Shown here piece after piece: positions 1 to 46,507 of a DNA stretch of 46,507 nt (the stretch's first letter is position 1; every line of letters starts with the position of its first letter). The translations under genes were made by a program, and so were the position numbers. The stretch spans positions 1 to 46,507 of the forward strand of contig JAIEMI010000013.1 of NCBI GenBank assembly GCA_019752235.1. The letters run 5' to 3'. The notes beneath the pieces are model-generated. The model saw nothing but the letters and a program-made list of their open reading frames with translations. It had not been told where the DNA came from and did no database searches. Origin of the DNA: Rhodospirillaceae bacterium. GTDB lineage: Bacteria > Pseudomonadota > Alphaproteobacteria > Rhodospirillales > Rhodospirillaceae.

Positions 1-26
1 CAATATTATTGCTGCGGGGGAAATCC

Positions 27-1358
27 ATGCAGCCCGTTACAAACACCGAGACACCGCCGCACGGCAGGGTCTATCCCTGGGTCGTTGTCGGATTCCTGAT
101 GATCCTCTACACGTCGAGCTATATCGACCGCACGATCCTCAGCCTGCTGGTCAAACCGATCCGCGCCGATCTTGAGATCAGCGATACCCAGTTCAGCCTG
201 CTGGCGGGCTTTGCTTTCGTCATCATGTATTCCATCGCCGGCATTCCCAGCGGCTGGATCGTCGACCGCTGGAGCCGCCGCGGCATCATCTCCATCGGCG
301 TCGGTTTCTGGTCGATCATGACGGCCGCCTGCGGATTGGCGGGCTCCTTCGGCGCATTGTTCGCCGCGCGCGTCGGTGTCGGCATCGGCGAAGCCACGCT
401 GTCGCCCGCCGCATACTCCATCACATCCGACTATTTCAAGGCCAACCGTCTTTCGCGCGCGCTTTCGATCTATGCCCTGGGTATTCCCATCGGTACCGGC
501 CTCGCGCTGATGATCGGCGGCACCGTGGTGCAGGTCGCGAGTGAGGCCGGGCCCACCGACCTGCCGCTGGTCGGCCTGACGAAACCCTGGCAGTTGGTGT
601 TTTTCACCGTGGGCTTGCCGGGATTAGTGCTGGCGGCGCTGACGCTGCTGCTGATCCGCGAACCGCCCCGCGGCGAAACGCTGAAAGACGTGCAGACGCA
701 CGAACGCATCAGGATCGGCGCCACCCTCGCCTACATGTGGCAGCACAAAGCCATCTACAGCTCGGCCTTCCTTGGCGTCGGCTTCTGCGCATTGTTCGCC
801 TACGGCACCAATGCCTGGTATCCGACCTTCCTGCATCGCGTGCACGGCATCTCGATTCCCCAGGCGGGGTTATTCCTCGGCATTTCCTCGGTGGTGTTCG
901 GCGTCGCCGGGGCGCTCTTTGCCGGATGGTGGGCCGACTGGCTGGCGGCGCGCGGACGCAAGGACGCGCAACTGGTGGTGAACTTCTGGTACGGCGTCGG
1001 GCTCTTTACCCTCGGCGCGCTGGGACCGTTGATGCCCAACGCGGGGCTGGCCATGGGCATGATGGCGGGTGCGGCCTTCTTCACCAAAACCGCCATCGGC
1101 GTCATGGCGGCCATGGTGCAGATCGTCACCCCCAACCGCATGCGCGGGCAAGTTTCAGCCGTCTATCTCTTCATGGTGGCTTTGATAGGCCAGGGCCTGG
1201 GCCCGACCGCCGTGGCGCTGTCCACGGACTACATCTTCAACGACGACAACGCCGTGGGCTACGCGCTGGCGCTCGTCGGCACGGTGTTCCTCACGCTGGG
1301 GTGCCTCGCGTTCCTCTATGGCCGCAAGCCGGTGATGGAGAGGCTAGGGCAAATTTAG
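27..1358 (+). CDS. MFS transporter
   Basis: Multiple hydrophobic TM segments with MFS signature-like 'GWIVDRWSRRG' and 'GWWADWLAARGRK' loops; ORF 9..1358, start chosen at MQPVTNTE. Confidence 0.85.
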   Translation: MQPVTNTETPPHGRVYPWVVVGFLMILYTSSYIDRTILSLLVKPIRADLEISDTQFSLLAGFAFVIMYSIAGIPSGWIVDRWSRRGIISIGVGFWSIMTAACGLAGSFGALFAARVGVGIGEATLSPAAYSITSDYFKANRLSRALSIYALGIPIGTGLALMIGGTVVQVASEAGPTDLPLVGLTKPWQLVFFTVGLPGLVLAALTLLLIREPPRGETLKDVQTHERIRIGATLAYMWQHKAIYSSAFLGVGFCALFAYGTNAWYPTFLHRVHGISIPQAGLFLGISSVVFGVAGALFAGWWADWLAARGRKDAQLVVNFWYGVGLFTLGALGPLMPNAGLAMGMMAGAAFFTKTAIGVMAAMVQIVTPNRMRGQVSAVYLFMVALIGQGLGPTAVALSTDYIFNDDNAVGYALALVGTVFLTLGCLAFLYGRKPVMERLGQI

Positions 1359-1359
1359 C

Positions 1360-2115
1360 TCACTGCACCGACATCGCGTTGTCGATCACCATCTCCGCGC
1401 CGTTGACGAATTTCGATTCATCGGACGCCAGATACAGGATCATGTTGGCGACTTCCTCCGGATTGGCGCGGCCCACGGGGCTGCCTTTCTGGAATTCCGG
1501 CAACAAATGTTTCTGCGAGGCGATCTTCACGTCCTCGAACATGGCCGTGTGAATCGGACCGGGATGCACCGAGTTGCAGCGGATATTATACTTGTGCATC
1601 TGGCAATGGACGGCGACGCTTTTTGTCAGCGAGCGCACCGCGCCCTTGGCGGCGCTGTAGGGCAGCAGATGCGCCTGCCCCAACTGCGCGGCGATGGACG
1701 ACAGGTTGATGATGGAACCGCCGCCGCCCTTGCGCATTTCCCGCAAGGCGTGGTGGCAGCCGAGGAACGTGCCTTCAACCATGACGGCGTGGGCGCGGCG
1801 AAAATCGGCCACGGTCGAACTTTCAATGGTGCCGTAGACCAGCACCCCGGCGTTGTTCACCAGAATATCGAGGCCGCCGAGATCCTGCGTGGCGACCTGC
1901 ATGACGGCCTTCCAATCGGCTTCTTCGGCCACATCGTGATGGACGAACTTCGCCGCCTTGCCGATCTCGCGCGCGAGCGCTTCACCGGCCGCGTCCTGCA
2001 CATCGGTCATCAGAACCCAGGCGCCCTCCCGCGCCATGAGGCGCGCGGTGGCCGCGCCGATGCCCGACGCCGCGCCCGTTACAATGGCGACTTTACCTTC
2101 CAGACGTCCAGGCAT
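1360..2115 (-). CDS. SDR family NAD(P)-dependent oxidoreductase
   Basis: 'GKVAIVTGAASGIGAATARLMAREGA' Rossmann motif, NNAG, 'YSAAKGAVRSLTKSVA' catalytic YxxxK; start trimmed to MPGRLEGK. Confidence 0.9.
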   Translation of the reverse strand: MPGRLEGKVAIVTGAASGIGAATARLMAREGAWVLMTDVQDAAGEALAREIGKAAKFVHHDVAEEADWKAVMQVATQDLGGLDILVNNAGVLVYGTIESSTVADFRRAHAVMVEGTFLGCHHALREMRKGGGGSIINLSSIAAQLGQAHLLPYSAAKGAVRSLTKSVAVHCQMHKYNIRCNSVHPGPIHTAMFEDVKIASQKHLLPEFQKGSPVGRANPEEVANMILYLASDESKFVNGAEMVIDNAMSVQ

Positions 2116-2182
2116 GATCTCCCTCTCCCACACTATGGATCGGATGATACTCTCTACCGGCTTGAAACGGGGAGATATCATT

Positions 2183-2944
2183 ATGACGCGCATCCGCAAT
2201 CCGCTGCGCCGTAAGTTCGCGGCCAAGGAGACCGCTTACGGTCTGTGGGTGACTCTGGAAAGCGCGACCGTGTCCGAGATCGCCGCCGAGATCGGCCTCG
2301 ACTGGATTTGCGTCGACATGGAGCACGGCAGCCTGGATTACCGCGATGTGGTGCACCATGCCCGCGCGGTGCGCGGCGGCGACACCGCCGTGCTGGTGCG
2401 GGTGCCGTCGCCGACCATCGACAGCATCAAGCGGGCGCTGGATCTGGGCGTGGACGGCATCATTCTCCCCCTCGTCCGTTCGGCGGCGGAATTGAAAGAA
2501 GCGTTCGGCTACGCGCGCTATCCCACGACGGGCGTGCGCGCCATCGGCGGCGACCGCGCCGTGCGCTGGGGCCTCAAGATGGATGAATATCTGGATACGG
2601 CGAACCAGGAAATCCTGGTGATCCCCAATATCGAGACCGCCGACGCCTCCGCCGCCATCACCGACATCTTGGCGGTGCCGGGCTTGGAGGCGATTTTCTT
2701 CGGACCCTACGACCTGTCCGCCAGCGTGGGGCATTTCAAGCTGTGGGAAGGTCCGGGCGTAGCCGAGGATATTCTGCGCATGAAGAAATTAGCTGCCGAC
2801 CGGAGCATCGCGGCCGGCGTGGTCGCGACAGGCCCGGACGACCTGAAGCAGCGCCGCGCGCAGGGCTTCGAGATGATCGCGCTGGGCAGCGACACCACCA
2901 TGATGATCCGCACCATCAAAGGATTGCTGGACGCCGCGAAATAG
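2183..2944 (+). CDS. HpcH/HpaI aldolase family protein
   Basis: 'AAEIGLDWICVDMEHGSLDY', 'VLVRVPSPTIDSIKRALDLGVDGIILPLV', 'FFGPYDLSASVG' are typical HpcH/HpaI motifs; ATG at 2183. Confidence 0.9.
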   Translation: MTRIRNPLRRKFAAKETAYGLWVTLESATVSEIAAEIGLDWICVDMEHGSLDYRDVVHHARAVRGGDTAVLVRVPSPTIDSIKRALDLGVDGIILPLVRSAAELKEAFGYARYPTTGVRAIGGDRAVRWGLKMDEYLDTANQEILVIPNIETADASAAITDILAVPGLEAIFFGPYDLSASVGHFKLWEGPGVAEDILRMKKLAADRSIAAGVVATGPDDLKQRRAQGFEMIALGSDTTMMIRTIKGLLDAAK

Positions 2945-2953
2945 AACTCAGAC

Positions 2954-3054
2954 TGTCATCCCGGCCGAGTGAAACGAGAGCCGGGATCCATCGTGCAAAA
3001 TGCTCCGCTTGGAGTTGAAGGCACGATGGATCCCCGCTTTCGCGGGGACGACAA
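2954..3054. repeat. Dispersed palindromic intergenic repeat (TGTCATCCC... type)
   Basis: Bounded by TGTCATCCC and its near-inverse; contains a perfect 13-bp inverted repeat GGATCCATCGTGC / GCACGATGGATCC plus a CCCCGCtttCGCGGGG hairpin; related units at 4872 and 6809. Confidence 0.7.
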
Positions 3055-3078
3055 CCGAATTTTAGTTCAGCGGTCCAT

Positions 3079-4848
3079 CTAAATATCCGCGTACACGTGC
3101 GTCTCAGCCGCAGCGCCCGGATGCGTCACGGCGCCGTCGCAGGCGTCGCCTACCAGCGTCTTGTACTTCCACAGCGCGCCGGACTCGTTGTCGGTCTTGC
3201 GCGGCTTCCAGGCGGCGCGGCGCTTATCCAGTTCCTCCTTCGAGACTTCCAGATCCAGCGTCCCGGCATCGCCGTCGATGGAGATCATGTCGCCGTCCTT
3301 CACCAGGGCGATGGGTCCGCCCACCGCCGCTTCGGGCCCTACGTGGCCGACGCACAGCCCGCGCGTGCCGCCAGAGAAACGGCCGTCGGTCACCAGGGCG
3401 ACCTTCTCGCCCATGCCCTGCCCGTACAGCGCCGCCGTGGTGGTCAGCGTCTCGCGCATGCCGGGCCCGCCGCGCGGACCCTCGTAGCGGATGACGATGA
3501 CGTCGCCTTCCTTGTAGTTCTTTTTCTGCACTTCCTGGAAGGCAAGAATCTCGTTATCGAAGCAGCGGGCGGGACCGCGGAACTTGCGGTTCTTGATGCC
3601 GGCCACTTTCACGATGCTGCCTTGCGGCGCCAAGGTGCCCTTCAAGCCGATGACACCGCCCGTGGGCGAGAACGGATTGGAGGTCTTGCGGATAATGTCC
3701 TGGTCCGTCGGGATCACGACGTCGCGCAGGTTTTCCTCAATCGTCCGGCCCGTCACGGTCATGCAATCGCCGTGCAGGTAGCCGCCGTCCAGCAGCGCCT
3801 TCATCAGTACCGGAATGCCGCCGATCTTGAACAGATCGAGCGCCACGTATTTCCCGGCGGGCTTCAGGTCGGCGATATAAGGGGTCTTTTTGAAGATCTC
3901 GCACATGTCGTCGAGGCTGAATTTGATGCCCGCTTCGTGCGCCATGGCCGGCAGGTGCAGGCCGGCGTTGGTGGACCCGCCCGCCGCCGCCACCGTTACA
4001 GCGGCATTCTCGAAGGCGTTGCGCGTCGCGATGTCGCGCGGACGCAAGCCCATGGCGATCAGGCGCATCACCTGCGCACCGGCTTCCTTGGCGTAGCGGT
4101 CGTGCTCGGCCTGATAGGCGGTCGGGATGCTTGCGGAGAACGGCAGCGCGAGGCCGATGGCTTCGCTCACCGTCGCCATGGTGTTGGCGGTGAACTGGCC
4201 CGCGCAAGCGCCCGCCGAAGGGCACGCCGCGAATTCCAGCTCGTGCAATTCGCGCTCGGTCATCTTGCCCGCCGCGTATTGGCCGACGCCTTCATAGACG
4301 TCGATGATGCTGACGTCCTTGCCCTTGAAGCGGCCCGGCAGGATGGACCCGCCGTACAGGAATACCGACGGCACGTTGAGGCGCAGCATCGCCATCATCA
4401 TGCCCGGCAGCGTCTTGTCGCAGCCCGCCAGGCACACCATGGCGTCGTAGCAGTGGCCGCGCATGGTCAGCTCGACGGAGTCCGCGATCAGATCCCGCGA
4501 CGGCAGCGATGACTTCATGCCGGGGTTTCCCATGCCGATCCCGTCGGTGACGGAGATGGCCGTGAACTCCTTGGGCAGGCCGCCCATCTCGCGCACGCCG
4601 CCTTTCACCACCTGGGCCTGGCGATGCAGGTCCGCGTTGCAGGGCGTCACCTCGTTCCACACGGTGGCGACGCCGACGATGGGCGAATGCACTTCTTCCT
4701 CGGTCACGCCCGTGCCGTAGAACAACGCGCGGTGCGCGGCGCGTTCGGGGCCTTCGGTGGCATGACGGCTGGGCAGTTTCGATTTGTCGTACTTCGGCCG
4801 CGTGCTCGGCGGTGGCGCGAACTTCGACCGCTTCTGATCGTCCGGCAT
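3079..4848 (-). CDS. IlvD/EDD family dehydratase (dihydroxy-acid or sugar-acid dehydratase)
   Basis: '[29 protein letters not shown]', '[28 protein letters not shown]', '[34 protein letters not shown]'; start at MPDDQKRSK. Confidence 0.92.
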
Positions 4849-4871
4849 GGAACCCTCCTCTTTCACTCGCT

Positions 4872-4981
4872 TGTCATCCCCGCGAAGGCGGGGATCCATT
4901 TCTCATACGCATGGTCCGGCGTAGGCTGGACCATGGACCCGGATCGCGCGCCGCCATCGCGGCGCTTGTCCGGGGTGACAG
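4872..4981. repeat. Dispersed palindromic intergenic repeat
   Basis: 'TGTCATCCCCGCGAAGGCGGGGATCCA ... TTGTCCGGGGTGACA', same family as 2954-3054. Confidence 0.65.
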
Positions 4982-4988
4982 TCGGCAT

Positions 4989-5912
4989 TTAAAACGCCGA
5001 CTTCTTCACTTTATCGGCCTTGATCTTATTTTCGACCGCGCCGATGCCTTCGATCTCACAGCGCACCACATCGCCCGCTTTGAGATAGACCGGATTGGGA
5101 TCGGCCAGGATCACGCCTGCGGGAGATCCCATGGAGATCATGTCCCCAGGATACAGCGTCATGATGGTGCTGCAATGAGACACCACACGCTCCACCGGAA
5201 AAATCAAATCGCTTGTGTCGTCGTTCTGGCGGACTTTGCCGTTCACCAGCGTGCGCACCTTCATGACCCGCCCCGTGGGGAACTCGTCCAGCGTCACCAA
5301 CGCGGGACCGCACGGACAGAAGGTATCAAAGCTCTTGCCCGGAAAGTGCACGCGATAGAACAGCGCCTGCCCTTCCGCCAACTGCACATCACGCGCCGAT
5401 ACATCGTTCATCACCATGTAGCCGGCGATGTAGTTGCGAATTTTCTCCACCGGGATGCGCCGCGCCGTCTTGCCGATCACGGCCACCAGTTCGCACTCGT
5501 AATCCAATTTCTTGGTTTCCGGCGGCAGGACAATGTCGTCGAAAGGTCCGCTCACCGTGGACGTTGCCTTGGCGATCACCATCGGGCGGATCGGCGGCTC
5601 CACACTGCCGGTCAGACCTTCCAACTCCTTCATGTGTGAATAGGTATTGAGGCCGGAGATGATCAGCTTGCGCGGCTCGCCCACGGGCGCGGCCAGCTTG
5701 GCCTTGCGCAACGGAATGCTCGGCACCTTGGCGTCAAGTTTGAGTTTCTTGAGGGTCTGCTTCCAGCCGGACTGTTCCAGCAGCGCGCGCACCGATGAAA
5801 CCGGTTTCGCGCCGCGGGTCTTTTTCATCAGGGCTTCGAGATCGAGGATTTTGCCCTCGTGCTGGACCCCCGCACGGACGTCCTTACCTTTGCGGTAGCT
5901 GACCAGTCTCAT
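4989..5912 (-). CDS. Fumarylacetoacetate hydrolase family protein
   Basis: 'LDYECELVAVIGKTARRIPVEKIRNYIAGYMVMNDVSARDVQ', 'MISMGSPAGVI' FAH signatures. Confidence 0.92.
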   Translation of the reverse strand: MRLVSYRKGKDVRAGVQHEGKILDLEALMKKTRGAKPVSSVRALLEQSGWKQTLKKLKLDAKVPSIPLRKAKLAAPVGEPRKLIISGLNTYSHMKELEGLTGSVEPPIRPMVIAKATSTVSGPFDDIVLPPETKKLDYECELVAVIGKTARRIPVEKIRNYIAGYMVMNDVSARDVQLAEGQALFYRVHFPGKSFDTFCPCGPALVTLDEFPTGRVMKVRTLVNGKVRQNDDTSDLIFPVERVVSHCSTIMTLYPGDMISMGSPAGVILADPNPVYLKAGDVVRCEIEGIGAVENKIKADKVKKSAF

Positions 5913-5975
5913 AACGCTCCCCCCTCCTGAATTGGTAAGATAAGCTAACCATTACATCCGTTGAAATGAAGGGGC

Positions 5976-6794
5976 TTGTCGGCGGTGACGTGGAATTTCG
6001 ACTTCCTGCAACAGCTGGATGAACGGCGCTTGTCAAATGGACGTGTGTTCATGTCTGGGCGCGGCAGCGGGCCGGCGCTGCTGTTCGTGCACGGCGGTTT
6101 TCACGGCGCATGGTGCTGGTCCCGGTTTCTGCACTTTTTTAGGTCGCAAAACGTACCTGTCTCGGCGGTGGACCTTCGCGGTCACGGCGGTTTGCCGCAA
6201 AGCGATACATTTCTGAAAGACGGCGTGCGCGAGATGGCGGCGGATGTAACAGAAGCCGCCGCGACCGTCGGCGGTCCCATTGTGCTGGTGGGGCACAGCC
6301 TCGGCGCGCTGGTGGCCATGGCCGCCTCCGAACGGATCAAACCGGCGGGATTGATTTTGCTCGCCCCCTCGCCGCCCAGCGACGTGCCCGAGGTGCGCCG
6401 CCTGCCGCCGTTTCCTGAAGGCCGGCTGATCGCCGTTCCGCCGCCGGAGCGCACACGCAAATGGTTCCTGTCGGGTTACAGCGGCGATGACATCACGCCC
6501 TATCAGGCGCGGATGACGCCGGAGAGCCCCGCGTTCCTCAACGACCGCTATCTCGCGCGTATTTCAGCGAAACCGGAGTGGGTGCAAGGACCGACGCTAT
6601 GCGTGTCGGCGGGCAAGGACGACACGCTCCTGCATCCCGCCGGGCAGGACGAAGCGATCGCAGCTTACTACGGCGCGGAATTTCAAAGCATTCCGGAAGC
6701 AGGACATTGCCTCATGGCCGATGATTCAACCGAGACATCGGGGAAGCTGCTCTTAGATTGGCTAAAGCGCCAGAAGTTAGGGGGCACAATCTAA
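5976..6794 (+). CDS. Alpha/beta hydrolase
   Basis: 'LLFVHGGFHGAWCW', nucleophile elbow 'VGHSLGAL', C-terminal 'EAGHCLMAD' His. Likely GTG start. Confidence 0.9.
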   Translation: MSAVTWNFDFLQQLDERRLSNGRVFMSGRGSGPALLFVHGGFHGAWCWSRFLHFFRSQNVPVSAVDLRGHGGLPQSDTFLKDGVREMAADVTEAAATVGGPIVLVGHSLGALVAMAASERIKPAGLILLAPSPPSDVPEVRRLPPFPEGRLIAVPPPERTRKWFLSGYSGDDITPYQARMTPESPAFLNDRYLARISAKPEWVQGPTLCVSAGKDDTLLHPAGQDEAIAAYYGAEFQSIPEAGHCLMADDSTETSGKLLLDWLKRQKLGGTI

Positions 6795-6808
6795 GTCTCA
6801 CAAAAACT

Positions 6809-6847
6809 TGTCATCCCCGCGAAAGCGAAGTGCGTCCGGGATGACGA
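6809..6847. repeat. Partial dispersed palindromic repeat
   Basis: 'TGTCATCCCCGCGAAAGCG...GGGATGACGACC', shares the head sequence with repeats at 2954 and 4872. Confidence 0.55.
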
Positions 6848-6853
6848 CCGAGG

Positions 6854-7300
6854 TTAGGCCATCCACCCCGGGATTGCCGCCGCCTGCTTGATCCACTTCT
6901 TCATCTGGACCTCGTCGAAATCATTTTCCCGAATATCGATCCAGCGCGCGTCTTTACTTGTCCCGCCCGAGGGCCCACCTTTCACCGCGGCGCCCTTGAA
7001 AAACGTTACCTTGATGTATTTGGTAAAGACGTGGAACGAGACGAACCAGCCGTGACCTTCGATGCCGTAAAACGGCGAGTTCCATTTCACCGCTTTCCGG
7101 ACCTTGGGCACGGTGCGCACGATCAGCGCGTCCAGGTTCTTGGCGAGGTCGTGCTTCCATCCTGAGAGTGCCGCGATATAGGTCCGCACCGGCGGCGCGC
7201 CGTCACCCTTGGCGACCCGCGGATTGCCGCCCGCGAGCAGAACGGCCTTTTTGCGCGCTCTGGCGGGCGGTTTCTTTTTGGCGGATTTTCTCGCGGCCAT
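6854..7300 (-). CDS. DUF1801-like (YdhG/YdeI-type) protein
   Basis: 'KNLDALIVRTVPKVRKAVKWNSPFYGIEGHGWFVSFHVFTKYIKVTFFKGA' DUF1801-type core; start at MAARKSAKKK. Confidence 0.75.
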   Translation of the reverse strand: MAARKSAKKKPPARARKKAVLLAGGNPRVAKGDGAPPVRTYIAALSGWKHDLAKNLDALIVRTVPKVRKAVKWNSPFYGIEGHGWFVSFHVFTKYIKVTFFKGAAVKGGPSGGTSKDARWIDIRENDFDEVQMKKWIKQAAAIPGWMA

Positions 7301-7305
7301 GCATT

Positions 7306-9147
7306 CTAAGCTCCGATCTTCGACAGATCGCGCACCGCGCCTTCCGACGCGCTCGCGGCCAGTGCGGCGTAGGCGCGCAACGCGGCCGTGACCTTCCGGT
7401 CGCGGTTGACGGGCTGCCAAGCCTTGGCCCCGCGGGCCTTCATTTCGGTGCGGCGCTTTTCAAGCTCGGCATCGCTCACCTCGATATGCAGCGTGCGGCT
7501 CGGGATGTCGATGACGACAATGTCGCCCTCGTTCACCAGACCGATGTTGCCGCCGCTGGCGGCTTCCGGCGAGATGTGGCCGATGGACAGGCCCGAGGTG
7601 CCGCCGGAGAAACGGCCGTCGGTGACGAGCGCGCAGACTTTATCCAGGCCCATGGATTTCAGATAGCTGGTCGGATACAGCATTTCCTGCATGCCCGGGC
7701 CGCCCTTGGGGCCTTCGTAACGGATCACCACCACGTCGCCCGCCTTGATCTTCTTGCCGAGAATCGCCGAGACGGCGTCCTCCATGCTTTCCATGACGCG
7801 CGCGGGCCCCTTGAAGGTCATCATGGATTTATCGACGCCCGCGGTTTTCACGATGCAGCCGTCCTCGGCGATGTTGCCGCGCAGCACGGCGAGACCGCCG
7901 TCCTGGTTGAAGGCGTGCGCCTTGTCGCGGATCACGCCCTTGGCGCGGTCGGTATCGAGTTCCTTGTAGAGGCTCTTCTGGCTGAAAGCGACCGACGTGC
8001 GGATACCGCCCGGCGCGGCCTTGTAGAATTCGCGGATCTCATCGTTATTGCTGCGCATCACGTCCCAGCGGTCGATGGCGTCGCCCAGGGTGGCCGTATG
8101 CACGGTGCTGACGCTGCGGTCGATGAGCCCGGCGCGGTCCAGTTCGCCGAGAATGGCGAAGATACCGCCGGCGCGGTGCACGTCTTCGATGTGGACGTCG
8201 GCGATCGACGGCGCGACCTTGCACAGGTGCGGCACTTTGCGCGACAGGCGGTCGATGTCATCCATCGTGAACGGCACCTCGCCTTCGTGCGCGGCGGCCA
8301 GCAGATGCAGCACGGTGTTGGTGGAACCGCCCATGGCGATATCGAGCGTCATGGCGTTTTCGAACGCGGCGAAGGTCGCGATGTTGCGCGGCAGGACCGA
8401 GGCGTCGTCCTTCTCGTAATAACGCTTCGCGATATCGACGATGCGGCGGCCCGTATCCAGGAACAATTCCTTCCGGTTGAGGTGCGTCGCCAGAACGGTG
8501 CCGTTGCCCGGCAGCCCGAGGCCCAGCGCTTCCACCAGACAGTTCATGGAGTTGGCGGTGAACATACCCGAGCACGAGCCGCACGTGGGGCACGCGTGCT
8601 TTTCGTACTCTTCGACTTCCTTGTCGCTGATGTTCGGATTGCTGGCGACGATCATGGCGTCGACCACGTCGATGGCATGACCCTTATCCATCTTGCCGGC
8701 TTCCATGGGCCCGCCTGAGACGAAGACCGTCGGGATGTTAAGGCGCATGGCGGCCATCAACATGCCCGGCGTGATCTTGTCGCAGTTGGAGATACAGACC
8801 AGGGCGTCGGCGCAATGGGCATTGACCATGTACTCGACGCTGTCGGCGATCAGTTCGCGCGACGGCAAGCTGTAAAGCATGCCGCCGTGGCCCATGGCGA
8901 TGCCGTCATCAACGGCGATGGTGTTGAATTCGCGGCCCACGCCGCCGGCGGCGTAGATCTGTTCCGCGACCAGCTGCCCCATGTCCTTCAGGTGCACGTG
9001 GCCGGGCACGAACTGGGTGAAGGAGTTGGCCACCGCGATGATCGGCTTTTTGAAGTCGGCATCGACCATGCCCGTGGCGCGCCACAGGCTGCGGGCGCCG
9101 GCCATGTTGCGGCCCTGGGTGGTGGTTCTGGAACGGTAGGTAGGCAT
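7306..9147 (-). CDS. ilvD: Dihydroxy-acid dehydratase
   Basis: Closely resembles the canonical enterobacterial IlvD subtype: '[25 protein letters not shown]', '[79 protein letters not shown]'. Confidence 0.96.
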
Positions 9148-9248
9148 AGGGATCTCCCCGATGTGCGGAGTGGATTGCGGTTTGGCCGGGAGCATAGTTA
9201 ATTTGCCCCGCGTATCAATGGTTTTAGATCGGTTTTTAGGGGTGCCCC

Positions 9249-10022
9249 GTGAGCGACAAAAAGAAGATTTTCATCATCTACGCGCATCCCGAGCCCCGCT
9301 CCCTGAACGGCTCCTTGAAGGACTTTGCCGTTACATTCCTGCGGAGTCAGGGACATGAGGTCCAAGTGTCTGACCTTTATGCCATGAAATGGCGGGCCGA
9401 GGCCGATGGCCGGGATTTCCCCCAGCGCGATCCTCATGAGCGCCTCGTCTATAACGCCGCCAGCCGCGATGCCTTTATCAACGGCACCCAAGCCCCCGAG
9501 ATCATCGCCGAGCAGGAAAAACTCATGTGGGCCGACGCGGTCATCATGCAGTTTCCCCTGTGGTGGTACGCCATGCCCGCGATCCTCAAAGGCTGGGTGG
9601 ACCGCGTGTATGCGCGCCGCTTTGCCTACGGCGTCGGCAATAAGGGTTACACACGTTTCGGCGAAGGCAACCTGAAAGGCAAACGCGCCATGCTGGCGGT
9701 GACCGTGGGGCCCGAGCGGGAACACTACGCACCCCGCGCCGTACACGGCTACATCGATGATCTGCTCTTCCCCATCACCCACGGCATTCTTTATTACCCG
9801 GGCATGGACGTGCTGCCGTCCTGCGTGTTCTTCAAAGCCGCCGCCGTCCCGCCGGACGGGTTTGACGCCGTCGCGGCGCAATACCGCGCCCGCCTGGAAA
9901 CCTTGTTCACCGCCGATCCTATTCCGTTCCGCGCGCAGAACGGCGGCGATTACGACGAGAATTTCCATTTGAAGCCGGGGCTTGAAGGTTCAAAAACCGG
10001 CTTTGCAATCCACCAACGGTGA
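9249..10022 (+). CDS. NAD(P)H oxidoreductase, flavodoxin-like fold (NQO1/KefF-like)
   Basis: '[20 protein letters not shown]', '[26 protein letters not shown]'; GTG start. Confidence 0.9.
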
Positions 10023-12392
10023 TCAAATTCGCTGTGCCCTGAGACGCAGCGCGTTGCCGATCACGCTGACCGAGGACAGCGCCATGGCCGCCGCCGCGAT
10101 CATTGGAGACAGCAATATCCCGAAGACCGGATACAGCACGCCCGCGGCGATCGGCACGCCCGCGACGTTATAGATAAAGGCGAAGAATAGATTCTGCCTT
10201 ATGTTGCGCATGACCGCGCGCGACAGCAAACGCGCGCGCAGGATGCCGGTCAAGTCGCCTTTCACGAGGGTCACGGCCGCGCTTTCCATGGCGACGTCCG
10301 CACCGCCGCCCATGGCGATCCCTATATCGGCCGCCGCCAGCGCCGGCGCGTCGTTGACCCCGTCGCCCGCCATAGCGACAATACGGCCCTCACTCTTGAG
10401 GCGCGTGACGACGGCGCTTTTGTGCGCGGGCAGGACATCGGCCTCCACTTCCTCAATGCCGAGTTGGCGCGCGACGGCTTGTGCCGTTATGCGATTGTCG
10501 CCGGTCAACATCACCAACCGGATATTCGCGGCCTTCAATGCCTTCACGGCTGCGGGTGTCGTCGCCTTGATGGGGTCCGCGATGGCGAGGATGCCGGCCG
10601 GCCGGCCATCGATGCTCATGAAAATGGCGGTCGCGCCGTTCTTGCGCAGTTCATCCGCGCGCGCCGCGAGGCTGCCCGTATCGACCCCCTGCTCCTTCAG
10701 GAACCCCGCGCTGCCCAGCACGACCATGCGGCCCTCGACCTTGCCCTGCGCACCTTTACCCGTGGGAGAGTCGAAGTCCGTGACGGCGGGAATGTCGCCT
10801 GTGGCAGCCGCGACAATCGCGCGCGACAGAGGGTGCTCGCTGGCTTTTTCGACGGCCGCGGCCAGACGCATGATCTCCGCGGTCTCAAACCCGGGTGCGG
10901 GCACGACGGCGGTGACGGCGGGCTTACCCTCCGTCAGCGTCCCGGTCTTATCGATGACAAGCGTATCGACCTTTTCCATGAGTTCCAGCGCCGCCGCGTT
11001 TTTTATCAGGACGCCGAGTTGCGCACCTCGGCCGACGCCGACCATGATGGACATGGGGGTCGCCAAACCCAGGGCGCAGGGACAGGCGACAATCAGCACC
11101 GCCACGGCCACCGCAAGCGCATAGTCGAAACGCGGTTCGGGGCCCACGGCCATCCAGACGCCAAAGGCGATCGCCGCGGCCGCGATGACGGCGGGCACGA
11201 ACCATGCGGAAACTTGGTCGGCCATGCGTTGAATCGGCGCACGGCTGCGTTGCGCGTCAGCCACCATTTGCACGATCCGCGCCAAGGCGGTGTCCGCCCC
11301 GACTTTCCGCGCCTCGACGACGAATGAGCCCGTCTGATTGAGCGTGCCGCCGATGACGGAATCTCCCGGCGCTTTCGCGACCGGCATGGATTCCCCCGTC
11401 AGCATGCTTTCGTCGATCGAAGACCGTCCCTCCGTCACGACGCCGTCGACCGGCACCTTCTCGCCGGGCCGGACGCGCAACCGGTCACCTGCGGCGATGA
11501 TCTCCAGATCGACGTCCTCCTCCCGGCCGTCGGGCAAAATCCGCCGCGCGGTCTTCGGCGCGAGATTCAAGAGCGCTTTTATGGCGCCGGAGGTCTTGGC
11601 GCGGGCGCGCAGTTCCAAAAGCTGCCCCAACAGCGCCAGAACCGTGATCACCGCGGCGGCTTCAAAATACACAGCGACTTGGCCATGCGCGCCGCGCAGT
11701 CCCTCAGGGAACAAGCCGGGATTCAGTGTTGCAATTACGCTGTAGAGCCAGGCAACGCCGGTGCCCAGCGCGATAAGGGTAAACATGTTGAGCTGGCGCG
11801 TCCGCAGCGAGGTCCAGCCGCGCGCGAAGAACGGCCAGCCGGCCCACAGCACCGCAGGCGTTGCGAGAACGAGTTGGGCCCATACCGACGTCTCCGGCGT
11901 GATAAAGCGATGCAGGTCGAAGATGTGGCCGCCCATTTCCAGCACAACGACCGGCAGAGTCAGCGCCAAGCCGATCCAAAAGCGCCGCGACATGTCGTCG
12001 AGTTCCGGATTTGCTTCGTCCGCCGCTGAAACCAGCAACGGCTCAAGCGCCATACCGCAGATCGGGCAAGAGCCCGGCCCTTCCTGACGAATCTCGGGAT
12101 GCATGGGACACGTGTAGATAGCGCCTTGCACGGCGGCCGGGGTGCGCGGTTGTGGATTTACATAAGCGCCCGGATTCGCGTCGAATTTGGTTTTGCAGCC
12201 TCCGCTGCAGAAGAAATAGTCCTGGCCGGCGTGGCTGCTCGTATGCGCGGCCGTCGACGGATGGACATCCATCCCGCACACGGGATCCTTCACGGCGCCT
12301 GCAGCGGGCTTGGCTTGCCCGCCGCAACATCCGCTTTTGGCAGGGTGTTCGTGATGCGCATGTTGGTGCGTGTCGTGGGACGTCGAGGCCAT
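10023..12392 (-). CDS. copA: Copper-translocating P-type ATPase with N-terminal YHS and heavy-metal-binding domains
   Basis: '[10 protein letters not shown]', 'DKTGTLTEG', '[16 protein letters not shown]'; N-terminus 'DPVCGMDV...[12 protein letters not shown]' (YHS) and '[24 protein letters not shown]'. Confidence 0.93.
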
Positions 12393-12408
12393 GGCGATCT
12401 CCAGCGTT

Positions 12409-12427
12409 TATACCCGGGGTAGGTATA
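12409..12427. promoter_or_regulatory. Candidate CsoR-type operator 1
   Basis: TATACCCGGGGTAGGTATA (19 bp, dyad) just upstream of copA. Confidence 0.7.
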
Positions 12428-12442
12428 TTTCATCTTGCGATT

Positions 12443-12461
12443 TATACCCCCATAGGGTATT
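12443..12461. promoter_or_regulatory. Candidate CsoR-type operator 2
   Basis: TATACCCCCATAGGGTATT (19 bp, dyad) just upstream of the CsoR-like gene. Confidence 0.7.
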
Positions 12462-12466
12462 TGTCA

Positions 12467-12745
12467 ATGATGCAGATCAATACAAAAAACGCCTGTGTCA
12501 GACGCCTGAAGCGCGTCGAAGGCCAAGTCCGCGGTCTCACCCGCATGGTCGAAGAGGACCGTTACTGTGTCGACGTCATTACACAGATCGCCGCCGTCCG
12601 CGCCGCGCTGCAACGCGTAGAGGAAGAAATGCTACGTGATCACATCGGCCATTGTGTGGAGCATGCGATCACCTCGGGCAATCAAGCCGAACAACGCCAC
12701 AAAATTACAGAGTTGGTAGATATGCTGGGCCGCACGCGCAAATAG
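12467..12745 (+). CDS. CsoR/RcnR-family metal-sensing transcriptional repressor
   Basis: 'RLKRVEGQVRGLTRMVEEDRYCVDVITQIAAVRAALQRVEEEMLRDHIGHCVEHAI' with C-H-C ligand pattern; start at ATG 12467 inside ORF 12152..12745. Confidence 0.92.
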   Translation: MMQINTKNACVRRLKRVEGQVRGLTRMVEEDRYCVDVITQIAAVRAALQRVEEEMLRDHIGHCVEHAITSGNQAEQRHKITELVDMLGRTRK

Positions 12746-12800
12746 CGCGCGGTCGGCGGCATTCTGTTATGCTCGCCCCATACAAGCGCGGGAGGCGCTC

Positions 12801-13376
12801 ATGACAACCCTGACACGCCGGCGGACCTTGCAGGCCGCTCCTCTTGTTGGCTTGGCTTTGTTAAGCCGCCCGAGTTTCGCCGCCGAGGTTGCGCCAACCC
12901 CGGCTTGCGGTGAAGACTCTCATCCCACCGCACCCAACGCCGAAGGCCCCTTCTTTAAACCCAGCACACCGAATCGCGCATCGCTGCTGGAGCCGGGCAT
13001 GAAGGGCGACAGGCTTGTCGTCACGGGCCAGGTGCTGACGACCGGCTGCAAGCCCATCGCGAACGCGCTCTTGGACTTCTGGCACGCCGATCATGAAGGC
13101 GTTTACGACAACACCGGGTTTAAACTGCGCGGTCATCAGATGACCGACGCCGAAGGGCGCTTCCGGCTGGAAACGATTTTGCCGGGCCTTTATCCCGGCC
13201 GCACACGCCACTTTCACGTGAAAGCCGCCGCGCCGGGCGGCAAAGTCCTGACGACGCAGCTCTATTTCCCCGGCGAGCGCTTCAATGCCCGGGACGGCTT
13301 GTTCCGTCCCGACCTCGTCATGGCCATAAGCGATGATAAGAAGGCCGCGCAATTCAATTTCATCTTGCAGGCCTAG
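12801..13376 (+). CDS. Intradiol ring-cleavage dioxygenase-like protein with twin-arginine-type leader
   Basis: 'TRRRTLQAAPLVGLALL' leader; 'TPNAEGPFFKP'-type motif; 'GKPIANALLDFWHADHEGVYD', 'ILPGLYPGRTRHFHVK' (Tyr and His iron ligands). Confidence 0.85.
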   Translation: MTTLTRRRTLQAAPLVGLALLSRPSFAAEVAPTPACGEDSHPTAPNAEGPFFKPSTPNRASLLEPGMKGDRLVVTGQVLTTGCKPIANALLDFWHADHEGVYDNTGFKLRGHQMTDAEGRFRLETILPGLYPGRTRHFHVKAAAPGGKVLTTQLYFPGERFNARDGLFRPDLVMAISDDKKAAQFNFILQA

Positions 13377-13379
13377 TTC

Positions 13380-13754
13380 ATGACAGCGCGTTACTTCGTT
13401 AAAGAGTCAGCCGTTACGCCTTACGCGCCGAAGAACCACACCGGCACCGTCAACCGCCGCCTGATCGGCCCCGAGACTGTGGGCGCCAAACAGATGGAAG
13501 TCGTGCTGGGCACCGTCGAAAAGGCCCACGGCGCGTTGCCGCACAGCCACCCCGGCATCGAACAGGTGTGCTACATGCTGCAAGGCCGCGCGCGCGCTGA
13601 AGTCGGCGGCCAGACCTGCGAACTGGGCCCCGGCGATTCTTGCTTCTTCCCGGCGGACATGCCGCATATCTTCACGGCGGTGAGCGACGAGCCGGTACGG
13701 GTGCTGATCATCTATGCGCCGCCCTACACCGAGAAGCACGCCGTAGCGCACTAA
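13380..13754 (+). CDS. Cupin domain protein
   Basis: 'HSHPGIEQVCYMLQGRARAEVGGQTCELGPGDSCFFPADMPHIF' double cupin motif. Confidence 0.88.
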   Translation: MTARYFVKESAVTPYAPKNHTGTVNRRLIGPETVGAKQMEVVLGTVEKAHGALPHSHPGIEQVCYMLQGRARAEVGGQTCELGPGDSCFFPADMPHIFTAVSDEPVRVLIIYAPPYTEKHAVAH

Positions 13755-13766
13755 GAGGGATTCGAG

Positions 13767-14231
13767 ATGCGGTTTGCCGTTCTATTTGTTCTGGTAGCTC
13801 TGACGGGCTTTGCCCACGCGGCGGAGAGTTATGTCTCGCAAAAAGGCGAGTGGATAAGAAACAAAGCCGAGACCAAAATCCCCGCCGACGGTTTCAAGCC
13901 GATCGACACGCCGATGGTTGTTTCCAAGGACGACGGCACCGAACTGAAGTTCACCATCTACGTCATGACCAATGAAGGCCTGCAGCCGGGCATCACCTTT
14001 GAAGGCGCCTATGACGGCAGGGCCTATCCCTTCGGCAAAGGCACGACCCTCGCCTTCACGCACGTTTCGCCGAATAGCTTTCGGACGGAGTTGAAGTCCG
14101 CCGATGGTTCATCGCAGACGGAACTGGTGACCTTCATCGCCAATAACACCAAGATGCGCTTTGAAGGCAAACGTACCGAGAAGACGGGGAAAACCTACGA
14201 ATACGTTGAAGTTTGGGACAAGATGCAATGA
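13767..14231 (+). CDS. Putative exported hypothetical protein
   Basis: Signal-peptide-like N-terminus 'MRFAVLFVLVALTGFAHA'; overlaps the next ORF by 4 nt (ATGA). Confidence 0.7.
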   Translation: MRFAVLFVLVALTGFAHAAESYVSQKGEWIRNKAETKIPADGFKPIDTPMVVSKDDGTELKFTIYVMTNEGLQPGITFEGAYDGRAYPFGKGTTLAFTHVSPNSFRTELKSADGSSQTELVTFIANNTKMRFEGKRTEKTGKTYEYVEVWDKMQ

Positions 14232-14656
14232 AAACACTGCTCAAAGCCGGCCTGATCATCCTCGCGCTGCTGCCCTATGGCATGGCCGCGGCCGCCGAAA
14301 CCGCCACGGTCTACCGCGACCCCAACTGCGGGTGCTGCGGTGAATATGTGAAGTATCTTGAGAAAAACGGTTTCCGCACCAAAGTCATCATCATGGATGA
14401 CATGACGCCGATCAAAAAACAGAGCAAAGTTCCGCGCGCCATGGAAAGCTGCCACACCACGCGCATCGGCGGTTACGTCGTCGAGGGTCACGTTCCGGTC
14501 GGCGCCATCAAGAAGCTGCTCGCCGATAAGCCGAAGATCATCGGCATCTCGGTTCCGGGCATGCCTGCGGGCTCACCGGGCATGGGCGGCGAGAAGACCG
14601 AACCGCTCGCGGTCTATGAAATCACCGACGAGAAGCGTGAATTCTACAGCGAGTGA
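14228..14656 (+). CDS. DUF411 metal-binding protein
   Basis: 'TVYRDPNCGCCGEYVKYLEKNGF', 'MESCHTTRIGGYVVEGHVPVGAIKKLLADKP', 'GMPAGSPGM' are DUF411 hallmarks. Confidence 0.9.
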   Translation: MKTLLKAGLIILALLPYGMAAAAETATVYRDPNCGCCGEYVKYLEKNGFRTKVIIMDDMTPIKKQSKVPRAMESCHTTRIGGYVVEGHVPVGAIKKLLADKPKIIGISVPGMPAGSPGMGGEKTEPLAVYEITDEKREFYSE

Positions 14657-14685
14657 TCAGCCGCCCCCTGATTATCCGCCCCTGA

Positions 14686-15444
14686 TTATCCCCCGTTGAG
14701 TTTCGCGAGATAGGCCTTAATCCGTGCGGCATTCTTGCCCGCGTCACCGCCACCCACGCGGCTCAAGGAACGCACGTCAAGGATGCTGTTGTTTTCATCC
14801 ACCGGCGTAATGCGGATCACGACGTCGTCGATGAAGCCCGACCAGAACGTCACATCCACCGCTTCAATGCGCCCCTCTTCCGGCACCGCCGCCGCGATGC
14901 GCCATTTCATGGCTTTTGCCGCGTCCAGCGCCTTGGCGTAGGCGGCATCGGCGGCCATCGCCATTTTCACCGGCGCCAGTTCCGGAAAGCCCTTTTTCTG
15001 CTGTTCACCGGCCTTGGGATTCCAGTCCGTCGTATTGGGCGCCTGGGTCTCATCGCGCTCGATCTGGAGCGCGACATACTTCGGCGGGTTCTCGGTGTCG
15101 GTGCTGATGTCGTGGATGGGCGGATGCGGCAAGCCCTGCACCAGGAATGCGCCCACCGGCACGGCCACCGCGAGGCCCAGCACCAGCGCGACCATCGACC
15201 GGCTTTTTTGATAAGGCCCTTCCGCCTTACGCACACCGATCAATCCCATGACGATCGCCATCAGCAATCCGATGAATGTCGCCAGGAAGGCGACGATCAT
15301 GATCGGCATGGGCCCCCAGAGGCCGGCCAAACGCCCCAGCGCCGAGAGCGGTATCGCCAGCACCGCCACGATGCCGGCCACCAACGCGATGGTCGTCCGG
15401 CGGCGGCCCTTTGCGGACACCGATGGCGCTTCCGATGAATTCAT
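14686..15444 (-). CDS. DUF1499 family membrane protein
   Basis: Three TM segments then 'HDISTDTENPPKY...GRIEAVDVTFWSGFIDDVVIRI'. Confidence 0.85.
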   Translation of the reverse strand: MNSSEAPSVSAKGRRRTTIALVAGIVAVLAIPLSALGRLAGLWGPMPIMIVAFLATFIGLLMAIVMGLIGVRKAEGPYQKSRSMVALVLGLAVAVPVGAFLVQGLPHPPIHDISTDTENPPKYVALQIERDETQAPNTTDWNPKAGEQQKKGFPELAPVKMAMAADAAYAKALDAAKAMKWRIAAAVPEEGRIEAVDVTFWSGFIDDVVIRITPVDENNSILDVRSLSRVGGGDAGKNAARIKAYLAKLNGG

Positions 15445-15638
15445 GGCTCAATTCCCCCCGTTGAAATATCCGTCCGGCAAATCTACACAGACCTGCGCGG
15501 AAGCGATATCATTCAGGGGCAAAAAGTGGCGGTTTCACGCCAATTTGACGAGGTTTGCCTAAAGCCCAAGATGCAGTAATCTGCGCCCATGCCTAACGCA
15601 CGTCAGGTGCCCGGAAAGAGACCGCCCAGAGAGATCAA

Positions 15639-16172
15639 ATGGACAGCCACATTATCCGCTACGACCGCATGCCGATCCCGCCGATGGAGCAATTCACCGA
15701 ATACTTCGAGGCCGGCAACGTCCGCATCGGCGTCGAGTACCGTATCCTCACCGACGAACTGGTCGCGGAAATCCGCAAGACCTTGCAGAGCGCCACGGGC
15801 ACCGATGTGGGCCAGCTGGAGAACCTCGACGACAGCGGCGTCTCGCTGCACGTGTTCGCCGGACCGCCGGGCAAGCAACTTGAATATCTGCGCTTCGATT
15901 GTTTCAACGAAGACCCGCATTATCACTACGTCTCGTGGAGCAGCAGCGGCAACGAAGTGTTCCACATGGACCCCGTGGCCGACGGCGATCCCCTCGCCTG
16001 GTCCCTGGAACGCATCAGCACGCGCCTGCCCCAGATGCTGGTGCGCGCCGGTGCGCCGGACGTGGCCGCCGCCGTTGACATGGGCCTCGTGGATCAGGTG
16101 ATGCCGCGCGTGAAAGAAAAAGCGTATCGCGCGCGCTTCAGCGAACCTGCCAAACGTAAATCCGTCGCCTAA
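15639..16172 (+). CDS. Hypothetical protein upstream of amidohydrolase
   Basis: ORF with a coherent protein and good spacing to the downstream gene; no recognised family. Confidence 0.7.
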   Translation: MDSHIIRYDRMPIPPMEQFTEYFEAGNVRIGVEYRILTDELVAEIRKTLQSATGTDVGQLENLDDSGVSLHVFAGPPGKQLEYLRFDCFNEDPHYHYVSWSSSGNEVFHMDPVADGDPLAWSLERISTRLPQMLVRAGAPDVAAAVDMGLVDQVMPRVKEKAYRARFSEPAKRKSVA

Positions 16173-16202
16173 TTTTTTAGTCTTATTGAGAGGGAGCGCC
16201 GC

Positions 16203-17714
16203 ATGACATCCAACCTGTCAGCCGCACAAATTCGTAAATCACTTGGACACCCCGTCATCGATGCCGACGGCCACTACATCGAAACCGCGCCGATCCTGAA
16301 GCCGTTCCTGGTGGAATCGGTGCGTGAAATCGCCGGCGGCGATCTCGCCCAGAAGGTCGCCGACGGCGTCGCCGGCACCGACTACGATGAAACCGTGCTG
16401 CGTCCGTGGTCAAAGCTGACCGACGAACAGCGCCGCGCCAACTGGCTGCCGCGTCCGCCATGGTGGTCCGTGCCCGCGGGCAACACGCTGGACCGCGCCA
16501 CGGCGCACCTGCCGAAGCTGATGGCCGAACGCCTGGACGAAATGGGCGTCGATTTCGCGGTGATGTATCCCAGCCGCATGCTGACGGCGACCGCCATCCA
16601 GAACCCGGAATTGCGCCGCGCCGTATGCCGCAGTCTCAACAAGTTCTACGCCGAAGCTTACAAGCCTTACGCCGACCGTATGACGCCGGTGGCGCAGATC
16701 CCGACGCACACGCCGCAGGAAGCCATCGAAGAGCTGGAATTCGCAGCCTCGCTGGGCCTCAAGGCCATCATGATCAACGGCCTCGTCCACCGTCCGCTCG
16801 ACAAGGGCAAGGACGTGGGTGATGCGCGCCCGAATTGGGGCTCCATGGGCGGCACGCGCATCGACGTGCTGGGCCTGGACAGCGAGTACGACTACGACCC
16901 CTTCTGGAAGAAGTGCGTTGACCTCAAGATCATGCCATCGACGCATACACCGGGCATGGGCTGGGGCAGCCGCACCTCGCCGACCAACTACATGTACAAC
17001 CACATCGGCTCTTTCGCCGCGGCCATGGACGCCACCTGCAAAGGCATTTTCATGGGCGGCGTGACTAAGCGCTTCCCCGAACTGTCCTTCGGATTCCTCG
17101 AAGGCGGCGTGGGTTGGGCCGTGCAGTTGCTCGGCGACATCATCGAGCATTGGGAAAAACGCAATAAAGACACCATCCTCGATCTGAATCCGGCCGCCAT
17201 CGACCTGGACCTGATGGAGCAGATGTTCGAGAAATACGCCGACAAGGTGTTCCACAATGTCGAAGGCCTGCGCGACAGCTTCGCCAAGCTGGAACCGCCG
17301 CCGCCCTTCCTGGACGAATGGGCGCCCATCGGCCTGGAAAGCAAGGACGACATCATCGAGCGCTTCGTGCCGAGTTTCTACTTCGGCTGCGAAGCCGACG
17401 ACAGCAGCGTGGCCTGGGCTTTCAACTCCAAGCTCAACCCGCGCCGTTCGCGCCTCAAGGCCATGTTCAGCTCCGACGCCGGCCACTGGGACGTGCAGGA
17501 CGTCACCGGCATCCTGCCGGAAGCCTTTGAGTTGGTGGAACACAAGCACATCACAGAGGAAGACTTCCACGACTTCGTGTTCGGTTTCCCGGGCGAGTTC
17601 TATGCCGGCCTGAACAAGGACTTCTTCAAAGGCACGCGCATCGAGAAAGACGCCGCGAAAATGCTGGCCGGCCGCGACAAGTTCAAAACCGGCAAGGCCA
17701 AAGTGAAGGCTTAA
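16203..17714 (+). CDS. Amidohydrolase family protein (metal-dependent TIM-barrel hydrolase)
   Basis: 'HPVIDADGHYIE', 'ERLDEMGVDFAVMYPS', 'STHTPGMGWG', 'MFSSDAGHWD' amidohydrolase_2-like motifs. Confidence 0.88.
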   Translation: MTSNLSAAQIRKSLGHPVIDADGHYIETAPILKPFLVESVREIAGGDLAQKVADGVAGTDYDETVLRPWSKLTDEQRRANWLPRPPWWSVPAGNTLDRATAHLPKLMAERLDEMGVDFAVMYPSRMLTATAIQNPELRRAVCRSLNKFYAEAYKPYADRMTPVAQIPTHTPQEAIEELEFAASLGLKAIMINGLVHRPLDKGKDVGDARPNWGSMGGTRIDVLGLDSEYDYDPFWKKCVDLKIMPSTHTPGMGWGSRTSPTNYMYNHIGSFAAAMDATCKGIFMGGVTKRFPELSFGFLEGGVGWAVQLLGDIIEHWEKRNKDTILDLNPAAIDLDLMEQMFEKYADKVFHNVEGLRDSFAKLEPPPPFLDEWAPIGLESKDDIIERFVPSFYFGCEADDSSVAWAFNSKLNPRRSRLKAMFSSDAGHWDVQDVTGILPEAFELVEHKHITEEDFHDFVFGFPGEFYAGLNKDFFKGTRIEKDAAKMLAGRDKFKTGKAKVKA

Positions 17715-17740
17715 AGACAAGCGTTAAGTCGGGAAACCCC

Positions 17741-18208
17741 ATGCGCACCTGGCATGCCGCCCTGGCCCTGGTCATCCTTATGGCCGGTGCCGGGGCGTGG
17801 GCGCAGTCTTCCAACGATCGAAGTATTGAAATCGATAAAGCGTGGGCCCGGATTTCGCCAAGTGAGCCAGATACGCTCAGTATCTTTTTCGATGTCACAA
17901 GCAAAGGTGACGTCCCAGACACCCTGCGCTTCGCCACCAGTCCCATCGCCGGTAAAGTCTTGCTCCGCCGGGGAAGATGGGAAGGCTTGAATTTCCACAA
18001 CGATCAGGCGATCGGTGTGCCGATAAAGGCCCATCGCCTTACATCATTTCGTCCCGGCGTTTTGGAAGTGACGCTGAAGGAACTTAACGCGCCCACCATC
18101 GTCGGTGAGACCGTCACCGTCAGGCTGCATTTTTCTCGGGCGGGCGAAATCACCATTACGCCGACGATCAGTAACCAGCTGTTGGGCAACCGCTTCAGGA
18201 AAAATTAG
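17741..18208 (+). CDS. Exported protein, possibly PCuAC-fold lacking copper ligands
   Basis: Signal peptide; 'IEIDKAWARISPSEPDTLSIFFDVTSKGDVPDTL', 'FRPGVLEVTLKELNAPTIVGETVTVRLHFSRAGEITI' resembles the PCuAC layout. Confidence 0.55.
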   Translation: MRTWHAALALVILMAGAGAWAQSSNDRSIEIDKAWARISPSEPDTLSIFFDVTSKGDVPDTLRFATSPIAGKVLLRRGRWEGLNFHNDQAIGVPIKAHRLTSFRPGVLEVTLKELNAPTIVGETVTVRLHFSRAGEITITPTISNQLLGNRFRKN

Positions 18209-18429
18209 CGCAACGTCTCGCGCTGCTTCTGGATCACGCGCGTGATCAGCCCCACGGCGCGCGGCTCCTGCGCCGCGAAGGCCGCGATCTGGGATTCGAG
18301 GGCGCTCAACGCCGCGTGCTTGGCTTTCAGCGGCCGCGTGCCGAGGTACGCCGTCAGCCACGTCGATACCGCGCGCGGGTCTGGGCGGACTTTGGCGACG
18401 TCGAGGATCATATGTACGGGCTCAGGCAT
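18205..18429 (-). CDS. Hypothetical protein
   Basis: Short ORF (MPEPVHMILDV...) overlapping the acyltransferase stop codon. Confidence 0.55.
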   Translation of the reverse strand: MPEPVHMILDVAKVRPDPRAVSTWLTAYLGTRPLKAKHAALSALESQIAAFAAQEPRAVGLITRVIQKQRETLR

Positions 18430-19534
18430 GAGCCGCCGCCGCGCGGCGCTGACGGTAGCGGTCCGTGGGCGCCTCGACACTGACGATGATCACCCACGAC
18501 AGCGCGAACGTAGCCGCGACGCAGATCAGCACGCGAAGCGGCGAGCCCATCGGCGGCAGTCCCCAATCCTGAGCAAAGGCGTCATAGAAGGTGAGCACGA
18601 TCCAGTGCGTCAGGTAGAGGGGATAGGAGTAATTGCCGAGCTTGCTGTCCCACGCGCTGTTGCGCGTCAGTTGAAACAGGCACGGCACCACGACGATAGC
18701 CGCCAGGTAATAAGGCCAGATGACCGCATTCACCTCGATACCTTGCGGGTCCACAGCTTCCATGATGGTGCGCATCACGGCGGTCACCGCGAAGAACGCG
18801 ACCACCAACCCGATTTGGACGTTGTGCGTGATCTTGTCCATATGCGCGTCGTAGAAACGGCGCGCGAGCATGCCCATGACAAACAGCGCCAGTTCGTGCG
18901 GGAAAAAGCGGCTGAGCCAGGGATCGTTCTGATAGCCCATGGCGTAAACCGCGATCCGGAGTGCGATACTGGCCGCGGCGACCGCGACCAGCCCCGGCGT
19001 GCGCAGACGCGCGAGGAACGGCGCCAGGGCGTAGAACATCAATTCCAGCGACAGCGTCCAGGCCTGCGGAATAGGCATCATGCGCCAGATAGGGACGTCG
19101 CCGCCGGGCACGTCCGGTGAAAACATCAGCCCGTCGGCGCCGAGTTTCATGAAGAGCGTGCTCTCCTGGCCGACGACCAACAGGTTGGTGAGCACCAGCC
19201 ACAGTTTGCCCGGCGCGCTGATGTGATGTGCGTTGTCGGCGACGTACTGCCACCACCCGCCCTTGCCCGCCGCATGGATCACGTAATACGCGACGAGCGA
19301 GATCAGCAGCACGGCCCAATAAGCTGAATAGATGCGCAAGGAGCGATTGGAATAGAACACGGCGATATCGCGGCGCGGATCGTATTTCTCCGTCAGGATG
19401 GTCGCCATGTAGAAGCCGGAGATGATGTAGAACATCTGCACCGCGGCGAAACCGCCGGCGATGGTCCAGCCGAAGAAGCCGCCAAGATGGGCGAGCACCA
19501 CCGAAAGCGCCAGGATGACCCGCAATAAACCCAT
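18422..19534 (-). CDS. Acyltransferase family 3 protein
   Basis: 'LRVILALSVVLAHLGGFFGW', 'FYIISGFYMATIL', multiple TMs, 'YSYPLYLTHWIVLTF'. Confidence 0.85.
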   Translation of the reverse strand: MGLLRVILALSVVLAHLGGFFGWTIAGGFAAVQMFYIISGFYMATILTEKYDPRRDIAVFYSNRSLRIYSAYWAVLLISLVAYYVIHAAGKGGWWQYVADNAHHISAPGKLWLVLTNLLVVGQESTLFMKLGADGLMFSPDVPGGDVPIWRMMPIPQAWTLSLELMFYALAPFLARLRTPGLVAVAAASIALRIAVYAMGYQNDPWLSRFFPHELALFVMGMLARRFYDAHMDKITHNVQIGLVVAFFAVTAVMRTIMEAVDPQGIEVNAVIWPYYLAAIVVVPCLFQLTRNSAWDSKLGNYSYPLYLTHWIVLTFYDAFAQDWGLPPMGSPLRVLICVAATFALSWVIIVSVEAPTDRYRQRRAAAAHA

Positions 19535-19781
19535 CGTGCGTCTTGAAACTCCCCTGCGGCGGCGTGAATCCTGGCCGCCCGCGTTTGGCAAAGTACCTAG
19601 ATCAGCGCGCGGCGAAAAGGGTTATCCACAGGCCCTCGCCCCATAAAACGGCGGAATCCCAAGGGAGTCGGCTTCGCTTGACCCGCAGGGACGCGGCGAA
19701 TATGGTGCGCCCCTCCGCAGGGTATTTGGCCGCGTTACCACAGCGCATGCCGCAGAAAATCCCACGCCGCGGAACAAGGTT

Positions 19782-19856
19782 GGGCCCGTAGCTCAGTGGT
19801 AGAGCATCTGACTTTTAATCAGGGGGTCGGTGGTTCGAACCCACCCGGGCTCACCA
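19782..19856 (+). tRNA. tRNA-Lys (anticodon TTT), encoded CCA
   Basis: GGGCCCG...CGGGCTCACCA; acceptor stem pairs, anticodon loop CTTTTAA, T-arm GGTTCGAACCC. Confidence 0.95.
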
Positions 19857-19864
19857 ACTTCTTC
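19811..19864 (+). repeat. attL (54-bp direct repeat)
   Basis: ACTTTTAATCAGGGGGTCGGTGGTTCGAACCCACCCGGGCTCACCAACTTCTTC, identical to 30607-30660. Confidence 0.95.
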
Positions 19865-19922
19865 AGTAAAAACAGTTCATTGGGAATCGCCCGGATATAG
19901 GGCCGCGCGACGGCGCGCGTTT

Positions 19923-19944
19923 TATAACCACTTTATATCCACTT
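19923..19944 (+). repeat. 11-bp tandem repeat, candidate integrase arm site (left)
   Basis: TATAACCACTT-TATATCCACTT; matches the right-end repeat TATAACCAGTT x2. Confidence 0.6.
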
Positions 19945-19982
19945 CGCGCGCTGCTGCGCCTACTGGTCCCAGGTGCCGCGCT

Positions 19983-20870
19983 TTACCAGTCATTCCAGAG
20001 CTTCACCGCCGCCGTCAGAAATTTGTCGCACTTTTCAGCCTGCCAAGTGACCGGGCTTCCATCACGCAAAAGGTAGTACCGCTCATTAGCGCATACAAAC
20101 TTGCTGCGGTCTGCGGCCCGAATCCAATTAATGGCGTTGGCGAAGGTGTCCGCATAGCTGGAACCGAACTTATCATCTGGAACGTTGTAGAGCAGCCCTT
20201 CAAGGTAATAAGACGGGGCTAGGCCAGCCTCTATCATGCCGTCATCGACGAGTTTGCCACGCATGTTTTTGAGAATGCGTGCCATCGGTTTCAGCCAGTT
20301 TTTGGTGTTCTGATGTTTCGTCGTCAGGTTGTCCGAATGATGACGCGGGAAGTTATTAATCTGCTGACCACCGGCAGTGAAAAAGGTGATGCCTTCGTAG
20401 TAATCCAGATTGCCCGAAGAATTTTTGAAATAGCGTCGATGAGTTGCGGCGGCGATCACATCTGATTTGCGCCGGTTCCCCTCGGCGGCAATGGTAATGG
20501 CTTTATCGCCTGCCTTCGCGGCATCGCCATATTCAGTAGTCAGGCGCGTGACCACGTCTTTTTTGAATTGTGTGTTGCCATATTTGGCGTCGCTCATAGT
20601 GGCGTTGAGCGCGTCTTTGTCGGCTTGGGTCAATGCTTCGAGGTCTAAAAACAAAGCGGAGTTTAGTTGTATGACAACGTCGACATCGCTTTCCGCAAAA
20701 ATGTTTGTATCGTTGCCGTAGGAGCCTTGAAGAAAGACCGTGTAATCCTGGCCATTGTAAAGAGCCTTTGTGGATTCCAACGCGGTTTTGACGGATTTAT
20801 AGGTATCACGCGAACCGGCCATTGCGCCTTGGTTGGCCCAAGTATCGAGTTGTTTTTCAGGGATTGCCAC
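19983..20870 (-). CDS. cdnE: CBASS CD-NTase (CdnE-like cyclic oligonucleotide synthase)
   Basis: 'FLQGSYGNDTNIFAESDVDVVIQL' (GS...DxD nucleotidyltransferase motif), third acidic residue in 'RRKSDVIAA', 'NNFPRHH', 'APSYYLEGLLYNVPDDKFGSSYADTFANAINWI'; strongly resembles the recalled Rhodothermus marinus CdnE sequence. Confidence 0.88.
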   Translation of the reverse strand: MAIPEKQLDTWANQGAMAGSRDTYKSVKTALESTKALYNGQDYTVFLQGSYGNDTNIFAESDVDVVIQLNSALFLDLEALTQADKDALNATMSDAKYGNTQFKKDVVTRLTTEYGDAAKAGDKAITIAAEGNRRKSDVIAAATHRRYFKNSSGNLDYYEGITFFTAGGQQINNFPRHHSDNLTTKHQNTKNWLKPMARILKNMRGKLVDDGMIEAGLAPSYYLEGLLYNVPDDKFGSSYADTFANAINWIRAADRSKFVCANERYYLLRDGSPVTWQAEKCDKFLTAAVKLWNDW

Positions 20871-20882
20871 GTTCGTCAGCCT

Positions 20883-21845
20883 CTACAAAAGAAATGCTCG
20901 GAGATTTGCTTCGTGTTCACCGAAGGACTCGCTACCTCGTTGAAGGAGCACGTTGAGCTTTTTGAGGTCGTGCTCGAATAAATCAGTCGCCATCGCTGGC
21001 TCGGAATAGGTTTTATTTATCCGCACCGTGGGAATGTGTTTGAACAACGCATAGCGTAAGCTCTCCATGGACTGGGTATTGATCTCCAATGTCTTTTGTA
21101 GGAGCCGTACACCGGGAGTCATCTTGATGATGCGGCTTGGAATGTCGCGCATCCGAAGGCCTTTTTGGGGGTACATGCCGACACCAATGCTGACCAAGCG
21201 AATATCGGCTGGGGCATGCGCAAGGGGGCCAACAGCATCCGCAAGGGCGTAGAGCGCAGGATTGTTCGCGCAGTACCCACCGTCGATCAATTCAACGTCG
21301 TGCCCTTGAGCTGTGTGAACGACTTTTCGCTTCAGATAGGGGTACGCCGCACACGAGGCCTCCACAGCGTCGCCCACGCTGCATCCAAAACCTGGAACGA
21401 AGGTGCCGGTACGTCCGTGCGCTTGAACGCGATCATTCTTGAAAATCATCGGAGTTTCCGACACCCAGCGCGTGGCCACGATACCGATCCCGGTCTTCAT
21501 GTCCTCAAATCGACTGTCGGCAAATACTTCCTGAGCCAGTTCGCGCAAGGCGGCTGACTTCGCACCGGGTAGGATGGCGCCGGTAACTCTTGGAACGTGT
21601 TCCGTGTACAGCGCCTGAATTTCGTCTACCCCCCGACCGAGGGCCAATAGGGCTGCGATGATCGAGCCGGTGCTCGTGCCGAAGATGAGATCAAAGCGCT
21701 TGTGGAGGGGACAACCCAACAGCCCCTCGATTTCCTTAAGGACGCCGAGTGTGTAAAAGCCCTTAGCACCTCCGCCGTCCAAACTTAAGACGCGGCAAAT
21801 ACCATCCGGCTGATAGCTCGTTGAAAGGTTTGCTGCGGCATTCAC
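20883..21845 (-). CDS. capV: CapV-type patatin-like phospholipase (CBASS effector)
   Basis: 'LSLDGGGAKGFYTLGVL' oxyanion motif, 'FGTSTGSIIAALLALG' GxSxG, 'IDGGYCANNPAL' DGG dyad; GTG start; 12 nt upstream of the CD-NTase gene. Confidence 0.92.
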   Translation of the reverse strand: MNAAANLSTSYQPDGICRVLSLDGGGAKGFYTLGVLKEIEGLLGCPLHKRFDLIFGTSTGSIIAALLALGRGVDEIQALYTEHVPRVTGAILPGAKSAALRELAQEVFADSRFEDMKTGIGIVATRWVSETPMIFKNDRVQAHGRTGTFVPGFGCSVGDAVEASCAAYPYLKRKVVHTAQGHDVELIDGGYCANNPALYALADAVGPLAHAPADIRLVSIGVGMYPQKGLRMRDIPSRIIKMTPGVRLLQKTLEINTQSMESLRYALFKHIPTVRINKTYSEPAMATDLFEHDLKKLNVLLQRGSESFGEHEANLRAFLL

Positions 21846-21974
21846 GCAAAAAGTCCCCCGCCATCAATTGGCCGGGAACCTATATATTCACGCTTAGGTG
21901 GTTTTCCAGAGGGGGCTAGAAAAAAAAGTGTACGAAGGGCGTTCTCTCAACTAATTGCCCCCCATCTCAATGGC

Positions 21975-22670
21975 TTAGGTATCGGGCATCCACTGTAAAG
22001 AGCCGCCGCTGACGTGGTTGGCACGGTGTTCGGCGTACCAAAGAGCAATCGCCACGGCCAAGACCAGGTCGTCATGGGTTCCCATGCGAGCGGCAAAAGT
22101 CATGTTTCCGACCTGCGTAAAATTCACCCGGAAATTCTGTAGCTCCGCCTTCAATGCCGGAAGGTCTGGCAGGTCGCCGGCGATTTCCAACTCTCCACTG
22201 TGGAGCATGGCCTGCAAGCGGCTGACCAGTTGCAGCTTGGCCACGCGGTAGTCGCCCATCGACCACGTTTCATTCTCGCCGCCGGTGATCGTGCAGCCTT
22301 TGGGCTTGAAACCGGCGGCGGCGAACATATCGAACACCGCGCGGCCTACGCCGGTTTTATCAATGATAAGTTCGGTGCCCTCTGTGTTCGACAGCGGTGG
22401 GCGCGCAAGCAGGCTGCCCACATAGGCCACTTGGGCCGGGTATGGGGTGCCCAGCTTCAGCCTTTCGAGGTGGCGCAGGATGTACGCTGTGCGCGAAGGC
22501 GTCGGCGGGCTGCCCCGTAGGGTGCCGCCGGGAATATGCTCCCGCTCGATCACCGCAATGGCCGTAGGATCGGTGGTTTGGCCCAGGTCAACGCCCACGG
22601 TGTAGGTGCGCGTGGTGCCCCGGCGCTGCGCATCGGCGAAAGCTTCAGGCGTTTTGTACTTAATCGTCAT
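21975..22670 (-). CDS. Terminase large subunit, C-terminal nuclease (RNase H-like) domain
   Basis: 'TVGVDLGQTTDPTAIAVIE', 'ELIIDKTGVGRAVFD', 'GTHDDLVLAVAIALWYAEH' acidic nuclease motifs; ATG 22670 preceded by GAGGAAGG. Confidence 0.82.
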   Translation of the reverse strand: MTIKYKTPEAFADAQRRGTTRTYTVGVDLGQTTDPTAIAVIEREHIPGGTLRGSPPTPSRTAYILRHLERLKLGTPYPAQVAYVGSLLARPPLSNTEGTELIIDKTGVGRAVFDMFAAAGFKPKGCTITGGENETWSMGDYRVAKLQLVSRLQAMLHSGELEIAGDLPDLPALKAELQNFRVNFTQVGNMTFAARMGTHDDLVLAVAIALWYAEHRANHVSGGSLQWMPDT

Positions 22671-22848
22671 CGCCTTCCTCCAATTCGTCGGGCGTAAGCA
22701 CCCACCGCCACGGCCTGCCCAGGTCAACGCCGCGCCGTGTTTTGTTCTCGAAGCTTTCGACAGTGACCTTGCCACCGCTCACGGCCACCACATGAACAAG
22801 GATGCCGTGGTAATAGGCGCGGTCACCTATGCCGCAAGACTTGGCCAT
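22660..22848 (-). CDS. 62-aa protein between terminase ATPase and nuclease genes (possible small beta-barrel)
   Basis: MAKSCGIGDRAYYHGILVHVVAVSGGKVTVESFENKTRRGVDLGRPWRWVLTPDELEEGDDD; overlaps both neighbours by 22 and 11 nt. Confidence 0.65.
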   Translation of the reverse strand: MAKSCGIGDRAYYHGILVHVVAVSGGKVTVESFENKTRRGVDLGRPWRWVLTPDELEEGDDD

Positions 22849-23591
22849 AGGCTGCTCCGTTGGGCTTTGATGGCGTTCTCAATAATCGCCGTGCTGAACA
22901 CCTGTTCGTCGGTGTCAACAAACTCGCACATATACTCTTGGCGGAATTGAAGCTCTCCAATGTGGCGGCGTTCGTCGGCAAGCCAGTCGGGGCTGATGCG
23001 CGGGCATTGGTCGGCCGTGATGCGCGTGCGTGACCAAGTGCGGTCGCCGCTGGTCCATGCGTCGTGAAACCAACCCCGGCACCCATAAGGCGTGGTCAGC
23101 GCCAGCAAGCGGCCCCGCGTGGTGGCCAGCATTGGGCGCATGGCGGTGTAGAGCGCGTCTTCAATGCGGCTGGCTTCATCCATAATGATGAGCTTGGGCG
23201 CACTGTAGCCACGAACGGTTGCCTCCGTGCCGGGGAGCGCAATGATCCGGCTGCCGTTTGCAAACTCGATCCGCAGCGCGCTTTCCTGTTCCGTGCCGGG
23301 CGTGACGTTGAGGTTTCGGTGGAAGTCCGTCGTCTTGCGGAATAGTTCTTGCGACTGCCGTAGGCTGGGGCTGACGAGCAATACCAAGGCGGGGGCTTCG
23401 TACAGCGCAGTGTGAACAGCGAGAGCCGCGCATGTGGTGGACTTGCCCGACTGCCGACTGCACAACAGCAAATGCCGATTACTGCCGCCGCTCAGGATGG
23501 CCTCTTGCCACGGGTCGGGTTCTAAACCGGCGGCGGTCATAATCCGCGCTGGGTCTAGCCCAATGGCAAAGTCATCACTCAGCCGCGACAT
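22827..23591 (-). CDS. Terminase large subunit, N-terminal ATPase domain
   Basis: 'LLLCSRQSGKSTTCAALA' Walker A, 'KLIIMDEASRIEDALY' Walker B, 'ATTRGRLLALTTPYGCRGWFHDAW' coupling motif, ends 'QEYMCEFVDTDEQVFSTAIIENAI'. Confidence 0.88.
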   Translation of the reverse strand: MSRLSDDFAIGLDPARIMTAAGLEPDPWQEAILSGGSNRHLLLCSRQSGKSTTCAALAVHTALYEAPALVLLVSPSLRQSQELFRKTTDFHRNLNVTPGTEQESALRIEFANGSRIIALPGTEATVRGYSAPKLIIMDEASRIEDALYTAMRPMLATTRGRLLALTTPYGCRGWFHDAWTSGDRTWSRTRITADQCPRISPDWLADERRHIGELQFRQEYMCEFVDTDEQVFSTAIIENAIKAQRSSLWPSLAA

Positions 23592-24141
23592 GTTCTATCG
23601 CCGGGGGTGCCGTGCGCTCCATCGCCTGCAACGTCATCGCTACGGCCTTGCGAGCGTCGGGAAACGGCTCAAGGGCGCGGGTGATGGCGTGGCGCAATTC
23701 CAGATACTGCGGCGCGATGAGAAAGTTGTTCGTCACATGGCCCGAACGACTGGCCAAGTCGCCTACCAGCTTTGCAATCGTCTTGGTGTTTTCCAACAGC
23801 ACCTTGTGGAAAACCGACACGGCCACGGGGTCCATGTTGGCCTCGGCCTTATCAATCTGCTGTAGAACGTGCGCCTTTTGCCAAATCAGCGTCTGAAGCA
23901 AACCCTCGCTCTCGCTTTTGCGCAGAGCCTCCAAATCAATCGAAGAAGCGGCTCCACTTTGGGACAGCAACGCGGCCTCAAGCTGCGGCGGTAAGTGCTT
24001 CTTCTTGTGCCGGTGGATCGCATCACGCGATACGCTGAACCGCTTGGCCACGCGCCACTCCGACACCCGATTGGCCAACGAGTGGTCAATCTCCGGGCGG
24101 CGTGGGTGGTTGCAGATGGAGCATTGCGTCGCTTTGGTCAC
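23575..24141 (-). CDS. Putative small terminase subunit / HTH DNA-binding protein
   Basis: 'CSICNHPRRPEIDHSLANRVSEWRVAKRFSVSRDAIHRHKKKHLP' zinc-ribbon-like plus HTH; immediately upstream of, and overlapping, the terminase ATPase gene. Confidence 0.65.
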   Translation of the reverse strand: MTKATQCSICNHPRRPEIDHSLANRVSEWRVAKRFSVSRDAIHRHKKKHLPPQLEAALLSQSGAASSIDLEALRKSESEGLLQTLIWQKAHVLQQIDKAEANMDPVAVSVFHKVLLENTKTIAKLVGDLASRSGHVTNNFLIAPQYLELRHAITRALEPFPDARKAVAMTLQAMERTAPPAIEHVAAE

Positions 24142-24875
24142 ACGTATTTTTCCGCATTGGCCGTAAGGTCGCGCGCCTTCTTATCCAAGGTGACGGCGGC
24201 CGCCAGCTTGTCATGTGGATGCAAAGCGGAGGTGTGGCCGCTTATGGTTTCAAGGCCGTTGGCAATCATCTCTTGGGATTTGCGGAGCGTGGCCAGCCGT
24301 TTCAGATCGGCGCCAAAGTGCGTGGCCTTGTACGCTTCGCGCAACACGGCTTGCAGGTCGCGGCCGGTTTTGCTGTCCACATGGTCCATGCCGCTCAAGT
24401 AGCCGGGCGCATTCAACAGCGCGCCAAGCGTGATGGTGTCGTTTTCCTGTACGGCCTTCATCGCACGGGTAAGGCGCTTTTCTTCCGTCAGGTTGGCAAA
24501 GTGAGTGCGTATGTCCTGCGCGGTGGCGCTATAGTTGGGGCCGGGCGCATCGGGTAGCTTGAGCGGTGCGTTCACCTTGGCATCCAGCGCCGTGATTTCT
24601 TCCTGCAATGCCTGCTCATGCGGCTTAATCAGCGCGCTCAAGCCTTGCATCGCTTTGCTGGCGTAGTCGGCACTGCGCTTTAGGTTGCCCATCGCCGGCA
24701 ACAAGGGGTTGGCCATGTGTGCGTCATGAGCCGCGCTGATGCTGGTGAAAGCGCCTTCTAGCGCCTTGCCAATGGCAACGATGGCATCGCGTGTGGCGTC
24801 AGGCACATCCGGCACCGCTGCTGGTGCGTGGCGTGCGATGACCTCAGCGTTTACGGCGGGCGGTGGCAGGGGCAT
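24138..24875 (-). CDS. Hypothetical element protein, helical
   Basis: MPLPPPAVNAEVIARH... alanine-rich helical protein; ATG at 24875 is a likelier start than the 381-aa track ORF; overlaps the TerS-like start (ATGA). Confidence 0.6.
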   Translation of the reverse strand: MPLPPPAVNAEVIARHAPAAVPDVPDATRDAIVAIGKALEGAFTSISAAHDAHMANPLLPAMGNLKRSADYASKAMQGLSALIKPHEQALQEEITALDAKVNAPLKLPDAPGPNYSATAQDIRTHFANLTEEKRLTRAMKAVQENDTITLGALLNAPGYLSGMDHVDSKTGRDLQAVLREAYKATHFGADLKRLATLRKSQEMIANGLETISGHTSALHPHDKLAAAVTLDKKARDLTANAEKYV

Positions 24876-25068
24876 TACGGGCCTCTCTTTCAATGAGCTT
24901 GATGGCGCGCTCGAATTGGCACATTGCGCGGTGCTGCTCGTCGCAATCCTTGCGCCATATAACGGTGTCTGGGCCGAGGTATGCGTAGTCGGCGGGCGGG
25001 TTGCCCACCATCGCAAGGTATTTGTCCTGCGCTTCCTTATGAGCTTTGCGGAGCGAGGCTTTATCCAT
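24844..25068 (-). CDS. Small hypothetical element protein
   Basis: MDKASLRKAHKEAQDKYLAMVGNPPADYAYLGPDTVIWRKDCDEQHRAMCQFERAIKLIEREARNAPATARRKR; overlaps the next gene. Confidence 0.6.
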   Translation of the reverse strand: MDKASLRKAHKEAQDKYLAMVGNPPADYAYLGPDTVIWRKDCDEQHRAMCQFERAIKLIEREARNAPATARRKR

Positions 25069-25435
25069 GCGGGCAACTCCAAGGGGGGCGCAGCGGCGGG
25101 CTTCCATGGCGAACCAACCCGCCGCTGCTTGGTAGAGAGGAATACCCGGACGTTCGGTGTGCGCCCGGCCCAACCCTTTTGCCGCACAACTCTTGTGTGG
25201 GCATCACCGAACTCAGCTTCACCGATAACAATCGTCCCTGACGCACAGCGTGGCTGGAGTGGTGAATTGCGGACGTCCAACAAAGCGGCTGGTTATAAGG
25301 TGGATATTGATGGCCGCGCTGACTCTCGAAAACGCTGTTGCCGTATGAACTTTTGCGTTTCGACCCCCTAACTACAAATAAGAGGGCGCAATTTGGGCCA
25401 TAGGCTGTGCGGCGGAAGCGAGGGTTATGGGTGTC

Positions 25436-25710
25436 TGCCTCAGCACTTGCCTCAGCACATATACGCCGGGGTGAGGCAGAAAAACTCCAGGCCCTGCCTG
25501 GGCTACAGCGATTCTGCCACAGCGCCACGGCGTATTTCGCAAAAACCTTTGCATCTCTGCGTTCTACGTCGGGGGTAGTGCGTAATTCATGGTTCCTACT
25601 TTTACCCCCTACGTGCTGTGGCACTGTGGCATTCACCCATAACTCATTGGCTCGACTCAAAAACCTTTGCCACACCACCTCTGAGGCAAGGGTGTGGCAG
25701 TGCTGTGGCG
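25436..25710. repeat. Iteron-like repeat cluster in non-coding segment (candidate replication origin)
   Basis: Tandem TGCCTCAGCACT/TGCCTCAGCACA at 25436-25459; CAAAAACCTTTGC at 25540-25552 and 25658-25670; tandem CTGTGGCA at 25616-25631; further TGTGGCA/TGCCACA copies at 25515, 25668 and 25693; TGAGGCA copies at about 25472 and 25682. Confidence 0.6.
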
Positions 25711-25722
25711 TAGCAGGTACCA

Positions 25723-27927
25723 CTAGAATGACTCCGCTTGGCCCGGCTTGAATGGGCGTAGGTAGGCAACAGCAAGTTCCCTCTCCTTGGCCTCACTCCA
25801 TTTGTCATGATCACGGATGATCCAGAGCCGTAGCTTGCGGCCATCGGCCATGCGCACCGGGTTCCTGATAGAGATTGCGCCAATAGATTTTAGGAAGTCT
25901 GTCAGCGGGACTTCACGGTACTTGTTGAACTTGGGCGGCATTACATCCAACACATGACCGACGTTGATTAGGTCGTGCTCAAACGGAAAATCACCTTCTT
26001 CAAATCGGCGCAGCAAGAATTCCTCGGCTGGGTGCTTGTTGGCCTTTGCCATATCGCGCTTGGCTTCGGTCATTGGGGCGTGACCCTTTGCCGGGAAGTC
26101 TGACAGGTCAACTTCGCGGAGGTAGTGCCTCATCGCCGCCGTGCTTTCGCGAGTGTCCAGCCACTCGTAGAGTGCCATGTAGTAACCCTCTGGCTTGAGA
26201 CGATCAGTGGTGTTGAGAATGCAGAACCGCCTATCCTTGTCTTCAAGAGCGATCGCGGTCTTAGCGAAGTTGCTGGTGATGAAAAGGTTTGTGCGGTTGG
26301 GTTGCTCAAAGGGACGTAAGTATTTTTGATTAATCCAAATTGTGCGGTTGGTGATCACCGTTTTTAGATCGTTGGCTGCTTCAAGTCGGTGGTCCTGATA
26401 GATTTCTTCAACACCGAGAAGTTGGACGTTCTGCATAAATCCGTTGAAGTCGCTTTTAAGTTCCTTTGCTTTGATGTTGGTGGCGTTCTTGCCACCTACG
26501 ATGCGCGCGGCGAATTCATAGAGCGTTGTCTTGCCGGTCCCTTGAATGCCAACCACGACCAGCGCCCAGTGTATCTTCACTCCGGGGTGCTGTTCCTGGA
26601 ACGCCAGCCACTGAATGACGAGTTTCTGGTGCTCCTTGTTCGGGAACAGGTACGCGATGTGATCGAGCATGGGCGTGACGTCGCCGGCCTTTGGCGAAAT
26701 CGGGTTCGGACTCCATGTATTTAGTTTTCGCTGGCCGTCTTCAGTGGTGAATCGGTCCGCGCCGGGAGCGTAGGTAAGATTGCGCACTTTCTCGAAATGC
26801 GGATTCTTAAGAAGCCTTCTACTTATGCCGCTCCTGTATTGCGCCAGGTATTCCTTATCGAGCTGACCGCCACTTAATATGGAGTTGTCGATAAGATCGA
26901 CAAAGCCGTCGGGCATGGTCGCATACACAAACCGCGTCACCGGATCGGCGCCGAAGTGACTGCGATGGTAAGCCGACGCCCCGTTAATAAGCGCTTCAAC
27001 GTCTAGCTCGCAATCCTCGGGGGCGTCATCGGCTAAATCCCACTTCTTAGGTAGGCCGGTGGGCAAATCTACAATGCTGACCGATTCTGCGCCCGCATCT
27101 AAACAACACAGTGCGACACCCTCAGCGGCATCGCGGCCAGCATCGTCATTGTCTGGCCAAATGCAAACCGAGCGCCCTTTGAGCGGCGACCAATCTGCCT
27201 TTTCGTGGCCTCCCGTGCCGCCCATCCACGTAATGCACACGCTGTTAGGCAGGCGCGCTTGGGCGGCGTCAGCAGATTTTTCACCTTCGCATATCAGCAC
27301 ATGGGAATCTGGGCGCTGCGCAAGACGATCTAACCCGTAAAGCGGCTTAGGCTCTGTGGGAGCTTTGCATTGCCACTCACCGGACGACCAGTAAGTGAAG
27401 GGCCGGAATTGTTTCTTGGGAAAGCGCGCGACGGTGCAGATTAACTCACCTTGCGCATCGAGGTAGTCCCATGAGAGGTCCGGGTTGCCTAGCTTTAGCT
27501 TTTTCCCGAATGCTTCGAGGTCGAGCGCGGGAGCGTGCGCGGGCACAGGGAACATGGCTCTCGGCTTTGTGGTCCACAAACCCATAGCCGACAACGCCGC
27601 AAGAATTTCAGGTTTCCCTTCCTCACCGCAGACATGGCAGTGAAACACGACCTTGCTACCGCTCATGTTCACGGACATAGCGGGTGTGTCGGTATTGTCG
27701 TGCGCCGGGTTAGGGCAAAAGGCTAGGAAACCACTACCTTGCTTCTCTCCGCCCAGAGTTTCGCAGATGATGTTATAAAGCGCTAATTGGTCACTTATGC
27801 CCTTATCATCTTTGGGCGTTGGAGCTAGCTTGACTCGGTCAATCGGTTTTTCTTTTCTGGCCCCTACCTTTGCCGAGGTGGGGGCCGTTCGCTTTTTAGC
27901 GCTTCTTTTTGTCTTCGTTGCGGCCAT
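25723..27927 (-). CDS. Primase-helicase (CHC2-like zinc finger, Toprim, D5/DUF5906-like helicase)
   Basis: 'FCPNPAHDNTDTPAMSVN...VVFHCHVCGEEG' zinc finger; 'HVLICEGEKSADAA...CIWPDNDDAGRDAA' Toprim; 'LVVVGIQGTGKTTLYEFAARIVGG' Walker A. Confidence 0.9.
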   Translation of the reverse strand: MAATKTKRSAKKRTAPTSAKVGARKEKPIDRVKLAPTPKDDKGISDQLALYNIICETLGGEKQGSGFLAFCPNPAHDNTDTPAMSVNMSGSKVVFHCHVCGEEGKPEILAALSAMGLWTTKPRAMFPVPAHAPALDLEAFGKKLKLGNPDLSWDYLDAQGELICTVARFPKKQFRPFTYWSSGEWQCKAPTEPKPLYGLDRLAQRPDSHVLICEGEKSADAAQARLPNSVCITWMGGTGGHEKADWSPLKGRSVCIWPDNDDAGRDAAEGVALCCLDAGAESVSIVDLPTGLPKKWDLADDAPEDCELDVEALINGASAYHRSHFGADPVTRFVYATMPDGFVDLIDNSILSGGQLDKEYLAQYRSGISRRLLKNPHFEKVRNLTYAPGADRFTTEDGQRKLNTWSPNPISPKAGDVTPMLDHIAYLFPNKEHQKLVIQWLAFQEQHPGVKIHWALVVVGIQGTGKTTLYEFAARIVGGKNATNIKAKELKSDFNGFMQNVQLLGVEEIYQDHRLEAANDLKTVITNRTIWINQKYLRPFEQPNRTNLFITSNFAKTAIALEDKDRRFCILNTTDRLKPEGYYMALYEWLDTRESTAAMRHYLREVDLSDFPAKGHAPMTEAKRDMAKANKHPAEEFLLRRFEEGDFPFEHDLINVGHVLDVMPPKFNKYREVPLTDFLKSIGAISIRNPVRMADGRKLRLWIIRDHDKWSEAKERELAVAYLRPFKPGQAESF

Positions 27928-28204
27928 TTGGTCCCCCGTTAGCAAGCCAAGTGTCTAATTCGGAAATACGGTATCGCAGCACGCGCTCACTAATCCGCAC
28001 GAGCTTGGGGCCTTTCCCCGAGGCCTCTAACTTGCGCAGGTAGCTGTGGCTGATGCTGAGGTAAGCCGCCGCCTGTTTGCGTGGCAGCAACGTGTTTGGA
28101 TCTTTACGCGGCTGCACAGCTTGCCCGGCCAAGATCGCCAGGAGCTCAACTGCTGTCAGGCGGCAAAGCTGCTCCCGAAGCTCGCCGGGAATAGAGATGG
28201 GCAT
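27896..28204 (-). CDS. AlpA/excisionase-type HTH protein
   Basis: 'LLPRKQAAAYLSISHSYLRKLEASGKGPKLVRISERVLRYRISELDTWLANGG' MerR/AlpA-type HTH_17; start at MPISIPG. Confidence 0.85.
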   Translation of the reverse strand: MPISIPGELREQLCRLTAVELLAILAGQAVQPRKDPNTLLPRKQAAAYLSISHSYLRKLEASGKGPKLVRISERVLRYRISELDTWLANGGPNGRNEDKKKR

Positions 28205-28402
28205 GAGTCCTCGCTCTCGCACGGCAGAGACGCGTGAACGCGCTCTGCAAATGCAGGTGAAAAGCACAAACGGTTTTCGGTACTCTTACCCAGTACGAGA
28301 GTAGGACGCCGGGGGTACGGCTAGCTGTCCATCTAGGCTCCGCTCGACTGCGTTGCGACACGGCTTAAGTCGAGAATTTCTATCTAACTCCGGCCACACC
28401 GC

Positions 28403-28433
28403 GACACCAGGAGTTATTATCTATCAACGATAA
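28403..28433. promoter_or_regulatory. Composite repeat copy A (GACACCAG-N10-CTATCAACGATAA)
   Basis: Same two blocks with identical 10-nt spacing recur at 28844-28874; contains the dyad TATC-AAC-GATA. Confidence 0.6.
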
Positions 28434-28834
28434 AAGTAGCGTTCATCACGAAGCTTTATCTGTACGTCATTGGGGTCATCGCACGGCGTAATCGTATTGT
28501 GAACGTCTGCAACAAGACTGGCTCGACCAATTTGAAGAGCCACAGATGACGGGTGACGAAGCGGCGACAATTCGGGACTTAAGAAAAACAGGTCAATTTT
28601 GGTGGTGCGGCAAACCGATGCAAGTGCTTCCTTAAATTCCGCGACCCGGTCTTCGTCAATAAGAGCGGACTGACATACGTGTATGCGAGGCTCTTTCCCG
28701 TAGGTTCGCAGCAGCGCAGCGATAGCACCGCTTAAGGTATGATTGTCCGAGTTGCTAACGTGGACGTCGGTCATTAAGCGCTTCATGCGGTCGCCTCCAA
28801 TGCGTGTGTGCAAGGAGTCCTGACTAACCTTCAT
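28424..28834 (-). CDS. Hypothetical element protein
   Basis: 136-aa ORF between composite repeats; the true start may be the internal MKRLMTDVHVSN at 28786. Confidence 0.55.
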   Translation of the reverse strand: MKVSQDSLHTRIGGDRMKRLMTDVHVSNSDNHTLSGAIAALLRTYGKEPRIHVCQSALIDEDRVAEFKEALASVCRTTKIDLFFLSPELSPLRHPSSVALQIGRASLVADVHNTITPCDDPNDVQIKLRDERYFYR

Positions 28835-28843
28835 CAGATTGGT

Positions 28844-28874
28844 GACACCAGAACTTTTCGGCTATCAACGATAA
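28844..28874. promoter_or_regulatory. Composite repeat copy B (GACACCAG-N10-CTATCAACGATAA)
   Basis: See copy A. Confidence 0.6.
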
Positions 28875-28929
28875 CCAGCATGGTTTTTTGCTATCACCTG
28901 TCATCCTCACGAGATTGTGAGGTCTGGCA

Positions 28930-30420
28930 CTAGGCGGCCTGTTTTGCCCTTCGCGCCAACTCCAAATCCGTAACGGGCTTCATGCGCAACAGACCTTCCC
29001 GCATGTATTCCGCAGACTTATCCGGCCCCGCTTTGGCCGCATCGAACGTGACCGCGCCAAAACGCCGCACGTAAGCTGCTTCAAGTGCAGCCGCATCTTT
29101 CGGCAGCTTTTCAGCGTCCGTAATATTGATGCCAGCAAGCAGCAGAATTTCATCTGTCACCTTTTGCATTGGCTCGCGCAGTCTATCCAAGTCGGTGTGG
29201 ATGTAGCCGCTGGTTACGCTGGCGCTAACGCGATGGTCCATGAGGCGACCAATGATGTCCTCCGCTACTACGCGATTGCCGAGGGTGGCGAATGTTCGGC
29301 GTAGGCCGTGGTGGGCGCATAGCTTGGCAACACCGGCAGCGCGGCGGCACCGATCAACAGGTTTGCGAAGCTCCTTGTAGTGCTGCACCGTGGTAACGCC
29401 GTCTTTCGTAAACCTCTTGGCCCATACCCAGGGCACGGTGTCTTTCCAGTCCTCAGTGGCATCGTGCATCGCCTTTCGGCGTTCCAGCAGGCGAAATAGA
29501 TAGTCCGGCATTGGAAATTCGTAATCGCGCCCCGACTTCATTTGCTCGCCTTGGTAGCGGATGGCCCTAGCGGCAAAGTCCACCTGATCCCAACGCAGTG
29601 ATAAAGCGTTCTTCTCACGCAGCGCTGTCAGCAGGATGAACTTGATAATGTCCGCCTGTATTGGCTGTTCCTTATCCACCGCACCCCAGAACGCTTCCAT
29701 TTGGTGGGGTGCGATGTGGTCATTGCGGCGCTTCTCTTTGTGCCAGAGCTTTTTGCGGGACAGCACATCAACCGGGCAGCGCGGCAGCGTTTCATCGTCA
29801 ATCACAGCCACGCGCCATAGCAGGCGGAGAGCGCGTAAGGCGTGGTTCGCCACAACGCGGCCGTCTGCGCCTTTGCGCCCAGCGGCTTTGACCTCTTTGG
29901 GAATCTCGTAAAAGCGTTGCTCTGCCAGCGCACTCGTAATGCTGCGCAACGGCAGGTCGAGCCAGGGAGCAAGGTGGCGGGTGGTATTGTCCTCTAGCTG
30001 GTCAATGGTGCGCGCTCTGGGTTTGCCGCGCTCACGGCATTCCGCGACGTGCTTTTCCATCACCTGTCGCAATGTGCGCCCGGCAAGTTGGCGTTGTTTT
30101 AGCTCTTGCTCGGGGTCGATGCCTTCATTGCCCCTGGCCAAGTATTTCACAGCCTTCACTCTGGCCTGTTCAAAGGTGAGCTCTGTGGTGCGGCCCAGGG
30201 CGATGCGCGGGCGTTTGTTCTGGCCCTTAATGCTCAGGCGGACCACGTAGGTCTTGGCCTTGGTGGTGGCTGACACCATCACCCCGAATCCCTTTAGCTC
30301 GGTGTCCCACACGATACCGGGCATGGGCTTACCCGCGTTCTTGCCGTTTTTGTAGGTAAGGCCACTTGGGGCCGGGAGGCGATTGACGACGTTGGCGTTT
30401 AGACGCTGCTTGCTCTGCAT
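28930..30420 (-). CDS. int: Tyrosine-type site-specific integrase
   Basis: DUF4102-like N-terminus; 'LTALREKNALSLRWDQVDF' (catalytic Arg region), 'HHGLRRTFATLGNRV' (HxxR), 'DHRVSASVTSGYIHTD' (catalytic Tyr). Confidence 0.93.
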   Translation of the reverse strand: MQSKQRLNANVVNRLPAPSGLTYKNGKNAGKPMPGIVWDTELKGFGVMVSATTKAKTYVVRLSIKGQNKRPRIALGRTTELTFEQARVKAVKYLARGNEGIDPEQELKQRQLAGRTLRQVMEKHVAECRERGKPRARTIDQLEDNTTRHLAPWLDLPLRSITSALAEQRFYEIPKEVKAAGRKGADGRVVANHALRALRLLWRVAVIDDETLPRCPVDVLSRKKLWHKEKRRNDHIAPHQMEAFWGAVDKEQPIQADIIKFILLTALREKNALSLRWDQVDFAARAIRYQGEQMKSGRDYEFPMPDYLFRLLERRKAMHDATEDWKDTVPWVWAKRFTKDGVTTVQHYKELRKPVDRCRRAAGVAKLCAHHGLRRTFATLGNRVVAEDIIGRLMDHRVSASVTSGYIHTDLDRLREPMQKVTDEILLLAGINITDAEKLPKDAAALEAAYVRRFGAVTFDAAKAGPDKSAEYMREGLLRMKPVTDLELARRAKQAA

Positions 30421-30436
30421 GGTGGCCCCTCGGTTC

Positions 30437-30458
30437 TATAACCAGTTTATAACCAGTT
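30437..30458 (+). repeat. 11-bp perfect tandem repeat, candidate integrase arm site (right)
   Basis: TATAACCAGTT-TATAACCAGTT, 17 bp upstream of the integrase start. Confidence 0.6.
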
Positions 30459-30606
30459 GGAGTGGCGGGCCGGGTCGCGCGGTGTCCGCCAGGGACCAAT
30501 CAATTAGGGGGTCGATGAGTCATATGGCAAGGAAAACAGTCCCTTAGTGACACCCGGTGGCACCTACGGTATCCAGGTGACTCATAGCGTGGGGTGGCTG
30601 GGGCTA

Positions 30607-30660
30607 ACTTTTAATCAGGGGGTCGGTGGTTCGAACCCACCCGGGCTCACCAACTTCTTC
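30607..30660 (+). repeat. attR (54-bp direct repeat of tRNA-Lys 3' half)
   Basis: Identical to 19811-19864. Confidence 0.95.
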
Positions 30661-30668
30661 CCCTCGCG

Positions 30669-31214
30669 CTACGGCTTACAGAGGCCGATATACACGAACC
30701 CCGTCGGCCCTTCCTGTACGAGCGCGGTTTTGAAGTAGACCCCCAGGCGGCTCTCCCACCAATCTTTAGGTTCCAAAATCAGATGCGCATTGCGGCCATC
30801 TGGGAGGTTCTTGGTCGCGGGAACCGTGGTGATGAGAAGTAAGACGCCCCACCGCGATGCGGCCCGCATGGATGCAAGAACGGCCTCTAAGTGCTCCGGT
30901 TCAATGTGCTCCATGACATCGAGCGCCGCGACCATGTCAACCGGCGTTGCAGGAAGCGTTGTCTTGCCCGGAATCGCCGGATCGTATTCTAAAACTTCCA
31001 GCTCGGGCGCGAGCTCCGCCAGAGCCCCCTTAAGCGCCCCTTTCCCGCACCCGTAATCCAAGATGGTGCGCACCTTGTTTGCCCGCGCGACCTGCGCGAT
31101 TTGCTTGGCATTGCGCGCGGCATCCGCGCCGTAATCCGCGCGGTCTTCGTGGAGCTGACGATTAAGTTCCGCGTACTCTGGCGATATCAGGTTGATCACC
31201 AACGAACCTTCCAA
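30669..31214 (-). CDS. Class I SAM-dependent methyltransferase
   Basis: 'VRTILDYGCGKGALKGALAEL' motif I, 'DMVAALDVMEHIEPEHLEAVL'. Confidence 0.85.
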   Translation of the reverse strand: MEGSLVINLISPEYAELNRQLHEDRADYGADAARNAKQIAQVARANKVRTILDYGCGKGALKGALAELAPELEVLEYDPAIPGKTTLPATPVDMVAALDVMEHIEPEHLEAVLASMRAASRWGVLLLITTVPATKNLPDGRNAHLILEPKDWWESRLGVYFKTALVQEGPTGFVYIGLCKP

Positions 31215-31341
31215 AACGACATAATTTGCGCCGCCGCCGCGTCAGCGATGACAACGTGCACGCCTTTCTATAAACTTATCAAATAGGTAATTGATAGTGA
31301 AGCGCACTATTCCCGAAGTTTAGCCGTTTCCCCACGCCTGT

Positions 31342-32370
31342 ATGACCAGGAAAAATAAGCGGTATCCAGCACCCGTGATTCAAAACGTCCCCATTAAAGA
31401 GATCTATGCAACCGGCAACGCTCACCCCATCAAGGCAACGCTCGGACCCGGTTTGACAATCTCCGCGCTGCACGTGCAATCCGGTATGGCGATCTCGCTC
31501 GGCAGCACATATGCACCTGTTGTCGATGGCAAAACCGCTCTTGAGCCGTTTATGATCATGCGCCCGTCTCAATACATCGGCGTGCTAGAGCGATCCTATG
31601 AGCCTGAGGCCGAAATCTCCGACGCCGTCATATTGGGCAGTGTGAAAAATTACTATCATTTCGTTGTCGCGCAACTTCCCGCCCTCGCGCTGCTTGCCGG
31701 CCGGCCCGATCCGGTCAGACTTGCAACAACCCCTATGCTCGGAACCTTTGATGCGTGGATGCCGAAACTACTGACGGCGTTCTCGCGCGCCCGGCCGGTG
31801 GAGCTGATGCCCATAAAGCACCACGCGGCCTATAGCGTACGAAATGTGCTGTTCCCGACCGCACAGCTCCCCAATGTCGCCGCGCACATTTGCAAGCATC
31901 TGCTTTTGCCCATGTTCCTTCACGCCGCCGGCGTGGGTGATCTCATGCGGGAACTCGGACCGCTAAAGCTTTTCGTCGTGAGACGCGGTGCTACGGATGC
32001 GCGCAACCTCATCAATCACGCCGAGGTCCAGGACTGGTACGTCCGCCGGGGTTATCAGCCGATCAACCCGGGCGAGATGACTTTAGACCAGCAGGCTATC
32101 ACGTTCGCGCGCGCCACCCACATTGTCGGACTCGAAGGCGGGGCCATGACCAACATCGCATTCGCCGTAAACGCGCAAAAAGTGTTGATGTGGGCGAGTC
32201 CCATGGTTGCCGACGAAAAATTTTTCCCGGATATTGCGCAATACTACGATTATGAATTTCTCCAGTCCTTCGGCATCGTCGAAACGCGCGGCGGCGCAGC
32301 GTATCGGGACAGCAACTACACCATCAGCCTCGATTCACTCCATGCGCAACACGCAACGGGCGGCTGGTGA
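31342..32370 (+). CDS. Glycosyltransferase family 61-like protein
   Basis: 'KNYYHFVVAQLPALALL', 'FVVRRGATDARNLINHAEV', 'TFARATHIVGLEGGAMTNIAFA' typical of GT61/DUF563. Confidence 0.8.
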   Translation: MTRKNKRYPAPVIQNVPIKEIYATGNAHPIKATLGPGLTISALHVQSGMAISLGSTYAPVVDGKTALEPFMIMRPSQYIGVLERSYEPEAEISDAVILGSVKNYYHFVVAQLPALALLAGRPDPVRLATTPMLGTFDAWMPKLLTAFSRARPVELMPIKHHAAYSVRNVLFPTAQLPNVAAHICKHLLLPMFLHAAGVGDLMRELGPLKLFVVRRGATDARNLINHAEVQDWYVRRGYQPINPGEMTLDQQAITFARATHIVGLEGGAMTNIAFAVNAQKVLMWASPMVADEKFFPDIAQYYDYEFLQSFGIVETRGGAAYRDSNYTISLDSLHAQHATGGW

Positions 32371-32377
32371 TTACATC

Positions 32378-32821
32378 CTAACCCGGCATAATCCTGATCT
32401 GCTTTTTGTCGAGACCGGCGATGTCAATGGAAAAGGAGTCGATCTCGGCGCGGGTCATGTCGCGGTATTCGCGCGGCGCCGTAAGAATCGCCCGCAGATG
32501 CGCCAAGTCTTTTTCCGCCTGGGCCTTGCGATAGTGCAGCATGCCGTAGGCCGGGTTCTGCGAGCTGCGGACCAGGGCGATCACCACCTCGCCGCCGATC
32601 TTCACCGTGTATTGAATCACCAGCGCCACGGCCCTGCCTGGACCCGTGGCGCGAAACAGCGCGATAAAGCCGATATCGATATCGCCGACGGTGGCGATGT
32701 GCGGCACCGGCGTGAGATCCTGCGCGCGCAGGTTCGGAGGCACCGCGCGCGTGGACATGAAACGCTCGATATCCCCGAAGATCAGGTGGTTGATCTGATG
32801 TTCGACCAAAGCGGCGCTCAT
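32378..32821 (-). CDS. Hypothetical protein
   Basis: Coherent ORF with ATG start overlapping the upstream GNAT stop. Confidence 0.65.
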   Translation of the reverse strand: MSAALVEHQINHLIFGDIERFMSTRAVPPNLRAQDLTPVPHIATVGDIDIGFIALFRATGPGRAVALVIQYTVKIGGEVVIALVRSSQNPAYGMLHYRKAQAEKDLAHLRAILTAPREYRDMTRAEIDSFSIDIAGLDKKQIRIMPG

Positions 32822-33381
32822 GACTCGATCTCCCTTACAAAAAGCATCAGCGCGCCGCGCCCTTGACGATCATCCTCGGACGCGGCGGCGTCTTCCGAAC
32901 TGACGCCCCGGCATTCAAAACCATTCTTCTCCAGCACGCGGATCGAACCGTAATGACGCTCGAAGGTCGTGGCGTGGACGCGTTTGACGCGCCCCGTCTC
33001 CGCCAGCCACCGCAGCAGACCGCCCACCATCTCGGTCGCATACCCCCGGCCTTCATAACCCTCGGTCATGCTGTAGCCCATGGTCACGGTGCCGTGATCG
33101 TCCGGCCGGCTCATGAAGCCGCCGGAGCCAATCAATGTGCGCGGCGTGTGCAAGAGCGCGTACCAACTCCACCAGCCGGGCGCCGCGACGCCCTTTTCCA
33201 GCTGATCGGCGAAGTATTCCTGAACGTCGGCCAAGGTCGACGGCGGCCAGCTCGCGGGAATGGCGGCCTCCAGAAGCGCTGCAAAGCGCGGGCGGTCGCT
33301 GGCGTCGGCGCGCGCCATCGCCGCCGTGGCGGCGACGACCTCAAGACGCGGCGTGGAAAAGCGCAACGGCGGCGTGTGCAT
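32818..33381 (-). CDS. GNAT family N-acetyltransferase
   Basis: 'TVTMGYSMTEGYEGRGYATEMVGGLLRW...VLEKNGFECRG'. Confidence 0.88.
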   Translation of the reverse strand: MHTPPLRFSTPRLEVVAATAAMARADASDRPRFAALLEAAIPASWPPSTLADVQEYFADQLEKGVAAPGWWSWYALLHTPRTLIGSGGFMSRPDDHGTVTMGYSMTEGYEGRGYATEMVGGLLRWLAETGRVKRVHATTFERHYGSIRVLEKNGFECRGVSSEDAAASEDDRQGRGALMLFVREIES

Positions 33382-33414
33382 GGAGCAATGGCCCAGCCGC
33401 GCCGCCGTTATGGA

Positions 33415-34092
33415 TTAGTTCTTGGGCGCGGGCTTGGCGGCCGGCGCGGCAGGCTTGGCCGTGCCGTTCTTCTCGGCATCGGCGGCGACCTGCAGGCGGA
33501 TGATGCGGTCGGGATAAGGCACCGCGCCGTTTTCGTTGGGATCTCCCTTGCGGAGCTTGTCGACGAATTCCATGCCCGACACCACTTCGCCCCAATAGGT
33601 GTACTGGCCGTCGAGGAAGTTGCTGTCGGCGGTGACGATGAAAAACTGGCTGTCGGCGCTGTTGATGTTGGCCGAACGCGCCATCGAGAGCGCGCCGCGC
33701 ACGTGTTTGCCGCTGTTGAACTCGGCGGGAATGTTCTGGCCCGAGCCGCCCGTGCCGTTGCCCTTCGGGTCGCCGGTTTGCGCCATGAAGCCTTCGATCA
33801 CACGGTGGAACACGATGCCGTCATAGAAACCCTTGCGGGCCAGTTCCTTGATGCGGGCGACGTGTTTCGGCGCCAGGTCCGGGCGAAGGTTAATGACCAC
33901 GCGGCCGGCTTCCAGATCGAGATAAAGCGTGTTTTCCAAATCCAAGTTCTTGTTCTCCTTTGGCGAGGGCGCCTGTGCGGCGCGTGCGCCGCCGGATGCG
34001 CCCCCAGATACTCCGATGATCGCGGCGGCGGCCAGGATCAAATTCCCGAAAAAGCGGCGGGAGATGGAAGCTCCGGAAAATGCGATTGTCAT
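33415..34092 (-). CDS. Peptidylprolyl isomerase (cyclophilin), exported
   Basis: 'FYDGIVFHRVIEGFMAQTGDPKGNGTGGSGQNIPAEF', 'SQFFIVT'; signal-like N-terminus. Confidence 0.93.
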   Translation of the reverse strand: MTIAFSGASISRRFFGNLILAAAAIIGVSGGASGGARAAQAPSPKENKNLDLENTLYLDLEAGRVVINLRPDLAPKHVARIKELARKGFYDGIVFHRVIEGFMAQTGDPKGNGTGGSGQNIPAEFNSGKHVRGALSMARSANINSADSQFFIVTADSNFLDGQYTYWGEVVSGMEFVDKLRKGDPNENGAVPYPDRIIRLQVAADAEKNGTAKPAAPAAKPAPKN

Positions 34093-34178
34093 GGGGCCCT
34101 ACAGATGCGGTGAAAAAAGCCGAAGAGTCATAGCCCCGGCTTTCCCGTTACACAAGCCGCACCCTGTGAAAACGGCGC

Positions 34179-34730
34179 TCAGACTTTATATTTAGCCCGC
34201 ACGCGCTTATTGATGGCCGCGGGCACGAAGGTGGAGATATCGCCGCCAAGGCGGGCGACTTCCTTCACCAGGCGAGAGGCAATGAACTGGTTGCGTTCCG
34301 AGGCCATGAGGAACAGCGTCTCAACCTTACCGTTGATCCGGGTATTCATACCCGCCATCTGGAATTCGTATTCAAAGTCCGACACGGCGCGCAGGCCCCG
34401 GATGATGAGATCGGCGCCATGATCAACGACGAAATCCATCAGCAGCGTGTCGAAGGGTACGACATCGACCTTGGTGCCGTTGAGATTGAGGTTTGCAACC
34501 TCCTGCTGGGCCATGCCCACGCGGTCCCTGAGCGAGAACAGCGGTCCCTTACCCGCATTGACGGCCACCGCCACAACCAGCTTGTCGACCACCTTCACGG
34601 CGCGGCCAATGATGTCTAAATGACCGTTGGTGATGGGATCGAACGTGCCCGGGTAGATACCGACGCGATAACGCCCTGCCTTGGCGGACGCGGCTTTGCC
34701 CGCTGCTGACGCCTGCGGCTTTTTTACCAT
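34179..34730 (-). CDS. coaD: Pantetheine-phosphate adenylyltransferase
   Basis: 'RVGIYPGTFDPITNGHLDIIGRA', 'IIRGLRAVSDFEYEFQMAGMNTRI', 'FIASRLVKEVARLGGDIS'. Confidence 0.95.
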   Translation of the reverse strand: MVKKPQASAAGKAASAKAGRYRVGIYPGTFDPITNGHLDIIGRAVKVVDKLVVAVAVNAGKGPLFSLRDRVGMAQQEVANLNLNGTKVDVVPFDTLLMDFVVDHGADLIIRGLRAVSDFEYEFQMAGMNTRINGKVETLFLMASERNQFIASRLVKEVARLGGDISTFVPAAINKRVRAKYKV

Positions 34731-34767
34731 GACTGTTCCCCTATGCCAGACAGCGCGGCTGTTTTGA

Positions 34768-37530
<2,763 letters not shown>

Positions 37531-37986
37531 CGGATCACTCGCATAAATTCATACCCACGTTAGGCCGCTTTCCGTAAAAAATGCTGCAATGCAGCAACGG
37601 AAACAGCACTCCAAAAAAAATTGCGCCGAAGCTCCCCACATGGCACCGCCATGGAACCGTAACACCCCAAAATCTAGCAGATTAGCGAGGCCGGTCATAA
37701 CGTTAGTTCAGGCTCGCCAAAGGTCGCCCTCGCGGGCCTGGATTGCGCAGTATGCACTATAATTTTATCTATAACTTATATTATACTATACAAATTTATT
37801 AATCTAAATGTTGAGGTTATTTATACGCAGGATATAGGGCGGAGAACCCGGTATTCCCCTTCCCGCATGCCCTACAGCATATCGGTGCGAGACTCGGGGC
37901 GCCCCCGTATCCCACCCCATGTATTTCTGACCGGAGGAAGAGCATCCCGCACGTCCTGATTTTGGCAATTTTTGTGCGCCGCAATA

Positions 37987-38724
37987 TCAGCGTTTGGCCT
38001 TCGTCATGAAGGTGGAAATCCGCGCCTGCATGTCTGGCCCGGTCCGGTACACCTCGCGGCCCAGTCCTTGCCCCAGCGACAGGCCATCCGTTTCCAGAAG
38101 AGCCTGTTTGTTGGCGCGATGGGTGAACCATGACTGAGCGAGAATCTCGCGGCCGAGCCCCCTCACCGCGCTGTCGAAACCCGCATCGGGGAATCTGAAA
38201 TTCGCGAGCCCCATGGCCAGGGCGGCTGCGGAGTCATAAGCGCGGCAGGTGAACATCATCTCCCGCGCCTTCGAGAGACCGACGCGGCGCGGCAGCCGCT
38301 GGGTCATGCCCCAAATCGGCGTCACCGCCCACTTGGCATGCGTGTCGGCGAATTTCGCGGACTCCGACGCGGCGATGAGGTCGCCCGCCAGGGCCAACTC
38401 CAGCGCGCCCGTGTAACAATGACCATGGACGGCCGAGATCACCACCTGCGGCAGATTGGCGAGGCGTTCGATGGTCGCGCCCTCGAACCGCAGCGACGCC
38501 TCCGTTTCCTCCGCCAGGTCGGCGAGGTCATGACCGGCCGAAAAGCATTTGCCCGCGCCGCGCACGACAACAACGCCGACGGACTCGCTTTGTGTGGCGA
38601 TGATATCCACATGCCGCCGCAGCGCCTCGAACACCGCCACATTCAGCGCGTTGAGCTTGTCGGGACGATTGAGCGTGAGGGTCGTAAGCCCGTTATCGTC
38701 CTCGCGGTCCACCAGCTCGGCCAT
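37987..38724 (-). CDS. Enoyl-CoA hydratase/isomerase family protein
   Basis: 'LTLNRPDKLNALN', 'GKCFSAGHDLADL', 'VISAVHGHCYTGALELALAGDLIAASESAKFADTHAKWAVTP'. Confidence 0.9.
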   Translation of the reverse strand: MAELVDREDDNGLTTLTLNRPDKLNALNVAVFEALRRHVDIIATQSESVGVVVVRGAGKCFSAGHDLADLAEETEASLRFEGATIERLANLPQVVISAVHGHCYTGALELALAGDLIAASESAKFADTHAKWAVTPIWGMTQRLPRRVGLSKAREMMFTCRAYDSAAALAMGLANFRFPDAGFDSAVRGLGREILAQSWFTHRANKQALLETDGLSLGQGLGREVYRTGPDMQARISTFMTKAKR

Positions 38725-38821
38725 ATTTCCCCCTCCAGCGCGTTAAACCTTGCGGACAAATGCTAGGCAGCCGCGCACCGCTCGGCTATAGCTTTTTCAC
38801 AATTTTAACGTGAGGGACACC

Positions 38822-39757
38822 ATGGCGTTGCCGGATATTTTTCGCGGGCGTTTGACGGTGCCGGTGGTCGGCGCGCCGATGTTCCTGGTGTCGCATCCGG
38901 AATTGGTGATCGCGCAATGCCAGGCCGGTATCGCCGGAAGTTTTCCCACGCTGAACGCGCGGCCGCTTGAAGTCCTCGACCAATGGCTGAAGCGCATCAC
39001 GGACACCCTGGCCGCCTCGCCCAAGGCCGCGCCCTTCGGCGTGAACCTCGTTGTGCACAAAGCCAACACGCGTCTGGCCGAGGATTTCGCGCTGACCGAA
39101 AAATACAAAGTACCCTTTGTCGTCACCTCCGTCGGCGAGCCGGGCGATCTCGTCAAGCGCGTGCACGGCTACGGCGGCATCGTGTTCCACGATGTCACCA
39201 CCGTCCGCCATGCGAAGAAAGCCATTGCCGCCGGGGTTGACGGTTTGATCCTGGTCTGCGCCGGCGCGGGCGGACACGCCGGCACCGCCTCGCCTTTCGC
39301 GCTGGTCGAGGAAGTGCGCAAGATTTTCAAAGGCGTTATCATCCTGGCCGGGGCCATTTCCACCGGCGCGCACGTCAAAGCGGCGCAGGCCATCGGCGCG
39401 GATCTGGCCTACATGGGCACGCGCATGATCGCCACCCAGGAAGCCACCGCCGACGCCGGCTATAAGCAGATGATTGTCGACAGCAGCGCCGCCGATATTG
39501 TCTACACGCCCCATTTCAGCGGCGTGCCCGCGAGCTATTTGCGCGGATCCATCGTTGCCGCGGGTCTCGACCCCGACAAAGTGCTCGGCCCGCGCGAGGG
39601 CGCTTCGCTCGGCCTTGAAGAGAAGGACGACAAAGGTCCGAAGGCCTGGCGCGACATCTGGTCGGCGGGTCAAGGCGTGGGGGCCATCGGCGACATCCCG
39701 TCCGTCGCCGATCTCGTGGCCCGTCTCAAAGCCGAGTACGACGCCGTAAAGATCTAG
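38822..39757 (+). CDS. NAD(P)H-dependent flavin oxidoreductase / nitronate monooxygenase
   Basis: 'VVGAPMFLVSHPELVIAQCQAGIAGSFPTLNAR', 'LILVCAGAGGHAGTASPFALVEE', 'MGTRMIATQEATA'. Confidence 0.92.
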   Translation: MALPDIFRGRLTVPVVGAPMFLVSHPELVIAQCQAGIAGSFPTLNARPLEVLDQWLKRITDTLAASPKAAPFGVNLVVHKANTRLAEDFALTEKYKVPFVVTSVGEPGDLVKRVHGYGGIVFHDVTTVRHAKKAIAAGVDGLILVCAGAGGHAGTASPFALVEEVRKIFKGVIILAGAISTGAHVKAAQAIGADLAYMGTRMIATQEATADAGYKQMIVDSSAADIVYTPHFSGVPASYLRGSIVAAGLDPDKVLGPREGASLGLEEKDDKGPKAWRDIWSAGQGVGAIGDIPSVADLVARLKAEYDAVKI

Positions 39758-40572
39758 GCAGCGCCCGCTTTCACTTCGTCCGTCATCACCTTGAAACTGA
39801 CCAGTGTGTTGAGGCCGAAAGTGTTGCTGATGGCGACATCGGTGGCGTCGCGGCCGCGCGCGATCAACACGCGGCCGATCCGCGGCATGTTGTTGCGCGC
39901 GTCGAACGTGTGCCACGTGTTGTCGAGATAAACCTCGAACCACCCGGCGAAATCCATCGGCCCATAAGGCGGCGGCATGCCGATGTCCCCGAGATAACCC
40001 GTGCAGTACCGCGCCGGGATTCCCATGCAGCGGCAGAACGCCACCGCGAGATGCGCATAGTCGCGGCATACGCCGACGCGTTCGTTATACGCCTCCCAGG
40101 CCGTGCGCGTGGCGCGCGCCTGCTGATAGTCGAATGTGATGTGATTGTGGACAAAGTCGCAGATGCTTTGCACCAGGCTCCATCCCGCCGGCAGCGCGCC
40201 GAACAGGCTCCATGCCGTTTCCGACAGGCGATCCGTTTCGCAGTAACGGCTGCCGAGCAAAAAGACCAAGGTCTCCTCGGGCAAATCCTGAATCATGTGC
40301 TGCCTGGCCGCCGGTGTAATGACATCGGTCCGGCCCGAATCCCTGACGACGCCGGTGCTGGCAATGCGAATTCTGCCCTGCGGCGCGACAATGCGGCTGC
40401 ACCAGTTTCCAAAAACGTCGCGATAGCTGTTGATCGGCACCGACGGGCTTGTTGTCAGGTGATCCGGCACGATGACGTCCGACGCCCGGGAATGATGGAT
40501 ATTGAGCATGAGCAGCATGGGTGTCGGCTGGGGGCAGTCGTAAACGATCTCGTAGCCGACGCGGATTTCCAT
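39754..40572 (-). CDS. Transglutaminase-like domain protein
   Basis: 'TAWEAYNERVGVCRDYAHLAVAFCRCMGIPARYCTGYLGD' Cys core, 'WHTFDARNN' His/Asp. Confidence 0.92.
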   Translation of the reverse strand: MEIRVGYEIVYDCPQPTPMLLMLNIHHSRASDVIVPDHLTTSPSVPINSYRDVFGNWCSRIVAPQGRIRIASTGVVRDSGRTDVITPAARQHMIQDLPEETLVFLLGSRYCETDRLSETAWSLFGALPAGWSLVQSICDFVHNHITFDYQQARATRTAWEAYNERVGVCRDYAHLAVAFCRCMGIPARYCTGYLGDIGMPPPYGPMDFAGWFEVYLDNTWHTFDARNNMPRIGRVLIARGRDATDVAISNTFGLNTLVSFKVMTDEVKAGAA

Positions 40573-40574
40573 AT

Positions 40575-41375
40575 TCACGTTTCCTTTGAATGACGAAGCG
40601 GCTGCGCAAGCTGCGAACCGGCGTCGACTGAACGGCATACCTCGGCAAGAAGTTGCGCCCATGCGCGCTGGCCGGCCTCATCCGCGATCAAATCTTGGCG
40701 TATTTCGATCTCGACATGGGGCAGGCCGCGCCGCTCACCGTGCACGGGGATCGTGTAGTCGGACGCGTCACCGACCGCGTAAGGCTCATTCTCGCCCACG
40801 ACGAGATCGCCGCGGGCTTTCAGCGCCGTCAGCATATGCCGCGCTAACCGCCCGTCGCGGTTAAATAAGAGGCCGACATGCCAGGGGCGCGGCACACCCT
40901 TAAACACCGGCGTAAAGCTATGAATCGCCATCAATATGGTTGGCGTGCCGGCGCGCTGGCGAAGGTCGAGTTCGCGGGCGATGCGCTCATGGTACGGCGT
41001 GAAAATCGTATCCACGCGCGTTTGCCGTTCGGCCGGCGGCAACGCCCGATTGGCGTCAATCGCGGTGTGCTCGCTGACGACCGGAATCAAATCGTAGGCG
41101 TCCGGCGGCCGGTTGCAGTCGATCACCAGACGCGAATAGGTCTGCAGGATCGCAAAGGCATCGAGGTCTTCGGCCAGAAACCGCGTCACGCCGGCCGCGC
41201 CGATATCCCAGGCGATGTGGCGGCGAAGGTCGTGTTCGTCCAGGCCCAGCGCCCCCAGGCGGCGCGGAATGCGGCGCCCGGCATGGTCGCAGGTCAGGAA
41301 AAACGGCGATCCGCCGCCTTCTCTTAGGGTTTCGAAAACGGCCGGCTCGTTGTCGGCCAGAAGCGCGAGAGCCAC
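40575..41375 (-). CDS. N-formylglutamate amidohydrolase family protein
   Basis: 'FFLTCDHAGRRIPRRLGALGL', 'SRLVIDCNRPPDA', 'AIHSFTPVFKGVPRPWHVGLLFNRD'. Confidence 0.9.
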   Translation of the reverse strand: MALALLADNEPAVFETLREGGGSPFFLTCDHAGRRIPRRLGALGLDEHDLRRHIAWDIGAAGVTRFLAEDLDAFAILQTYSRLVIDCNRPPDAYDLIPVVSEHTAIDANRALPPAERQTRVDTIFTPYHERIARELDLRQRAGTPTILMAIHSFTPVFKGVPRPWHVGLLFNRDGRLARHMLTALKARGDLVVGENEPYAVGDASDYTIPVHGERRGLPHVEIEIRQDLIADEAGQRAWAQLLAEVCRSVDAGSQLAQPLRHSKET

Positions 41376-41494
41376 GGAGACCTACAATATTGCGGGGGAC
41401 GGGCTGCGCCCGCCCCCGTCCAAAAGGAAAACTAACACGCCTTCCCGGGAATCCCCGCGCAAATCGTAGGACTCAGCCAACCGGCTAGGCGCGG

Positions 41495-42901
41495 CTAAGC
41501 TTTGGGCGGCGCGGGCGAAATGCCTTCGCCTGCCGTCGGTGTCACTTTCTGCCGGCTGACGCTGTCGCCGTCGCCCTTCTTCAAGCGCCAGAAGCTGAAC
41601 GACGAGAGGATCGTAAAAGCGCCCAGCACTAAAAATGCTTCATGCACGCCTTCCAGAAAGCGTTGCGGATCGTGACGCACTTCCTGTGGAATAAACATGG
41701 CCGTGGCGAGGCCCGCCGCCGCCACACCGAAGCTCATGGACATCTGCTGCAAGGTGCTCGAGATCGAGCCCGCGGCGCTGGTGCGCTCGGCTTCGACGTC
41801 GGCGTACACCAGCGTATTCATGCTAGTGTATTGCAGCGACGTGAAGATGCCGTAGATGAAGACCTGCAGCGCGATCGCCCACATGGGCCGGTCGGCGCCG
41901 ATGGTGGCGAACAGCATCAGCCCCGCGCCGACAACGATCGTGTTGACGATCAACACCGGTTTGTAGCCGAAGATGGTGAGCGATTTGGTGGAGAGAAATT
42001 TCGTCGTCAGCGCGGCGACGGCCTGCGGCATGATCAACAGGCCCGATTGTATAGGTGTGAGGCCGAAACCCACCTGATACATCAACGGTAATAAAAAGCC
42101 CGTGCCGCCGATACCGATGCGGGTCACGAAACTGCCGGCGACCGCGGTGCTGAAGGTGCGGATCCGGAAAAGCGCCAGCTCCAGCAGCGGGAAACGCACG
42201 CGCGCCGCATGGACGCCATAGCCGGCGATGAGCGCCAGGGCCAGCGCCAACAAACCGAGAATTTCGCGCGTGCTGAGCGTGTGATCGCCGAAGACTTCCA
42301 GCACGTAGGACAACAGCGCCACGCCGGACCCCAGGAGAATCAATCCCACGACATCCAGCGGGCGGCGTTCCGTGGAGCGATAGTCCGGCAGATAGAGATA
42401 GACCATCAGCAGACCAATAATGCCGATGGGAATGTTGACGAAGAAAATCAGGCGCCAGTGCGTATAGCCGACAATGAGGCCGCCGAGCATCGGGCCGATC
42501 AGCGGGCCGATCCACGCCGGGATCGCGACGAAACTCATGGTGCGGATCAGTTCCGATTTCGCGAAGGTGCGCACCAGCGTCACGCGCCCCACGGGCACCA
42601 TCATGGCGCCGCCGAACCCCTGCAGGATACGGCAAGCCACCAGCGTGTGAATGTCGTCGGCCATGCCGCAGAGGAACGAGGCGAAGGTGAACATCCCGAT
42701 GGCCGCGGCGAAAACCCGGCGCGTGCCGAAGCGGTCCGCCATCCAGCCGCTGATGGGAATGAACACCGCGAGGCTGAGCGTGTAGCTGGACAACACCGCT
42801 TTCATATCCAGCGGCAGTACATTCAGCGCCGCCGAGATTGTCGGTACAGCGGTATTCAGGATAGTGCTGTCGAGCGATTCCATAAAAAACGCCACCGCCA
42901 C
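41495..42901 (-). CDS. MFS drug transporter, DHA2/EmrB-QacA type
   Basis: 'ESLDSTILNTAVPTIS', 'WMADRFGTRRVF', 'LQGFGGAMMVPVGRVTLV'; the GTG start is provisional and the protein may begin upstream. Confidence 0.9.
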   Translation of the reverse strand: MAVAFFMESLDSTILNTAVPTISAALNVLPLDMKAVLSSYTLSLAVFIPISGWMADRFGTRRVFAAAIGMFTFASFLCGMADDIHTLVACRILQGFGGAMMVPVGRVTLVRTFAKSELIRTMSFVAIPAWIGPLIGPMLGGLIVGYTHWRLIFFVNIPIGIIGLLMVYLYLPDYRSTERRPLDVVGLILLGSGVALLSYVLEVFGDHTLSTREILGLLALALALIAGYGVHAARVRFPLLELALFRIRTFSTAVAGSFVTRIGIGGTGFLLPLMYQVGFGLTPIQSGLLIMPQAVAALTTKFLSTKSLTIFGYKPVLIVNTIVVGAGLMLFATIGADRPMWAIALQVFIYGIFTSLQYTSMNTLVYADVEAERTSAAGSISSTLQQMSMSFGVAAAGLATAMFIPQEVRHDPQRFLEGVHEAFLVLGAFTILSSFSFWRLKKGDGDSVSRQKVTPTAGEGISPAPPKA

Positions 42902-42993
42902 CAGCCACGGCAGAAAGCGTTTGGTGAATTCAGTAGGGTGCGGAGAGGCGGCGGAGATGGGGGCATTCCTCAGACGATAAGACAGCCCAAACT

Positions 42994-43281
42994 TTATACC
43001 GCAAGCCCAGGATTCAAATCATGCCAATCGGGATGAGCACCCTCGATAAGAGGGCATTTCCACGCACGCGGATATTTCTTCAGACGCTTTTCACGGTGGA
43101 TTGCTGACCCGACGTTTTCGGTCGATTCAAAATAGACGAGGCTGTGAACGTCGTACCGCTTGGTGAAACCGGCGACGGCATCCGTGCGATGCTCGTAAAC
43201 CCGGCGGATCAAATCGTTCGTCACGCCGCTGTAGAGAGTGCCCTGGGGTTTGCTCGCGAGAATGTAGACGTCATAGGGCAC
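42994..43281 (-). CDS. GIY-YIG nuclease superfamily protein
   Basis: 'YDVYILASKPQGTLYSGVTNDLIRRVYEHR...HSLVYFESTENVGSAIHREKRLKKYPRAWK'. Confidence 0.92.
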   Translation of the reverse strand: MPYDVYILASKPQGTLYSGVTNDLIRRVYEHRTDAVAGFTKRYDVHSLVYFESTENVGSAIHREKRLKKYPRAWKCPLIEGAHPDWHDLNPGLAV

Positions 43282-43318
43282 AGCCCCACTCCCCCACGAT
43301 TGTCATGGCCCGATTTAG

Positions 43319-43410
43319 TCGGGCCATCCACCCGTCAGACCGCACGGGCCGGAGTATACGGCGCCATGGATTACCCGCATTCGCTGCGCGAAGCGGGTAA
43401 TGACAATGGG
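43319..43410. repeat. Imperfect palindromic intergenic repeat
   Basis: Outer inverse blocks ATTGTCAT...ATGACAAT with internal stems GGCCCGAtttagTCGGGCC and ATTACCCGC...GCGGGTAAT. Confidence 0.6.
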
Positions 43411-43423
43411 AGAAACACCGCCC

Positions 43424-43930
43424 TTAAAACGGAATATCATCATCCATGGCATCGCGGCCGCCGCCGGAGGCGCGGGCTTTGCCGCCCTTGGCGGGGGGCG
43501 CGTCGTCGTAGCCGCCGTTATCCCAGCCGCCGCCCGCGTCGTCGCCCATGCCGCCGCCGGCCCCGGCGCCCGATCCGCCGCCCTTGCCGTCGAGCATGGT
43601 CAGCTCGCCGCCATAGCCCTGCAGCACCACTTCCGTCGAATATTTTTCGGTGCCCGACTGGTCGGTCCACTTGCGGGTCTGCAGGCTGCCGCTGACGTAC
43701 ACTTTGCTGCCTTTTTTCAGGTACTTCTCCGCGATCTCCGCGAGATTCCCGAAAATCACCACCCGGTGCCACTCGGTCTTTTCTTTCTTCTCGCCGGTGG
43801 CTTTGTCGCGCCAGCTTTCCGAAGTGGCGATGGAAAGGTTGGCGACCTTGCCGCCGTTCTGCATGCTGCGGACCTCAGGGTCTTTCCCTAAATTGCCGAT
43901 AAGGATGACTTTGTTGACGCTTCCGGCCAT
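43424..43930 (-). CDS. ssb: Single-stranded DNA-binding protein
   Basis: '[58 protein letters not shown]', C-terminal 'MDDDIPF'. Confidence 0.97.
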
Positions 43931-44103
43931 GCTCTTCTCCCGAGACTCGCTTTTTGACTGATCCCGCACCTTACCGGGCGCGGGTCATGGTTGAAAGCGC
44001 CAAAAATACAAGCGTTTTCAACAGCTAAACTGGTCTTGCCCCAAGTTCCCTTTGCGCGTATGAAGAACGCTGCAAAGGAAACATAACGAGAACATTTAGC
44101 ACA

Positions 44104-46507
<2,404 letters not shown>

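Follow-up and report, generated by a model that had tools for sequence, protein, structure and literature searches.

The large terminase subunit (TerL) is usually regarded as a single polypeptide combining an ATPase and a nuclease, and how these two activities are coupled is an old question in viral DNA packaging. TerL of the Thermus phage P74-26/G20c and gp17 of phage T4 are single polypeptides of this kind, whereas the TerL described below is encoded by two genes. Among phage satellites, P4 uses the terminase of its helper, PICIs carry TerS at most, and cf-PICIs carry both terminase subunits together with capsid genes (PMC10690885, PMC6092414). By definition, a PICI is packaged via the helper TerL, the island contributing at most TerS or a cos site (PMC6092414), and a cf-PICI has its own capsid, portal, and terminase genes (PMC10690885). 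A literature search covering few subscription journals returned no description of separate ATPase and nuclease terminase genes or of capsid-less satellites carrying TerL.

The terminase locus studied here lies at positions 21975–23591, on the minus strand, of a 46,507-nt stretch (the window, meaning the whole DNA analyzed) of contig JAIEMI010000013.1 from Rhodospirillaceae bacterium GCA_019752235.1. The ATPase gene (22827–23591, minus strand; 254 aa) has a Walker A motif (CSRQSGKST), a Walker B motif (LIIMDEA), and a TTP motif, is assigned to Terminase_6N in Pfam (E 2.7e-13), and matches the solved TerL ATPase structures in a profile search (4zni, 9.9e-18). The RNase H-like nuclease gene (21975–22670, minus strand; 231 aa), with D28, D104, and D200/D201, is assigned to Terminase_6C at an E value of 1.7e-4, slightly below the curated cut-off, and matches a solved phage TerL nuclease (5m1f, 1.2e-10) in an alignment that brings the three catalytic Asp into register; the motifs GVDLG, IIDKTG, and HDD have invariant Asp residues throughout the nuclease family. 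Both domains match those of P74-26/G20c TerL and T4 gp17 by profile and have the same catalytic positions. Of the features that make up a Terminase_6-type TerL, two are present, namely an ATPase domain bearing the Walker A, Walker B, and coupling motifs and an RNase H-like nuclease retaining its three acidic catalytic residues, while the single polypeptide holding the two domains is replaced by two genes. A chance origin of the two genes is excluded. Between them is a 62-aa ORF (22660–22848, minus strand), overlapping the ATPase gene by 22 nt and the nuclease gene by 11 nt. The original prediction, which had placed a complete ORF with these overlaps between an ATPase gene and a nuclease gene, was exact to the base; it had not mentioned that the nuclease shares the frame of the ATPase. 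The sequence GGAGGAAGGCG is found ahead of the nuclease ATG (22670), and CGGAGCAGCCT ahead of the ATG of the 62-aa ORF.

The division of TerL into two genes is not peculiar to this locus. Among approximately 170 related loci, drawn from bacterial genomes, Salinibacter plasmids, a collection of one genome per species, and viral contigs, open frames placed the ATPase and the nuclease in adjacent separate genes in about 130 and in one fused gene in 34, counts to be read as biased frequencies because the locus searches were pattern-based. Closer inspection shows L144 and L147, counted as fused from their frames, to be split. The split form occurs in Pseudomonadota, Acidobacteriota, Planctomycetota, Chloroflexota, Bacillota, Salinibacter plasmids, and methanogens; archaeal loci on methanogen and Methanoperedens contigs (e.g., L044, L048, and L065) carry a TerS-like gene as well. 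In 50,697 isolated-phage records searched with the split nuclease, the split form was found in none, the only matches being fused TerLs of 27–30% identity. In a tree of 151 ATPases, split and fused forms cluster, with at least seven changes required, and the window ATPase falls within an all-split clade of 12 rows (SH-aLRT 96). Close homologues with a fused TerL would have spoken against the two-polypeptide reading; the close homologues turned out to be split, and fused ones are only more distant. In the closest relative, L017 from a Rhodospirillaceae MAG, TerL is split with the same ATPase end and the same nuclease start (MTVYY.. against MTIKY..) as in the window, and the ATPases are 81% identical as protein and about 70% as DNA, a difference indicative of purifying selection. 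Portals (SPP1-type, Mu-type, and podovirus) and capsid proteins occur in some split-TerL viral contigs, which implies that the split enzyme is a working form of TerL rather than a product of decay. Judged from this distribution, the split serves full phage-like genomes and capsid-less elements alike.

The junctions between the two genes also bear on how they are expressed. Adjacent halves in the approximately 130 split loci mostly overlap by a few nucleotides, and among 111 dereplicated split loci the most frequent junction is a 4-nt overlap (27 loci), while the gap exceeds 100 nt in 16, many of which hold complete ORFs. Of these 111 loci, 67 have the nuclease in the −1 frame relative to the ATPase and 22 in the +1 frame, while 22 keep both genes in one frame. 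The mixed frame relations and varied junctions exclude a conserved recoding signal, and the pattern is consistent with two separate proteins whose translation is coupled. The earlier claim of two polypeptides is thus borne out by the retention of the split in about 130 loci, the catalytic residues in both halves, the mixed frames, and the separate starts. From gene organization, a two-polypeptide motor is well supported, and the comparison of loci shows that separate ATPase and nuclease genes, as in this element, represent a broadly conserved form of TerL. The split also allows tandem duplication of the nuclease; two tandem nuclease genes follow one ATPase gene in plasmid pSR31 (L016, 5178–6436), and two are present in G537 contig 40 (2222–3399).

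The 62-aa ORF itself looks coding from its codon usage, which is like that of real genes of the element (0.191 per codon, against a best value of 0.179 among 73 alternative-frame ORFs tested), and is probably a real gene. No relatives were found in viral contigs, phages, 177 loci, or the PDB, and 60 related genomes gave only chance-level matches. The ORF is absent from L017, whose two genes are joined by an ATGA overlap of 4 nt in a frame relation different from that of the window, and from the remaining complete members of the 12-row clade. Other lineages have ORFs seemingly unrelated to it in the same gap, from which it appears that the junction tolerates insertions: 109 aa in L004, 220 aa in L055, a conserved 138-aa ORF in Acetobacter L050 (4104–4520) and L058 (6762–7178), and, in L151 (2861–4897) and its near-copies L152–L154 and L156, a 678-aa metallophosphoesterase-like gene that apparently contains an intein-like insert. 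By eye, the small ORF in the gap of L004 (1172–1501) looks related to one downstream of the nuclease in L008 (2218–2568). Taken together, the absence of the 62-aa ORF from L017 and the clade, its lack of relatives, and the presence of other ORFs at this position elsewhere point to its entry into a pre-existing junction, which we consider the most likely origin.

The original prediction held that TerL is split by this ORF and that its product serves as a small linker or adaptor, and it proposed a search for the same triad in other genomes. The first part is not supported, since the closest relative and the complete clade members are split without any small ORF, and the triad with this ORF was seen in no other locus searched. 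A linker or adaptor required by the split motor would suit the coding character of the ORF, its place right between the two halves, which it overlaps in a coupled manner, and the small SH3/Tudor-like beta barrel predicted for its product. The AlphaFold2 model from the single sequence, a four-stranded small barrel, is of low confidence (pLDDT 69), and a fold search with it gave many small SH3/Tudor/KOW-like matches, none below an E value of 0.24. As the ORF is an orphan that is missing from the clade, and other ORFs occupy the same junction elsewhere, an essential linker role is not supported and we regard it as highly unlikely; the gene is a local accessory that the split does not need.

The terminase genes are part of a 10.8-kb element delimited by 57-nt direct repeats that are 98% identical, one (19808–19864) comprising the 3′ part of a tRNA-Lys (ttt) gene (19782–19856, plus strand), the integration target, and the other (30604–30660) at the integrase side. 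From the integrase end, the genes are a tyrosine integrase adjoining the att site (28930–30420, minus strand; phrog_1, 1.5e-29), two small genes, one of which encodes an excisionase/AlpA-like DNA-binding protein (27896–28267, minus strand; phrog_66, 2.8e-7), a DUF5906/VapE-like primase-helicase (25723–27945, minus strand), small genes, and a TerS-like protein (23575–24141, minus strand), followed by the ATPase, the 62-aa ORF, the nuclease, a phospholipase, and a cyclase. The last two form a CBASS, carried as cargo on the tRNA side (19983–21845), in which a CD-NTase-type oligonucleotide cyclase (19983–20870, minus strand; PDLC00788, 7.5e-118) adjoins a CapV-type patatin-like phospholipase effector (20883–21845, minus strand; PDLC00755, 3.9e-147). 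The same phospholipase is also carried by L017, and other relatives have different or no recognized defence cargo. When 20-kb regions around 12 relatives were examined for att repeats, exact 43–51-nt repeats of tRNA 3′ ends were found in seven, bounding elements of 9.8–14.8 kb that start with the integrase and have the tRNA behind the cargo, with a gene order similar to that in the window; none were found for L198 and L203, and none with confidence for L200–L202. Integrated, att-bounded elements with integrase and replication genes, as expected of satellites, are thereby seen in the window and in relatives. Portal, capsid, and tail proteins were absent among all 16 Pfam families of the 50 genes scanned, namely those not already assigned in the elements of the seven relatives, the window, and L017. 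This absence of structural genes is judged by Pfam profiles, which highly divergent genes such as a portal may escape, the PHROG families considered being the best 25 of 45.

The protein encoded upstream of the ATPase, which has a CxxC motif, a helix-turn-helix, and long helices, is a putative TerS, judged by position and architecture. Such a gene is found upstream of the ATPase in 52 split loci, in many cases directly; a TerS profile is matched by only 1 of 21 members of the family, and a fold search gave nothing significant in the PDB or among viral models.

Several other explanations of the locus deserve consideration, two of which deny that there are two separate proteins. That a single TerL gene was interrupted through erroneous sequencing or a recent frameshift might be suspected from the shared frame of the two halves in the window and from the fragmented assembly from which the contig comes. 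Independent relatives in many phyla are nevertheless split, complete plasmid records included, and the split in L017 involves another frame. The original prediction had likewise argued against a simple frameshift, and the split state of L017 and its clade, together with the coding signal and own ribosome-binding site of the intervening ORF, agrees with it. The probability of such an artefact is minimal; a conserved split with mixed frames rules out error, frameshift, and recoding. A related idea, that the halves are joined through programmed frameshifting, stop read-through, an intron, or an intein, has precedents in the spliced group I introns that split terL in Jug phages (PMC12363816) and in the inteins that interrupt terL (PMC7156551), and overlapping frames exist at many junctions. 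It is very improbable in view of the mixed frame relations and the 16 loci with long, often ORF-containing gaps. The 4-nt overlap of L017 leaves no space for an intron or intein, and the tRNA is the sole RNA family found by Rfam in the element, so that neither the known terL introns nor the inteins apply to its split.

Two further possibilities accept the separate proteins and question their role. The terminase genes could be left over from a degraded phage, as is suggested by L003, L019, and L052, which are visibly decayed, the ATPase or nuclease being apparently broken by stops or frameshifts. Such a remnant is distinctly unlikely here, given that similar gene order and size (9.8–14.8 kb) recur in no fewer than eight elements integrated at tRNAs and flanked by intact att repeats, and given the purifying selection, the intact catalytic residues, and the intact integration, replication, and defence modules. 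Alternatively, the pair may have been repurposed for interference with helper packaging or for defence, rather than serving to package the element: CBASS adjoins the terminase genes, capsid genes are absent, and a free nuclease or ATPase could conceivably poison helper packaging. This, too, is unlikely, because viral contigs with portal and capsid genes also contain the pair, the active sites of both halves are conserved, a TerS-like gene is located upstream, and the defence cargo of other relatives differs or is not recognized.

We therefore favor the interpretation that the tRNA-Lys-integrated element is probably a phage satellite with its own packaging enzyme and without a capsid; its packaging function and the existence of a helper are inferred. 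In the predicted mechanism, the element would be excised and then replicated by its primase, the TerS-like protein would select the element DNA, and the ATPase would dock on the portal of a helper phage and pump the DNA, with the separate nuclease recruited non-covalently for the initiation and termination cuts. The short overlaps may provide translational coupling that balances the amounts of ATPase and nuclease, the 62-aa gene is an accessory at the junction, and CBASS is cargo. A search for a helper prophage in the same assembly yielded one sub-threshold portal-like fragment only (G000 contig 317, 7–153), which possibly originates from a prophage or a gene transfer agent. More tentatively, the elements may constitute an unrecognized satellite class with its own complete motor, composed of a TerS-like protein and a two-polypeptide TerL, that borrows only the capsid and whose nuclease is free to undergo duplication or exchange or to be set apart from the ATPase by cargo genes; as part of the same tentative reading, this class may extend over bacteria, plasmids, and possibly archaea. 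A natural and widespread two-protein TerL makes the motor and the nuclease separately purifiable, mixable, and mutable, and the locus indicates that CBASS moves on such elements.

The position of this element among known systems is worth specifying. The window ATPase belongs to PHROG 7579, an ATPase-only terminase family of 239 aa, and the window nuclease to PHROG 27743, a family of 233 aa whose function label is unknown. The family lengths suggest that split forms are already in databases, although PHROGs neither label 27743 as a terminase nuclease nor describe its pairing with 7579. The nearest ATPases from isolated phages, those of Thermus phage Riverbug and Meiothermus phages MMP7/MMP17 (48–52%), belong to fused TerLs, encoded by full phage genomes that include portal and capsid. 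The Salinibacter ruber plasmids pSR11, pSR14, and pSR31 have the primase, a gene in the TerS position, the ATPase, and the nuclease in the same order as the element, but without the small ORF; they are circular plasmids, ParA being seen in pSR11 and pSR14, and pSR31 carries the two tandem nucleases. P4-like satellites, PICIs, and cf-PICIs resemble the element in size, att integration, primase, AlpA-like regulator, and defence cargo, and P4 and PICIs also in the lack of capsid genes. The element departs from the PICI definition in having its own TerL halves and from that of cf-PICIs in that portal and capsid were not found, and none of P4, PICIs, and cf-PICIs combines a TerS-like protein and a split TerL without a capsid, as this element does. 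If the interpretation is true, a capsid-less satellite with its own TerL would form a bridge between P4/PICI and cf-PICI.
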